Shown here one piece after another: positions 1 to 52,646 of a stretch of DNA of 52,646 nucleotides. The DNA is from a virus: positions 1 to 52,646 of IMG/VR virus record IMGVR_UViG_3300043570_001329. The stretch is one strand, 5' to 3'. The notes under the pieces are model-generated. The model saw only the letters and a list, made by a program, of their open reading frames with translations. It was not told the DNA's origin and did not search any database. Both the position numbers and the translations under genes were made by a program. Positions within the stretch are counted from its first letter, which is position 1. Each line of letters starts with the position of its first letter.

Positions 1-3000
1 TCCAGTACCAACAATAGCTGTGCTATTCGCAATGAAAGCTGTCCCAACAGTGTGGCTAGATGCATTAACGCTACCAGTAACATTGGCGTAACCAGTACCA
101 ACAATAGCTGTGCTATTCGCAATGAATGTTGTTCCCACAGTTAGTAAGGCACTATTGACACTAGTGGATACATTAGCATATCCTGTAACTGTCAACGCAG
201 TAGTATTAGCATTCAGGGCAGTGGTGGTGAATGATGCTGCATTCACTGTGCCAGTATGATACAGCCCAGTAGTATTTGCTCTGTAATTAGTACTGATGGT
301 ATACGAGGCAGCGTTGATTGTTCCTGTATGATACACCCCAGTAGTATTGGCTATGAACGACGTACCAACAGTTAACAAAGCACTATTCACACTGGTTGTT
401 AGATTAGCTGCACCACCCACAAGGTTAGCGGTTATCGTATTGGCACTAAAGTTACTATCTGTATCCCTAGCAACCACAACAGATGCAGTTGACGTACTTG
501 CTGCGTTAACATTGAATTGAGATCCATTCAGGTACAGATAGCTACCAGCCGTATAGAGGCCTTGACCAGAGAACTGTACAAATGCAACTGGATCTGTTCC
601 TATAGTAGTTACTTCATCAGTCTGCACCCATCCGGTGCTATTGTATAATGTTCCGTTTGTGACAAATGTAAAATCACCACCTGCAATCTCAATAGCAGTA
701 TCAAAATCAGTGGCTCTGGTGAGAACAGTTCCTCCGGTGGCCCATGTGTATATTCCGTTGTGAGCAGTGTTGGATTGATTCTTGACCAGCACTCTATCAC
801 CATTCACAAGAGAGTGACTATCTAGTGAGGTCAGAGCTGTACCAAGAGTCAGAGTAGCTCCTACTCCAGACGTACCATTATTGTATGTGACACTACCACC
901 AGTTATCACTGCCAGAGTATCTGTTGTTGCCACATGGCATGCCTCGTGAACATGCAAACCTTGCTGGAAAGCATCAACATACGCCTTAGTAGCTGCATCC
1001 TGATTATTAATTGGCGCGCTGAGCCCAGTAATATAATTGTTGCCCATTGCAATGTTAGCGGAGAACGTAGCACCATTGGCATCAAGATTCCAACGCTGAG
1101 TTGAAGATCCTAGTGACGATCCAACTGAGTTTGAAGTTGGAATTATACCTGTTGAATTAGCAACTAACCCAGATGTGGTGAACGATGACGCATTGACTGT
1201 GCCAGTATGGTATATTCCAGTAGTATTTGCTCTGTAAATAGTATTAATTGTGTACGATGCGGCATTGACTGTGCCAGTATGGTATATTCCAGTAGTATTT
1301 GCTCTGTAACTAGTATTAATTGTGTACGATGCGGCATTGACTGTGCCAGTGTGATAGGCCCCAGTAGTATTAGCAACAAACGAGGTACCTACCGTCAAAA
1401 GTGCCGAGTTAACACTGGTTGTCATATCGGCAACTGTACCAGACACCGTACCACTAAAGTCTCCCGTATTAGCACTCAATATCCAACGTGATACTGAATT
1501 TCCAAGTAGTATAGTGTTTGACGCTGGAGTAAACCGTGTACCTGTATTCTGAACATAAGATGCGGCTACTGTTCCTCCAAGATATCCAGCATTATTAGCG
1601 TCAAGGGTAGCGATGTATGAGGTATTAACATGGACACCAGTAGTGTTAGATATTATACCGGTGCCAGCTACAACATCAACAGTTCCAGTGGATGTGATTG
1701 GTCCTCCACTAAGCCCATTACCGGTAGTAATAGACGTCACTGTACCAGTAGTAACACTGCCCCAATAAGGAGATCCTGTAGATCCGTTGGACTTTAGTAC
1801 CTGTCCCGATGTACCTACAGTAGCGTTAGCAGATAATGGAGTAGTGACAGTTAGCTGGGAAGAGTTGGCAATAAAGTCGGTGCCTACTGATAACGCTGCC
1901 GAGTTAACACTAGTAGACATATTAGCTACTGTGCCAGATACTGTACCTGTAAAGTCTCCGCTATTAGCAGACAACACCCATCTTGCAGTAGAGTTTCCAA
2001 GCAGAGTAGTGTTTGATGATGGAGTAAACTGCGTGCCTGATATTACCAGATTGCCTGAAAGAGTTCTAGAATCAGTATTCTGAACATATGATGCTGCAGC
2101 AGTTCCTCCAAGGTATCCAGCGTTGTTGGCGTCTAGTGTGGCCACATATGAGGTATTAACATGAATACCTGTTGCGTTGGATACAATACCAGTTCCAGCA
2201 TTGGCAAAAACCCCGCTTGAATTTGATATTATACCGTTGTTAGCAACCACATCAATGGTGCCAGTAGATGTGATTGGACCACCTGTCAGTCCGTTGCCAG
2301 TAGCAACTGAGGTTACGGTACCAGTAGTGACTGCTGCCCAGTAAGGAGATCCGGTAGAACCGTTAGATATGAGCGCATGCCCAGAAGTACCAGTGACTCC
2401 GTTTGCAGACAAAGGAGTGCCAACAGTTAGTTGGGATGAGTTGACAGAAAAGCCAGAACTGACTGACAAGGTATTGCTGATAGATACAGTGTTACTAGCT
2501 TTATTAAACGTAAATCCAGCAGTTGCGTTTAACGATGTTCCACCATCATTGAATTGAATCTGTGTATCAGATCCACCTGCAGTTGCACCAGGAACGTCCC
2601 AGTAAGGAGATCCGGTAGATCCGTTAGACTTCAACACCTGTCCCGATGTACCAGTACCACCATTGGCAGTTACTGGAGTGGTAATAACAAGAGCAGAGGC
2701 ATTAGCAATAAAAGCAGACCCAACAGTAAGTGCTGCGGAATTGACACTGATGGTTGCATTTGCATATCCAGTAATATCAGTGTTACCTGATGTCCATGAG
2801 TCGGAAGTCTCGTTCCACAGGAAACTTACGTTTGATAGTGTGCCTCTGTTGACTTCTAATCCAGCATTCTCTGATGGACTTATCAGCCCCAAATCAGCAT
2901 TCAGAGTTACTATGTTATCCCCAACATTGAGTGTTGTGGTATTGATGTAGGTAGTTGTACCGGATACGGTTAGATTGCCAGATATATTAACATCAACTAG

Positions 3001-4134
3001 GTTAGCAGTGCCACTAATATTTGCACCATCCACACCCGTGATTAACCCAGAGGCAGTGACTGTGTTTGCATATACTACAAATCTACCAATTGTATTTCCT
3101 AGTAGAATTGTGTTAGACGTTGGAGCAATCGATGTAGCGTTAGCGACAACTCCCGCAGTAGTAATACTAGCTGCATTAACTGTACCGGTGTGGAAGGCCC
3201 CAGTAGAGTTAGCTACGAACGATGAACCAATTGTAAATGACGTTGCGTTAGCACGATCACTCAAGAGTAGAGAGTCTACACTCAGAGTATTGTTTAGTTT
3301 ATTGAATACAAAATTATTTGATCCTTCAAACGTACCAGCGTCGTTGAACATCACATTAGTGTTTGATCCTGCGCCAACAGGACCTGTTGCAAATATTGTA
3401 ACATCAATTTCAGCGTCAACTGATGGTGCACTACTGAAGGTTAGAATGTATCCTGATACACTATAAGCTGATTTATGTTGACTTACACCATCAATAACCA
3501 CTAGTATCTGACTCTCACTATCAGGAGTCACACTCAGGCTATAATTAGTATTAGATCCATTACCAACAAAGGTATCGACAGTGACATCGATGCCCATGAG
3601 ACGATTTGAGGTTGTGGTGTAGCAAGTAACATCGACTTCAGCATCAAGTGATGGAGCACTACTAAAAATAATTAAATTACCAGATACACTATAAGCTGAT
3701 TTATGTTGACTTACACCGTCAATAATTACAGCTACTGCTGATTCGTCGTACGGAGTTGTGCTTAGTGTAAATTGTGTGTTGGTTCCGTTACCAGTAAAAA
3801 CATCTGTAACAAGATCCGTACCGGTTAGCACTAATTCGCCAACCACTGCATCGGCCCAGTAAGTAGATGTTCCATTAGAAGCCAGTACCTGGGTGTTTTG
3901 TCCCAAAGACCCGTTAGCTACTAACTTATTGATTACGGTGTTTGCTGCTACCGATAGATTCTGAAGGTTAGCCCCAATCTCAAAGTAGCCTGTTCCGTTA
4001 GAGGAATACAGTTTACCATCTGGCACATTGAGAGCCAGCTCTCCGGTATCAATATACCGAGAATTACTAGAGTTGGTTGTATTTGGAGTACGGCCGGATA
4101 CCGTCGTACGTTTGACTTGAAATTTATTAGCCAT
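1..4134 (-). CDS. Large tail-fibre-like protein, 3' end outside window
   Basis: The frame is open from an ATG at 4134 to the left edge (1378 codons, no stop), so the C-terminus is missing. The start is supported by a GAGGGG Shine-Dalgarno at about 4140-4145. The N-terminus (MANKFQVKRTTVSG, then YIDTGELALNVPDGKLYSSNG) resembles the virion-attachment end of fibres in T4-like phages and parallels the start of the 772-residue fibre at 4366-6684. The rest is low-complexity, rich in N, S, T, A, G and V, with repeats of the type AFIANSTAIVGTGYAN and a duplicated 76-residue beta-rich domain near the N-terminus. Such composition is typical of trimeric fibre shafts. It is the last gene of a series of fibres and probably binds the host surface. 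Receptor and C-terminal tip cannot be judged. Confidence 0.85.
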   Translation of the reverse strand, partial: MANKFQVKRTTVSGRTPNTTNSSNSRYIDTGELALNVPDGKLYSSNGTGYFEIGANLQNLSVAANTVINKLVANGSLGQNTQVLASNGTSTYWADAVVGELVLTGTDLVTDVFTGNGTNTQFTLSTTPYDESAVAVIIDGVSQHKSAYSVSGNLIIFSSAPSLDAEVDVTCYTTTSNRLMGIDVTVDTFVGNGSNTNYSLSVTPDSESQILVVIDGVSQHKSAYSVSGYILTFSSAPSVDAEIDVTIFATGPVGAGSNTNVMFNDAGTFEGSNNFVFNKLNNTLSVDSLLLSDRANATSFTIGSSFVANSTGAFHTGTVNAASITTAGVVANATSIAPTSNTILLGNTIGRFVVYANTVTASGLITGVDGANISGTANLVDVNISGNLTVSGTTTYINTTTLNVGDNIVTLNADLGLISPSENAGLEVNRGTLSNVSFLWNETSDSWTSGNTDITGYANATISVNSAALTVGSAFIANASALVITTPVTANGGTGTSGQVLKSNGSTGSPYWDVPGATAGGSDTQIQFNDGGTSLNATAGFTFNKASNTVSISNTLSVSSGFSVNSSQLTVGTPLSANGVTGTSGHALISNGSTGSPYWAAVTTGTVTSVATGNGLTGGPITSTGTIDVVANNGIISNSSGVFANAGTGIVSNATGIHVNTSYVATLDANNAGYLGGTAAASYVQNTDSRTLSGNLVISGTQFTPSSNTTLLGNSTARWVLSANSGDFTGTVSGTVANMSTSVNSAALSVGTDFIANSSQLTVTTPLSANATVGTSGQVLKSNGSTGSPYWGSVTTGTVTSITTGNGLSGGPITSTGTVDVVAGTGIISNTTGVHVNTSYIATLDANNAGYLGGTVAASYVQNTGTRFTPASNTILLGNSVSRWILSANTGDFSGTVSGTVADMTTSVNSALLTVGTSFVANTTGAYHTGTVNAASYTINTSYRANTTGIYHTGTVNAASYTINTIYRANTTGIYHTGTVNASSFTTSGLVANSTGIIPTSNSVGSSLGSSTQRWNLDANGATFSANIAMGNNYITGLSAPINNQDAATKAYVDAFQQGLHVHEACHVATTDTLAVITGGSVTYNNGTSGVGATLTLGTALTSLDSHSLVNGDRVLVKNQSNTAHNGIYTWATGGTVLTRATDFDTAIEIAGGDFTFVTNGTLYNSTGWVQTDEVTTIGTDPVAFVQFSGQGLYTAGSYLYLNGSQFNVNAASTSTASVVVARDTDSNFSANTITANLVGGAANLTTSVNSALLTVGTSFIANTTGVYHTGTINAASYTISTNYRANTTGLYHTGTVNAASFTTTALNANTTALTVTGYANVSTSVNSALLTVGTTFIANSTAIVGTGYANVTGSVNASSHTVGTAFIANSTAIVGTG
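2..126. repeat. Direct repeat spaced 90 bp inside fibre gene
   Basis: A 35-nt stretch at 2-36 recurs identically at 92-126, and the sequence between is in register (90 bp, 30 codons). The encoded unit contains AFIANSTAIVGTGYAN. The same unit recurs in the 772-residue fibre, so it is a structural repeat of the shaft rather than a non-coding element. Confidence 0.8.
1191..1343. repeat. 72-bp tandem repeat inside fibre gene
   Basis: The motif cattgactgtgccagt starts at 1191, 1263 and 1335, an exact 72-bp period (24 codons). The first two units are almost identical over their full length (about 2 differences); the third diverges after its first 20 bases. The high identity implies recent duplication or ongoing homogenisation of shaft repeats. 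Confidence 0.85.
3455..3726. repeat. Duplicated 76-residue fibre domain
   Basis: About 40 nt starting at 3455 (gatacactataagctg...) recur at 3683, 228 bp apart, in frame. Each copy encodes a domain containing IDGVSQHKSAYSVSG followed by FSSAPSxDAE, preceded by a GNGxNTxFxLSxTP stretch. This is a beta-rich fibre domain present twice in tandem near the N-terminus of the truncated fibre. Confidence 0.8.
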
Positions 4135-4147
4135 GTGGCCCCTCAAA

Positions 4148-4163
4148 AACTCTATATAGAGTT
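4148..4163. other. 16-bp perfect palindrome between two genes
   Basis: AACTCTATATAGAGTT is a perfect palindrome overlapping the stop codon of the 67-residue coiled-coil gene and lying just upstream of the ribosome site of the big fibre. Read on the minus strand it forms a 6-bp stem with ATAT loop followed by a short T run, so it could be a weak attenuator or an mRNA processing or stability hairpin before the fibre gene. Confidence 0.4.
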
Positions 4164-4365
4164 AAAAACTTGAATCAGGTGTATCTAATTTTTTCTTTGA
4201 ATTCTTTTCCAGCTTACTACTTATGGTGGTTAATTCTTCAGCTAGCTTGGCCGACCTGGCCTCGGCTAGCTGAAGACGCACTTCCATCATTATAATTTTT
4301 GCTGTTAGATCTTCAATCCAGGATTTTTGTTTTGCAATATATACATTAATAAATTCAGCGTCCAC
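4162..4365 (-). CDS. Small coiled-coil structural partner (67 aa)
   Basis: Starts with GTG immediately after the TAA of the upstream fibre gene (TAAGTG), with no other good start nearby. Residues about 15-55 are predicted coiled coil by eye (leucine and alanine heptads, many K and E), followed by a basic tail and the end TPDSSF. A similar small coiled-coil gene sits at 12367-12594 before another fibre, so each may be a fibre-associated or chaperone-like protein. Function unknown. Confidence 0.65.
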   Translation of the reverse strand: MDAEFINVYIAKQKSWIEDLTAKIIMMEVRLQLAEARSAKLAEELTTISSKLEKNSKKKLDTPDSSF

Positions 4366-6684
4366 TTAGAAAGTTCCCCCATCAAGAGTTGCATACACCA
4401 GAGCTGTTCCGTTAGATTGAAGAACAAATCCTTCGGATCCCAGACTCAATTTAGAATACGTGTTTGTTGCATTACCAACCAGTATCTCATTAACTCCAAT
4501 TGTAGACAACCCGGTACCACCACTTGTTCCTGGTAGTGCGGTACCCAAAGATATTGAGTTGGCTGTAATATTAACAGCAACAGTACTGTTGGCAGTTAGC
4601 GTAACAGCAGTAGAGTTAGATACCAGTGCATGAGCTTCAATAAATGATACTAACGTTGCTTTATTATATGTACCAGCGCCAATATCAACAGTAGTAGTTG
4701 GTGCTGTTTGGAGGCCATCAAACAATCTGAACTTACCGTCAGTAGCATCTCTGAAGAAACCAGTGTGTTCGGTAGGATCTGCCCCGCTTTGGTAACTACC
4801 AAAGAATCCAATATCCAATGTATCAGAAATGAGGTTGTTCGAAGCTAATTGAATTAATGAGTCAGTTACCGCTAAGGTTGCCACATTGATTGTCACTAGC
4901 GAACCGGAAACAACCAAGTTACCTACAATATTTACATCTTTATCAATATACAAATACTCGGAATGTACATTCTGAGCAAAAACCTTGAGGTATCGATTTG
5001 CATTATTACCTAGACTATATGTAACATTAGCATTTGGTATAATATCAGTATTAACTGTAGCCTTAATTGATACAACATCACTAGAATCAGATCCAATGAT
5101 AGTATTACCAGTGGCTGAAAATTCTGCTGCAGACGTATTACCAATAGACAATGTACCATCAGTAGCTGATATACTTGTAGTACCAATTGTGATAGTCGAT
5201 CCAGCTAGATATAAATCTTTCCAACGCTTAGCACTGGTACCAAGGTCATAGGTAACATTGGCAGAAGGAACAAGGCTTGATGCTACTCCAGCATTAACCG
5301 TCACACTGTCGGCAGAACTACTACCAACAGTCACATCGTTGTTCATCGTTACTACCGTTGAGTTGGCTATAAAGTCAGTACCAACCCTGAACGACGCGGC
5401 ATTTACAAGCCCTGTATGATATGCTCCAGTACTATTGGCTATAAAGTCAGTACCAACCGTGTGACTAGATGCATTGACACTGCCAGTAATATTAGCGTAA
5501 CCAGTACCTACTATTGCAGTACTATTAGCAATAAATGCTGTACCAACTGTTAGCATAGCAGAATTAACACTTGTTGCTATATTAGCAAAACCGGTACTAA
5601 CAATAGCAGTGCTGTTGGCTATGAATGCAGAACCTACTGTGTGACTAGCTGCATTGACAATACCAAACTGTACATCACTTGTTGTTCCTACTGCTTGACC
5701 AATGTGTACGCCAGTCGCGTTAGAAACAACACCAGTACCAGCAACAACTGCTATTGTTGGAGCCGAACCTTCACCAGTACCTGATCCTGAAATACCATCA
5801 CCAGCAGTAATTGTTGCGACGTAGTCTCCAGTGGTATCTGTTCCAAGCACCGTTGCATCTGCTGAAATAGTAGCAACACCGGCCGAATCAATCGTCACAT
5901 CACCAGACAATGAGACGTTTCTAAAAAATCCTGTTGAGTTAGCAACTAGAATTTGGCCAGTAGTTGCTGACGATACTGCTACGTCTGTAAGATCATTGAG
6001 AGCTGTTATTTCTGTTGCTGGTGATGCCCAATGAATTCCTCCAGTGGAGTTTGCAGTTAGCAGCTGGCCCGTAGTACCATGAGCACTGTTAGCATAAATT
6101 TTAGTAATTACAGCATTGGCAGCTGTTACCGTAAAGCCTGAAACAGAGTTTGTTGATACTGACGATGAGTTGATTACAGTATTGACTGTACTATTACCAA
6201 TGTTCAAGACCGATGTATTCAGACTTACATTTGCACCAACAGTTATGGTGTTTGATACGTTAAGTGTGTTTGATCCAGTGGTGAACGTAAACCCAGCTGA
6301 TCCTGCAAGAGTGCCAGCATTATTAAATTGAACTTGAGTATCTGATCCAGCTATTCCTGAAGTAGGATCTGTCCAGAATAATCCTCCAGTGCTATTGGCT
6401 ACAATTATTTGTCCAGTAGTACCATGAGCACCATTGGCATAAATTTTAGTAGTTACTAGATTTGCAGTCTTTACGCTATCAATATAACTGGTAGAGTTAG
6501 TAACCAGAGCTTGATTTGCTGTGAGTACACCGGGGTTACGTCTTCCTCCGATTGCCTCAACTAGATTGTTACTACCAATATAGAGTACATCACCATTGGC
6601 CGTATAGGCCATTTCACCATTAGCTAATGACGTTGGTAGCGCTGTAGTGAGCGACTTTTTAATTTGAATCAGATTATTTGCCAT
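4366..6684 (-). CDS. Tail-fibre-like protein (772 aa)
   Basis: Complete ORF. The N-terminus (MANNLIQIKKSLTTALPTSL, ANGEMAYTANGDVLYIGSNN) is a fibre-attachment signature shared in layout with the truncated fibre downstream: a short basic strand, then GEMAYT and a GDVLYIG hairpin. Residues about 100-480 consist of AFIANSTAIV and VNASSHTVG units. Residues 490-660 hold a repeated NVTYxLG plus RWKDLYLAG or RYLKVFAQN motif common in fibre shafts. The C-terminus has a YQSGADPTEHTGFFRDATDGKFRLFD domain, frequent in fibres of marine myophages (recall), and ends DGGTF like the 87-residue gene upstream. No S74 chaperone is visible. A late promoter lies 58 nt upstream. Confidence 0.85.
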   Translation of the reverse strand: MANNLIQIKKSLTTALPTSLANGEMAYTANGDVLYIGSNNLVEAIGGRRNPGVLTANQALVTNSTSYIDSVKTANLVTTKIYANGAHGTTGQIIVANSTGGLFWTDPTSGIAGSDTQVQFNNAGTLAGSAGFTFTTGSNTLNVSNTITVGANVSLNTSVLNIGNSTVNTVINSSSVSTNSVSGFTVTAANAVITKIYANSAHGTTGQLLTANSTGGIHWASPATEITALNDLTDVAVSSATTGQILVANSTGFFRNVSLSGDVTIDSAGVATISADATVLGTDTTGDYVATITAGDGISGSGTGEGSAPTIAVVAGTGVVSNATGVHIGQAVGTTSDVQFGIVNAASHTVGSAFIANSTAIVSTGFANIATSVNSAMLTVGTAFIANSTAIVGTGYANITGSVNASSHTVGTDFIANSTGAYHTGLVNAASFRVGTDFIANSTVVTMNNDVTVGSSSADSVTVNAGVASSLVPSANVTYDLGTSAKRWKDLYLAGSTITIGTTSISATDGTLSIGNTSAAEFSATGNTIIGSDSSDVVSIKATVNTDIIPNANVTYSLGNNANRYLKVFAQNVHSEYLYIDKDVNIVGNLVVSGSLVTINVATLAVTDSLIQLASNNLISDTLDIGFFGSYQSGADPTEHTGFFRDATDGKFRLFDGLQTAPTTTVDIGAGTYNKATLVSFIEAHALVSNSTAVTLTANSTVAVNITANSISLGTALPGTSGGTGLSTIGVNEILVGNATNTYSKLSLGSEGFVLQSNGTALVYATLDGGTF

Positions 6685-6741
6685 TGGCAGTCCTTAAAGG
6701 TAAATAGAGGTTTTGTTATTATTTTAAAATTCTGGTATTAT

Positions 6742-6749
6742 TATTTATG
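6742..6749 (-). promoter_or_regulatory. T4-like late promoter, CATAAATA
   Basis: Minus-strand CATAAATA (T4 consensus TATAAATA) in the 65-nt gap between the 87-residue gene and the 772-residue fibre, 58 nt before its ATG. The same octamer stands upstream of the 1148-residue fibre and the lysin gene, so it is likely used by a gp55/gp33-type late sigma system. Confidence 0.6.
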
Positions 6750-7013
6750 TTAAAAAGTTCCGCCATCAACGTCGACAGCAGGAAGTTCTATTTCACCAAC
6801 GGACTTCAATACATATTTATCATCATACGCTCTGTACACGACAAAGTCTCCATCATTAGGGGTGCCTTCTACAACATCAGCTAGTTGATCAAATCTAACT
6901 ACTGAGGTTTTCAACGTAATAGGGCTTGTCGTCTGTAGCTGAGATGTCCCACTAACCGTTGCCTTTAGTGTAGAACCTGTTACCAGCTTGACTTTTGGGG
7001 AGCTCAGAGCCAT
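6750..7013 (-). CDS. Small virion-associated protein (87 aa)
   Basis: Sits between the BppU-like gene and a fibre gene, starting just after the former's stop. The middle contains DGDFVVYRAYDDKYVLKSVG, a beta-hairpin style motif seen in small structural proteins of T4-like marine phages. It ends VDGGTF, the same last five residues as the downstream fibre, hinting that the two C-termini share ancestry. Function unknown; the context implies a baseplate or fibre accessory. Confidence 0.65.
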   Translation of the reverse strand: MALSSPKVKLVTGSTLKATVSGTSQLQTTSPITLKTSVVRFDQLADVVEGTPNDGDFVVYRAYDDKYVLKSVGEIELPAVDVDGGTF

Positions 7014-7014
7014 T

Positions 7015-7344
7015 TTATCGAGTTACTTCCGGAGTGACTGTTACATTTCCTTCTATGATCCTTGCAACAACATTTGAACTACTCACAACCTCTACATCAT
7101 ACACATACCTACCTGCCGTCAAGGCAGACGTCTGAGTAGATGTCAAATCAAGAGTAACTATTCCCTGAATGGCTGTAAGCGTCACTGTAAAACTGATTGA
7201 GTTAGATGATGTATAGTGCTTTCTGATCTGAGATCTACCAGTGTATCCAGACAAGTCTATAGCGACTCCGTCATCATCAGTCAAATAAATGGATGTGGTG
7301 AATGTGGTTCCCTGATCAACTACTATATTAGCTTTGGTTGCCAT
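7015..7344 (-). CDS. BppU-N-like baseplate/fibre protein (109 aa)
   Basis: Pattern: VVDQGTTFTTSIYLTDDDGVAIDLSGY, R-QIRKHYTS, then GRYVYDVEVVSSSNVVARIIEGNVTVTPEVTR. The early DQGTTF, the LSGYTGRSQIR strand and the terminal VxEGxVxVTPEVTR are characteristic of small immunoglobulin-like proteins related to the N-terminal domain of siphophage BppU, common in marine T4-like phages (recall). It overlaps the 1148-residue fibre gene by 17 nt, so it is translationally coupled to it. Probably a fibre-baseplate adaptor; role inferred. Confidence 0.65.
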   Translation of the reverse strand: MATKANIVVDQGTTFTTSIYLTDDDGVAIDLSGYTGRSQIRKHYTSSNSISFTVTLTAIQGIVTLDLTSTQTSALTAGRYVYDVEVVSSSNVVARIIEGNVTVTPEVTR

Positions 7345-10300
7345 TTTTCATCTCGTTGATTTCTTGTTTTAAGTCTTTAATGGCTTCGATTAGCACACCT
7401 ATAATGTCATTATAGGAAACCTTCATAAAGCCGTCTTCGTTGGTGTGTACCACGTTAGGTAGGATATCTTGGATCTCCTGAGCTATAACACCATATCCTT
7501 TATGACCACTATCTTTAAATTCATACGATACCCCTCTCATTCGAGATACCATATCCAATCCACCATTAATTGTTTGTATATTGGTTTTTAGTCTCTCATC
7601 TGACGTTGTCGTCATGATAGTAGCACTGAGAGTACCGGATCCAACAGCAAAGGTAAAACTTGCTGAACCTGCAAATGCTCCTGCATTGTTATACTGCACA
7701 TGAGTACTAGAACCACCAGGAACCCCACCAGAAGCGGGAGCAGCGGCCCAATATGTATTAGCAGTACCGCCACTATATAACATCTGGCCGGCTGTTCCAA
7801 ACGAACCGTTTACACTTAGTCTGGTACCAACTGTGAGAGTTGTGCCTGTAGACAAGCTGGTACTAACGCTAGCAGAGCTACCGTAGGTACTTGATCCACC
7901 AACTAGAGTAGATGCCGCATTAAAAATGTTGGCGTTGGCGGTTCCAGCAATTGCTAAAGAGTTACCAGCAATGGATCCTGCAATGGTCGCTGATGCTCCA
8001 TCTAATATTCCGGTTGCAGTTATATCACCACCGTTTATTGGACCTACGACAGTCAGTGTATTTGAGGTTTTAATGTAGGTGAATCCAGTATCCCCATTAA
8101 ACACTCCTGAATCGTTAAACTGTACCTGGGTATTGGAGCCACCAGGAGTACCACCACCAGCACTAATAGTTGACCAGTAAGGAGCTCCAATAGTGCCGTT
8201 AGATGTTAATACCTGACCAGATGTTCCTGTAGTTCCATTAGCCGTCATTGGATTGGATTCAATAGTTAATCCACCATTGGCAGTCAATACTCCTCCAAAA
8301 CTTGCAGTATCACCAAATATGTCAAATCGTTGGGTTCCTGTACCTAACGCGCTACCTAAGGTATTACTAGCTGGATACACCCCAGACGTATTGACTGTTA
8401 CACTTGTACCAACAAACAACGTTGGATTTGAGCCACTGGTAATAGATACGTTCCCAGAGAACGTAGCATTATTACCAACTGCTAGGGTTCCAATAACATC
8501 AGCGTTTGCAGCGTACACATCCCACCGAGCAGTTAGTGTGCCTAGATCAGTCCCATTGGCATACGGGCTAACTCCGGTAGTTCCACTAGTGCGAATACCT
8601 GTAGAATCTATTACTGTATTAACAGTGCTATTACCAACAGCAATCACTGTCGAGTTAGCAATCAATCCATTGGACGTTGAGTTGATTGACGCAATTTGGT
8701 ATGATGAGGCATTAATAGATCCTGTAAGATCCATCCCACCTGCAGCAGTAATTAATCCCGAAGCGTGGATTGTGTTAGCGCTAATAATCCATCTTGCTGT
8801 ACTATTTCCAAGCGTCGAAGCGGTTACATTAGAGAACGGTGTTACTGTTTGGTTAGCCCCATACAAAAATACTCCACTGTTATTTACAGTCTGAATATTT
8901 TTCTTTTCTAATGTGTCGCCCGATACAGATGGGGAGTTAGTAGTGAGAACAATTTGAGTAGAGTTGCTGATTGCTTGTACAGTAAAATACGCTGTGCAGC
9001 TTGAGAACTTGACTATATCCCCGGCCACTAGATCATTGGTGAATACGGAACCAGTTCCAGATACCACGGTTGTACCAATAGTGGTTACTGTTCCGGTCAC
9101 TGCGCCAGAAGTGTTTGAAGCATACGACTGCGGTGCAATCAGTGTGTTGGTTGTTGTGTTACCTAATAGGACATTGCCGGAGAAATTACCACTGTTTGCA
9201 GTCAATACCCAACGAGATATTGTATTGCCCAGTATCTGACCAACTGTATTTGAAATAGGTACTAGTGCTGTTGCATTAGCACTAATGCCAGAAGTAGTAA
9301 AGGATGCTGCATTGGCAACTCCAGTAGAATATACTCCGGTTGTATTTGCTATGAACGCCGTACCAACTGTTAGTAGTGCTGAATTAACACTAGTCGATAC
9401 GTTAGCTGCACCAGACACTTCTAAAGCAACTGTTGGAGCAGTATTGTTGATACCTACTCTATTATTGACAGAATCAACAAAAAGTACACCAGAATCAAAA
9501 TTAGAATTACCAGCAATTGTTTGAAGGCTACCGCTGAGAGTTGTATTACCACTAAGAGTAACCAGTCCAGCTATCCCTAGATTACCTCCAATGTTTGCAT
9601 TCCCTTGAATATTAGCTGTACCACTAATATCTGTATCCCCAGTTACTCTTAAAGCAACTCCAGGAGCAGTATTATTAATACCTACTCTATTATTGACCGA
9701 ATCAACAAAAAGCACACCAGAGTCAATATTGGTGTTGGCTGCTCCAATTGTTAGTACGTTAGCTGTTGAGTTGGTTGTTAGTCCAAAAATGGCATTTGTA
9801 AGTGAGGTGTTACCATTAGCAGTAAGTAATCCAGTATGAAACACCCCGGTAGTGTTAGCTATAAATGCATCCCCTACAGTCAGCAAGGCACTGTTAACAC
9901 TGGTGGATATATTAGCTGCGCCGGTCACAGACAAAGCAACACCTGGAGCTGTATTATTGATACCCACTCTATTATTAGTAGCATCTACAAAGAAAGTGCC
10001 CGAATCTATATTGGTGTTAGCAGAGCCAATTGTCAATACACTAGCTGTTGAGTTGGTAGTTAATGCCAGCAATGAGTTGGTAAGCGAAGTATTACCGTTA
10101 GCAGTTAGGTTTCCTGTTACCGTAGCGCTGCCCTGAACATTGGCAGTAGCGCTGATATCAACATCACCAGTTACACGCAGAGCAACTCCAGGAGCAGTAT
10201 TATTGATACCTACTCTGTTATTGATAGAATCAACAAACAACACACCAGAATCAACTGATACGTTAGCAGCTCCAACAGTCACAACATTGGATGTGGAGTT

Positions 10301-10774
10301 GGTTGTCGCTGTCACTATTGTATTTGTAAATGACACGTTGCCGGCTATATTAGCAAGGCCTCCAGCAGTTACACTTGTGGATACGTTAACAAACCCACCA
10401 ATATATGTGTTCCCAGCTATGTTTGCCAATCCAACCACATTGAGGTTAGCTCCAACGTTTGCCTGACCAGTGGTAGTTAGTGTATTTTGGAATGTAGCTG
10501 CACCCGACACCTGTATAGTGTTGCTAATAGTAGTAGCACCACCTACAACTAAAGTACTTGCTATATTAGCAGTACCTCCAAAAATATCCCATCTCAGCGT
10601 AGTGTTACCTAAATTATCCCCATCAGCTGATGGAAGAAAATCACCCAATGCCACTCCACTATATGAAAGAGTACCTCCAATAGCAGCGTTACCAGAGACA
10701 TATAGGTCTCCAGTAACATTGGTATTGGCTTGTGAGTCTATTCCATAGTGAGCTACGAACTTCGAATTTGCCAT
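7328..10774 (-). CDS. Tail fibre with C-terminal peptidase S74 chaperone (1148 aa)
   Basis: Starts MANSKFVAHYGIDSQANTNV, a typical fibre N-terminus. Residues about 130-480 carry four copies of a NNRVGINNTAP unit preceded by DSGVLFVD. Around residues 555-615 there is one copy of a roughly 55-residue module also found in the gp7-like and DUF4815 proteins. The last 91 residues, from SDERLK (Ser about 1058), form an intramolecular chaperone of the peptidase S74/endosialidase type: GYGVIAQEIQDILPN, then a terminal amphipathic helix. In that family the chaperone folds the trimer and then cleaves itself off just before the serine. A late promoter lies 43 nt upstream. Likely a receptor-binding fibre. 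Confidence 0.9.
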   Translation of the reverse strand: MANSKFVAHYGIDSQANTNVTGDLYVSGNAAIGGTLSYSGVALGDFLPSADGDNLGNTTLRWDIFGGTANIASTLVVGGATTISNTIQVSGAATFQNTLTTTGQANVGANLNVVGLANIAGNTYIGGFVNVSTSVTAGGLANIAGNVSFTNTIVTATTNSTSNVVTVGAANVSVDSGVLFVDSINNRVGINNTAPGVALRVTGDVDISATANVQGSATVTGNLTANGNTSLTNSLLALTTNSTASVLTIGSANTNIDSGTFFVDATNNRVGINNTAPGVALSVTGAANISTSVNSALLTVGDAFIANTTGVFHTGLLTANGNTSLTNAIFGLTTNSTANVLTIGAANTNIDSGVLFVDSVNNRVGINNTAPGVALRVTGDTDISGTANIQGNANIGGNLGIAGLVTLSGNTTLSGSLQTIAGNSNFDSGVLFVDSVNNRVGINNTAPTVALEVSGAANVSTSVNSALLTVGTAFIANTTGVYSTGVANAASFTTSGISANATALVPISNTVGQILGNTISRWVLTANSGNFSGNVLLGNTTTNTLIAPQSYASNTSGAVTGTVTTIGTTVVSGTGSVFTNDLVAGDIVKFSSCTAYFTVQAISNSTQIVLTTNSPSVSGDTLEKKNIQTVNNSGVFLYGANQTVTPFSNVTASTLGNSTARWIISANTIHASGLITAAGGMDLTGSINASSYQIASINSTSNGLIANSTVIAVGNSTVNTVIDSTGIRTSGTTGVSPYANGTDLGTLTARWDVYAANADVIGTLAVGNNATFSGNVSITSGSNPTLFVGTSVTVNTSGVYPASNTLGSALGTGTQRFDIFGDTASFGGVLTANGGLTIESNPMTANGTTGTSGQVLTSNGTIGAPYWSTISAGGGTPGGSNTQVQFNDSGVFNGDTGFTYIKTSNTLTVVGPINGGDITATGILDGASATIAGSIAGNSLAIAGTANANIFNAASTLVGGSSTYGSSASVSTSLSTGTTLTVGTRLSVNGSFGTAGQMLYSGGTANTYWAAAPASGGVPGGSSTHVQYNNAGAFAGSASFTFAVGSGTLSATIMTTTSDERLKTNIQTINGGLDMVSRMRGVSYEFKDSGHKGYGVIAQEIQDILPNVVHTNEDGFMKVSYNDIIGVLIEAIKDLKQEINEMKNGNQS

Positions 10775-11945
10775 TTATAACCTGTCAAAATAACGTTGCA
10801 ATAACCTTTACGCCTGTATTTATGGCAGTCTGTCTTATGTAGATTTCTACATTTCCAGCTACAACAGCTGTGGACATTATCCCAAGATCTGCCGTGGCAG
10901 TAGGTGACTTTACCGTACCAAAAATTGTTACATCTACAGCAGACGAATCGTGTGTTAAAATTAAATCTGATACCTGACTACTATTTAACTTAGTCATGTT
11001 TATAGTCATTCTTGCTCCCTTGTACAGCGTCTTATCAAAGCTGAATACAAGGTTTGCTGCTGTAGTATTGGATCCAAGATCCCCAACAGCATTTACAATA
11101 AACGTTGCAGCGTTGACTACAAGTGTGTTTGAGGTTATAATGACATTACCGGTGAATGTAGTATTAGCCTTTAGGGTTATAGCACTGGATGTTACTGCTA
11201 ACGTGTTAGATGTTAGGAATACGCTACCAGTAGTATTGATTACGTTAGAGAATGTAGCATTACCAGTTACAGTAAATGTATTACTACCAGTAATTGCTCC
11301 AACCACACCTAAAGTACCCCCAACATTAGCATTACCTTGTATGTTAGCGGTGAGACTAATGTCAGTTGCCCCTGTTACTCTTAGAGCTACTCCAGGAGCA
11401 GTATTATTAATACCCACTCTATTATTAGTGGCATCAACAAATAGTACACCCGAGTCAAAATTAGAATTACCTGATATTACCTGAAGAGTTCCATTCAAAT
11501 TAGCGTTACCCGATAAAGTGGTAACGCCGGTCACTCCCAAGGTGTTTGATAAGGTAGTAGCGCCAAGAACAGTTAATGCCAAATCAGTATCTATTGTTGA
11601 TGATGTTATAACAGTGTTTACAGTACTATTACCAATACTTACGGTATTGGTAAATGATGCCGCTGCATTGAGGGTTATTGCAGAGGTAGTTACAGATAAT
11701 GTGTTAGATGCTAAAAATGAACTATCAACAGTTGATAGTGTGTTTGAGAAAGTTGCAGCCCCGGTTATTGCAAGTGTGTTGCTTCCCGTAATTGCCCCTA
11801 CAACCCCCAACGATCCGCCAACATTAGCACTTGATTGTATATTGGCTCCCAAGCTAATATCAACAGCCCCAGTGACTCTTAGCGCGACGCCCGGTGCTGT
11901 ATTACCAATGCCCACTCTATTGTTGGTAGCATCAACAAAAAAGGT
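9428..11945. repeat. NNRVGINNTAP repeat units in two adjacent fibres
   Basis: About 70-nt units recur at about 9428, 9654, 9929 and 10182 (1148-residue fibre) and 11387 and 11883 (533-residue fibre). Each encodes VDxxNNRVGIxNTAPxVALxVxG. They are coding repeats with high nucleotide identity across two genes, a substrate for recombination between fibres. Confidence 0.75.
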
Positions 11946-12386
11946 ACCTGAATCAAAGTTTGAATTACCAGCGAATGTCTGAAGGGTTCCGTTCAGCGCT
12001 GCATTGCCAGTTAGCGTAGTAGTACCAGTCACACTTAGTGTGTTAGACAATGTAGTTGCCCCTAACACAGTTAATGCTAAATCGGTGTCCAAAGTGGTTG
12101 CGTTGATGACTGTATTGACTGTACTATTACCAATGCTTACATTGCTTGATATTGACAGTAATCCACTTGTAGTCAGTGTACCACCTCGAAGACCGTTGAT
12201 TGCTACAAGAGTATTAGCAGCAAAAAATCCATTTACAGTGCCATTGCCTGTTGTAACATCTCCAGCTGAGTTGGCAGCAACCGTAACAATCTTTGTCGAA
12301 TAAGCATCTAACAATACATTAGTCTTGTCAATCCAGTTCTGAAACGAATCAGTGATTGTGTTTACATTACTTGTTGGTACTGCCAT
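10785..12386 (-). CDS. Tail-fibre-like protein (533 aa)
   Basis: Begins MAVPTSNVNTITDSFQNWIDKTN, a helix that in many phage structural proteins precedes a fibre shaft. The shaft holds two copies of the NNRVGI(N/G)NTAP unit and several SIGNSTVNTVI strands. The C-terminal 80 residues (GARMTINMTKLNSSQVSDLILTH, then IYIRQTAINTGVKVIATLF) look like a compact beta domain. The end matters here: the sequence upstream of the 1148-residue fibre, including its late promoter, lies within this gene's last 50 nt. No S74 domain. Overlaps the small coiled-coil gene by 20 nt. Confidence 0.8.
   Translation of the reverse strand: MAVPTSNVNTITDSFQNWIDKTNVLLDAYSTKIVTVAANSAGDVTTGNGTVNGFFAANTLVAINGLRGGTLTTSGLLSISSNVSIGNSTVNTVINATTLDTDLALTVLGATTLSNTLSVTGTTTLTGNAALNGTLQTFAGNSNFDSGTFFVDATNNRVGIGNTAPGVALRVTGAVDISLGANIQSSANVGGSLGVVGAITGSNTLAITGAATFSNTLSTVDSSFLASNTLSVTTSAITLNAAASFTNTVSIGNSTVNTVITSSTIDTDLALTVLGATTLSNTLGVTGVTTLSGNANLNGTLQVISGNSNFDSGVLFVDATNNRVGINNTAPGVALRVTGATDISLTANIQGNANVGGTLGVVGAITGSNTFTVTGNATFSNVINTTGSVFLTSNTLAVTSSAITLKANTTFTGNVIITSNTLVVNAATFIVNAVGDLGSNTTAANLVFSFDKTLYKGARMTINMTKLNSSQVSDLILTHDSSAVDVTIFGTVKSPTATADLGIMSTAVVAGNVEIYIRQTAINTGVKVIATLF
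10817..10824 (-). promoter_or_regulatory. T4-like late promoter, CATAAATA
   Basis: Minus-strand CATAAATA inside the end of the 533-residue fibre gene, 43 nt before the ATG of the 1148-residue S74 fibre. Identical to the octamers at 6742 and 39059. Confidence 0.55.
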
Positions 12387-12594
12387 TATTTTCCCTTTGA
12401 ATTAAAATACCCAGCATATTCTTAATATCACTTATATCAGTTTTCAGCATATCTATCTCCTGCTGCACATTACTGAAGTCATACTGCTGTTTCCGCTGCT
12501 GCTTGTAAAGATTATACGCATTAATATTACTATTTATTAATGCGTAATTTGACTGATCTCTTAGAAAATCAGAATCTTCTGTCTTCACTATCAT
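12367..12594 (-). CDS. Small coiled-coil protein (75 aa)
   Basis: Starts MIVKTEDSDFLRDQSNYALIN and continues as a probable helix, then a coiled coil from residue about 40 (EIDMLKTDISDIKNMLGILIQRE). Overlaps the DUF4815 gene by 4 nt (ATGA) and the 533-residue fibre by 20 nt. The FxRDQSNYALINxN pattern is familiar from small genes beside the baseplate in T4-like marine phages (recall). Function unknown; probably assembles with the adjacent baseplate or fibre protein. Confidence 0.75.
   Translation of the reverse strand: MIVKTEDSDFLRDQSNYALINSNINAYNLYKQQRKQQYDFSNVQQEIDMLKTDISDIKNMLGILIQRENNGSTNK
12531..12538 (-). promoter_or_regulatory. Possible late promoter, AATAAATA
   Basis: Minus-strand AATAAATA inside the 75-residue gene, about 145 nt upstream of the 533-residue fibre start. 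Seven of eight match the T4 consensus, but the distance is long and the tract AT-rich. Confidence 0.3.
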
Positions 12595-15500
12595 ACAGAA
12601 ACCGCCAGCGCCCTAATATCTTTGACAGTTGGCACATTCTGTGTTGAAGTTGACAACAGCACCACCTTTATCGCAAAGATTTTAAACGATGTATGTGCCG
12701 ATAAAGAAGCATCGTAGTATCTAGCAAAATTACCATCGTCAGCATATTTAAACGTAGCCTTTGGTTGAGTTACCTTTTCAATACTCAGACCACTGGTACC
12801 GGTATCTGAATATGGGCCAATTGCAGTTTTTAAAACTAATGATGTATTGTTAGTCACACTATCGACCACATTTATTTCATAGTCCGTAGTTGTGCTTGAA
12901 TTAACAATCTTAATAATGTCGTTTGCAACAAGACTAGATGTAAATGTAGTACCTGATCCTGTCAAAGTGGTATTACTATTAGTTTTAACAAGTCCAGCAA
13001 GTTTTGTTGATGTTGGAGTTCTTGCAATGGAGTACTCATACTCTAGATAATCATCTTCATTTGCTGAATCACTGAATAGATTAGATGTTGTCTCAAGATT
13101 CATTACCGACCACTCTTTAGTATCAAAAGACTCATTGTCATCGTTGCTTAACACCTTACAATAAACCTTGACATCGGTTCCTGAAGGTCTGTAGGATGTC
13201 AAATACACCTTGAGATCTTCTGCATCTAACCCATCAGCTAATACTACCTTTTTGGAAATATACTTTACCTTGGCATTGCCATATCGAGTAGTTTCATTAT
13301 CGTAGAGATTATTGATCTTGTTTTGCAATACAACCATACTAGCAGGAATTAAATCTACAACAGGACTAATCTTACTTACAGTAGAAGGTTTACTGAGACC
13401 AACACTGACCTGAAGTGATTTTGCTCCGGAATACGAAAGTATTTCATTGCTTCTTGATCTTATTTCTGCTTCATATATGGTTTTATTGGACACACCAAAA
13501 TTAATTGGTTGCGACTGAGACGCAGCTGTTGTTCCTGCAATAGTCTGAGTCAAACTGATTGTTGCGGGTAAAGGAACAATGGTAGATATATGAGGCTCAC
13601 AATAATTAACCGTAAAGTCATCTACACTAGAAATACTAGCCACCGCATCAGACGTTGATCCCACTAAGCGCCCAGTAGCAGCAAACAAAAATGTAGTATT
13701 TGCTGCATTAGAATCTCTTAATACAACGGTATCATTGGTATCCACTTTATCAACAACAGCACTAACAACTCTTTGAACTCCTACCCATGCGGTAGTGTTG
13801 TTAATATTTTTCTCTAGGTTATCTTTCAGCGATATACTTGTAGAATTTACAGACAACACCTTGCTTACTTGGAACGACTCCGTTACACCGTAAAACAAAT
13901 TAGCTGCTACATTGGATTGCAAAGGAGCGTCAAGGTTCATGTGAGTGGTATTAGAAATACTTCTTACCTCTCTTATGTTGTTGTTAATGTATATATAATC
14001 ACCAACCGTTAGCTGGGTAGAGAAAGATGTTCCAGATCCGGATACGTTAGTGTGCGTACCATTTGCTGTAACTGTTCCTGTCAGCGACGTTGTTATATTA
14101 TTAGCATTCACCATCAACAAGTAATCCCCTACGGATACATTACTAGTTAGACTGGTAGACGTACTCAACACACTACTACTTGTGTTACCAGTGAACACTG
14201 CACTATTCGCAATGTAGGCACTAGCTTTTTGAGCTACTCTTTCTCCCCCTTGAAAAGATCCTTCGACACCTGTCAAGGTCAGAAATTCGTAAGGCTCATT
14301 TTCTAACACTATGTTAGCAGTATGAGATGTGAAGTTAGCATAGTATATTGTGAATTTCAGATCCTCATTTTGTATTGGTGTCCACACCTTATCATTGGAC
14401 GATACAAACAACACCCCAGCACCAAAATCACCATTATCAACTTGATTGGTATCTACATCCGGTTGTCCAGGAACTGATGTCCATGCTAACCAGTTAGGAG
14501 AATTTCCATCAGGAATTAGAGTTATACAATAATCTTTATTATTTCTTACAAATATAGGAGTATCAAAGGTTACAGTAGTAGCTACAGATCCCACATTACT
14601 TGTTTGAGCCCCTGATGACGAGATTTGTTTTTGGGCTAATATGGCTGGAGCTGGATATCCATTATCTGTCTCTCTAATTTGAACTGTTATTCCAGACGAA
14701 GGATCTTTACTACGGAAATATAAATCCACCTTGGTCAAAAACACTCCATCAGTACCCTCATTAAAGTTAATATTGAAAGTCTGGGCTAGCGGATCAACAG
14801 TATGTACTGATACTCTAGACACTACCGCAGTATTAACAGTCCGGGTAACCTTTTCGGTAGTTTGGAACGATGATGGCGCCTTTGTTACCATCGTCAATGA
14901 TTTAATTTGCTTGTTAAAGTTGTAAGCATTAAAATATACCATTGCTTTAGACACAGAAGTATCGAGGCTACTAATACTATCAACATCAGCAATCAGGACT
15001 TCCTTCTGACCAACGTTAAAAGTGTTTCCTGGAATAAATATACATCCAGCTAATCCACCTGTACTGTTGGCTACTAGATTAGCACTCTTTGATCCGGTAA
15101 ATTTAAAGGTATCGTTCTTAGATAGTGATTCACTGCTGACAATACTAGCAAGATCTGCTACTTCCCCTGGTCGAGCATCAATAGTTTTCTTATCGAAGAA
15201 AACATAGTGTCTTGCTCCAGGTCTTAGACCAGTCACCACAAAATAAACTTCCTGCTCTCTCACGAAAGGATTAAAGTCAAAGTCGGTTAAAAAGTCGCCA
15301 ATCTGCTGTTCTGATTGAGTGGTCTTACCGGCGGTTATAGATGACTTGCTGGTGTTTGTAATAGTCTTGGTTGTTTGTTCCTCAATGTCTACTAGTCCAG
15401 CTCCCCACGTGAATCCCCATTTTTCATTAGCGTTAACCCAATCCGATTGAGTAGTAGTGACAGTCTTTGAATCTTTTTTGAATACCACACTATCATTTAT

Positions 15501-18500
15501 AGATTTCACCAGTCCATCTAAGGGAGCAGATAAATCAATAGTGAATTTAACAGCATCTCGTGTAGTATCATAGTAATTATCATACTCAGGAAAAAGTCTT
15601 GCTCGGCCATCATACGACCAGGCCAACCCAGCAAGATTTCGAAATCTAGTAGCTAGTGGCTGCTCCAATGCAACTGCTTGAGCGTAATTGAGAAGAGCTA
15701 GATCCCCTTTTATAGCATATCCTGATGATAGTGATGTATTTGCTTTGAGATTGATTACATTTTGATCAAGTGGTGGGCGAGCAACTGATTTAGCAGTATC
15801 AATAGTTATATTAAATTCCAAGTCATTAACATTAGCAATATCATATGAGTTTAGTGGATCCACAAAGAAACCATTCTTAAATCTTGACACCGCTGAGTTA
15901 GCTTCACTTGGAATAATTAAATCCTTTGTGTTCTTCTCGAGAGTGTTGAGAAGTGAATAGTATTCAAGACTCTGAATACGTTGCTCAATTCTCTTGATAT
16001 CCTTCATGGTATATCGTTTTACCTGATCAGTAACCACAAACGTAGCGTAGTCTGGTCTCAGTGATTCAAACGCCAACTGTGGTGATAGGGATGGATAGGA
16101 TGGAACCAACACCGTAGCTAACGACATCGTCTTATCGTACGGTCTGGGTGGTACTGGACTGATACCAGGTACTCCCTCAATAACATTAATGTTATTGTTC
16201 TTATCAATAACAATTCTATCTGCTCTAGGCATGTAATATTCAACATCCCCTTCAAAAATCTCGTTGGGAGTTGGAAAGTATAAGGTACCAGTTAGAGTTT
16301 CTGTAGTTACGGGATCCACTGTTGCACTAGCAACAGTTGTTGCAGCAACGTTAGCGGTTGGAGCTACTATTGGCCTAAAATCAACAATACTTCTAATATT
16401 ATAAAGTCTACCAGTTTTTGGGGATCTAAATGTTGGTATATCAGAGGTTCTTATTTTGTTAGCTGGTAGAGATACTGTTGAGTCATCTATTGGATATGAT
16501 GGAGCTGCTAAAAAATAACCGGCACTGTGAGTGAATAAGTCAACTGACACCAACAAACAACTGGTTGCTGATAAGGACAAAATACTGCCTGGCTTATATC
16601 TAAGATATGATAATCCATACGCATTATCAGATTGGCCAGTAACTAACTCGAAGCTACTTGCATAATTGGTTGTAGTATTTGAGTATGTATTAGAAGTTCC
16701 AACATACACTGCATTTAATTTATAGGCATCAGGGATACCTAAGCACCAAGGTCCTATTGTAGTTGTACTCAATCTATCAGTAGATAACTTTACGTAAACC
16801 TGCTTAGTAACTGTCTTTGCTTTGTACACCGTATTAACACCGGGTGACACCTTTACATTGTGAAATACTTTAACATCAGTTGTACCTGAAATGGTATTGC
16901 CGACGTAGATAGATGCAAATTTACCGGTAGCATCAATAGCAACGTTAGCAGTCTCCCTGTCAAGTCTGATAGGAATATTTTTTGGGAAAGCTAAAAACAA
17001 CGTATTACCAGTTAACGACTGTGGACCAACGCTGTTCACGGTCATTGAAGTGGTGTTAGTGATAGCAGTGACTTTGAAGAACGTGTCGTTGGCTTGGAAT
17101 TTAATATGATCTCCAACCTGCAACTGACCAGCAAACTCTGTGCCGGTACCTGTGACAACATTGCCGGTAGTAGCAACAGTACCAGATAGGGCTGTGGCTC
17201 CTGTAGCATTGGCAGTGGGAACAACAATAAAATCCTGCTCTTGGATACTATTCAGGGTCGATGCTGGAGTATATGGGAAATAATCATACGTCCCTGTCAC
17301 TTGAATATTCACATTTCCCGAAGTTGTAAATGTATTAGCAGTAACAGTTCTGTATATAAAATCTACATTTGCAACTGACTTAACTGAGGCATACCCACTT
17401 GTAAATGATAGTGTATCATAATCCGTATCTTTTAATACAGAAACACTGTTCTCAAGAACCGTGTCGGCAACAACCCCAGTAGCTTGAATGGATCTTACAT
17501 CTTTAAAAGTATTTCCAGGTGACATGACAATATCAAATAGATACAGTCTATACCTGGCAGTTGGTGACCCCGGTACACCTGAATCATATACTAAAGATCT
17601 TATCTTTGATGTGCCTATGACTGATCCTGGTGAGGATGGTCCTCCTCCAAAATTATCCGAGTTGTCTGTAGCAGCTGTATTTCTTAAATTAACTGAAGCT
17701 GCAGCGGTAAAATCAAACACTCCTAATATTTGATCCACTAGTACATAATTACCATAGTTAGTAGATATGGACTGATTTATAGAAGTGTTAGTATCAGTAC
17801 CTTGCCTGATGGCAATTCTCACCGAATCATTCAACTCTACACGAGTACCATCAACATATCCTATACCAGAACTAACTACTGCATTTAGGTGAGTAGTGTT
17901 ACCAGTAATATCTTCGGTGCTAATGGTAAACGGACTGACAACATAATCGCCACTCTCCTCAGACGTCCTCAAAGCAAGTTTTTTATCTACCGAGTTAAAT
18001 TCAGTTTCAGTTTTTAGTTTAATTACTCTACCATTTTCAAATTCAACTAACTTAAAGAATTCTGAATTACCCGATGCAGCTTGAGTAGTTAGTACCTGTA
18101 AAGTTGGTGTAAGTTTTAATCTGTGAGCACCAGGAGCAGTGTAATTAGAATATCCCTGAGCATTATCCAGCAATGTGGAATCAAAATAGGAATTGACAAT
18201 TGATTCTTGGGTATAGAATCCAACAACTACATTGTTAGGAGACGTAGTGTACTTATCCAGAATGACTGTCTGCTCTTCTACCCTGACAAAATGTCCTTTT
18301 TGGTATATTATACCATCGCCAATAGTAGCAGCTGTGCCTGTTCCCACAGGAGTAGTTGAGTTAGCTGAAAAAGTACTATCACATACAGTTATCTGTGCAT
18401 AATAATTAATTGCTGTAAGGCCTGCACCAGATCCAGAAACGGTGGCACCACCTGTTGAATTTACTATGGCTACAGTTGGAGCGGTAACATATCCAGATCC

Positions 18501-19115
18501 AAAATTGCTAATTATAATAGATCTAATAGAGCCGTTAGAGTAAGTTACTAGATTAGCAGCTGCGCCCGACCCACCTCCTCCAGTAAAAGTTAGATATTCT
18601 GTATTGCTATATCCAGTACCAGAAACCGTTATCAGAACGTCATCTAATCTATAATCACTATTAAAAAGAGTAATTGTCTCGTTGTTTGCAAAGGTCTTCT
18701 TCTCGCTATCGCCAGTGTTAAGATACTTGATGTATAATATATTAGTTTCAGGATCTTGAGTCTCAAGACCAGTAACGTAGTTTACCACCACAGCATTTAA
18801 ATTAGATGTGGTATCTGTTGCATATAACCCCATGTAATTAGGTAGCGTTACATTCTGGCCATCTACTTGTAAATCCCTAATCTTGATGTACTGATAGTTG
18901 TAGTCGTAGGTGAAATTACACCCTTTAATAACAGTACCTTGTTTGTAGATATTGTCACCAAAACGCTCAACCTGGTTCTGAAGAATAGTCTGAAGCTGAG
19001 TTAACTCTCTTGCCTGAACTGGTACAGCTGGTCTGAAAAGAACCCGATGAAAGTTCTTCTCTTCGTCAAAGTCATCATAGAATGGTGATGCGTTAAAATT
19101 AGTTTCAAGTGACAT
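12591..19115 (-). CDS. Giant DUF4815-type virion protein (2174 aa)
   Basis: The N-terminus (NFNASPFYDDFDEEKNFHRV, LFRPAVPVQARELTQLQTIL) is the hallmark of the DUF4815 family of large myophage structural proteins. It is followed by beta-rich stretches, including GSGYVTAPTVAIVNSTGG-like units (about 170-225), a middle segment with helix-rich VTDQVKRYTMKDIKRIEQRIQ (about residue 1030), an LAQTFNINFNEGTDGVFLTKVDLYF segment (about 1450) and three copies of a 55-residue module (about 645-695, 1675-1730, 2040-2100). Start ATG has AGAGGA nine nt upstream. By position after gp8 it occupies the place of T4 gp9/gp10 and may be a peripheral baseplate or fibre-anchoring protein; that role is inference. 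Confidence 0.85.
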   Translation of the reverse strand: MSLETNFNASPFYDDFDEEKNFHRVLFRPAVPVQARELTQLQTILQNQVERFGDNIYKQGTVIKGCNFTYDYNYQYIKIRDLQVDGQNVTLPNYMGLYATDTTSNLNAVVVNYVTGLETQDPETNILYIKYLNTGDSEKKTFANNETITLFNSDYRLDDVLITVSGTGYSNTEYLTFTGGGGSGAAANLVTYSNGSIRSIIISNFGSGYVTAPTVAIVNSTGGATVSGSGAGLTAINYYAQITVCDSTFSANSTTPVGTGTAATIGDGIIYQKGHFVRVEEQTVILDKYTTSPNNVVVGFYTQESIVNSYFDSTLLDNAQGYSNYTAPGAHRLKLTPTLQVLTTQAASGNSEFFKLVEFENGRVIKLKTETEFNSVDKKLALRTSEESGDYVVSPFTISTEDITGNTTHLNAVVSSGIGYVDGTRVELNDSVRIAIRQGTDTNTSINQSISTNYGNYVLVDQILGVFDFTAAASVNLRNTAATDNSDNFGGGPSSPGSVIGTSKIRSLVYDSGVPGSPTARYRLYLFDIVMSPGNTFKDVRSIQATGVVADTVLENSVSVLKDTDYDTLSFTSGYASVKSVANVDFIYRTVTANTFTTSGNVNIQVTGTYDYFPYTPASTLNSIQEQDFIVVPTANATGATALSGTVATTGNVVTGTGTEFAGQLQVGDHIKFQANDTFFKVTAITNTTSMTVNSVGPQSLTGNTLFLAFPKNIPIRLDRETANVAIDATGKFASIYVGNTISGTTDVKVFHNVKVSPGVNTVYKAKTVTKQVYVKLSTDRLSTTTIGPWCLGIPDAYKLNAVYVGTSNTYSNTTTNYASSFELVTGQSDNAYGLSYLRYKPGSILSLSATSCLLVSVDLFTHSAGYFLAAPSYPIDDSTVSLPANKIRTSDIPTFRSPKTGRLYNIRSIVDFRPIVAPTANVAATTVASATVDPVTTETLTGTLYFPTPNEIFEGDVEYYMPRADRIVIDKNNNINVIEGVPGISPVPPRPYDKTMSLATVLVPSYPSLSPQLAFESLRPDYATFVVTDQVKRYTMKDIKRIEQRIQSLEYYSLLNTLEKNTKDLIIPSEANSAVSRFKNGFFVDPLNSYDIANVNDLEFNITIDTAKSVARPPLDQNVINLKANTSLSSGYAIKGDLALLNYAQAVALEQPLATRFRNLAGLAWSYDGRARLFPEYDNYYDTTRDAVKFTIDLSAPLDGLVKSINDSVVFKKDSKTVTTTQSDWVNANEKWGFTWGAGLVDIEEQTTKTITNTSKSSITAGKTTQSEQQIGDFLTDFDFNPFVREQEVYFVVTGLRPGARHYVFFDKKTIDARPGEVADLASIVSSESLSKNDTFKFTGSKSANLVANSTGGLAGCIFIPGNTFNVGQKEVLIADVDSISSLDTSVSKAMVYFNAYNFNKQIKSLTMVTKAPSSFQTTEKVTRTVNTAVVSRVSVHTVDPLAQTFNINFNEGTDGVFLTKVDLYFRSKDPSSGITVQIRETDNGYPAPAILAQKQISSSGAQTSNVGSVATTVTFDTPIFVRNNKDYCITLIPDGNSPNWLAWTSVPGQPDVDTNQVDNGDFGAGVLFVSSNDKVWTPIQNEDLKFTIYYANFTSHTANIVLENEPYEFLTLTGVEGSFQGGERVAQKASAYIANSAVFTGNTSSSVLSTSTSLTSNVSVGDYLLMVNANNITTSLTGTVTANGTHTNVSGSGTSFSTQLTVGDYIYINNNIREVRSISNTTHMNLDAPLQSNVAANLFYGVTESFQVSKVLSVNSTSISLKDNLEKNINNTTAWVGVQRVVSAVVDKVDTNDTVVLRDSNAANTTFLFAATGRLVGSTSDAVASISSVDDFTVNYCEPHISTIVPLPATISLTQTIAGTTAASQSQPINFGVSNKTIYEAEIRSRSNEILSYSGAKSLQVSVGLSKPSTVSKISPVVDLIPASMVVLQNKINNLYDNETTRYGNAKVKYISKKVVLADGLDAEDLKVYLTSYRPSGTDVKVYCKVLSNDDNESFDTKEWSVMNLETTSNLFSDSANEDDYLEYEYSIARTPTSTKLAGLVKTNSNTTLTGSGTTFTSSLVANDIIKIVNSSTTTDYEINVVDSVTNNTSLVLKTAIGPYSDTGTSGLSIEKVTQPKATFKYADDGNFARYYDASLSAHTSFKIFAIKVVLLSTSTQNVPTVKDIRALAVSV

Positions 19116-19126
19116 TTATTCCTCTG

Positions 19127-21427
19127 TTAAAATTCCAGTACGAGCTTGACCGTTTCTGTTTGGCCGCCAGTTTTTGTAATTGGTGTGAAGTTCTCAATAT
19201 ATATAACGTCCCCTGAACCATGTATCAGGTCTGCAGGAATAATCCCGGATACTAGGGATTTGGCTGTTGACGTACTTCCATCAATGTAATAATTTGTTGA
19301 TATGTCACTTTGGTTTATAGTTCCTCGTTTATCCACTAACCGAACAACTGTATTATTAGATGAATAGAAATATCCAGTTGCATTCTCAGATTGAGTTACA
19401 AGTTCATCCTCAACAAAGTTTTGGGCTGTCTGAAGGGCAGCAACAACCTTATAAGTTTGGTCAAAGTATGTGGTAGGTTGTGTAACTGACGTACACTCAG
19501 CAACATACGATGTTGTGTTGCCATACAGCAAACTTACGGACGAGTTACCAACTACAAAAAAGCCATACGCATTTGTCAGCTTAACTACAGAATCGTTTGC
19601 TGCGTACACAGTACCACGTGCAGTAATTGTTCTTTCGGTGCTCAGCACAGCTGTAGCTATTGCCGTTTGCCCCGTCAACGAATGTCCGGTTTCTCCAGGT
19701 GAAGATCCAGCCGTTATATCAATAGCTGATCCGTTAAGAGTTGAAGAGAGTTTTACACCCGTAGAGTTTGCAGACACCACATAGTAGCTAGTATTATTTG
19801 CTAACCCCGATATGACAGTATTACCAGTGGCTACAAGATATTTCACATAATCGTTGTTTTGAAACTTATTATTGGATACTATAATAAAATCATCAGGGGT
19901 GGATGTACCACTGTATGAGTTGAACGAGTATGCTGCTGGAGCTGATACGGTGACTGATGGGATAACGTATCCGGCACCACCATTGGTTAGACTTATGGTT
20001 GATATTCTTCCCGATGAATTTGCAACAGCTACTGCGGTTGCGGAATTAGAGCTGGTACCAGTTATGGTCACCACTGCATTAGCCGTATATCCAGATCCCG
20101 GACTAGTAACCACAATACCAGCAATTGCTGCTCCCGAACCCTGAGTGACCTCCTCATCATCCGAAAAAGTACCGGTCGACCCAGTTATTGATAATACAAC
20201 GTTTGCAAAAGCTGGATCTTTAATAATTCCAACACTTCTAAAATCATTCTCATCAATTACCTTATTACCTGACAACGCACTATCAAACTCAACACTAATT
20301 CCAGCATATTTACCACCAAGCTCAGCAGCGGCGTTACTACCATGTCCACCCTTGGGACTGATAATGACTTTTGCTGTTGCAGTATTTGCCGTTATAGCTG
20401 TAGCTGTAGCTACATTGACTATGCCAGTATTGCCTGTAATAGTTACTGTGGCATATGTATAATTAACTCCTCTGTTTACAATCTCAACTTTGTGTATGGT
20501 ATTGCTGGAAGCATTTACAATAGCCCGAGCTTTAGCGCCAGAACCATCTCCTGTTATTGTAACTAAAGGAGTAATTTCATATGTGGATGCCGTAGTAGGA
20601 AGTCCTGATGCATCAAATTCACTATCAACGTATACTCTTCTTGCCGAACCCGCAACAGTATATCCGGTTATTAATCTTTGTTGCCCACTTCCAGCTCCAC
20701 TAGTAATTTTCAATGCACTATTAACGTAAAAATTTGAGTTAGATGATGCGGTTGATTCAATAGCATACACTAGTGGATTACCACCTACTCTTACTTCTTG
20801 AAACGATCCATTAGTGTAGGATGCGTAAGAACTTCCTGGTGAAACTACTTGAATATTATCTATAGATCCACTAGCCGAGTTACCTACCACATTAGCATTA
20901 ACAAAAACTGGTAGATGACTTTGAGTTGCAAATTTACTATACTGGGTTGGGGTAACCGAGTACATATACTTCCACTGGTACCCATCAGAGGTGAAGTAGA
21001 AATCATCATCCGCTTCTGTAGCAGTGGATAGTGGTTGGTCGGTAGAAGCAATTCCTCCCGCATTATCTAGACACTTAAACACACCGTAGCTTGACCCCTC
21101 ATCAGACATCACATAGAAAGCTGACTCAAAGAGAGAGTTGCTATCGTGAGAATATTTTGTATAGATTGACCCACTCTCCCAATCATGTCTTGGACACATA
21201 GCAACTACATCGTTAGCAGTTATTCTCTTACCATATATCATATTATCGTGTGCATCCATGCTAGTGGTCTGCACATTATCATACAACACTGGGGGAGTTG
21301 AGTCGCTGGTAAACGGTCGAGGATTGCCTACAAAAAAATAGTATATGTTGAACCCAGGTTCTGTAAATGACTCGATAAAGTTCTCAACGTTAAACAGTTT
21401 AAGGTTGTTTGTTATAAGTTTGCTCAT
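19127..21427 (-). CDS. gp8: Baseplate wedge protein gp8-like, enlarged (766 aa)
   Basis: Both ends match T4 gp8 as I recall it. The N-terminal part has YYFFVGNPRPF (T4 IFITFGRSEPW), CPRHDWESGS (T4 IPRRDW), YGVFKCLDN (T4 WLVYRCLD) and DGYQWKYMYSV (T4 DGYVWEYLFEI). The last 30 residues, GDVIYIENFTPITKTGGQTE, match T4 GEMIYMENRPPI. T4 gp8 is 334 residues; here about 430 extra residues are inserted in the middle, built of GSGYTANAVVTITG-like repeats. gp8 forms a dimer in the baseplate wedge with gp6, gp7 and gp10. The gene overlaps gp7-like by 4 nt, T4 order preserved. Confidence 0.8.
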   Translation of the reverse strand: MSKLITNNLKLFNVENFIESFTEPGFNIYYFFVGNPRPFTSDSTPPVLYDNVQTTSMDAHDNMIYGKRITANDVVAMCPRHDWESGSIYTKYSHDSNSLFESAFYVMSDEGSSYGVFKCLDNAGGIASTDQPLSTATEADDDFYFTSDGYQWKYMYSVTPTQYSKFATQSHLPVFVNANVVGNSASGSIDNIQVVSPGSSYASYTNGSFQEVRVGGNPLVYAIESTASSNSNFYVNSALKITSGAGSGQQRLITGYTVAGSARRVYVDSEFDASGLPTTASTYEITPLVTITGDGSGAKARAIVNASSNTIHKVEIVNRGVNYTYATVTITGNTGIVNVATATAITANTATAKVIISPKGGHGSNAAAELGGKYAGISVEFDSALSGNKVIDENDFRSVGIIKDPAFANVVLSITGSTGTFSDDEEVTQGSGAAIAGIVVTSPGSGYTANAVVTITGTSSNSATAVAVANSSGRISTISLTNGGAGYVIPSVTVSAPAAYSFNSYSGTSTPDDFIIVSNNKFQNNDYVKYLVATGNTVISGLANNTSYYVVSANSTGVKLSSTLNGSAIDITAGSSPGETGHSLTGQTAIATAVLSTERTITARGTVYAANDSVVKLTNAYGFFVVGNSSVSLLYGNTTSYVAECTSVTQPTTYFDQTYKVVAALQTAQNFVEDELVTQSENATGYFYSSNNTVVRLVDKRGTINQSDISTNYYIDGSTSTAKSLVSGIIPADLIHGSGDVIYIENFTPITKTGGQTETVKLVLEF

Positions 21428-24400
21428 ATGATTATGTCTAAGGTTGCAGATGTTACTGTGACGGTTGCGGTTGACACTTTAATAATATTGCCAAAAAGCT
21501 TTGTTCCAGCTACGTGACAAAGTTGTTTGAGTGTTTCTCCGTACACTTCTAGAGGAATACTTGTTTTCACTTGATATGAATACGATTGATAAAAATCCCC
21601 ATCGTGAATGTATTTATCATCGTTCAAGAATCCTCTTGTTGATTTAAAATACCCTTCACCAACTCCCTGATTGATTAAATTGGCATACCCAGTAGCAATA
21701 TACTCACTAGATGGTTTTGATATTGTTATAGTCTCCCCATTCTCATAAGCATATCCAGAATCTATCACTGCCATGGATATGATTGATCCATTAACACTGC
21801 TAGTATCAGCATATACAACTGCATTATTACCCATTGACTGGGTACTTTCAATTTGTGTCACACCAGTCACGTTTGCCGTTGCACCGGATGTTGTTCCTGA
21901 GATTACTACATTAGCAGTAAATGACTGATTAAATGTCTTACGTTTGAGATTAATGAAATCCAAACCTGTATTGATAACACTTCCTCTTGAGATTGCAAGC
22001 TGAGTATTAGATACTGCCGTGTTTACAATGAACCGGGTACCGCTAGACATTCCAACAACCACGTTGGACACCAGCGAATAAGCGTTAGATGAAATTGCAA
22101 CACCGTTAGATGTAAGACTCATTCTGGTATTATTAGATATAGAGTCCACTTTAAATACTAAAGTATTACTTGAAAACTTAATGAAATCCCCACTTGCTAG
22201 TTCGGAAGTGAACAGAGTACCAGCTCCATTGACTTGGGGACTTGTAGAGTTACATGATACTGTGCCAGATAACGCAGATCCTATAGCCGAGTTGACAAAC
22301 CCATTTTCTGTTTTTATTAGTAATAAACTACTGTTTGAAGTAATAACCTCTCCGTAAGCATTTGAAGTTGAGTTTATTACTTGGGTAGCAGTCTCACCAA
22401 CAACTAAACTACTAACAGAACCATATACACTTAGGGTGTATGAATTGGATGAGAGAGATTGCACAATCTCTTCCCCCTCAATAAAAACTCCAACCTGATT
22501 AGAGGTTTCCACGTGCAGATCTTTTCTTCCAAAGCTAGCAATTGGAGCATCTCGCACTTGAACAATTGGATCTATATTGTAGCTGGATCCGGGATTGACA
22601 TTTGCTAATGACGCAATTGTACCAATTTCATAGCTATCTCTAGTGAGCGCTAGATTCAGGATAGTGCTTACGTTACCAGTTAGTAGTTTTGGAAATCCGT
22701 ATTTCAAAACGGATAATGGAATTGATAGATAGGCTCCATTAGTAACAGCATACTGATTAGCAACACGTAGTATACCATTTGTTGTAAGATTTAATATAGT
22801 GTTATTGCTTATAGTATTAACTTGGAAAACTTGAGTGTTACCAAGGAATTTAATATGTGCACCAGGATACAACTCAGTAGTAAATAATGTGCTAACTCCG
22901 TTCACTTGCGGGCTAGTAGTATTGGCTGATATTGTTCCTGTCAGTGTAACAGTAGCAATAGAGTTGTTACCACCAACCCTATCAGTATTGAGGTAAACCG
23001 TTTCTTCATCAGTCAAACTACCAATACTAAAAGCTGCGCCAGTACCGGTACTTACAAATGAGACATTGGCATACACATTAGAAGTTTCACCGTATATGAA
23101 GTTGTGGCCATTAGGAGTGAACTCATTAACAACATTGCTAAATCCAATAGCACCACCATTAGCCCCGACAACAACTCCGTAAGCTGTCTTGTTAGTGTAT
23201 CCGCTGATAAGAGCAGCGGACCCTGCAATTCGATCAGCATCTGCAAAACTACCTGTATCAACTGTAACTAATAGACTACCATTGGCCACAACCACTGTAT
23301 TGGCGTCCACATTTGGACCTGATGATGTGAGTGTCAAATGTGTGCCATTGGTTATTGATAAAACTTGAAAGGAGGCAGTACACGCTTGAAACTTGATATA
23401 ATCGTTATTGGCTAGTTGATTGAGAAAACTGGTATTGGACCCAACAACAACTGCTGATGATGAATTTGCTGTAGCAGTACCAGTAATTGGAGTCTGAGTC
23501 TTACCAACAATATTTCCTGTAGCAACATTAGCTGTTGAATTGGCGCCAGTTATCAACTGTCCATACGAAAATTCAGTGTTAGAAGAATCAAAGGCTATGT
23601 TAGCAAGTGGTTGATAAACATACTCGTCAATTAAGAAGTCTGTGATCAGAGGATTTGCGGATGTTATATTGCGTACTAAAACCGTTTTCTCCGAGACAAT
23701 AGGCTGCGTCAAAAGTCTGTATCCAGTACCACCGTTGGCTAGAGTAAAGAATACCTTTCCAGTAGATTGCGCAGTATTACTGATTAGTCCCTTAGCATTC
23801 TTACCTCTTGCATCAGAACTAATATCAACCACATCCCCAACTTCAAACCCCCTGCTAGAATCTATAATGGTTACGTTGGTCAGTGAACCAATAATTCGTG
23901 GACATTGCGCAAGACTACCATCATTAGTTATAATTTCGTCAAGCTGAAAATTACCACTCACGTTGGAAAGATATACTACGTCAAAATACTTTCCGTTTAA
24001 AGATTTTCTATTGACTCCTTCAACAAAAGCGGTTGCTCCCGAAGCCGATCCAACTATTTGCTTACCCACAAAAGAGCTAGTCTTTGAAGATATAGCTACC
24101 TCAAGATACACAGGAACATACCACTCCCCGTCAGATGCCTTTAAAACATCTTCTGACGGGCGATACACGTCCACATCAGATACGTTGTACAGATTGTTTA
24201 AGAATAGTTTTAACCCTCTTTCTGACCCCTTTGATGTGTATAGATCGCTGGCATGCTTTACTTCAAACCTGGTTTGGGCCAGGTTGATAACAGATCCATT
24301 TAAATATTTGGTTTTGTAGTATTCAAGAAACTCTTCTATTGTGGTGTCAATATCGCCGTAATTTAGCAAGTTTCTGGTGAAGTGACCTACATTGTTGGTC

Positions 24401-24519
24401 TGCAGTGTCCAGTCATAGTATTCTGCCACAAAGTCTATGAAGTTGTTCCCCTGCTCCCTGTAAAATTCCGGGAACTGGTTTTTAACAAATAATGTGATAT
24501 TGTCTTCTATTTTTTTCAT
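21424..24519 (-). CDS. gp7: Baseplate wedge protein gp7-like (1031 aa)
   Basis: Residues about 1-190 resemble the C-terminal half of T4 gp7 as recalled: FPEFYREQGNNFIDFVAEYY (T4 DSNFEAFCEAYIQYLSDGY), then DLYTSKGSERGLKLFLNNLYNV (T4 DFYSTKGIEASYKFLFKVLYNE), then SFVGKQIVGSASGATAFVEGV (T4 LVGQTIYTATGRCNVTYIE). The end (SYQVKTSIPLEVYGETLKQLCHVAGTKLFG) parallels T4 SYYVMKIKSNLP...FVHPVGFGF. The N-terminal half of T4 gp7 is absent; instead the middle carries three copies of a 55-residue module. Position between gp6 and gp8 agrees. gp7 links hub and wedge in the baseplate. Confidence 0.7.
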   Translation of the reverse strand: MKKIEDNITLFVKNQFPEFYREQGNNFIDFVAEYYDWTLQTNNVGHFTRNLLNYGDIDTTIEEFLEYYKTKYLNGSVINLAQTRFEVKHASDLYTSKGSERGLKLFLNNLYNVSDVDVYRPSEDVLKASDGEWYVPVYLEVAISSKTSSFVGKQIVGSASGATAFVEGVNRKSLNGKYFDVVYLSNVSGNFQLDEIITNDGSLAQCPRIIGSLTNVTIIDSSRGFEVGDVVDISSDARGKNAKGLISNTAQSTGKVFFTLANGGTGYRLLTQPIVSEKTVLVRNITSANPLITDFLIDEYVYQPLANIAFDSSNTEFSYGQLITGANSTANVATGNIVGKTQTPITGTATANSSSAVVVGSNTSFLNQLANNDYIKFQACTASFQVLSITNGTHLTLTSSGPNVDANTVVVANGSLLVTVDTGSFADADRIAGSAALISGYTNKTAYGVVVGANGGAIGFSNVVNEFTPNGHNFIYGETSNVYANVSFVSTGTGAAFSIGSLTDEETVYLNTDRVGGNNSIATVTLTGTISANTTSPQVNGVSTLFTTELYPGAHIKFLGNTQVFQVNTISNNTILNLTTNGILRVANQYAVTNGAYLSIPLSVLKYGFPKLLTGNVSTILNLALTRDSYEIGTIASLANVNPGSSYNIDPIVQVRDAPIASFGRKDLHVETSNQVGVFIEGEEIVQSLSSNSYTLSVYGSVSSLVVGETATQVINSTSNAYGEVITSNSSLLLIKTENGFVNSAIGSALSGTVSCNSTSPQVNGAGTLFTSELASGDFIKFSSNTLVFKVDSISNNTRMSLTSNGVAISSNAYSLVSNVVVGMSSGTRFIVNTAVSNTQLAISRGSVINTGLDFINLKRKTFNQSFTANVVISGTTSGATANVTGVTQIESTQSMGNNAVVYADTSSVNGSIISMAVIDSGYAYENGETITISKPSSEYIATGYANLINQGVGEGYFKSTRGFLNDDKYIHDGDFYQSYSYQVKTSIPLEVYGETLKQLCHVAGTKLFGNIIKVSTATVTVTSATLDIII
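21611..21618 (-). promoter_or_regulatory. Possible late promoter, GATAAATA
   Basis: Minus-strand GATAAATA in the 3' part of the gp7-like gene, about 184 nt before gp8-like. A single octamer match in AT-rich coding sequence; weak evidence. Confidence 0.2.
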
Positions 24520-26303
24520 TTAGTACTTGCTACCATATTGACTGATACATCAAAAGGGTTAATAACCAGTATCTTATCTAGATCAACACTATAATCTTGC
24601 TTAATAGGTTTAATTATAAACTTAATACCACTTCCGTCATAACTGGATACCTTGAGGTTGGATATAACAACTGATCCAGTAGTGTAATCTATAGTCCCAA
24701 CTTTTTTAAGTTCAATATGCTCAGTAGTAGTCACTTTTACTACTCTGATATTACCATTACCATCATCCTCTAGTTGGCAGGATAAACCATCCGAAATAAA
24801 GGAAGTGGAGTAAACGCCTCTATCAGATGCTATAGGGTGAGATATTGATGTTGGGGTGGTATTCAGCACCTCGGTGTTGAAGCTAAATTCAAAACTAGTA
24901 TTTGATCCTATGGAAGGTACAAGTTTAAAGTACGGGCGAATAACTGTATCGTTATTCAGTATGGAAGGATCACTATCGTCAATCTCTTTGAGGAACTTGC
25001 TGAACTTAATCTCACTGTTAAAGTCATTCAAATAGGTATCATTATAGGTATTGATTGCTACACGAACTTTGGTCTTGATCTCGTCCTCTGATAAATTGGT
25101 AGAGTTGTAGTTATATACTACAGAGCTATCTACAAGTAGGTACACGAAGATTGGGTTCACTATTTCTACAGAGAATCCTAGTGGAGTTTTATCACTCAGA
25201 TACCTCTTGTATATTTGCTTTTTAATATCTGGAACTCCATCAGTATCGCTTGTATCTAATGCAATTATAACTCTACCATACTGTGGAGGGTCGACCTTCT
25301 CCCCTCCATACACTGACATAGCTACAATTTCTGGAAACTCTCTAAGCAGTAAAGTTTTATAGTCGTTTTCCGTTATGGCACGTTCTTGAGTTTGAAAGCT
25401 CCTTGGAGCGTTAAACTTTATGGATGCGTCAGTTTCTGATACCGCACCCGATATGGCTCCAGTGTTTATATTGACTGCCACATTCGAATGACCATCAATA
25501 GCGCTGTTGTTCACAAAAGTGTCAGCTCCATTAGGCAACTCTCCGTTACAGCTTCTGTACGTAACATCTACAACTGCTCCATTACGTACATCTCTACCAT
25601 ACACATCGTTTCCAAAAACCAGCTCGTATTGATTGTTTTCTGCGGGCTGCATAAAGAATATTTGGCTGTTTGAGGTAGCACCAAACAAAGAGTAGGCTTG
25701 CATATAACTGTACACGTTAGCGCCGCTATTTTCAGTAACCACCACTTCAATACTGGTGGTATCAATATTAGGATTTGTCAACACAAATCTTTGGTTGTCA
25801 ATGATAGTATTTTTTACGAAAGTGTCAGTAACATAGCTACCTTCATAAATTGTTACGTTATTTGCATGGAACACCCCGTTGTTACTAGTAGTAACTGCAA
25901 TTGCTCCATCCGTTACAAAATTAAAGTTGTTAGCTCCAATCCGGGCAGTAAAACTAGTTTTTGATGGGATTATTACAGTGCTTGTAGAAGTAGATGGTGT
26001 TATAGTAATGTTGACATTAGCAAAGGCCGATCTGAACGATCGAGGCATATAATTTAATTCTTTAGCATGAGATACTATACTGTCCCTAAGTTGAGCTGTG
26101 TCTAAGAACATCTCACTAGCTACCATATTGAGGTAGAAGGAATTCAGGTATGTGTTGTACGATAAAACATCTAGCAACACATTTAGATTAGATCCCTCAA
26201 AATCATAGTCTCGGAACTTTGTCTGAGAACTTAGATATGTTTTGAGTGATTCTTTAAACGCGTTAAAATCCAGATCTACCAGATTAATTGAAGAATTTGC
26301 CAT
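24516..26303 (-). CDS. gp6: Baseplate wedge subunit gp6 (595 aa)
   Basis: N-terminus DLDFNAFKESLKTYLSSQTKF, FRDYDFEGSNLNVLLDVLSYN and LNSFYLNMVASEMFLDTAQLR is the signature of T4 gp6/J-type baseplate wedge proteins, with HAKELNYMPRSFRSAFANV next. The middle has the ENDYKTLLLREFPEI motif typical of gpJ-like domains. Length (T4: 660) and position beside gp25 fit. gp6 forms the wedge ring that dimerises around the hub and holds gp25 and gp53. It overlaps gp7-like by 4 nt. A putative late promoter lies 49 nt upstream. Confidence 0.95.
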   Translation of the reverse strand: MANSSINLVDLDFNAFKESLKTYLSSQTKFRDYDFEGSNLNVLLDVLSYNTYLNSFYLNMVASEMFLDTAQLRDSIVSHAKELNYMPRSFRSAFANVNITITPSTSTSTVIIPSKTSFTARIGANNFNFVTDGAIAVTTSNNGVFHANNVTIYEGSYVTDTFVKNTIIDNQRFVLTNPNIDTTSIEVVVTENSGANVYSYMQAYSLFGATSNSQIFFMQPAENNQYELVFGNDVYGRDVRNGAVVDVTYRSCNGELPNGADTFVNNSAIDGHSNVAVNINTGAISGAVSETDASIKFNAPRSFQTQERAITENDYKTLLLREFPEIVAMSVYGGEKVDPPQYGRVIIALDTSDTDGVPDIKKQIYKRYLSDKTPLGFSVEIVNPIFVYLLVDSSVVYNYNSTNLSEDEIKTKVRVAINTYNDTYLNDFNSEIKFSKFLKEIDDSDPSILNNDTVIRPYFKLVPSIGSNTSFEFSFNTEVLNTTPTSISHPIASDRGVYSTSFISDGLSCQLEDDGNGNIRVVKVTTTEHIELKKVGTIDYTTGSVVISNLKVSSYDGSGIKFIIKPIKQDYSVDLDKILVINPFDVSVNMVASTK

Positions 26304-26304
26304 T

Positions 26305-26733
26305 TTATCTTAGCTTTGTAAGGAGGAAACTAATAGAGAGAGTTTCTGGATTATTTATTGTGGTGAAAAATATAAAGAGCTCAACAGAGTGAGCATCCTG
26401 AGATTCATTAACTGTTATATTAATGGTTTTTATTCGGGGTTCAAAATTCTCCACAGCAGTACGAATTTCAGTTTGAAGGGTATCAGAGGTAAATTGAGAA
26501 AAGTTTTCAAAAAGTAGACCTTGAACATTGCACCCAAACTCAGGAAAAAAAGGACGTTCTCCTTTTCTGGTGAAGATGATATTCTTTAGTGAGGATATAA
26601 TGGCATCCTCGTCAGTTAACCGAGCCAGATCCCCAGAACCATAATTCCGATTAAAATTTAAATAGAAATCACTATACCGCTCCGAGCGAAGCTGGGTAGC
26701 TGTAAATTTATCTGCATAAGATACACTTGCCAT
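26305..26733 (-). CDS. gp25: Baseplate wedge subunit gp25 (142 aa)
   Basis: Contains FTRKGERPFFPEFGCNVQGLLFENF, the core of the gp25/lysozyme-like (GPW_gp25) family, and the conserved EPR motif in NFEPRIKTINITVNE near the C-terminus. T4 gp25 is 132 residues. gp25 joins gp6 in the wedge and starts the sheath. SD is TAGGGGAT before the ATG. It abuts the PAAR gene (stop and start adjacent). Confidence 0.95.
   Translation of the reverse strand: MASVSYADKFTATQLRSERYSDFYLNFNRNYGSGDLARLTDEDAIISSLKNIIFTRKGERPFFPEFGCNVQGLLFENFSQFTSDTLQTEIRTAVENFEPRIKTINITVNESQDAHSVELFIFFTTINNPETLSISFLLTKLR
26352..26359 (-). promoter_or_regulatory. Possible late promoter, AATAAATA
   Basis: Minus-strand AATAAATA within the gp25 gene, 49 nt upstream of gp6. 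Spacing matches the better-supported late promoters at 6742 and 10817, which are 58 and 43 nt from their genes. Confidence 0.4.
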
Positions 26734-27024
26734 TTAATCCCCTACAAAAACATTACCTGACCCACCAACAGCAGATGGACTGCAATGAGCTCCACCTGGA
26801 TCTGGACACAGTGCGTCAGGGGCGGCTGAGTCGTTATTATTACAAACAGCAATTCCACCAATATACACAGCATTGGTTGCAGCTGATAATGCCCCTCCAC
26901 CGTGGGAGTTTGGATCCCCATTTACTGACCACAAGAGACCATTTACAAACACGCTTTTACCTTGAGCGGATACCGTAGCAGCACCGCACGACCTGGAGTC
27001 AGTATCTCTATGAACTGATGGCAT
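26734..27024 (-). CDS. gp5.4: PAAR-type spike tip protein (96 aa)
   Basis: Glycine-rich, short, beginning MPSVHRDTDS, with NGLLWSVNGDPNSHGGGAL and AVYIGGIAVCNNNDSAA, CPDPGGAHC. Histidine and cysteine residues (His5, CPD, HCS) are placed to bind a metal ion as in PAAR cone proteins. T4 gp5.4 (97 residues) has this role, sharpening the gp5 needle that pierces the outer membrane. It follows the spike gene with a 1-nt TAATG overlap. Confidence 0.85.
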   Translation of the reverse strand: MPSVHRDTDSRSCGAATVSAQGKSVFVNGLLWSVNGDPNSHGGGALSAATNAVYIGGIAVCNNNDSAAPDALCPDPGGAHCSPSAVGGSGNVFVGD

Positions 27025-27824
27025 TATGGATTAAAATCTATTCTAGGAGCTTTGAACAACATATTTCCTTTTGATTCCACAGTGTATGTACCATCAACCA
27101 TCATATTAACATTGCCTATTACTCTTACATCCATGTTTCCACCAATGTACACTTGATTATCCTTCACAGTAATATCGCATCGTTTATCGACGGTCTTAAT
27201 AACTGTGCGCCCATCCTTGTCTATCTCAACATACGTGCCAGAGCGATGCATTATATGAATTCGCTCGTTAGCAGTAGTATCATCAATCTCAATCAGGTGA
27301 CCTGATTCTGTTCTGATACTTTTATTATATGGATATTTAGCTCCATACGGAGAAGGAGGTTCACCAATAAATGGTGCATTTGCTTTAACCTCTTTGCCTC
27401 TCTTAAACGACTCCACAGGGTTTTGTTCGTATCCAGCTTTGGGGATCTCATTATCTTCTGCTTCCCCTACAAGCGCAGCTAACGATCCTAATACTACAGG
27501 AATTTGACACTCATTACCATCCACAAAAAAGCCAAATACTGTAGAACCAACCATTGTTCCTAGTGGTGTAATGCCTACCCCGTCTTTGCCAAGATCGTTA
27601 CCATAATCTTTTATGATTCCTGCGCTGAATATAGAATTTACACAACTTGCCCATGGCAGGTGCTCGGTAGGAACTTTTACTTTATCTGGTTCACCACTGG
27701 TGCTGAATGGATGCACGTTGTATATTCTTACACGGAGTCTACCCATTTTCTTAGGATCATCTCTATCCTCGACCACGCCCACAAACCATCGAAATCCCTC
27801 TTCGCCAATTACCCCTGTAGTCAT
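27024..27824 (-). CDS. gp5: Central spike gp5-like, without lysozyme domain (266 aa)
   Basis: Residues about 10-130 form the OB-fold of gp5/VgrG spikes (FVGVVEDRDDPKKMGRLRVRI, LPWASCVNSI, GTMVGSTVFGFFVDGNECQIPVVLGS). Residues 160-266 are the start of the needle: SGHLIEIDDTTANERIHIMH, VEIDKDGRTVIKTVDKR and short beta-helix repeats ending FNP. T4 gp5 is 575 residues and has a lysozyme domain between these parts; here only a 30-residue linker stands there. The peptidoglycan-cutting role may have moved to the hub protein at 33843-36533. Coupled to gp27-like by a 4-nt overlap. Confidence 0.85.
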   Translation of the reverse strand: MTTGVIGEEGFRWFVGVVEDRDDPKKMGRLRVRIYNVHPFSTSGEPDKVKVPTEHLPWASCVNSIFSAGIIKDYGNDLGKDGVGITPLGTMVGSTVFGFFVDGNECQIPVVLGSLAALVGEAEDNEIPKAGYEQNPVESFKRGKEVKANAPFIGEPPSPYGAKYPYNKSIRTESGHLIEIDDTTANERIHIMHRSGTYVEIDKDGRTVIKTVDKRCDITVKDNQVYIGGNMDVRVIGNVNMMVDGTYTVESKGNMLFKAPRIDFNP

Positions 27825-29119
27825 TTCTCAAACACTCCTTTTCCATATCTCAACAATTCTAAGTGTGTATCATACTTGGCGGTGTCAGCGTTTTTAATAC
27901 TGTGCCTTACCGATGCTACCATATAACTACCACTATCGACTTCGTTATCATTCTTTTTAGATCCAATAGCAGCGTACCTTGGAACCTCTAAATTCACTAT
28001 TGATCCGGCTCCAATTTTAGTATTACCTGGAACATCAATATACACTCTTCTTTGGGTAAAAATACTGGAGTAACACAACCTCTCTGCAAGGGTATCGTAT
28101 ATGAAATTATCAGCCTTATTATTCGAATCTTTATACAAAGCAAAGGGAAGCATATAAGCCTTGTTCTGATACTTTGAGTAGTCGTTAAACAACGTGGGTG
28201 TAATATCAGGGTTTTTTCCTGCTGCAAAGTCATTAAACAATCCAGCACCAGGTGTATTTTGAAATAATCTAGACTTATACTTCTTAGTAGTGAAGTCAAA
28301 CTGAGTTATTGTGGATTGCAGCCCCCCTCGTTTGAAATAGTTGCTTACATTGAATGGGGTTGATACCGTGAGGTTAGTAAACAATCTATACGCTTCAAGA
28401 TCTGTAATAGTACCTTGGTTACCTTTTACGTTCCTTGATATACTCTCTTGCTGAAAGAACCTCTCGGAACTGCTAGCATTACGTTCTGCTAGTCCCTCTA
28501 CAGTAGCAAACATATATTGTCCTTTTGTTTCAAAGAACAAGAAGGACGACGACTTGTACTTTGAGGATACAGACCTTTGACGTACATAGTCAATGGCCTG
28601 AAACGGACTCAAGTAAGGTATAACCAACACAGGAGGATCTTTGGTATCCTCTACAAATATTGGTTTACTGGTACCAAGAACCCCTTGAAGGATATCAGTA
28701 ACAATTGCCTTGGTTCCAGCTGCATAGCTTTTTGACATTGTGCTAGCACTATCTATCAACAACTCTTTGCTTGATAATCGAAGGTTAAAAGATTTTGATC
28801 TTAACGTGCTGTTAGGTAGAACAGAAGTACACTCAACAACCCTCAATGAGTGTTTGAGAGAGGTATCATTACCGTATCCTAATATATCTATCTCGAAATC
28901 CTCATTTCCAGATATGTTGAGGTGCTCTAGAAGGTTAGCCCCATCAATGAATGATACATCAGCCGTAATATATGGTGTGAATATACTTTCGTGAATGTCA
29001 ATGGTGTCAATAAATTCTAGCAATCTGAACTCGTTATGGTCCTGATCAACCCGCACAGATTTGTCGTGGTTTGTAATTGATATATTTTTTATTTCACACT
29101 GACTTGGTCTTAGTTTCAT
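27821..29119 (-). CDS. gp27: Baseplate hub protein gp27-like (432 aa)
   Basis: Starts MKLRPSQCEIKNISITNHDKS and contains FTPYITADVSFIDGANLLEHL, ILGYGNDTSLKHSLRV and VIPYLSPFQAIDYVRQRSVSS with FLFFETKGQYMFATVEGL. These are the phage late control D/gp27 hub features (a torus that joins spike and tail tube). T4 gp27 is 391 residues. Its neighbours, gp53 upstream and gp5 downstream with 4-nt overlaps on each side, agree. Confidence 0.8.
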   Translation of the reverse strand: MKLRPSQCEIKNISITNHDKSVRVDQDHNEFRLLEFIDTIDIHESIFTPYITADVSFIDGANLLEHLNISGNEDFEIDILGYGNDTSLKHSLRVVECTSVLPNSTLRSKSFNLRLSSKELLIDSASTMSKSYAAGTKAIVTDILQGVLGTSKPIFVEDTKDPPVLVIPYLSPFQAIDYVRQRSVSSKYKSSSFLFFETKGQYMFATVEGLAERNASSSERFFQQESISRNVKGNQGTITDLEAYRLFTNLTVSTPFNVSNYFKRGGLQSTITQFDFTTKKYKSRLFQNTPGAGLFNDFAAGKNPDITPTLFNDYSKYQNKAYMLPFALYKDSNNKADNFIYDTLAERLCYSSIFTQRRVYIDVPGNTKIGAGSIVNLEVPRYAAIGSKKNDNEVDSGSYMVASVRHSIKNADTAKYDTHLELLRYGKGVFEK

Positions 29120-29988
29120 GACGATAGTAGTTGTTTAAATTCTTTTTCTATGGACTGCGCGTATGCTGCATCAATGAGTTTAATATTTTTTCTTTCTTCG
29201 TTTATTTCGTTTTCATAATCATAGTATGACACAGCTGAGAAATAGTTTTGTATATCAGTACCTATACTGGTTGAAATGGTGTTGATAGCTGACACCACGG
29301 CATTAGACCCGCTAGAAGATCCTTTTATGTTGAGGGATGTTGACCAGTTTCCAATAACCCTGCTAATAACAGCTGTTGACGAGTTTGAAAATCCAAGTGT
29401 AGCACTGGCTACTGTAAGTCCTCCACTCTGTTGAAAAACATATTCATCCTGAGTAAAGGATGTGTTCCCTACAATAGATATACTGAGATTTTTTACTTGA
29501 TTGGTTTCAAAGGTGACATCTTCTTTTTTCCGATCGTAGTTGTATGGGGTGCCACTCAAGTTTAAAACTGGGCTCCAAAACCTCTTTTGTTTTTCTGAAA
29601 GCATTGTATATGCTCCTGCAGGAATTAAGGAGTCATCTTCGCGGTAGTTAGATCTAAAGAACTTTATCTTCTTCTGAGAATCAGCAACCGACCCGTACTT
29701 ATCCACAATATATGATCTAAAGGTGTTGGAGTCCAAGTACCAATCAAAATACGGGTCTAGTGCATTATTGCTGTAGTACACTAACCAGTCATACCCAGGA
29801 TCACCATAATACAAGTAGGCTATGGTATCGGGACGGTCTCCCTCTTGAATTGTATAGGGATGAAACACCTCGTAATTAGCTTGTAAATTTTTACGAAATG
29901 CTATCTTGGAAAGCAGATTAACCGATACGGTATTTGAAGATGTATTTCCGTATAGTACTAACGGATAGTGCTTAAAATAATTATCCAT
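29116..29988 (-). CDS. gp53: Baseplate wedge subunit gp53 (290 aa)
   Basis: YYFKHYPLVLYG-like N-terminus (MDNYFKHYPLVLYGNT), then a LysM-like segment YTIQEGDRPDTIAYLYYGDP and YDWLVYYSNNALDPYFDW, which is the gp53 wedge signature (T4 196 residues). gp53 completes the wedge by binding gp6 and gp25. The extra C-terminal part (about 170-250) is beta-rich and marine-phage specific by inspection. The last 40 residues are basic and acidic helix. Confidence 0.9.
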   Translation of the reverse strand: MDNYFKHYPLVLYGNTSSNTVSVNLLSKIAFRKNLQANYEVFHPYTIQEGDRPDTIAYLYYGDPGYDWLVYYSNNALDPYFDWYLDSNTFRSYIVDKYGSVADSQKKIKFFRSNYREDDSLIPAGAYTMLSEKQKRFWSPVLNLSGTPYNYDRKKEDVTFETNQVKNLSISIVGNTSFTQDEYVFQQSGGLTVASATLGFSNSSTAVISRVIGNWSTSLNIKGSSSGSNAVVSAINTISTSIGTDIQNYFSAVSYYDYENEINEERKNIKLIDAAYAQSIEKEFKQLLSS

Positions 29989-29993
29989 GTGTA

Positions 29994-31154
29994 TTACCCA
30001 AACGGGGTTCCTTTGGCAACGCCTCTTGTTTCGTTATTAGCAACTACTCCTTGAGTACCGGTCATTGAGGTTGGTGGAGTGTAGTTTCTGTCCTTGACTC
30101 CAAACGAATTGTATTCGCTAGCGTAATAATCATCTGCAAGCCACACTTCAATTTCTTCGAATGTCAGCGACATAGTAATAGCAGCAGGAACTTTAGCGTC
30201 TTCAGAGGAAGAGGATAAGAATGTAGCTCCGTTAGGAGTATAGTTTACATTCATGTTAGTCAGTACACATCGCTTGAATTGTCTCATATATGCGTCAGGA
30301 ACCATCTTTATTTCAAATATTGCAGGAGCTTTTAGGATAGATTTATTTTCAGCCATCATCTCTGGTAGCATCTCTCTTCTAAAATATCCAATAATTTTAC
30401 GTATAGTTTTAGACTCTTCCAACGATTCTGGATAAAAAGTCCAGTCAAAAGAAAAGGGAGGTTTGAAACCTGTTCCCTGGAAGATCATTACAGGAAAAGG
30501 GTTTGTGGTCACTTGCATTGAGCTTTTTGCAGCGGCCGCTAGTGGACCACCTACTCCAGACACTAGATACGTCAATGCTCCAGCCAGAGCATTTTTACCA
30601 GCACCCATTGGATCATTCTTGATAGTGTTAACGAGGTTAGTGGCTCCCTTGCCAGCTAAATTTCCAAGATTCTGGCTTAAAGCATTCTGAATACTGACAG
30701 TACCTCCTTCTTGCATCATGGAGTTCATTCCCTCTTTTGCAGCGTTACCAAAGAAGAATAGATTTTCTTTTTCGTAGGATGCTCCAAAACTATCTGATAT
30801 ATTACCAGGTAGAGGAAGATACACTGATTGTTCATAACTAAACTGTCTTTTGACCTCAGTAGCTCTATCTTGAGAGAATTTAAATGCGTTCAAAGATATA
30901 TAATAATCAGTAGACAAATCACTTGGAAAAATAAATGGAGACTTGTTTCCCAGTAGGGTACTAGATCTTTTTTCATCAATCTCTTTTTCCGGCAAAGTTG
31001 TGCTGGACGTAGATGGGCTACCACTGGTTGCTGGAGATCCTTTTTTCTGACTGAGATGATTGGATAACCTTTCATCATTGGTACCCCCAGAACTATTTAC
31101 GGTATACCCTTGGAGTCCTGAGCTAGACTGTCCAGTAGATGGTGGAACATTCAT
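29994..31154 (-). CDS. gp48: Baseplate tail-tube cap gp48 (386 aa)
   Basis: After a disordered Ser/Thr/Gly-rich N-terminal 85 residues, the protein shows ALAGALTYLVSGVGGPLAAAA, NPFPVMIFQGTGFKPPFSFD, WTFYPESLEESKTIRKIIGY, PAIFEIKMVPDAYMRQFKRC and ITMSLTFEEIEVWLADDYYA, the conserved core of T4 gp48 (364 residues). gp48 sits on the hub and, with gp54, starts tail-tube growth. It begins 11 nt from the start codon of the opposite-strand gp4 gene, so no room exists for promoters between them. Confidence 0.9.
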   Translation of the reverse strand: MNVPPSTGQSSSGLQGYTVNSSGGTNDERLSNHLSQKKGSPATSGSPSTSSTTLPEKEIDEKRSSTLLGNKSPFIFPSDLSTDYYISLNAFKFSQDRATEVKRQFSYEQSVYLPLPGNISDSFGASYEKENLFFFGNAAKEGMNSMMQEGGTVSIQNALSQNLGNLAGKGATNLVNTIKNDPMGAGKNALAGALTYLVSGVGGPLAAAAKSSMQVTTNPFPVMIFQGTGFKPPFSFDWTFYPESLEESKTIRKIIGYFRREMLPEMMAENKSILKAPAIFEIKMVPDAYMRQFKRCVLTNMNVNYTPNGATFLSSSSEDAKVPAAITMSLTFEEIEVWLADDYYASEYNSFGVKDRNYTPPTSMTGTQGVVANNETRGVAKGTPFG

Positions 31155-31165
31155 TAAAATATCCT

Positions 31166-31603
31166 ATGAGTTATAGCGGAACCTTTAAACCAAAAAATCC
31201 CTCGAAGTATAGAGGAAATCCAACTAATATTATTTATCGCTCTCTATGGGAGTGTAAATTTATGAGCTACTTGGATTCCCATCCCCAAATCCTTGAATGG
31301 GCCAGTGAAGAGTTTTCTATTCCATATTTATCACCCATTGACAACCGGGTACATAGATATTTTCCAGATTTCTGGTTAAAAAAGAAATCAGCTGATGGAC
31401 TAGTTGAGGTGGTTGTTGTAGAAATAAAGCCTAAAAAACAAACTCAGCCACCAAAAACTAAAACCAAAGCAACTCGAACTTATATTAACGAGGTTAAAAC
31501 TTGGGGGATAAATAGTGCAAAGTGGAAGTTTGCTACTAAATTTTGTGAGGACCGCAAATGGAAATTCCAGATACTAACAGAATACGATTTAGGTATTAAA
31601 TAA
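31166..31603 (+). CDS. gp4: Head completion protein gp4 (145 aa)
   Basis: MSYSGTFKPKNPSKYRGNPT is the usual family start, so ATG 31166 is chosen over the upstream in-frame ATG at 31139. Then IIYRSLWECKFMSYLDSHP, EWASEEFSIPYLSPIDNRVH, YFPDFWLKKKSADGLVEVVV and VEIKPKKQTQPPK. The pattern E-x(n)-PD-x(n)-ExK (E around SEEFSIPY, PDFW, VEIKPK) is that of a TnsA/restriction-like nuclease fold. In T4, gp4 acts on packaged heads before tail joining. Overlaps the next gene by 1 nt (TAATG). Confidence 0.9.
   Translation: MSYSGTFKPKNPSKYRGNPTNIIYRSLWECKFMSYLDSHPQILEWASEEFSIPYLSPIDNRVHRYFPDFWLKKKSADGLVEVVVVEIKPKKQTQPPKTKTKATRTYINEVKTWGINSAKWKFATKFCEDRKWKFQILTEYDLGIK
31231..31238 (-). promoter_or_regulatory. 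Possible late promoter, GATAAATA, for gp48
   Basis: Minus-strand GATAAATA inside the gp4 gene, 77 nt upstream of gp48. Because gp48 and gp4 start 11 nt apart on opposite strands, the gp48 promoter must lie in this gene, which makes the match more credible. Confidence 0.4.
31507..31514 (+). promoter_or_regulatory. Possible late promoter, GATAAATA, plus strand
   Basis: Plus-strand GATAAATA near the end of gp4, about 89 nt before the next gene. Same variant as at 31231 on the other strand. Weak alone. Confidence 0.3.
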
Positions 31604-32145
31604 TGGCTCAAACCTATCAACAAATGCTCAACCAAGCCATATCAAAAGGAATGGTAGTAGACGCACAGTCCTGGTTTGATACATCGTACCAGTCGCTATC
31701 ATCCAAAACTCCATCCAGTGTAATAAACAAGGGAGATGATAGGCTAACAAAAAATCTGGTAATTGGTAAAATGTATTTGTTCAATTATGATCCAAAGTAC
31801 AAAGACACTTTGCCTATGTATGACAGGTATCCTCTTATATTTCCGTTTGAACGGGTAGAGGGCGGCTTCATGGGGTTGAACTTCCATTACCTGCCTTATG
31901 GTGCCAGAGCAGCGTTGTTAGATAACCTGATGTCGCTATCCACAAGTAAAACCTTTACAGACAGCATGCGTATTAACCTGAATTACCGGTTACTGAAAGG
32001 AACCTCTAAGTTTTCAGGGTTCAAGGACGGTGTGAAAAAGTACCTAAATAGTCATGTTAGATCTAGGTTCTTCTATGTTAAACCCGAAGAATGGTCTAAG
32101 GCTATTCTACTCCCTCTAGATCAGTTTGTATATAAGAACAAATGA
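31603..32145 (+). CDS. Conserved T4-like protein of unknown role (180 aa)
   Basis: Middle of the protein reads GKMYLFNYDPKYKDTLPMYD, RYPLIFPFERVEGGFMGLNFHY and LPYGARAALLDNLMSL, followed by a C-terminal KPEEWSKAILLPLDQFVYK. I recognise this as a widely conserved protein of T4-like phages of water, but not its function. Placed between gp4 and gp54 it may act in head or tail completion; T4 carries gp2 (DNA-end protector) and gp3 (tail completion, 176 residues) near gp4, and this could be a distant counterpart. Overlaps gp54 by 4 nt. Confidence 0.8.
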   Translation: MAQTYQQMLNQAISKGMVVDAQSWFDTSYQSLSSKTPSSVINKGDDRLTKNLVIGKMYLFNYDPKYKDTLPMYDRYPLIFPFERVEGGFMGLNFHYLPYGARAALLDNLMSLSTSKTFTDSMRINLNYRLLKGTSKFSGFKDGVKKYLNSHVRSRFFYVKPEEWSKAILLPLDQFVYKNK

Positions 32146-32957
32146 TAGACATAAATCAATTCAAATCGGCTGTACATAAACACGACCTAGAGAGACCTAA
32201 TCTCTATGCTGTTAAGATTGGACTCCCAAGAACTGCTCCCGGAGGAGAAGGGGGGTTGTTGGAAGCATTTGACGAGTCCGAAAAAGGTAGGATATTAACC
32301 TTATTCTGCAAAACAGCTACACTACCAGGAATAGCCCTCGGGACAGTCGATACTAAAAGATATAGCGTAGGACCTACCCATAAGATGCCAGTAGGAGTTG
32401 GGTTTACTGATGTTAGCATGACTTTTCTATGCGATGCAAGTGGAGTAACGTATAATGTATTCTATCAATGGTTGAATACGATAATGCCATTCTCTGATGG
32501 TACTCAGGCACCTGGTAACGGTAGAAGCTTTCAGCTAGAGTTTAAGAAGAACTATGAGAGCGATATAACTATTGAGATGTACCGAGGAGTACAGGGTAAG
32601 TTTGCGGGGGCTGGTCTGGTACAAGCAGCTGCTAGTGTGATATCAGCAGCAGCTGGGGTACCTTTTGTTGGGGCGTTGTTGGGTGGTAGAAATTTACCTC
32701 AACACACTCTAGAGAAGTCCCGCGAAGTAACTATGTACAAAGCATATCCGACAAGCATTAGTGATATGAGTGTGTCAAGCACAGACTCTGATCAAATTGC
32801 GGAGTTTACAGTCGGGTTTACCTTTTATAATTGGTCGATGAAGAGATATCCAGTAGCATCAGGTGGAAGTGAAGCTCCAGCTGCAGGAGATCTCCTTGCG
32901 GCCGGTCGCGCAGCTGTATCAGATATTACAAACAAAATACGAGGATTTACAATTTAA
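32142..32957 (+). CDS. gp54: Baseplate tail-tube initiator gp54 (271 aa)
   Basis: Starts MIDINQFKSAVHKHDLERPN and shows FCKTATLPGIALGTVDTKRY, GPTHKMPVGVGFTDVSMTF and LEKSREVTMYKAYPTSISDM, then FTVGFTFYNWSM near the end. This is the gp19-like tube fold shared by gp54 and gp48. T4 gp54 is 320 residues. With gp48 it forms the first layer on which gp19 tube rings stack. Residues about 160-190 are a hydrophobic Ala/Gly-rich loop. Confidence 0.85.
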   Translation: MIDINQFKSAVHKHDLERPNLYAVKIGLPRTAPGGEGGLLEAFDESEKGRILTLFCKTATLPGIALGTVDTKRYSVGPTHKMPVGVGFTDVSMTFLCDASGVTYNVFYQWLNTIMPFSDGTQAPGNGRSFQLEFKKNYESDITIEMYRGVQGKFAGAGLVQAAASVISAAAGVPFVGALLGGRNLPQHTLEKSREVTMYKAYPTSISDMSVSSTDSDQIAEFTVGFTFYNWSMKRYPVASGGSEAPAAGDLLAAGRAAVSDITNKIRGFTI

Positions 32958-32972
32958 CTATTAGGAGTTATT

Positions 32973-33683
32973 ATGGCTTTACCAAAATTGATGCACCCAA
33001 CTTTTGAATTGACAGTACCATCGACAAAACAAAAATGTAAATTCAGACCCTTTGTGGTCAAAGAAGAAAAGCTTCTGCTGATGGCTAAGCAGAGCACAGA
33101 ACAGAGTGACATAGTAAATGTTCTTAAACAAATAATTACCAACTGTGATGTTGGTTCGCAGCTGGATGTAGACTCATTAGCATCGTTTGATGTGGAGTAT
33201 TTGTTTCTCAAATTAAGAGCTAAATCAGTAAATAATTTAATTGATTTGTCATACACTGACTATGAGGACGAAGAGCGGTATGACTTTAAAGTTAATGTAG
33301 ATGAAATTGAAATAACGTACGATCCGACTCATACTAATATTGTCAAACTATCTGATCAGACTGGTATTGTTATGAAGTACCCAAGTATGAATCTAATGAG
33401 TGATATGCTTGGAGGCGAACCTGTGGTTGATATTTTGTTTACTATGATCAAGGGATGCATGCAGGAGTATTATGATGGTGATAAGATTACGAACTTTAAA
33501 GATTGTAAGCCTGAAGAGGTGGATGAGTTTGTAGATAACTTACCAACATCAGTCATTAAGGACTTTGAGTTGTTCTTTGATACCATGCCTAAGATGTATC
33601 ATAAACTTGAGTATAAGAACAAAAAGGGAACAGATAGGGTTATTGAGCTGAAGACGCTTGAAGATTTTTTTACGTTTCGCTGA
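32973..33683 (+). CDS. gp26: Baseplate hub assembly protein gp26-like (236 aa)
   Basis: Begins MALPKLMHPTFELTVPSTKQ, KCKFRPFVVKEEKLLLMAKQS, with GVYDI-type later segments KVNVDEIEITYDPTHTNIVKL and IVMKYPSMNLMSDMLGGEP. This is the T4 gp26/baseplate hub family (T4 gp26 208 residues). SD AGGAG is 7 nt before the ATG. The gene ends at a TGA (33681-33683) that lies inside a hairpin, 10 nt after a run of seven T. A longer product by -1 frameshift is annotated separately. Confidence 0.85.
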   Translation: MALPKLMHPTFELTVPSTKQKCKFRPFVVKEEKLLLMAKQSTEQSDIVNVLKQIITNCDVGSQLDVDSLASFDVEYLFLKLRAKSVNNLIDLSYTDYEDEERYDFKVNVDEIEITYDPTHTNIVKLSDQTGIVMKYPSMNLMSDMLGGEPVVDILFTMIKGCMQEYYDGDKITNFKDCKPEEVDEFVDNLPTSVIKDFELFFDTMPKMYHKLEYKNKKGTDRVIELKTLEDFFTFR

Positions 33684-33856
33684 GCCATAACTCATTAGAG
33701 AACTACTACCAAGTAGTTTTTATACTGGCTCAGCACCACAACTATTCAATCACAGAAGTAGAGAATATGATTGTTTTTGAGAGGGATCTATATTTGCAAT
33801 TGTTATCCGATCATATTAAAAAGCAAGAGGAATCCATAAAGAATGCCCGAAGCTAA
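32973..33856 (+). CDS. gp26 frameshift product with gp51-like C-terminus (294 aa)
   Basis: A slip back by one base at the T7 run (33665-33671) after codon 233 joins gp26 to a 61-codon -1 frame that is open to TAA 33854-33856. The added part reads YVSLSHNSLENYYQVVFILA, QHHNYSITEVENMIVFERDL, then a charged helix to IKNARS. It has no good start of its own. It sits directly before the tape-measure gene and overlaps its ATG, exactly where lambda GT and other tail-assembly chaperone extensions lie. It may correspond to T4 gp51 or to a GT-type chaperone. Translation of this frame is inferred. Confidence 0.65.
33665..33733 (+). promoter_or_regulatory. Programmed -1 frameshift signal
   Basis: Slippery heptamer T TTT TTT at 33665-33671 in the right phase (zero-frame codons ttt ttt). 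After an 8-nt spacer come CTGAGCC (33680-33686) and its perfect complement GGCTCAG (33727-33733). Nested inside is a hairpin AACTACT/AGTAGTT (33701-33707 and 33712-33718, loop acca), extendable by G-U pairs. The gp26 stop codon is within the outer stem. All elements of a stimulated -1 shift are present. Confidence 0.7.
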
Positions 33857-36533
33857 CCAAGATAAGAGATCCTACATGGAACAACTCCGTGAGATGAGAA
33901 CCTCACGGATGCAACAGCTACGTCAAAGTAATCAGCAAGCAACACTTTTAAACAGACAGACAGCTGTAATGTCTAATGTTTATAATATACTTGGAAGGCA
34001 GTTAGCTGTATCCAATAGACTTGATAGTAACCAAAAGATAACAATTAGACAGACGGCGGCTACTAACACCAGTCTCAATAACCTCTCAAAATCTATGGCT
34101 AAGTCTATTGGTAGTTTGAGCATGTCTATTGGAAGAGGAGCTGCTGGAGCTGTTGGGTCGGCTGGTAGAGGAGTGTCTGCAGTTGGTGGGGCAGCTGTTG
34201 GTGGGGTGTCTGCAATATCATCGGGTATTTTGACCGGGTTGGCTAAAGTATTGCCAACAGCAATAATTGGGTATCTTGGAAAAACTATGTTGTGGGATAA
34301 TATGGAGGATGCCACCAAGGGCAAACTTCAGACTGCCTTCAGTGGGTTGATGGAAAAGATGATGATTGGTGTCAAAGGCACTGATATTGGTAAGCAGATT
34401 GATCCCCTCACTGAAAAGCTTGGAGATCATTTAGAAGTGCTGGGAGAGAGCTTTGATAAGCTGTCAACCAAGATTAGTAAGATGGTGCAATCAATTAGTA
34501 AAGTAGTTCCACCAATGCCATCTATGAATGAGGTGAAAGAAAAAGCCACAGATATAAAGAACACCGTTGAAAAAAGAATTGAAGCAGCTAAGCCTGACAT
34601 CAAAAGAGCGGCTGTTATGACCAGAATAACTGGAGAACAATTACAGAGTGCTGGTAATACTATCATGCAAGGGGTTGAGATAGGCAGGGATATATCACGA
34701 CAAATACCAGAGGGTCCTGCAGGAATAACAGAGACTGCTATAGTAGGTACTGGTGTCGTAGCCGCGGCCGCAGGTGCAAGAAAACTTTATAAACCTAAGG
34801 CAGGATCACCAGCAGCACCACCAGCACCAGCACCAGCACCAGCACCAGCAGCAAAGGCCGCGGCTCCCCCAGCAGCAACAAGTACTAAGTCCTCTAGACT
34901 TGATCTGATGAGAAAAGTCAGCGGAGGAGTATTATCAGCTGAAAGCAAAGCTGCGCAGGAGACTTTAAAGAAGGCAGGTATCCCTCTCACTAAACAAGGA
35001 GTTGCTATTGCCAGGACTGTTAATAAATTAGTCAAGGGGTCTTTTAAGGGCGCAGCAACTTTACTTGATGCTGTGATGAAGTACAAGTTAACTAAGTTTG
35101 GTGGAGTACTGGGCCTTTTACTTGAAGGTGGTCAACTTGCATATCTGAGCGTTGAGATAGATGCCATGAAGGAGTTAGGTGAGCTTAATGATGAAGAAGC
35201 AGCTGCTCTGTGGCAATATTCCATAAAAATGGCTGGAGCATCAGTTGCTGGAGGACTAGTTGTTGGTACTCTTGGTGCTGCTGCTGGGGGAGGTTGGTTT
35301 TCTGTTCCTCTTGCCATTGCTGGCGGTATTGCAGGATCAACCCTTGCTCAGAAAGCAGTTGAGATGACTTCAACTCTTCCTAGTAGTTTAACTACTGAGA
35401 TCACTCAGGTAGAAGCTGATAAACCTTCGGCAATGTCAGTTACGTCTCCAGGTAAGATTACTAATAAGAGGCAAGAGAAGGGTAAGAAACAAGCAGCTAG
35501 CAGTGCATCTTCTGTTAAACCTACGGGAGCTGGTACATCAAGTGGCGCCGGTGCTACAGGTAGTACTGATAAAGCAATGAAGTACTTCATGTCCAAGGGA
35601 TGGACTAGAGAGCAGGCTGCTGGCATTGTTGGTAATTTACAGCATGAATCAAACATGAAGACCAACATAGAGGGTGATAAAAATAACAAGAAAGGATCTG
35701 CATGGGGAATTGCTCAGTGGCGTACAGAACGGTTAGCCAAGTTTAAGGAAATGTATGGTAAAGATGTTAAGGATGCCTCATTTGAAGAGCAGCTAGATTT
35801 TGTTCAATGGGAATTGACCCACGATGAGAGATCTGCAGGAGGATTACTACAGCAGGCAACAACAGCCGATCAAGCGGCACTTGTGGTCGACTGGTACTAT
35901 GAGCGATCTGATCGCAAGGCTACAACAAAGAGACAGGCCAATGCATTAGCCCTGATGGGTATTACTGCAGGAGCTGATACTCAGATGGCGACAAATGCAG
36001 TAACTACAAAACCACAGGCATCTGCAACAGATACAGCTAACAATAGTCGGCCAAGCAAACCATACCCAGATACGGCCATGGTTGCAGCTAATGGTAGTCA
36101 GTCAAGCAATATATCCTCAGAGGATACCTCACCTGCTGACAACACCATGAGTTTTGCTGATCGGGTGGCTGCCAAGAGTAAAGCTCGTCAAGAAAGAAAA
36201 GATATTGAGTCTTCTTTTGACACTACAGCAGAGATGAAAAAGCCTGCCGCTGTCGAAGATAAAAAGATTGGTCTTGGAACAAGTTTGATGGGGTTTCTAC
36301 ATACCAGTCAAAGCGATATCACAGCTCAGATACTAGAAGGTCTTAATGAAATACAGCAGTTTGATATCCAAAAGAATGTGTCTACTCCTATGGTTATTAA
36401 CAACAAAGGTGGGGACACTATAGTAAGTAGTTCCAGTGGGGGAGGTGGGGGTGGGGCTTCCTCAAGCTTCGCTCCCATAGGTATGTCGGCTGGATATGAC
36501 TCTCGGTTCAAATCTCTTGCAGGAGTAGGATAA
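33843..36533 (+). CDS. gp29: Tape-measure/hub protein (gp29-type) with tail lysozyme domain (896 aa)
   Basis: N-terminal 250 residues are helical and coiled-coil rich (RSYMEQLREMRTSRMQQLRQ), then Ala/Pro-rich linker at about 320-340, a hydrophobic region at about 395-505 (LTKFGGVLGLLLEGGQLAYL, GGLVVGTLGAAAGGGW). Residues about 575-705 form a phage tail lysozyme (Phage_lysozyme2) domain: MKYFMSKGWTREQAAGIVGN, LQHESNMKT with likely catalytic Glu602, AWGIAQWRTERL. The C-terminus is Gly/Ser-rich. In T4 gp29 (590 residues) sets tail length; the lytic domain here would open the murein as the tube passes. It overlaps the frameshift ORF by 14 nt. Confidence 0.85.
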   Translation: MPEANQDKRSYMEQLREMRTSRMQQLRQSNQQATLLNRQTAVMSNVYNILGRQLAVSNRLDSNQKITIRQTAATNTSLNNLSKSMAKSIGSLSMSIGRGAAGAVGSAGRGVSAVGGAAVGGVSAISSGILTGLAKVLPTAIIGYLGKTMLWDNMEDATKGKLQTAFSGLMEKMMIGVKGTDIGKQIDPLTEKLGDHLEVLGESFDKLSTKISKMVQSISKVVPPMPSMNEVKEKATDIKNTVEKRIEAAKPDIKRAAVMTRITGEQLQSAGNTIMQGVEIGRDISRQIPEGPAGITETAIVGTGVVAAAAGARKLYKPKAGSPAAPPAPAPAPAPAAKAAAPPAATSTKSSRLDLMRKVSGGVLSAESKAAQETLKKAGIPLTKQGVAIARTVNKLVKGSFKGAATLLDAVMKYKLTKFGGVLGLLLEGGQLAYLSVEIDAMKELGELNDEEAAALWQYSIKMAGASVAGGLVVGTLGAAAGGGWFSVPLAIAGGIAGSTLAQKAVEMTSTLPSSLTTEITQVEADKPSAMSVTSPGKITNKRQEKGKKQAASSASSVKPTGAGTSSGAGATGSTDKAMKYFMSKGWTREQAAGIVGNLQHESNMKTNIEGDKNNKKGSAWGIAQWRTERLAKFKEMYGKDVKDASFEEQLDFVQWELTHDERSAGGLLQQATTADQAALVVDWYYERSDRKATTKRQANALALMGITAGADTQMATNAVTTKPQASATDTANNSRPSKPYPDTAMVAANGSQSSNISSEDTSPADNTMSFADRVAAKSKARQERKDIESSFDTTAEMKKPAAVEDKKIGLGTSLMGFLHTSQSDITAQILEGLNEIQQFDIQKNVSTPMVINNKGGDTIVSSSSGGGGGGASSSFAPIGMSAGYDSRFKSLAGVG

Positions 36534-36562
36534 TAAAAAAAGGGGCCTAGGCCCCTTTAATT
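36534..36562. terminator. Bidirectional intrinsic terminator
   Basis: A perfect GC palindrome GGGGCCTAGGCCCC (36542-36555) with A run on the left and T run on the right, placed exactly between the converging ends of the tape-measure gene and gp32. On the minus strand it is followed by TTTTTTT, a strong terminator; the plus-strand tail (TTTAATTT) is weaker. Confidence 0.9.
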
Positions 36563-37497
36563 TAGTCGTCGTTGATTAGCGACTTGAATGCTGCAATATC
36601 GTCATCATCCTCGTCTGCATCCCAAGGCGCTTTAGCCTGTGGTTTAGCAGCCACACTAGCTACCTTAGCAGGCTTGGCTACCTGCTCAAACGTCTCACCA
36701 TCATCAATCGTACGATCAGCAATGTTCTGTGATTGACGCGGAGCTCCACCATCCAAAGCCAGCACACGATAGAGCTTCTGCTTCAACTCATCATAGCTCT
36801 TGAAGTGCTTGTCATCCAAGAATTCTTTGAGTGAATTCTCTTGCTTCCAGATACTTTCAAGTTCACTGTCGTCATCCAACAGCGGGGCTGGAGCATCAAA
36901 CTCAGACTTATCGTAGTTACGATATCCTTCCACATTACGAATCTTCAGCTTGAAGTTGGCACCAGCCCAAAAGTCAAAAGGATTGACTGGCTTCTCATCT
37001 TCAAACTCAGGGTTCATTGATGCGTTCAGAATATCAAAGATTTTCTTGCCATACTTAAACAAGAACACCTTACCTTCGTTCTGAGGATTAGCTTTATCGC
37101 TAACAACATAGATGTTGCTGATAAAGTTGAGCTTACGCTTCTGTGCGCGTACTTGAGCTTTGTTTGCTTCAATACCGGTGGCCCACAGTTGACTATTATA
37201 CTCTGATACGGGATCAGCTTTGCCAACAGTAGTGAGAGAGTTCTCAATATACCATTGACCACCAGGACCTTTGAAGCCATGGTTAAAGATACGTACGAAT
37301 GGGACATCTTCTCCATCTGGAGCAGGGAGGAAGCGAATAACAGCATATCCGTTACCTGACTTATCAACAGCAGGCTGCCAGAAGCGTGTGTCTGGCTCGC
37401 GGGGATTGCCCTCCGGATTTGCTAACTTGGATACTTGTTGGGTGATCTTATCGAGACTTGTCTTAGTAGACATTTTGAGATTTGCAAAACTTGACAT
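36562..37497 (-). CDS. gp32: ssDNA-binding protein gp32, zinc cysteines absent (311 aa)
   Basis: Contains the T4 gp32 core: DTRFWQPAVDKSGNGYAVIRF, PFVRIFNHGFKGPGGQWYIEN, KRKLNFISNIYVVSDK, KVFLFKYGKKIFDILNASM and PVNPFDFWAGANFKLKI. The C-terminus is the usual acidic tail (DADEDDDDIAAF) that contacts replication partners. In T4 a zinc ion is held by His64 and three cysteines (C77, C87, C90). Here the aligned positions are Ser, Asp and Ser (WYIENS, ADPVSE), and the protein has no cysteine. gp32 coats single strands in replication, recombination and repair. AAAGGA SD supports the start. Confidence 0.95.
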   Translation of the reverse strand: MSSFANLKMSTKTSLDKITQQVSKLANPEGNPREPDTRFWQPAVDKSGNGYAVIRFLPAPDGEDVPFVRIFNHGFKGPGGQWYIENSLTTVGKADPVSEYNSQLWATGIEANKAQVRAQKRKLNFISNIYVVSDKANPQNEGKVFLFKYGKKIFDILNASMNPEFEDEKPVNPFDFWAGANFKLKIRNVEGYRNYDKSEFDAPAPLLDDDSELESIWKQENSLKEFLDDKHFKSYDELKQKLYRVLALDGGAPRQSQNIADRTIDDGETFEQVAKPAKVASVAAKPQAKAPWDADEDDDDIAAFKSLINDD

Positions 37498-37596
37498 CGT
37501 ATTTTCCTTTATGTGTAAACGTATGATAGTATATTAGTTTGTCCACCTAACCAATAATAAAGATAGTATACCCTGTGTAGCTAATTAAGGCAACAG

Positions 37597-38172
37597 TTAA
37601 ACTGCCAACTTTCGTTCCACAAGTATACTGCGGTATTTATCTTCCTCGTACTGAAGAAATGGAGTTAACTTCTCCAATTTTACCTTTTCCTGCCGCCACA
37701 CAGGATCCGACAACTTTGAATCCCAATACTTGAACATGAACCCTTTTTGGATCTTGTTCACAATGATAATGGTCTCTGCACAGATATCTTTGGATAGATA
37801 TCGTTTAAACAACTTTGGATGTTGACCATCTACTACGGACATCTCCTTTACTTCCTCTACCTTGTCAATATCGTTTTTGAACGTGTATGACAGGGATTGC
37901 TTACGTTTCAGCCACTCGGTGTATTGCTTCTCTGCTGCCTGCTCGTTGACAAGGTCTCCGACCCATTTGTCTCCTCCGCAGAGGTTAGCTACTAGGAACC
38001 CTTCAATATCTTTATGTTTTGATAACTTAGTAAAAAAGTATCTATCAGACCTCTTCTCAAACGATGCATAGCTTGCTCTGACCTTGCCGTTGTATTTAAA
38101 GTAGTCGTACGTATCTGATTGGAAGTGCCTTTTCAGAGCACAGTACATCTTATACGCTTCGTAGTCTGTCAT
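37597..38172 (-). CDS. gp59: Loader of gp41 helicase, gp59 (191 aa)
   Basis: MTDYEAYKMYCALKRHFQSD, YDYFKYNGKVRASYASFEKR, SDRYFFTKLSKHKDIEGFLV, GGDKWVGDLV match T4 gp59 (217 residues; DVIKYNWCMRVSDAAYQKRR, DKYFFQKLS, NQDAWIGD) as recalled. gp59 loads gp41 on gp32-covered forks. Neighbours are gp32 and gp33 as in T4. Starts with a 4-nt overlap with gp33. Confidence 0.9.
   Translation of the reverse strand: MTDYEAYKMYCALKRHFQSDTYDYFKYNGKVRASYASFEKRSDRYFFTKLSKHKDIEGFLVANLCGGDKWVGDLVNEQAAEKQYTEWLKRKQSLSYTFKNDIDKVEEVKEMSVVDGQHPKLFKRYLSKDICAETIIIVNKIQKGFMFKYWDSKLSDPVWRQEKVKLEKLTPFLQYEEDKYRSILVERKLAV
37634..37641 (-). promoter_or_regulatory. Possible late promoter, GATAAATA, before gp32
   Basis: Minus-strand GATAAATA in the gp59 3' end, 137 nt upstream of gp32. 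T4 gene 32 also has late transcription, but this is one octamer only. Confidence 0.2.
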
Positions 38173-38405
38173 ATAGGTAGTTTCTGGGTTTTAGGTAGAT
38201 AGTTGAGATGCTCTGCTTCATCCTGAATAGATGCTTTGAGTTTGGAATTATTTTTAATAAGAGATGCCGCAGTTTCAATATCTACCCCATTCTTCTCACA
38301 AAAATATACTACCGCATCAATATACTCCATTTTCTTTTCTAAGACAAGTGTTTCAATCTCTTTCGAGAATTCAACTATACTACTAAAATTAAGGTCTGTG
38401 ATCAT
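38169..38405 (-). CDS. gp33: Late transcription coactivator gp33 (78 aa)
   Basis: Resembles the core of T4 gp33 (112 residues): a KKMEYIDAVVYFCEKNGVDI helix pair against T4 EEFGMSYLEATTAFLEENSI, then IQDEAEHLNYLP against IQSEAIDENLLR. gp33 binds the polymerase beta flap and connects the gp55-type sigma and the gp45 clamp for late transcription. Order gp32-gp59-gp33 is as in T4. The presence of gp33 agrees with CATAAATA-type late promoters found here. Overlaps the lysin gene by 17 nt. Confidence 0.8.
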   Translation of the reverse strand: MITDLNFSSIVEFSKEIETLVLEKKMEYIDAVVYFCEKNGVDIETAASLIKNNSKLKASIQDEAEHLNYLPKTQKLPI

Positions 38406-38916
38406 GCTTTTTTTTCCTAGAGTAAAAAATGTGCTGCCCGATCTTTATATTTCTATGTAGCTTCCAACGGGGATTAATATACGCAGCATGAAAGAACAAA
38501 GATCCCTTAGTTGGGTCGTATCTCTTACTGGTGTTATGATGCTCGGCTATTTCTCTAGCCATATTTTTAATGTGCTGATATTGGTCTTGGTTGTTAATGG
38601 CAGGACCCCTGCCCTTCTGGCAGACCCAGGAGAACTGGCATACACTACCCTCTCGCTGATACACAACACCGCAAATAGTTTTAGGAAAGGCTGCATCCGC
38701 AACTCTATTCATAGTTACAAACCCAACAGCCTTGATACCCATATCGGGTTCGTTCTTGGCTTCGAAGTACATATTCTTGGCAAGGCACTCTAGCTGCTTT
38801 TCCGATATACGGGCCACCGTATGAGGCGTTTCCGCAGAGACATTGTCTTCTACGTTATTGCAGGCGAATGCGAGTGAGCACAGACCAAGAAGTGTAGTAA
38901 GCACTAGCTTTTTCAT
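38389..38916 (-). CDS. Exported SleB/CwlJ-type cell-wall hydrolase (175 aa)
   Basis: Start at ATG 38916 (AAAGAGGTAG SD) rather than the longer frame to 39021, since it gives a clear signal peptide MKKLVLTTLLGLCSLAFAC (signal or weak lipobox; Cys19). The mature part holds the Hydrolase_2 signature CLAKNMYFEAKNEPDMGIKA with Glu52 and Glu56, VGFVTMNRV, then VCQFSWVCQKGRG and SLFFHAAYINPRW. The family cuts cortex or murein glycan strands. As a phage protein it is probably the endolysin, reaching the periplasm by Sec. A late promoter is about 140 nt upstream. No holin was recognised. Confidence 0.85.
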   Translation of the reverse strand: MKKLVLTTLLGLCSLAFACNNVEDNVSAETPHTVARISEKQLECLAKNMYFEAKNEPDMGIKAVGFVTMNRVADAAFPKTICGVVYQREGSVCQFSWVCQKGRGPAINNQDQYQHIKNMAREIAEHHNTSKRYDPTKGSLFFHAAYINPRWKLHRNIKIGQHIFYSRKKKHDHRP

Positions 38917-39058
38917 GTTGACTACCTCTTTGTTTATTTTATTATTTTGATACGTAGGAATACAACTTTCAGTATACTGAATATTGATGGTCACAATGTC
39001 ATCCTTATCAAGTGCTGCCAATTGCGAACTGGGCCGTAGACCCTATTGTAGATAGTAG

Positions 39059-39066
39059 TATTTATG
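39059..39066 (-). promoter_or_regulatory. T4-like late promoter, CATAAATA, for the lysin
   Basis: Minus-strand CATAAATA between the tmRNA and the hydrolase gene, just at the end of the tmRNA coding piece. It is the third identical octamer upstream of a late gene, and lysis is a late function. Confidence 0.6.
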
Positions 39067-39360
39067 TCTGAGGAATTTGGGACCTGCTTCTGTTGCCAAG
39101 TGCAGGTCAGACTCCGGTCAGTGTTTAAGCTGCCAGCGCGTACTTATTATCGTTTGCGTTTATGGTTTTTGCTTGATTTACAGTCATCGCCTACTGTGTT
39201 GCCGTCTCTACTATCTCACGCTGTCGAAACCAGGTCATCCCCATCAGAAACACACTACTCTCTTTATGGTCGCTGCCGCGGAACAGCATCGCAATATGTT
39301 TCTGGTGGAGATGGAGGGAATCGAACCCTCGTCCAACATGCCTTCGCTTTGAAGGGATTA
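39066..39360 (-). ncRNA. ssrA: Circularly permuted (two-piece) tmRNA
   Basis: Read on the minus strand, an acceptor piece comes first: hairpin CCTTC/GAAGG (39341-39355), T arm GAGGG-TTCGATT-CCCTC, then CATCTCC and encoded ACCA ending at 39303. A 60-nt linker follows, then the coding piece from 39242: GGGGATG pairs with CATCTCC (one G-U), TGGTTTCGAC is the classic tmRNA D-region, and CAGCGTG (39223-39217) pairs fully with CATGTTG (39340-39334) as P2. The tag frame is 39157-39125, GCA to TAA, ANDNKYALAA. A downstream pseudoknot is formed by GACCTGC/GCAGGTC and TTGG/CCAA, closed by GTCT/AGAC to 39066. The 5' limit is uncertain. It rescues stalled ribosomes. Confidence 0.93.
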
Positions 39361-39386
39361 CAACAATTCTTTACTACAATTACTAT

Positions 39387-39461
39387 TTAGCGATTAGCAA
39401 TGTACATTGTGATTTCAAAGCCAAAACGCAGATCTGTTGCTGCTGGTGTAGTCCAATTCAT
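39387..39461 (-). CDS. pqqA: PQQ precursor peptide PqqA (24 aa)
   Basis: A 24-codon ORF with a strong SD (AGGAG at 39468-39472, 6 nt spacing). The peptide begins MNWTTPAATDLRFG and ends FEITMYIANR. The TDLRxGFEVTMYxANR end is diagnostic of PqqA, with Glu16 and Tyr20 in the ExxxY motif; PqqE and PqqD crosslink these two residues to build pyrroloquinoline quinone. No pqqB-E genes occur in the window, so the host must supply them. The gene ends about 25 nt before the permuted tmRNA, on the same strand. It is too short for standard ORF calling. Confidence 0.9.
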   Translation of the reverse strand: MNWTTPAATDLRFGFEITMYIANR

Positions 39462-39568
39462 TTAAATCTCCTAGAGTAGAGGCACTATTGCCTGTTATAT
39501 GTATACCATATACGTGGTGTTCTGTGTAGTGATAATCCTCAAACCCATGTACGTTGTATTACCATATT

Positions 39569-39736
39569 CTACACCAGTTCTTCAATTACTCCAAGCACTT
39601 CTGCTACGGCCAGAGCAAAGCCGGCCGACAGCAAGAATACATCACTAGTTAGCATAAGACAGGTAGCTGCTGCTAATCTCATAAAGCTTTTGGCTAGGCT
39701 AACTTGAAAGTGTCGTTTAGCGTCAGGTTGTTTCAT
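39569..39736 (-). CDS. Small membrane protein (55 aa)
   Basis: Start chosen at ATG 39736, whose ATGA overlaps the stop of the upstream gene; an alternative ATG is at 39751. One or two hydrophobic segments (LAAATCLMLTSDVFLLSAGF, ALAVAEVLGVI). Unknown function; a holin-like or inhibitor role cannot be shown. The 107 nt between this and pqqA hold no gene; an extended -10-like TGGTATACA lies at 39500-39508. Confidence 0.6.
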   Translation of the reverse strand: MKQPDAKRHFQVSLAKSFMRLAAATCLMLTSDVFLLSAGFALAVAEVLGVIEELV

Positions 39737-40011
39737 TTTTGTGTAATCCATTCACCAAGTTTAGAGAGATCCTTACCGGCACCAGATACGGTGCCACCGA
39801 CTGTACCACATCCAAGTAATGAACCAAGTAAGAACATTCCTACCACGATGCATACGAACCATCCAAATAATCCCAGGCTATCATCATCTGATTCAGGTTC
39901 TGGGGGGCTGGTAGGCCACTGCCAAGGTGGAGGACTGCCTTGGCAGTTGGTACACAGCAAAGTACCGTCAGGGATGAGTTGTTTGCACACTTGACAAGTA
40001 ACTTTGCTCAT
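39733..40011 (-). CDS. Zinc-ribbon membrane protein (92 aa)
   Basis: The start at ATG 40011 follows the stop of the DUF932 gene (TAATATG); a longer frame exists to 40047. N-terminal CQVCKQLIPDGTLLCTNC is a two-CxxC zinc ribbon, followed by a Pro/acidic linker, one transmembrane helix (LFGWFVCIVVGMFLLGSLLG) and a short C-terminal part. Function unknown. Confidence 0.65.
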   Translation of the reverse strand: MSKVTCQVCKQLIPDGTLLCTNCQGSPPPWQWPTSPPEPESDDDSLGLFGWFVCIVVGMFLLGSLLGCGTVGGTVSGAGKDLSKLGEWITQK

Positions 40012-40012
40012 A

Positions 40013-40972
40013 TTATGCCATCTCTGCCATTGCAACGGCTGTCTCAAGAGCTTTTACTTTGAGGCCTTTATTAGGACCATACCAGGCTGATGTAAGGCGA
40101 CCTTCCTGTGTACGGCCAATAACGTGGTCAGTTAGGTAGGTTACAGCGTTGAATGCTGACCACCACGAACCTTCAGCAAACGATGCACCAGGTTGCTGTT
40201 GCAGTGCTTGCATTGCAAGAGTAGCTGACTGGGACAATTCCTTCTTTTGCTTAGTTTCTTCGTTCTTAGAGCGGCCATATGCATTGACAGGGAAGATACG
40301 ATTGAAGTATTCCTTGACTGTCTCGCTCTTATATTTCTTAGAACCCAAGAATTTAGCCATTTCCTTGTACTGTGCCAGCTTATCAGAGGCAACACCCAGC
40401 ATCTGCTTCACCTGATCGCCATCAAACTGGCGGCGATGGGACACTTTTACCATGTTATCTTCTTTAGAAGAGAGTGACAGCGTGAGGGTATTATTGCAAA
40501 CCACGCGAATTGGAGTGAATCGCACGTCGATTGACTGACCAAACTTGTGGGGGAGTGTAAAAAGAAGGTAGGAATCGACCTGATCCCCACCAAAAACCTC
40601 AAAAGACTCATTAATCTTAGCAAGAGCCCATACAATCTGGCCGTTTTTAAGGGATCCTGCCGTATGCATGGCCATATCACCCGAGCAAACGAAGTCATTG
40701 AAGAACTCGAATGCTTCTTCATTCTGCAGGGGGTTCCAATCTTGCGACACTACATCCAGGATACGGCCATCAGACGAGCGTACCAGGGCATCTTTGCCGG
40801 TATACACTTGTTGTCCTTGGATGTTTGCAAAGGTTTGAATCTTATCTACTGACCAGTCAAGGCCTGCTGATTCGAGCATTTGTGCTGGGGACAGGTCTGC
40901 TGGGACTTCTTTGCCAAGACCGTGCCAAGGGGTTTCGCCTGCGTACGCCATTGTTTCAACTAAATGTGCCAT
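40013..40972 (-). CDS. DUF932 phage/plasmid-like protein (319 aa)
   Basis: Starts MAHLVETMAYAGETPWHGLG, with GLDWSVDKIQTF, SQDWNPLQNEEAFEFFNDFV, SYLLFTLPHKFGQSIDVRF, TPIRVVCNNTLTLSL, all typical of DUF932 (TIGR03299) proteins carried by phages and plasmids. GGAG 9-12 nt upstream fits the ATG. Role unknown. Early promoter P1 (41023-41051) stands directly upstream, so it probably leads the operon that runs to 39569. Confidence 0.85.
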   Translation of the reverse strand: MAHLVETMAYAGETPWHGLGKEVPADLSPAQMLESAGLDWSVDKIQTFANIQGQQVYTGKDALVRSSDGRILDVVSQDWNPLQNEEAFEFFNDFVCSGDMAMHTAGSLKNGQIVWALAKINESFEVFGGDQVDSYLLFTLPHKFGQSIDVRFTPIRVVCNNTLTLSLSSKEDNMVKVSHRRQFDGDQVKQMLGVASDKLAQYKEMAKFLGSKKYKSETVKEYFNRIFPVNAYGRSKNEETKQKKELSQSATLAMQALQQQPGASFAEGSWWSAFNAVTYLTDHVIGRTQEGRLTSAWYGPNKGLKVKALETAVAMAEMA

Positions 40973-41022
40973 AATATAATCTCCAAGTAGAATTCATTAA
41001 TATCAACCTCACTACAAAGTCT

Positions 41023-41051
41023 ATTCTCAACATAAAACGATATTAAGTCAA
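41023..41051 (-). promoter_or_regulatory. Early sigma70-type promoter P1
   Basis: Minus strand TTGACT (41051-41046), 17-nt spacer, GAGAAT (41028-41023), upstream of DUF932. The -35 context TGTTGACTTAAT is the same as in five other sites. Confidence 0.7.
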
Positions 41052-41073
41052 CAGATATTTCTGCCGGGGGTGG

Positions 41074-41403
41074 TTATTCCTTCATAGTAAAGCTGCTTCC
41101 GCATCCGCAGGTAGCGGTGACGTTGGGGTTGCTCACTTTAAACTGTCCGCCAGTAAGGGTACTTTCGTACTCTACCACAGATCCGGTTAGGTATTGCATT
41201 GATATGGCGTCGACCCAGAATTTAAATTGGTCATTGGGTACCACGAAGTCGTCCTCTTCTTGGGTATCGTCGAGTGCAAAGGAGTAGGAGAATCCAGAGC
41301 ATCCGCCTCCTTGGACGGAGAGGCGAAGGGCTGCGCTTCCATCGGATTCTTTGGCCAGGATGTTAGCCACCATATCCTGTGCTGCTTTAGTAAGGGTAAT
41401 CAT
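41074..41403 (-). CDS. A-type iron-sulfur carrier, IscA/ErpA-like (109 aa)
   Basis: Family motif present in full: LRLSVQGGGCSGFSYSFALD and the C-terminal TCGCGSSFT, with Cys35, Cys99 and Cys101 at the same numbers as in E. coli IscA. Such proteins hold a [2Fe-2S] or [4Fe-4S] cluster and pass it to apo-proteins. The length (109) is normal and all ligands are there, so it is likely functional. A common auxiliary gene of aquatic T4-like phages (recall). Whether erpA- or iscA-like cannot be resolved by eye. Confidence 0.92.
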   Translation of the reverse strand: MITLTKAAQDMVANILAKESDGSAALRLSVQGGGCSGFSYSFALDDTQEEDDFVVPNDQFKFWVDAISMQYLTGSVVEYESTLTGGQFKVSNPNVTATCGCGSSFTMKE

Positions 41404-41411
41404 TAGTACCT

Positions 41412-41684
41412 TTAGGTGACTAGTTTGAGGGTAGTTCTTTTTTCGCTCTCGAGTATTTCTCGAATGCGTTTATTGGGTCCGCCGTAGGTAAAGCACATTT
41501 CATCCCATCCAGTAATAGTTCCATCTGCTGGATTATAGTCTTCGACGGTATACTGGGGGTCAAGGGTAGTCATATCATTCAGAGCCTCGCGAAAGTACTT
41601 TCGGGCAATATCATAGGAATCATCATGTTCTGTGCAGTAGATAACATAATCAAACTGGACAGTTACTTTTTTTAGGCTGGTCAT
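41412..41684 (-). CDS. Hypothetical protein (90 aa)
   Basis: Starts with an ATGA overlap with the preceding 54-codon gene. Contains YDIARKYFREALNDMTTL and WDEMCFTYGGPNKRIREIL. Mixed alpha/beta; no motif I recognise. Lies 8 nt before the iron-sulfur carrier, so co-expressed. Confidence 0.7.
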   Translation of the reverse strand: MTSLKKVTVQFDYVIYCTEHDDSYDIARKYFREALNDMTTLDPQYTVEDYNPADGTITGWDEMCFTYGGPNKRIREILESEKRTTLKLVT

Positions 41685-41845
41685 ATAATCACCTGTACGA
41701 TAGAGTATAGAATTATACCTAGAGCGCCCACGATCAGGAGTCTGGTAACAAGATTGATTCCCGCCGGATCCGGTTCTGCATCTTTGCGTAGTCTAATAAC
41801 GCAGTCTCGTCCTTGGTTACAGTCTCCGTTGCAGCAGGTATTCAT
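41681..41845 (-). CDS. Micro-protein with Cys cluster and TM helix (54 aa)
   Basis: Both ends overlap neighbours by 4 nt (ATGA), the best evidence for its reality. N-terminus MNTCCNGDCNQGRDC has five cysteines, then a basic turn and a terminal membrane helix (LLIVGALGIILYSIVQVII). Unknown. Confidence 0.65.
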   Translation of the reverse strand: MNTCCNGDCNQGRDCVIRLRKDAEPDPAGINLVTRLLIVGALGIILYSIVQVII

Positions 41846-42018
41846 GATAGTGTATTCCCTTGGTTGCTAGTATTAGCGTTGGTATTAGCCACTCTTTTCT
41901 TTGCGGGGGGATATTTAATGCACCAGAAGCATCTCTTGTGGGGGTTATTACCTAGCCACAACGAGAGATCAACAGATTGCTTCCCGCAGCTGGTGCATTC
42001 AAAGTTAGTACTACTCAC
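41842..42018 (-). CDS. Small zinc-finger-like protein (58 aa)
   Basis: GTG 42018 overlaps the stop of the upstream gene (GTGAGTAG); a longer TTG-started frame to 42096 would overlap it much more. Two Cys pairs, CTSCGKQ and CFWCIKY, make a CxxC-x(n)-CxxC metal site. Unknown role. No clear SD. Confidence 0.55.
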   Translation of the reverse strand: MSSTNFECTSCGKQSVDLSLWLGNNPHKRCFWCIKYPPAKKRVANTNANTSNQGNTLS

Positions 42019-42136
42019 CGGATGGCTTTTTAAATGCTCCCAATAGTCTTGCTTGAATATTTTTAGCAAATCCGGGTTGTGGGAAGTTCCAGCCAATAAA
42101 GGCTCCGACTGCCATCCAGAATAGTGTCTCTAGCAT
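42011..42136 (-). CDS. Conserved small membrane protein (41 aa)
   Basis: AGGAG (42144-42148) 7 nt before ATG. One N-terminal hydrophobic helix MLETLFWMAVGAFIG, then WNFPQPGFAKNIQ, a motif I recall from tiny proteins of T4-like phages. Function unknown. Confidence 0.7.
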   Translation of the reverse strand: MLETLFWMAVGAFIGWNFPQPGFAKNIQARLLGAFKKPSGE

Positions 42137-42215
42137 TTTATATCTCCTAAGATGAATACGTCTATATGTAACATACCATAATAATGATCAAACATAGTAT
42201 CCAGAATACCAACAT

Positions 42216-42515
42216 CTAGTCACCCATACCTGGGATATGAGCAACAACGACCATATTGATCCTCAGCTCATCAAACGATGCCTTTGTGGTATATTGGGAC
42301 TTGGGGCCACTTTGTTCTGGGGGAGGGTAGTACTGTCCAATCCCTTCTAATACTGGCTCTTCAATTCCATACTTCCTTCTCAGAGTAGCCTGGTCGGTCT
42401 GACTACCTAGAGAGTTGATACAGTCTTCAATTAAACGAATAGCAAATAACTCATGATCAACATATCCGGCCTCATTCAAACATTGATCGGATATACTCTT
42501 GATCTTATTATTCAT
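42216..42515 (-). CDS. Hypothetical protein (99 aa)
   Basis: Starts MNNKIKSISDQCLNEAGYVD. Middle LIEDCINSLGSQTDQATLRR is a helical motif I have seen in several small phage proteins. C-terminal half is Pro-rich (YYPPPEQSGPKSQY). Function unknown. The 79 nt to the next gene show no clear signal. Confidence 0.7.
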   Translation of the reverse strand: MNNKIKSISDQCLNEAGYVDHELFAIRLIEDCINSLGSQTDQATLRRKYGIEEPVLEGIGQYYPPPEQSGPKSQYTTKASFDELRINMVVVAHIPGMGD

Positions 42516-42533
42516 CTGCTCCCTTAATTAAGT

Positions 42534-42797
42534 CTAATGCGAATACTGCGGCTTGAAGACAGAGATGTCCCCCCTCTTGACAAATATAGTCTCTAACATA
42601 GACTCATACTCATCATTATTTAGACCGGTCCGGTATAATGCTAACGATACTGCCATCATTACCCCGGCTACCTCAAAGGGATGATAGTTCTCTGAAAGCT
42701 CTACCGTATACTCTAACATCTTCTGGTATAACATGGTAAGATGCTCCTCCTCTGCTTCAGTGGTAGCCAAGGTTTCTTCCGGGGCTGGTGTTGTCAT
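42534..42797 (-). CDS. Hypothetical helical protein (87 aa)
   Basis: Start at ATG 42797 with AGGAG, instead of the longer frame to 42872. Reads EETLATTEAEEEHLTMLYQK, VELSENYHPFEVAGVMMAVS, LALYRTGLNNDEYESML. Conserved-looking helical protein of T4-like marine phages (recall); function unknown. Confidence 0.75.
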   Translation of the reverse strand: MTTPAPEETLATTEAEEEHLTMLYQKMLEYTVELSENYHPFEVAGVMMAVSLALYRTGLNNDEYESMLETIFVKRGDISVFKPQYSH

Positions 42798-42843
42798 GTA
42801 CTCTTCTCCTCTATACAGTTGTAAAATAGGTATACCTTGGATC

Positions 42844-43017
42844 CTAGTAAGGAGCCTCTCCACAGACAGCAATCAAATCAGCAACCGAAAGAGCCTTCTT
42901 CTTCTCTCTCTTGACTACTGTGATTTTGTACCCCTCTTGGAGAAACTTCTCTGCCGCATCCATACTCCAGAACTTACGCAGCAATACCCCCTCATCATCA
43001 TAAAGCCAGTATCTCAT
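42844..43017 (-). CDS. Small conserved phage protein (57 aa)
   Basis: Begins MRYWLYDDEGVLLRKFWSMD, then AAEKFLQEGYKITVVKREKK. The WxxDDEG-LLRKF start is familiar from small genes in T4-like phages (recall). It may bind a protein partner; function unknown. Weak SD (AAAGATAAT). Confidence 0.7.
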   Translation of the reverse strand: MRYWLYDDEGVLLRKFWSMDAAEKFLQEGYKITVVKREKKKALSVADLIAVCGEAPY

Positions 43018-43245
43018 AATATTATCTTTTTAGTAACGCGCATATTACAGTAAAAATTCCTAAAAAAAATTTAGCGTGAGATGGAATTATAAACCAGCTC
43101 GGTTGAAAAGGCCCCCCGGCAAGATATTTTGAGGAGGGTAGAGGGGTGTAGAAGAGGGGCCGGCTACTAAGGCGTAGTTGATTCTAGGGCCACCGGTTTC
43201 GTTTGGCCCCCCGGGGGCGTTTTGCCCCGGGCAGGACTGCCCCTG
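43018..43245. other. GC-rich structured intergenic region
   Basis: No ORF of note. Very GC-rich for this genome in 43100-43245. Two overlapping hairpins: CCCGGGGGC/GCCCCGGG with loop GTTTT (43210-43231), and GGGCA/TGCCC (43229-43242); they share GGG 43229-43231, so only one can form at a time. No T run follows, so an ordinary intrinsic terminator is unlikely. Another possible pairing joins GGCCCCCC (43110-43117) to GGGGCC (43156-43161). It may be an mRNA leader element for the 42844-43017 gene. Confidence 0.45.
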
Positions 43246-43431
43246 CTACGCTGCGTACGCTAGCTGTGCCTCTTCCTGCTCCAGGAAGTCGATCTCATCT
43301 GGCATCACCAGGGACACATAGGCAGCAACGTCGACCAGCTTAAGGCCTGTTGCTCTTGCTATCTGCCGCACGGTCATGCCTTCTAGGGTCATGTCTTCAA
43401 TGTCTTGCGCCAGCATTGCCATCTTACTCAT
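43246..43431 (-). CDS. Small HTH-like protein (61 aa)
   Basis: AGGAG before ATG. Residues about 18-42 (GMTVRQIARATGLKLVDVAA) look like a helix-turn-helix of the resolvase/sigma type. C-terminus acidic. Could be a small DNA-binding regulator, but such peptides are common in T4-like phages without known role. Confidence 0.65.
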   Translation of the reverse strand: MSKMAMLAQDIEDMTLEGMTVRQIARATGLKLVDVAAYVSLVMPDEIDFLEQEEAQLAYAA

Positions 43432-43519
43432 CGTTGCTCTCCTCTGGTTGTTGTTCGGCTAGCACTGCTGTGTCCGTCATAAGATTGAACACGGTCCATT
43501 CCCACACTGATTTAGTCAT
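43424..43519 (-). CDS. Micro-ORF (31 aa)
   Basis: Overlaps both neighbours by 8 nt, as in a coupled chain. Peptide starts MTKSVWEWTVFNLMTD and ends acidic. SD is distant (GGAG 12 nt). Unknown; moderate doubt. Confidence 0.4.
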   Translation of the reverse strand: MTKSVWEWTVFNLMTDTAVLAEQQPEESNDE

Positions 43520-43787
43520 AGCTTTTCTTATCTCCAAAGTCTTCATTCCAATCGTACCCGGCATTATACGCCATGATCTCTGCTGGGGTCATCTCTGCTG
43601 CCAGGATTGCTTGACCTACTCCTGTACCTCCTGTATAATAATGAGGCTTCCGAGGACGACTATACCAACTGTCCGCTGTCCCCCGATCCCAAGGACCCCC
43701 GTGACGAGAATTGAATACAGACTGGTCAGGTGCACGTAGGACAGGAGAACTATTGGTAGCTGGTGTACTCATAGTGGTAGTCATCAT
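43512..43787 (-). CDS. Conserved hypothetical protein (91 aa)
   Basis: AGGAGG before ATG. Reads GGPWDRGTADSWYSRPRKPHYY, split by Gly, then AEMTPAEIMAYNAGYDWNED and FGDKKSYD. The DRGxADSxYxRPxxPHYY and AYNAGY motifs recur in T4-like cyano- and other aquatic phages (recall). Function unknown. Confidence 0.75.
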   Translation of the reverse strand: MMTTTMSTPATNSSPVLRAPDQSVFNSRHGGPWDRGTADSWYSRPRKPHYYTGGTGVGQAILAAEMTPAEIMAYNAGYDWNEDFGDKKSYD

Positions 43788-43796
43788 TACTTCCTC

Positions 43797-43880
43797 CTAG
43801 TAGCTAATATTGGTTTCAATTACGTATGCCAGGATACAGAACACTACTACTCCGATTACTGCTGCGATCATTGGGATCAT
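43797..43880 (-). CDS. 27-residue membrane peptide
   Basis: ATG 43880 follows the stop of the upstream gene (TAATATG), with AAAGG nearby. Almost entirely hydrophobic (MIPMIAAVIGVVVFCILAYV) then a short polar tail. Likely a membrane micro-protein. Confidence 0.5.
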   Translation of the reverse strand: MIPMIAAVIGVVVFCILAYVIETNISY

Positions 43881-43881
43881 A

Positions 43882-44112
43882 TTATGCCTTTGTTAGTTCT
43901 GATATCATACGGCCAAGGTACTTGCTGCGCAGCTCTACTGGAGAATCATCCAGGACATAACAGAGCTCTGACTCAATATACCCCAGAGTGTACGCAAACA
44001 CTCCTAGGTCAGTAGCACCGGCCGATATACGCTTGGCCTTGATACTGTCGATGAACTTGGATACTATCTGTCTCGTATCTGCATCTACCGGTACTGTAAT
44101 TTGTGTATTCAT
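43882..44112 (-). CDS. Hypothetical protein (76 aa)
   Basis: AAGGAG before ATG. Helical, reading DADTRQIVSKFIDSIKAKRI, GVFAYTLGYIESELCYVLDD. Unknown. First gene behind early promoter P2. Confidence 0.7.
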   Translation of the reverse strand: MNTQITVPVDADTRQIVSKFIDSIKAKRISAGATDLGVFAYTLGYIESELCYVLDDSPVELRSKYLGRMISELTKA

Positions 44113-44144
44113 TGTATTACTCCTTTTCTCATTGCAACAAAGAT

Positions 44145-44173
44145 ATTATCCCCCAGGGGGGCTATTAAGTCAA
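44145..44173 (-). promoter_or_regulatory. Early sigma70-type promoter P2
   Basis: TTGACT (44173-44168), 17 nt, GATAAT (44150-44145), minus strand. The spacer is GC-rich, unlike P3, P5 and P6, so conservation is concentrated on the two boxes. Confidence 0.8.
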
Positions 44174-44176
44174 CAG

Positions 44177-44380
44177 TTATTCCATTGCCCGGGCAGCAGC
44201 CAGCTTTGCAGGCGACCCAACAAACATCTTTGCCCCCTGCCGCATGAATTCCCTCAGCTCACGACGCACTTCAGATGGATACTCCTCCTCATACTCCTGA
44301 ATGAATACGATTGACTCCAGAATCCCGTACCCCCGAGCCTGCTTGACATACTCGACTTCTGCCATTAGATTATCGAACAT
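44177..44380 (-). CDS. Hypothetical protein (67 aa)
   Basis: Helical, MFDNLMAEVEYVKQARGYGI, then EEEYPSEVRRELREFMRQGA. Start overlaps the stop of the upstream gene (TAATG). Unknown. Confidence 0.65.
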   Translation of the reverse strand: MFDNLMAEVEYVKQARGYGILESIVFIQEYEEEYPSEVRRELREFMRQGAKMFVGSPAKLAAARAME

Positions 44381-44613
44381 TATACAGTCTCCTTTTTATC
44401 CATCATCTCAAACAGAATGAACTTCGCAACATTCAACTGCTTGCGGACACTATCAGACGTCGTATCGCATCCATTTACCAACTCCTGGCAGTCACTCAAG
44501 ATCCCAGCAACAACCATCTCCAGACCGCTGCAGCGGGCAGTGAGTGAATCCATGTACTCGCTGCGGATATCGTCCTTAGACATGCCAAACACGCTCTTTT
44601 CGTTTTCAGTCAT
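44380..44613 (-). CDS. Hypothetical protein (77 aa)
   Basis: Start corrected to ATG 44613 (AAAGGAAA SD); the frame continues to 44703 but would run across promoter P3. Helical protein MTENEKSVFGMSKDDIRSEY, with SDCQELVNGCDTT. Unknown. Confidence 0.7.
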   Translation of the reverse strand: MTENEKSVFGMSKDDIRSEYMDSLTARCSGLEMVVAGILSDCQELVNGCDTTSDSVRKQLNVAKFILFEMMDKKETV

Positions 44614-44643
44614 TTCGTTTCCTTTACTAGTTAACATAAGGCT

Positions 44644-44672
44644 ATTATCGGCCTCAAACGAAATTAAGTCAA
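44644..44672 (-). promoter_or_regulatory. Early sigma70-type promoter P3
   Basis: TTGACT (44672-44667), 17 nt, GATAAT (44649-44644). The whole block, including the spacer, is identical to P6 and nearly to P5. Confidence 0.85.
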
Positions 44673-44699
44673 CAAGTATACCCCACTGAATCTGCGGGA

Positions 44700-45044
44700 T
44701 CACAAATAAAGTTCTTCTCGGGCAGACTCTGCATGCTTACATTGGTTCCTATACTTGAATCCCTCGCAGGGACAGAATATAGCGTCATCACTTAGTTCTA
44801 CACTATAATATTTCCCCTTACTCCCCTTTACCGATATTATCACCTTATCTGCAGCAGGAGCGTTGACATTACTATCCATTTCCAGGAAGCTTCGTCCTCT
44901 CGCAGAGAATGCAATAGGATTCTTGAACATCTCGATCTCACTGCACCCAAACTTAATATATCCGTGCATGTACCGTTTATTCTCATCCAGCAAATAGGTA
45001 TGATTCAGAGTATCCCAAACTGTTGTTTCTTTATAAAGCCTCAT
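44700..45044 (-). CDS. SWIM zinc-finger protein (114 aa)
   Basis: C-terminal FCPCEGFKYRNQCKH is a CxC-x(7)-CxH SWIM finger, preceded by strands KVIISVKGSKGKYYSVELSD as in SWIM domains. N-terminal 60 residues are unassigned. SWIM domains bind DNA or proteins. GGAG 5 nt before ATG. Confidence 0.85.
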   Translation of the reverse strand: MRLYKETTVWDTLNHTYLLDENKRYMHGYIKFGCSEIEMFKNPIAFSARGRSFLEMDSNVNAPAADKVIISVKGSKGKYYSVELSDDAIFCPCEGFKYRNQCKHAESAREELYL

Positions 45045-45129
45045 CTATTCTCCAGGGTGTAATATAGGTGCGGAATATTGTTATACTCTAACTAACGCTA
45101 TAATATATCTTTAAACTTGTCTTTTGTGC

Positions 45130-45414
45130 CTAGATATATCGATCTATATGCAGGCCAGAGTATGCAGCATACTTTAGCAGACCATTCTCGTATTGGTTTG
45201 ATGTATGCCAGTATAAGTTGATTAGTTCTGTGTCTTTCATGAACATATAATTCCGATGAATGCGATGGGATTCTTGCAGGGCTTGTAGGCTAGATGCTTC
45301 ATTACTATACTTTACCAGGTCATCCTCGCGTTTATGAGAGTTGATGCGACTTGTTTGTTCGCCTGCCTGTGCCACGTTATTCAGTAGTGCCATTGGGATC
45401 TTGTGTATTATCAT
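45130..45414 (-). CDS. Hypothetical protein (94 aa)
   Basis: MIIHKIPMALLNNVAQAGEQ, SSLQALQESHRIHRNYMFMK, ELINLYWHTSNQYENG. Helical. Unknown. Weak SD. Confidence 0.6.
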   Translation of the reverse strand: MIIHKIPMALLNNVAQAGEQTSRINSHKREDDLVKYSNEASSLQALQESHRIHRNYMFMKDTELINLYWHTSNQYENGLLKYAAYSGLHIDRYI

Positions 45415-45425
45415 TCTCTAGTCCA

Positions 45426-45659
45426 TTATACATTATGTTCTAGTACTGTTCTACTCTGTACATCCCAATACAATTCAATTGCCTTCTTGGCATAGTCAGA
45501 ATCAATGTATTGTCCAAGGATGGTATCCATATCAGCGCATACCTTTGCACCCCAAATTGTATTCTGTGTTCCTATCCTATACACCATCCCAATGATCTTA
45601 CCATCAATATCATCGTAGAATACGGATTGATGGAATTCCTTCTCTTGCCATCTCTTCAT
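45426..45659 (-). CDS. Hypothetical protein (77 aa)
   Basis: VFYDDIDGKIIGMVYRIGTQ, NTIWGAKVCADMDTILGQYI, then AKKAIELYWD helix. The small beta-sheet plus helix plan suits a host-modulating early protein, but no family is recognised. 4-nt overlap with the gene upstream. Confidence 0.65.
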   Translation of the reverse strand: MKRWQEKEFHQSVFYDDIDGKIIGMVYRIGTQNTIWGAKVCADMDTILGQYIDSDYAKKAIELYWDVQSRTVLEHNV

Positions 45660-46048
45660 TCTTTTACTCCTACGGAATTACCAATCACTTTATCTTTCGG
45701 GAGATCACATAACCATACGTCTGGTCTAGTCTTAAATACAGGACCTCTATTTTCCAGCATTGATAGCATGAACTCCATTCCATTATACATTCCAAGCTTG
45801 TATGGATCAAAGTTCCAATTGCCATTGTATCCCTGGACCTTTACCATCTCACGCAATTGTTCTAGTTCTTTCTTGATATTAAACTTATTAGACTGCGGTG
45901 GGGCAGTGTAAAGCGGAACGTGTTTTGCGAATGGAATATCTGTCTGCTCAAACCCTATCCCTCTGCTTGTATATCCTGCGCCGTTATTTACAGTCCATAC
46001 CCACGCTACAGGATTGGGGTGTATACTCGTATCGTAATCACTCATCAT
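45656..46048 (-). CDS. Hypothetical protein, VPLYTAPP type (130 aa)
   Basis: N-terminal half has PNPVAWVWTVNNGAGYTSRG and HVPLYTAPP, a motif of many small phage proteins (DUF551-like region). C-terminal half has NGNWNFDPYKLGMYNGMEF, MLSMLENRGPVFK. Both halves are seen in other phages, so this may be a fusion of two modules. Function unknown. Confidence 0.7.
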   Translation of the reverse strand: MMSDYDTSIHPNPVAWVWTVNNGAGYTSRGIGFEQTDIPFAKHVPLYTAPPQSNKFNIKKELEQLREMVKVQGYNGNWNFDPYKLGMYNGMEFMLSMLENRGPVFKTRPDVWLCDLPKDKVIGNSVGVKE

Positions 46049-46158
46049 TAACTTACCAGATATTTTATCATTGAGGCTATAGCCAGCAAATAGGTTAGAC
46101 CTTTACCGATTGCAAATATGACTACCCACCATTGTTGCATTTCATGTTCTGTCATCAT
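46048..46158 (-). CDS. Small membrane protein (36 aa)
   Basis: AGGAG, start ATGATG, TAATG overlaps at both ends. One membrane helix (WWVVIFAIGKGLTYLLAI). Unknown. Confidence 0.6.
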   Translation of the reverse strand: MMTEHEMQQWWVVIFAIGKGLTYLLAIASMIKYLVS

Positions 46159-46358
46159 TAACTCCTATACACTTCAACAGTATTCAATATATTCTTGGCA
46201 TAATTAATAGCGGTTTGTGAAGCAACATCATCTCGCATATACTGAGATACTTTATACGTTCTATCAAATTTCCAAAACAGAAAGTTTTTGTAATACACAT
46301 CATACTCTTCCATATGAGCATCATATATGACTTTGGTTTGCATGAAAAGATGTTTCAT
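46158..46358 (-). CDS. Hypothetical protein (66 aa)
   Basis: MKHLFMQTKVIYDAHMEEYD, then FLFWKFDRTYKVSQYM and AKNILNTVEVYRS. GGAG upstream. Resembles small early proteins of T4-like phages. Unknown. Confidence 0.65.
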   Translation of the reverse strand: MKHLFMQTKVIYDAHMEEYDVYYKNFLFWKFDRTYKVSQYMRDDVASQTAINYAKNILNTVEVYRS

Positions 46359-46432
46359 TCTTCAACTCCAAAATGTTGTAATAGACCATTGGCACAATCA
46401 CTGACAGCATCGTTATATGTTAGTTCATTCAA
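46355..46432 (-). CDS. Possible micro-ORF (25 aa, TTG start)
   Basis: TTG start overlapping the upstream stop and ATGA overlap downstream. Peptide ends CANGLLQHFGVEE. Coupling is suggestive; start weak. Confidence 0.35.
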   Translation of the reverse strand: MNELTYNDAVSDCANGLLQHFGVEE

Positions 46433-46766
46433 TCCTACCCAAGATCGCAATCTGAATCTTGTACAGCTGCTTTAAATGCTCAACAGCAGATACCTTCAAT
46501 GCATCAGGCCTGATCTCACCAAGGTACTTGACTGTCTTATCAATTGCTTCCTGAACATCCCTATGACAGACTGTATGCAGCTTCTTTCGTTCTGCTGTAT
46601 GCTTCATGCAATCATCAGCAATCTTTTCCGGAGTAGAATATTCCTGGTTCCATATTGTATTATTAAGATGTTCCACTTCCTTCTCCAGATCTAGCCTCAG
46701 TGCCAATTCTGAATTGTAAAGCTGCTTATATTTCTCTGCTCTCTCTTTATGATCTTGTTCGTTCAT
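46425..46766 (-). CDS. Coiled-coil protein (113 aa)
   Basis: Residues 5-40 (ERAEKYKQLYNSELALRLDL, EKEVEHLNN) form a coiled coil; then a Cys/His segment (CMKHTAERKKLHTVCHRD) and a C-terminal helix pair. Function unknown. Confidence 0.7.
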   Translation of the reverse strand: MNEQDHKERAEKYKQLYNSELALRLDLEKEVEHLNNTIWNQEYSTPEKIADDCMKHTAERKKLHTVCHRDVQEAIDKTVKYLGEIRPDALKVSAVEHLKQLYKIQIAILGRIE

Positions 46767-46914
46767 TACGTAACCTCTCTATCTCAATTGCTGCTTCTTC
46801 TAATAAATCCGCAATACGATCTGGTCGACCTTCCTGCACAGACTTACGATCCGCAATCTGCCTACGAATCTCAGCCCTCTTACGCAATCGGTATACTATG
46901 TCGTCTTCATTCAT
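46747..46914 (-). CDS. Small helical protein (55 aa)
   Basis: ATGA overlap with the stop at 46911-46913 and 20-nt overlap with the next gene. Reads MNEDDIVYRLRKRAEIRRQI, then RIADLLEEAAIEIERLRNER. DLLEEAAxEIERLR is a very common ending in small phage proteins. Function unknown. Confidence 0.7.
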   Translation of the reverse strand: MNEDDIVYRLRKRAEIRRQIADRKSVQEGRPDRIADLLEEAAIEIERLRNERTRS

Positions 46915-47195
46915 TTCTTCTCTTCTACCCGAATGTTAATCCCAAAATGCTTCTTGATCACATCAGCATACTCATGACCAGTCCTGGCAGTCTTGTTCTT
47001 CCTGATCACTATACACGCCTCTAACAATAACAAGTGAGCCAACACCTCTGCATACAACGTCACATCCTGGTATATTCCAAAATGACAGTATATCTTACCA
47101 TCCTTGGCTGGATACACTAACTTGGATTGCTGCAACAACCTTAATATCTTACTGTTGATCTTAGGTACCGGTGGCCCATCATTGTCAGTACTCAT
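46911..47195 (-). CDS. Hypothetical protein (94 aa)
   Basis: Reads INSKILRLLQQSKLVYPAKD, LYAEVLAHLLLLEACIVIRK, EYADVIKKHFGINI. Helical. Unknown. 4-nt overlap with the membrane gene upstream. Confidence 0.65.
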   Translation of the reverse strand: MSTDNDGPPVPKINSKILRLLQQSKLVYPAKDGKIYCHFGIYQDVTLYAEVLAHLLLLEACIVIRKNKTARTGHEYADVIKKHFGINIRVEEKK

Positions 47196-47419
47196 ACCTG
47201 CCTCATCAAGAATCCTACAAAGTAAATGGCCAACAAACCAGAGTTGACAGCAATCAGACTCGTATCCTTCATCTTGATACTAGCAACCAACCAAGCAAAA
47301 GCCCCTAAGTTGAACATCACAACATTCAACGGATCTAATGCCAACGCAGTGGCAATTGCACCAACTAAAGTGAATACAGTCCCAGCCCACTTAAATATAA
47401 CTAAACTATTCAATCTCAT
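47192..47419 (-). CDS. Small membrane protein (75 aa)
   Basis: Three hydrophobic helices: FKWAGTVFTLVGAIATALAL, VVMFNLGAFAWLVASIKM, SLIAVNSGLLAIYFVGFLM. The layout resembles one half of a PnuC- or SemiSWEET-like transporter, common in T4-like marine phages, but no diagnostic residue was seen. First gene after P4. Confidence 0.7.
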   Translation of the reverse strand: MRLNSLVIFKWAGTVFTLVGAIATALALDPLNVVMFNLGAFAWLVASIKMKDTSLIAVNSGLLAIYFVGFLMRQV

Positions 47420-47486
47420 CTCTCACTAATAGGAATTGTGATCTCACCTGACATGATACTCTCCCTGGTCTCATTTAACATACCCC

Positions 47487-47515
47487 ATTATCCCCCCCAA
47501 ACAAAATTAAGTCAA
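47487..47515 (-). promoter_or_regulatory. Early sigma70-type promoter P4
   Basis: TTGACT (47515-47510), 17 nt, GATAAT (47492-47487). The spacer ends in a run of G. Stands 68 nt before the small membrane gene. Confidence 0.8.
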
Positions 47516-47548
47516 CAGACCACCTTGCAGGGGAGTGTTGACTTAATT
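47505..47548. repeat. Inverted repeat between divergent promoters
   Basis: AATTAAGTCAACA (47505-47517) and its perfect complement TGTTGACTTAATT (47536-47548), 18 nt apart. The arms are the -35 regions of P4 and of the facing plus-strand promoter. Confidence 0.85.
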
Positions 47549-47566
47549 GAAATAATACTATATGAT
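47538..47566 (+). promoter_or_regulatory. Plus-strand sigma70-type promoter, antisense
   Basis: TTGACT (47538-47543), 17 nt, TATGAT (47561-47566). Same -35 context as the minus-strand promoters. No plus-strand gene follows; transcription would run antisense to 47576-49830. Confidence 0.6.
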
Positions 47567-47575
47567 GTTGCTAAA

Positions 47576-47800
47576 TTAGTACCTCACAACAGCCTTTGGA
47601 GGAATATCCTGCTGCGGGACTCCCGATGCAATACACCGGAATGTTCCAAAGATGTGATACGTGTAGTTGGATAACTCCTGCGCTGCCTGAGCACAAAAGG
47701 TCTCAGACTGATACGTCCCAAGATACCTCCACCCACCATGATCAGTCTCTGTGATAGGAGACGTTGCCATTGTCCATAATAATAAAATATGCGGTGTCAT
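47576..47800 (-). CDS. Hypothetical Cys-containing protein (74 aa)
   Basis: ATGA overlap upstream. Hydrophobic start (MTPHILLLWTMATSPIT), then GGWRYLGTYQSETFCAQAAQ, FGTFRCIASG. The two cysteines and early hydrophobic stretch suggest an exported or membrane-attached protein. Unknown. Confidence 0.65.
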   Translation of the reverse strand: MTPHILLLWTMATSPITETDHGGWRYLGTYQSETFCAQAAQELSNYTYHIFGTFRCIASGVPQQDIPPKAVVRY

Positions 47801-48003
47801 TCACTCACTCCAAAGTAGTCTCTAATATGCCTGTCAACAGTGCTATGTGGTTGACCCAGTAGGTCAGCACAGTAGATAAAGTTCAGACACTCAAGTACAA
47901 TCAGTTCTGAGAACTTTTCAATAGCAGGATCCTGGTCTAGCAAGTCATCCTCAGATAAAATGAACCCAGCACTCTCTGCTAACTGTCTAATATTGTCATT
48001 CAT
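47797..48003 (-). CDS. Conserved hypothetical protein (68 aa)
   Basis: MNDNIRQLAESAGFILSEDD, then IEKFSELIVLECLNFIY, IRDYFGVSE. The NxxIRQLAExAG...FxELIVxEC...HFGV design is widespread in phages as a small protein of unknown role. 4-nt overlaps at both ends. Confidence 0.8.
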   Translation of the reverse strand: MNDNIRQLAESAGFILSEDDLLDQDPAIEKFSELIVLECLNFIYCADLLGQPHSTVDRHIRDYFGVSE

Positions 48004-48290
48004 TGCTTACTGTGAACCTCAAGAACATATTTGGCCTTGTTCACTATCCAAGGATCCCTCAACGGAAGATGGTTCCCAGTAGCCCCAGTCCAATCTTTGA
48101 AATCAAAATCATAGAATCCAACCTTGCAATGATCAGGATACTGCGTCTGCAATACCTCCAACTCATCTGCCCACGTCTGCCACACATCATCAGATATAAT
48201 TGACTCATCAAGCTCGTAGTAGAGACATGAATGAATCAACATCTGATGACGTCGACGCTTAATAAGACTCTTGATCTGATCTGCAGTCAC
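48000..48290 (-). CDS. DNA-ligase-domain-like protein (96 aa)
   Basis: GTG start at 48290 with GGAGAG upstream. Reads IKSLIKRRRHQMLIHSCLYY, ELDESIISDDVWQTWADELE, VLQTQYPDHCKVGFYDFDF. This resembles domain Ia (NMN-binding) of NAD-dependent ligases (HSxxYYxxDxxIxSDxxWDxWxxEL), seen as stand-alone proteins in phages. The adenylation domain is missing, so it cannot seal DNA alone. Confidence 0.7.
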   Translation of the reverse strand: MTADQIKSLIKRRRHQMLIHSCLYYELDESIISDDVWQTWADELEVLQTQYPDHCKVGFYDFDFKDWTGATGNHLPLRDPWIVNKAKYVLEVHSKQ

Positions 48291-48292
48291 AA

Positions 48293-48667
48293 CTACTCTC
48301 CACCAAAGTACTCAATGATCCGACTCATCGATTTAATTAACTTCTTGTGATTAGTAATATCGTCTGGATGCAACCAGCTCCCTCCCTCCTCGGCCAACAA
48401 CTCCTCACGCAAAAAATCACGATGTTCCATAAGCTGCGCTATAACAAGTTCATCCAACGTACTCCCTGATACCTCAACCTTAGTACTGCCCTCAATAATC
48501 TTATTTCCCATACTATCTCCAAAGTGATGTTTCAAATCATGTATAATCTGATCTACTGGTGGTGTGTACAAGAACCCCTCCATACCATGCTGACTAGATC
48601 GAATAACCTCGTACACTTCCTCTAACAAGATCTGATTGCTAACCTGACGCTTCCTCCATCCACTCAT
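48293..48667 (-). CDS. Hypothetical protein (124 aa)
   Basis: MSGWRKRQVSNQILLEEVYE, then helix-rich sequence with LDELVIAQLMEHRDFLREEL, WLHPDDITNHKKLIKSMSRI. Unknown. ATGA overlap upstream, 2-nt gap downstream. Confidence 0.7.
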   Translation of the reverse strand: MSGWRKRQVSNQILLEEVYEVIRSSQHGMEGFLYTPPVDQIIHDLKHHFGDSMGNKIIEGSTKVEVSGSTLDELVIAQLMEHRDFLREELLAEEGGSWLHPDDITNHKKLIKSMSRIIEYFGGE

Positions 48668-48837
48668 ACCTGATCCCTCATCAATCGATTGAACTTACGC
48701 AGAGCCTTTCCAAACTCACCACCCAGCTCCTCTACTATATCTCCCAACCCAAACTCACCATTGTCAGCCACTATCCACTCGGCAATTGAATACTGCCTCG
48801 TCTTCTCGGAATAATGTAACGTATATGTGATATCCAT
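48664..48837 (-). CDS. Hypothetical protein (57 aa)
   Basis: Second ATG of an ATGATG, behind GGAGTG. Reads MDITYTLHYSEKTRQYSIAE, then GDIVEELGGEFGKALRKF. ATGA overlap at the end. Unknown. Confidence 0.7.
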   Translation of the reverse strand: MDITYTLHYSEKTRQYSIAEWIVADNGEFGLGDIVEELGGEFGKALRKFNRLMRDQV

Positions 48838-48846
48838 CATCACTCC

Positions 48847-49017
48847 TTAATCTAGATTTACTATTTCCATGGTCACAGCATCAATAATGATTACCACACT
48901 CATAAGAACAAACAAGATTCCTGTCCATGTATGATATTGACTCAGTTCCAACACACCAGTAATACCGGCAACTGCACCAACAACATACCCCAATATTTTT
49001 CTATATTTTCCTAACAT
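48847..49017 (-). CDS. Two-helix membrane protein (56 aa)
   Basis: GGAGG about 9 nt before ATG. Two hydrophobic helices (ILGYVVGAVAGITGVLEL and WTGILFVLMSVVIIIDAV). Unknown. Confidence 0.65.
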   Translation of the reverse strand: MLGKYRKILGYVVGAVAGITGVLELSQYHTWTGILFVLMSVVIIIDAVTMEIVNLD

Positions 49018-49019
49018 AT

Positions 49020-49199
49020 TCAATATCCTCCCGTCATCTTTTTAGATAGGTCCGAATATATCTTTTGAACCTGAGCTTCTGTAATACTGAATGTCTTGGC
49101 TATATCAACGATCCCCTTGTCGTGATCCTCTTTTGATAATCTACCCAGAGCCATTAGCTTATTTTCTATTACGTGTATCACTGGCGGTATCATACTCAT
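49020..49199 (-). CDS. Small DNA-binding-like protein (59 aa)
   Basis: ATGA overlap with upstream gene. Residues about 25-55 (KGIVDIAKTFSITEAQVQKI) look like a helix-turn-helix. Unknown. Confidence 0.6.
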   Translation of the reverse strand: MSMIPPVIHVIENKLMALGRLSKEDHDKGIVDIAKTFSITEAQVQKIYSDLSKKMTGGY

Positions 49200-49507
49200 A
49201 CGTACTCCAGTTCTTGAACAGGGAAACGGATCTTACCTTCGTAATCCAGCTGATCCTTCTCAAACTCGGTAAGGTAGTTGTCAGCCACTACTTCCCAGTT
49301 GACGATACTCTCCTGGAAACCTTCATTGTCACATTCAATCTGCGAGCGCAGGGCCATAACAGTCTCCGTGACGTTGTTGACATTGATCTTCTTGACCACG
49401 TAGTCCATGCCACCCTTAGCTTTCCAGTACTGCGGACACTGACCGGTGCCATCCCAATCGTGAGCACCGTAGTTCTCATACACTTGCGTCTGAATAATTA
49501 ATTTCAT
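49196..49507 (-). CDS. Conserved hypothetical protein (103 aa)
   Basis: ATG 49507 has AGGAG; the longer frame to 49570 is rejected. MKLIIQTQVYENYGAHDWDG, TGQCPQYWKAKGGMDYVV is a conserved phage signature (recall). The C-terminus (FEKDQLDYEGKIRFPVQELE) is also typical. Function unknown. Confidence 0.8.
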   Translation of the reverse strand: MKLIIQTQVYENYGAHDWDGTGQCPQYWKAKGGMDYVVKKINVNNVTETVMALRSQIECDNEGFQESIVNWEVVADNYLTEFEKDQLDYEGKIRFPVQELEYV

Positions 49508-49578
49508 TGTGCTAACTCCTCTGCAGATGGAATGTAAACGTAGTCTTCTTCGTCTTCGACATATATCCAATATCCCAC
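49504..49578 (-). CDS. 24-residue acidic peptide, GTG start
   Basis: AAGGAG before GTG 49578 and ATGA overlap with the next gene. Sequence GYWIYVEDEEDYVYIPSAEE, very acidic and aromatic. Likely real, unknown. Confidence 0.55.
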   Translation of the reverse strand: MGYWIYVEDEEDYVYIPSAEELAQ

Positions 49579-49581
49579 GAT

Positions 49582-49830
49582 CTACTCCTTAGGTAAACGA
49601 ACAATTAACGACCAGCCATCATCCTTAATAGTATAACCAGTTATACCAGCATCAATCAAGCAGCTACGAATGTCACGATATACATCATCTATATTAGGAA
49701 CTGCTCTTACGTAGGTTTTAACAGTCTTGCATTTTTTGTAGTCGTTTGTAAAGACAAACTCGGAAATAACTCCGTGTTTACGAAGCACGGCACGAACAAT
49801 TCGTGTTGCTGGAATGAATTCTTTAATCAT
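49582..49830 (-). CDS. Hypothetical protein (82 aa)
   Basis: ATG 49830 has AGGAG; the ORF runs to 49875 but into the promoter. Reads MIKEFIPATRIVRAVLRKHG, DDVYRDIRSCLIDAGITGY. Alpha/beta, basic. Unknown. First gene after P5. Confidence 0.7.
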   Translation of the reverse strand: MIKEFIPATRIVRAVLRKHGVISEFVFTNDYKKCKTVKTYVRAVPNIDDVYRDIRSCLIDAGITGYTIKDDGWSLIVRLPKE

Positions 49831-49860
49831 TTTATTTCTCCTATCAATTAACCATATAGC

Positions 49861-49889
49861 TATTATAGGCCTCAAACGAAATTAAGTCA
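49861..49889 (-). promoter_or_regulatory. Early sigma70-type promoter P5
   Basis: TTGACT (49889-49884), 17 nt, TATAAT (49866-49861), a perfect -10 box. Heads the operon 49830 to 47576. Confidence 0.9.
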
Positions 49890-49930
49890 ACAGTCTAATC
49901 CCCACATTCTATGCGGTATTCTAGCCCTTA

Positions 49931-50173
49931 TCAGGTTTTCTTACTAGTAAATTTACGAAGTACCTGCTCTGCATCTGGATATTCTGTCAACCCCATCAAT
50001 GCAAGCTCCGTATCAACGGCTACCTGTCTTTCATCAAGCTCTTTCGAGTACTTCCCCAGTAACTCCTCTGCATATTCAATGTCCTCCTGTGATACTGTTT
50101 TATACCACACAAACAAGGTTTCGGGGTCAGAGTTAAGCAAGAAGTCAAGGTTATCTCTATCTTGTTTATCCAT
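49931..50173 (-). CDS. Hypothetical acidic protein (80 aa)
   Basis: AAGGAGG before ATG. MDKQDRDNLDFLLNSDPETL, FVWYKTVSQEDIEYAEELLG, a familiar small T4-like phage protein (recall). Function unknown. Follows the AAA+ gene. Confidence 0.75.
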   Translation of the reverse strand: MDKQDRDNLDFLLNSDPETLFVWYKTVSQEDIEYAEELLGKYSKELDERQVAVDTELALMGLTEYPDAEQVLRKFTSKKT

Positions 50174-50183
50174 TCAATCCTCC

Positions 50184-51062
50184 TTAGTTGACCAACATAT
50201 ATTTTGCAAGTTGATTCCAATCAGAACCACCAGCCTGACGAATCTTTGCAATTGTAATCAAGGTACGCAAGTTAATCTCACGAGCCTCATTCTTATTCTG
50301 CTTCAAGAACTCAAACGCTTCGATCTTCTGTATCGTAGGAACAGATGAGAGGAAGTTAGGCTGGTTCATGATGTGTTCCATACGATCAATCTTCTGATCA
50401 ACAGTCATAGACAAATCAACACACATCGAACGACTACGCAAGGCCTGACTAATCTTATCCTGAGTCAGATTAGAGATGAACACTACTCCACCAGTGAACT
50501 TGAATGTGCGTGGCAGATTCTCATCATTGATGTTTGAATTCCAGGTAATATAGCGGTTATCATACGAGTCAAGAGCACCCTTAAGCAAGTTGAGAGCATC
50601 AGCATCTTTCAAAATAGAATCACAATCATCAAACACAACAATCGAGTCACGGTTCTCATACAGAACTTTGAACAGCCCTTTAGCTGTCGAGAATCCTTTG
50701 ATCACCACGAACATCTTACTGGACGTAACCACCTCACCAACTTCACTCTCAGCTACGATGTCAGTCACATTCCGTAAACCAGCCTTAGTCAGCGATTCAA
50801 TAACGGTGTGAGTCTTACCCAATCCACCTTCACCAGTAACAACAACAGAAGGAGTAACACGATTAGCAATCATACCAACAATCTTCTCTACGAACTCGAA
50901 TCGTTGGTTAATAGGAAACTCAACAGCCTTACTATCAGCAACTGGCTCTTCTTCATACCCCTGAATTTTCTGCTTTAGATAGTACTTGTTCTTGGAGCGT
51001 GCAATCTCCTTACCAGCATCATTGAAAGCAATAAACGTACCACCCACGTTGCGGATATCCAT
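50184..51062 (-). CDS. AAA+ ATPase (292 aa)
   Basis: Start at ATG 51062 with GGAGG; the frame extends to 51185 over the preceding micro-gene. Walker A VTGEGGLGKT (residues 77-84 for GEGGLGKT), Walker B IVVFDDCD (144-148), sensor-1 VVFISN (Asn198), and ALRSRSMCVDL with Arg209/Arg211 as possible finger. The C-terminal helical lid ends YMLVN. A single-domain AAA+ protein; the target is unknown. In such a place it may work in DNA replication initiation or remodelling. Co-transcribed with small genes 51064-51234 and 49931-50173. Confidence 0.85.
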   Translation of the reverse strand: MDIRNVGGTFIAFNDAGKEIARSKNKYYLKQKIQGYEEEPVADSKAVEFPINQRFEFVEKIVGMIANRVTPSVVVTGEGGLGKTHTVIESLTKAGLRNVTDIVAESEVGEVVTSSKMFVVIKGFSTAKGLFKVLYENRDSIVVFDDCDSILKDADALNLLKGALDSYDNRYITWNSNINDENLPRTFKFTGGVVFISNLTQDKISQALRSRSMCVDLSMTVDQKIDRMEHIMNQPNFLSSVPTIQKIEAFEFLKQNKNEAREINLRTLITIAKIRQAGGSDWNQLAKYMLVN

Positions 51063-51063
51063 A

Positions 51064-51234
51064 TTACTTACCTCCATATGCGTAGCAATCATTATCGTAC
51101 GACTGGGATGAGTACATAAGCATTTCACCACCTGCACACATCTCGTCAACGTACTCATTATACATGATATCCACAGTCGACTCAACTACTTCCTGAGCCA
51201 GGATCTGTAACACCGTATTTGCACTAGCAATCAT
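51064..51234 (-). CDS. Small acidic protein (56 aa)
   Basis: GGAG before ATG 51234. MIASANTVLQILAQEVVEST, VDIMYNEYVDEMCAGGEML, then Ser/Tyr-rich end. It stops 1 nt before the AAA+ start. Unknown. Confidence 0.7.
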   Translation of the reverse strand: MIASANTVLQILAQEVVESTVDIMYNEYVDEMCAGGEMLMYSSQSYDNDCYAYGGK

Positions 51235-51264
51235 GTAAACTCCAATTCATCAGTCAATATAGCT

Positions 51265-51293
51265 ATTATCGGCCTCAAACGAAATTAAGTCAA
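51265..51293 (-). promoter_or_regulatory. Early sigma70-type promoter P6
   Basis: TTGACT (51293-51288), 17 nt, GATAAT (51270-51265). Identical over the block to P3. Drives the AAA+ operon. Confidence 0.85.
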
Positions 51294-51322
51294 CATAAAA
51301 GTTCTTCTGGATAATCAAGGAG

Positions 51323-51673
51323 TTAGTCGACATCAAACCACAAATCTCTGCCGGAGACTCTGCCGCGAAGGTATTCCTCCTCTTCGCTCGGGGGGAGAGG
51401 GATACCCATATCTTCTATTGTTGGAATTACAACGGTTGCATCAGTTATAGATCGCTGAGCAGCTCTCATTACGTTGGATAACTTCCATTTGTGCTCTTCA
51501 GATGCATCTGTCTTATGATATGCAGAGACGGCTAATCCCTTGTTAAGTTTGTCTAACTCGGAATGCTCTCTAACATTGGCACAGCTATAGCTGCAAAAAG
51601 TGCCTCGCTTGATGTGTTTGGTACCACAGCGAGGACACTCTTTTTCAGGTCTAATTTTCTTATGGCGGCCCAT
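51323..51673 (-). CDS. Treble-clef zinc-finger protein (116 aa)
   Basis: MGRHKKIRPEKECPRCGTKH, IKRGTFCSYSCANVREHSE: CPRC and CSYSC make a four-Cys zinc finger of the HNH/MYM type at the N-terminus. Start ATG 51673 (frame to 51709). C-terminal half acidic. Could bind DNA. 14-nt overlap with the gene upstream. Confidence 0.7.
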   Translation of the reverse strand: MGRHKKIRPEKECPRCGTKHIKRGTFCSYSCANVREHSELDKLNKGLAVSAYHKTDASEEHKWKLSNVMRAAQRSITDATVVIPTIEDMGIPLPPSEEEEYLRGRVSGRDLWFDVD

Positions 51674-51875
51674 TGAAATATGCTTTGGCTTTAGTCTTTG
51701 CCTCGTCAATAGTCATAGCATACACTTCAACAACTGCAGTACCATTTGTTATGGTCATGCTGTATGGTACAACTCCATCAAATTGAAAATCTTCTGGAAT
51801 AGGAACAACTATCTTCCATTTCTGGAGGTTCTTCATCCTATTTAGAATTTGCTCAAGATTTGCGTCAATGGCCAC
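51660..51875 (-). CDS. Hypothetical protein (71 aa)
   Basis: MAIDANLEQILNRMKNLQKW, IPEDFQFDGVVPYSMTI, TIDEAKTKAKAYF. Alpha/beta small protein. Overlaps the upstream gene by 11 nt. Unknown. Confidence 0.65.
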   Translation of the reverse strand: MAIDANLEQILNRMKNLQKWKIVVPIPEDFQFDGVVPYSMTITNGTAVVEVYAMTIDEAKTKAKAYFNGPP

Positions 51876-52062
51876 TGGACATTCCCTTTAACTCACCAAC
51901 AACTTCAAGGTAAGATTGTTTGATGCAGAAAGGGATGCTGCTGTCGATATAAACATAGCACATCTCATACTTTTCATCGATTGACGCCTCAACATATCTG
52001 ATATGATCAATGTTAAAGGTTACGTACACTCCATCAGCTCTCAGTAGAGTGATAAATTTCAT
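51865..52062 (-). CDS. Hypothetical protein (65 aa)
   Basis: MKFITLLRADGVYVTFNIDH, IRYVEASIDEKYEMCYVYID, VVGELKG end. Beta-rich, resembling small phage proteins with LxxxDGxxVxxxxxxI strands (flagellar FlbD-like pattern). Unknown. Confidence 0.65.
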   Translation of the reverse strand: MKFITLLRADGVYVTFNIDHIRYVEASIDEKYEMCYVYIDSSIPFCIKQSYLEVVGELKGMSSGH

Positions 52063-52073
52063 GTGATCTCCAA

Positions 52074-52099
52074 TAAAAAAAGACCCGACCGAAGTCGGG
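52074..52099 (-). terminator. Intrinsic terminator
   Basis: On the minus strand CCCGAC-TTCG-GTCGGG, a 6-bp stem with the very stable UUCG loop, then TCTTTTTTT. It follows the last codon of the gene at 52113 and precedes the next gene, ending that transcript. Confidence 0.92.
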
Positions 52100-52112
52100 C
52101 CAAAACATCAAC

Positions 52113-52631
52113 TTAACGCTTAAATACTCGTGACACATAGTAGTATGCATTAGCATACGTAATCTTCAACTCTTTCTGAATCAGCTGAGCAATCTCACCG
52201 TTAGTCTTATCCTTGTTAGCATCAAAGATACCCTTAGCTACCTGCTTCTTATCATTCGAACGAGCGGGCTTAACAGGCTTGAACGATGTCGAGGATGAGC
52301 TCTCACCAGACGTTGATTCCGTTTCAACAAACACATAAGGCATATTGGTACGGATCTTCTCTAACTTAGCCTCAGCAATCATAGTAGCATTACCCGTATT
52401 GTACTCATCTTGAACAATAGCTTGCTCAACCATTGCCTTAGCCATGATTCGAGCAGAAGCAAGATCATACTGATCAGAACCACCTAGATCAGAGATGATT
52501 GAATTAGCATATCCAAGAGGATCAGACGATAACCCAATATCCTCACCAACTTGCTGAATAGCCTTTACAACCGAGTCAGACTTGATGCCATAGGAAGTAA
52601 GGATCTGCTTTGCATTGACGATAGTATTCAT
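52113..52631 (-). CDS. Conserved hypothetical protein (172 aa)
   Basis: ATG 52631 preceded by GGAG at 9 nt (the frame includes another ATG at 52643). N-terminal 100 residues helical (MNTIVNAKQILTSYGIKSDS). A Ser-rich linker ESTSGESSSSTS follows, then a C-terminal HTH-like part with NGEIAQLIQKELKITYANAY and YYVSRVFKR. The C-terminal module is common in T4-like aquatic phages (recall). Function unknown. It is followed by a strong terminator. Confidence 0.7.
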   Translation of the reverse strand: MNTIVNAKQILTSYGIKSDSVVKAIQQVGEDIGLSSDPLGYANSIISDLGGSDQYDLASARIMAKAMVEQAIVQDEYNTGNATMIAEAKLEKIRTNMPYVFVETESTSGESSSSTSFKPVKPARSNDKKQVAKGIFDANKDKTNGEIAQLIQKELKITYANAYYYVSRVFKR

Positions 52632-52646
52632 GTATTTCTCCATAAT

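Follow-up and report, generated by a model that had tools for sequence, protein, structure and literature searches.

One PqqA peptide is consumed for each PQQ that is made, and PqqB-E are catalysts already present in the host. Carriage of the precursor gene by a phage is not new: pqqA was described in detail in 2020 on VP_266, a T4-like Methylophilaceae phage population from Lake Baikal that pairs it with methanol dehydrogenase, and was proposed to aid PQQ-dependent methanol oxidation (PMC7678222); phage pqqA also appears in one list of auxiliary metabolic genes (AMGs; PMC13188868), and no other accounts were found in the literature searched. The paper describing the Melnitz phages mentions PQQ only as a medium additive, and the gene went unnoticed there (PMC9004378); the paper on MEP401/402 makes no mention of pqqA. 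Phage P19250A is said to encode none of the AMGs treated in PMC7678222; contrary to that statement, it does carry pqqA, at 28153-28085. On the bacterial side, Methylophilaceae chromosomes hold 3-12 copies of pqqA and usually one pqqBCDE set (PMC4109929). Literature searches that included few subscription papers and preprints yielded no report of pqqA across cultured methylophages, of the frequency of phage pqqA, of its stand-alone nature, of copies of the Burkholderiales class, or of linkage to tmRNA and tRNA genes.

Here we characterize a free-standing pqqA on a virus contig (IMG/VR record IMGVR_UViG_3300043570_001329; the whole stretch of 52,646 nucleotides analysed is termed the window), document the occurrence of related copies in isolate and metagenomic phages, and weigh the roles that such a gene might serve.

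An intact pqqA abutting a permuted tmRNA

The window contig carries T4-type baseplate, tail-tube, tape-measure, gp32 and gp59 genes and is a T4-like freshwater virus, its lineage being marked by a T4 gp32-like ssDNA-binding protein (36562..37497, minus strand; phrog_224, E 5.5e-116; PF08804). The pqqA coding sequence occupies 39387..39461 on the minus strand and comprises 24 codons and a stop, the strand read from 39461 to 39387 giving MNWTTPAATDLRFGFEITMYIANR; the plus-strand reading of the same interval was meaningless on translation and was rejected. This host-like metabolic gene has phage genes on either side, with a DUF932 protein gene upstream (40013..40972, minus; PF06067, E 4.9e-40) and an endolysin-like gene next downstream (38389..38922, minus; phrog_938, E 1e-22).

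A sequence-only reading of this DNA had proposed a 24-codon phage pqqA, to be discarded if it matched no PqqA model. Both models matched above their cut-offs: Pfam PF08042 gave 38-40 bits on the window peptide (40.1, cut-off 21.1; E 1.6e-10 in the record), and the NCBIfam equivalog TIGR02107 gave 39.6 bits against 20. A chance match is excluded, because PF08042 finds nothing in any of 14 control genomes. Residues W3, P6, R12, G14, E16 and Y20 are all present, the Glu and Tyr of the ExxxY motif (those that become the PQQ skeleton) standing at positions 16 and 20 as had been noted. The ribosome site that had been called strong is an AGGAG on the minus strand at 39468..39472, six bases ahead of the ATG. 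The ORF thus has the form of a short peptide of about 22-26 residues with its own start, comprising 24 codons, an ATG and the AGGAG, with conservation confined to the ORF; judged by its residues and profile scores, it is a clear, genuine member of the PqqA family. A search of solved structures with the peptide returned no match, and a promoter scan upstream of the gene recognised none.

The same reading had placed no other pqq gene nearby, and we concur: tblastn for pqqB-E found none in the window (best E 0.70), nor was a PqqE found there, and the linked pqqB-E genes of a pqqABCDE operon were likewise absent from 3.0 Mb of flanks around 362 related loci (described below). It had the interval right, while leaving unstated the strand, which is minus, and overlooking an adjoining permuted two-piece tmRNA gene (ssrA) of betaproteobacterial type. 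Predicted by ARAGORN at 39034..39395 on the minus strand, directly downstream of pqqA, this gene scores above the gathering thresholds of two covariance models (RF01850, 158.2 bits over 39069-39414, gathering score 84; RF04321, 151.6 bits over 39125-39365, gathering score 47) and includes a tag reading frame, ANDNKYALAA*, at 39125..39157 on the minus strand (coding part at 239-271 of the tmRNA gene). From the pqqA stop to the start of the RF04321 match the gap is 21 bases.

Distribution of pqqA among isolate and metagenomic phages

A tblastn search of 50,697 INPHARED phage records, at E up to 10, matched 12. Nine are phages of Methylophilales or Methylophilaceae (P19250A, Venkman, MEP301, MEP401, MEP402 and four Melnitz isolates), spanning a Kyanoviridae myovirus, a Zobellviridae phage and unclassified phages; pqqA was present in every methylophage in the sense of every methylophage record that the search returned, which is not a full census of methylophages. 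One further match is the Manatee Spring podovirus. The remaining two, both named 'Acinetobacter phage MD-2021a', were dropped: the record read (CAKLQF020000010.1), which holds ppk and has pqqBCDE after the match, looks bacterial, and CAKLQH020000055.1 is matched in the same way. No phage of Pseudomonas or of another named PQQ user was returned at this threshold. The INPHARED copies read are all complete ORFs with ribosome sites. As had been anticipated, the gene is easily missed by annotation: in six INPHARED regions none was labelled pqqA, four having nothing annotated under the gene and two a reverse-strand 'hypothetical protein'. Venkman (2985-3069 of the stretch compared) and the Manatee Spring podovirus (2107-2190) are 90.6% identical over 85 bp covering pqqA, with nothing else common to both in the 6 kb Venkman stretch; the comparison suggests that pqqA may move alone.

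Scanning of IMG/VR with degenerate-codon DNA patterns revealed, besides the window record, at least 355 loci with a free-standing pqqA of 23-26 codons among the matches listed. The set assembled for analysis comprised 367 loci, six from INPHARED and the rest from IMG/VR, one being the window's own record; not every locus represents an independent population. A complete pqqA ORF was found in 362 of the 367, and for the other five no complete ORF was called. Each of the 363 phage pqqA ORFs starts with ATG, is 23-26 codons long and contains ExxxY, and 362 are preceded by an SD-like motif. Each of 50 whole records sampled had a single pqqA scoring above the cut-off, and no PqqE reached its cut-off in any of them; a methanol-dehydrogenase family gene occurred in one record (G427, 72 kb). 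Counts with codon-fixed 21-mers, calibrated on the first 120 copies, give an estimate of the total to an order of magnitude only: a pattern fitting 12 of the 120 matched at least 120 contigs, corresponding to 1,200 or more copies, and one fitting three of the 120 matched 13 contigs, or about 500 copies, so that the IMG/VR total lies between the high hundreds and over a thousand. The carriers are phages of several lineages, because the two longest ORFs in each of 52 sampled loci matched 174 phage families, among them terminases, portals and head proteins of several different kinds.

Several individual contigs merit description. Two are of jumbo-phage size (356 and 364 kb). Three loci encode a PqqA of the MKWET.. 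type, which resembles that of Methylococcales and suggests that phages of methanotrophs may also carry the gene. G427 is a phage-like contig with ribonucleotide reductase, GroEL and ATP-dependent DNA ligase genes; near its pqqA, at 990-2864, 2944-5784 and 9071-9790 of the locus read, lie genes for a PQQ methanol/ethanol dehydrogenase, a formate dehydrogenase alpha subunit and a quinoprotein-associated SoxYZ-like carrier, a group that is possibly a one-carbon oxidation cassette.

Proximity to stable-RNA genes recurs beyond the window. Excluding its record, a tmRNA lies within 100 bp of pqqA in 26 loci, on the same strand in all 26; the tmRNA comes first in 24, with pqqA 50-80 bp after it, and pqqA comes first, as in the window, in two. 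Three further loci have a nearby tmRNA missed by ARAGORN, and in others pqqA sits beside or within tRNA arrays, exemplified by a 127 kb phage contig with pqqA at 4770-4841 between tRNAs at 4633-4706 and 4889-4961. In Melnitz, pqqA lies 14 bp ahead of a tRNA-Leu. Expression of pqqA is probably coupled to a stable-RNA (tmRNA/tRNA) transcription unit.

The C-terminal residues of PqqA allow some discrimination among hosts. In a host-genome sample confined to PqqA classes with MRFGFE, which the search pattern demanded, all 53 Methylophilaceae peptides end in EVTMYV(M/C)N(K/R), all 22 of Piscirickettsiaceae in EVTMYICNR, and those of Burkholderiales mostly in EITMYIA(N/T)R. The window peptide ends in EITMYIANR, is identical to Paraburkholderia PqqA at 22 of 24 positions and shows 59-73% identity to the methylophage copies; on these features it is of the Burkholderiales class. 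This class and the betaproteobacterial tmRNA, the two lines of evidence bearing on the host, point to Burkholderiales. Because the peptide is of that class, the host is probably not a methylotroph and more likely a PQQ-using heterotroph. Similarity of the tmRNA did not point to a host genus: among 399 genomes of the order to which a Rhodoferax genome belongs, the best match reached only 75% over 165 bases. The link to methanol oxidation drawn in the sequence-only reading therefore fits the methylophages that carry pqqA and is not clearly apt for the window phage, with its peptide of the Burkholderiales class.

Selective constraint and the possible roles of phage pqqA

Among window-type copies, pairwise identity is 84% over the ORF, 28-30% in the flanks and 46% in the 20-base stretch that includes the ribosome site. 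The search seeds left 11 codons free, over which pN/pS is 0.23-0.45, and 220 distinct phage pqqA sequences show no change at W, P or R. (The window's own record, matched at 100%, is left out of the count of relatives but was kept in the pooled selection and flank statistics, with little effect.) These measures show, at the level of sequence, that phage pqqA is under purifying selection. Since the seeds contained the Glu and Tyr codons, loss of either residue was searched for separately: scans for first-base changes within the RFGFE[VI]TMY frame gave three and zero hits, the three being chance matches with no PqqA context, and within that scope no IMG/VR copy with a changed Glu or Tyr codon was found, against hundreds that keep both.

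In line with the raised precursor supply proposed in the sequence-only reading, we consider it likely that the phage supplies PqqA as the consumable part of PQQ synthesis and that PqqB-E of the host complete the cofactor. The infected cell would make an intact precursor peptide from the phage gene; PqqD and the radical SAM enzyme PqqE of the host would cross-link Glu16 to Tyr20; and a host protease, PqqB and PqqC would turn the cross-linked peptide into PQQ. The tiny PqqA would need continual synthesis, such that a shut-down of host transcription might deplete it first while the enzymes persist, and 75 bases could then sustain PQQ for periplasmic quinoprotein dehydrogenases of the host, these being methanol dehydrogenase in methylotrophs and, where the hosts are Burkholderiales, enzymes of the alcohol, glucose or XoxF type. 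The chromosomal copies described above support this logic, because Methylophilaceae multiply the precursor gene and not the enzymes, and the pairing of pqqA with a methanol dehydrogenase family gene in G427, and with methanol dehydrogenase in VP_266, counts for it as well, as do the nine methylophages among the tblastn matches and the lack of matches in phages of other named PQQ users. The literature on PqqA as a limit to PQQ is mixed; in Acetobacter, overexpression of pqqAB raised PQQ only 29%, and that of pqqABCDE eightfold (PMC7936290). PQQ is moreover a cofactor and not a substrate, which makes a need for more of it during a single infection cycle hard to explain; that no promoter was recognised ahead of the window gene also speaks against this role. 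Intact family membership, purifying selection, absence of the enzyme genes, widespread and repeated occurrence and linkage to tmRNA or tRNA are shown; we infer processing by host enzymes, a limiting supply of PqqA and a benefit to the phage.

Other roles were weighed against precursor supply. The peptide arrives without its processing enzymes, as it would were it a decoy that occupies PqqD/PqqE and so blocks PQQ synthesis or diverts SAM chemistry; a decoy could dispense with one of the cross-linked residues, however, and the failure to find any IMG/VR copy with a first-base change in either codon, together with the pairing of pqqA with methanol dehydrogenase, which needs PQQ, in two phage populations (VP_266 and G427), makes this very improbable. 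PQQ might instead be made for a different end, as a redox protectant or for excretion to close PqqU, a PQQ-binding receptor of the outer membrane, against superinfecting phages, a proposal for which a passage in PMC12124388 (coli) gives support; the phage lineages with pqqA are unrelated and can hardly be expected to have one receptor in common, and we regard such a purpose as unlikely.

Two further explanations were considered. In T4-like relatives pqqA lies beside a tmRNA or among arrayed tRNAs, as would a neutral passenger, a short host-derived segment that travels with these RNA genes. Purifying selection and invariant residues speak against this, as do the smaller methylophages, in which the region read around pqqA has no RNA gene annotated, and the confinement of the Venkman and Manatee Spring likeness to pqqA itself; we give it little credence. 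That the contigs are instead mis-sorted bacterial DNA, host fragments with orphan pqqA copies of the kind hosts do have (PMC4109929), draws some plausibility from the two bacterial-looking 'Acinetobacter' records. It is already refuted for the window, with phage genes on both sides of pqqA, and for the isolates, nine isolate phage genomes carrying the gene; the longest ORFs of the 52 sampled loci, among which families of terminase, portal, head and replication proteins abound, leave it a negligible probability overall.

Significance and relation to known systems

Beyond the window, we lean somewhat towards a general view in which precursor-only supply is a widespread, repeatedly acquired strategy, with pqqA near-universal and overlooked in phages whose hosts are aquatic, PQQ-dependent Betaproteobacteria (methylotrophs and Burkholderiales) and, in T4-like phages, built into a tmRNA/tRNA unit. 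If this is true, PQQ metabolism in an infected cell would have its weak point in the supply of PqqA. Through PQQ enzymes, methylotrophs and Burkholderiales of aquatic habitats process much of the dissolved carbon, both one-carbon and organic, and if their phages routinely carry the precursor of PQQ, viral infection would act directly on that step in carbon processing. A gene of some 70 bases that most annotation omits would then belong on lists of viral metabolic genes, and the cultured phages make testable an old question, namely whether the PQQ of a living cell is limited by how much PqqA is supplied.

Compared with the host pqqABCDE operon, the phage copy encodes the same peptide family with the same conserved residues, but comes without the enzyme genes. 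It also resembles the orphan copies of pqqA on Methylophilaceae chromosomes (PMC4109929), where the precursor gene is likewise multiplied without the enzymes, although those copies are chromosomal and not viral. VP_266 and the window are alike in bearing pqqA on a T4-like phage; VP_266, however, is a methylotroph phage with a methanol dehydrogenase, whereas the window has no dehydrogenase in view, a peptide of the Burkholderiales class and a pqqA that abuts a tmRNA. Melnitz (PMC9004378) is T4-like as well and combines a permuted two-piece tmRNA with pqqA as the window does, the tmRNA being alphaproteobacterial in type in Melnitz and betaproteobacterial in the window.
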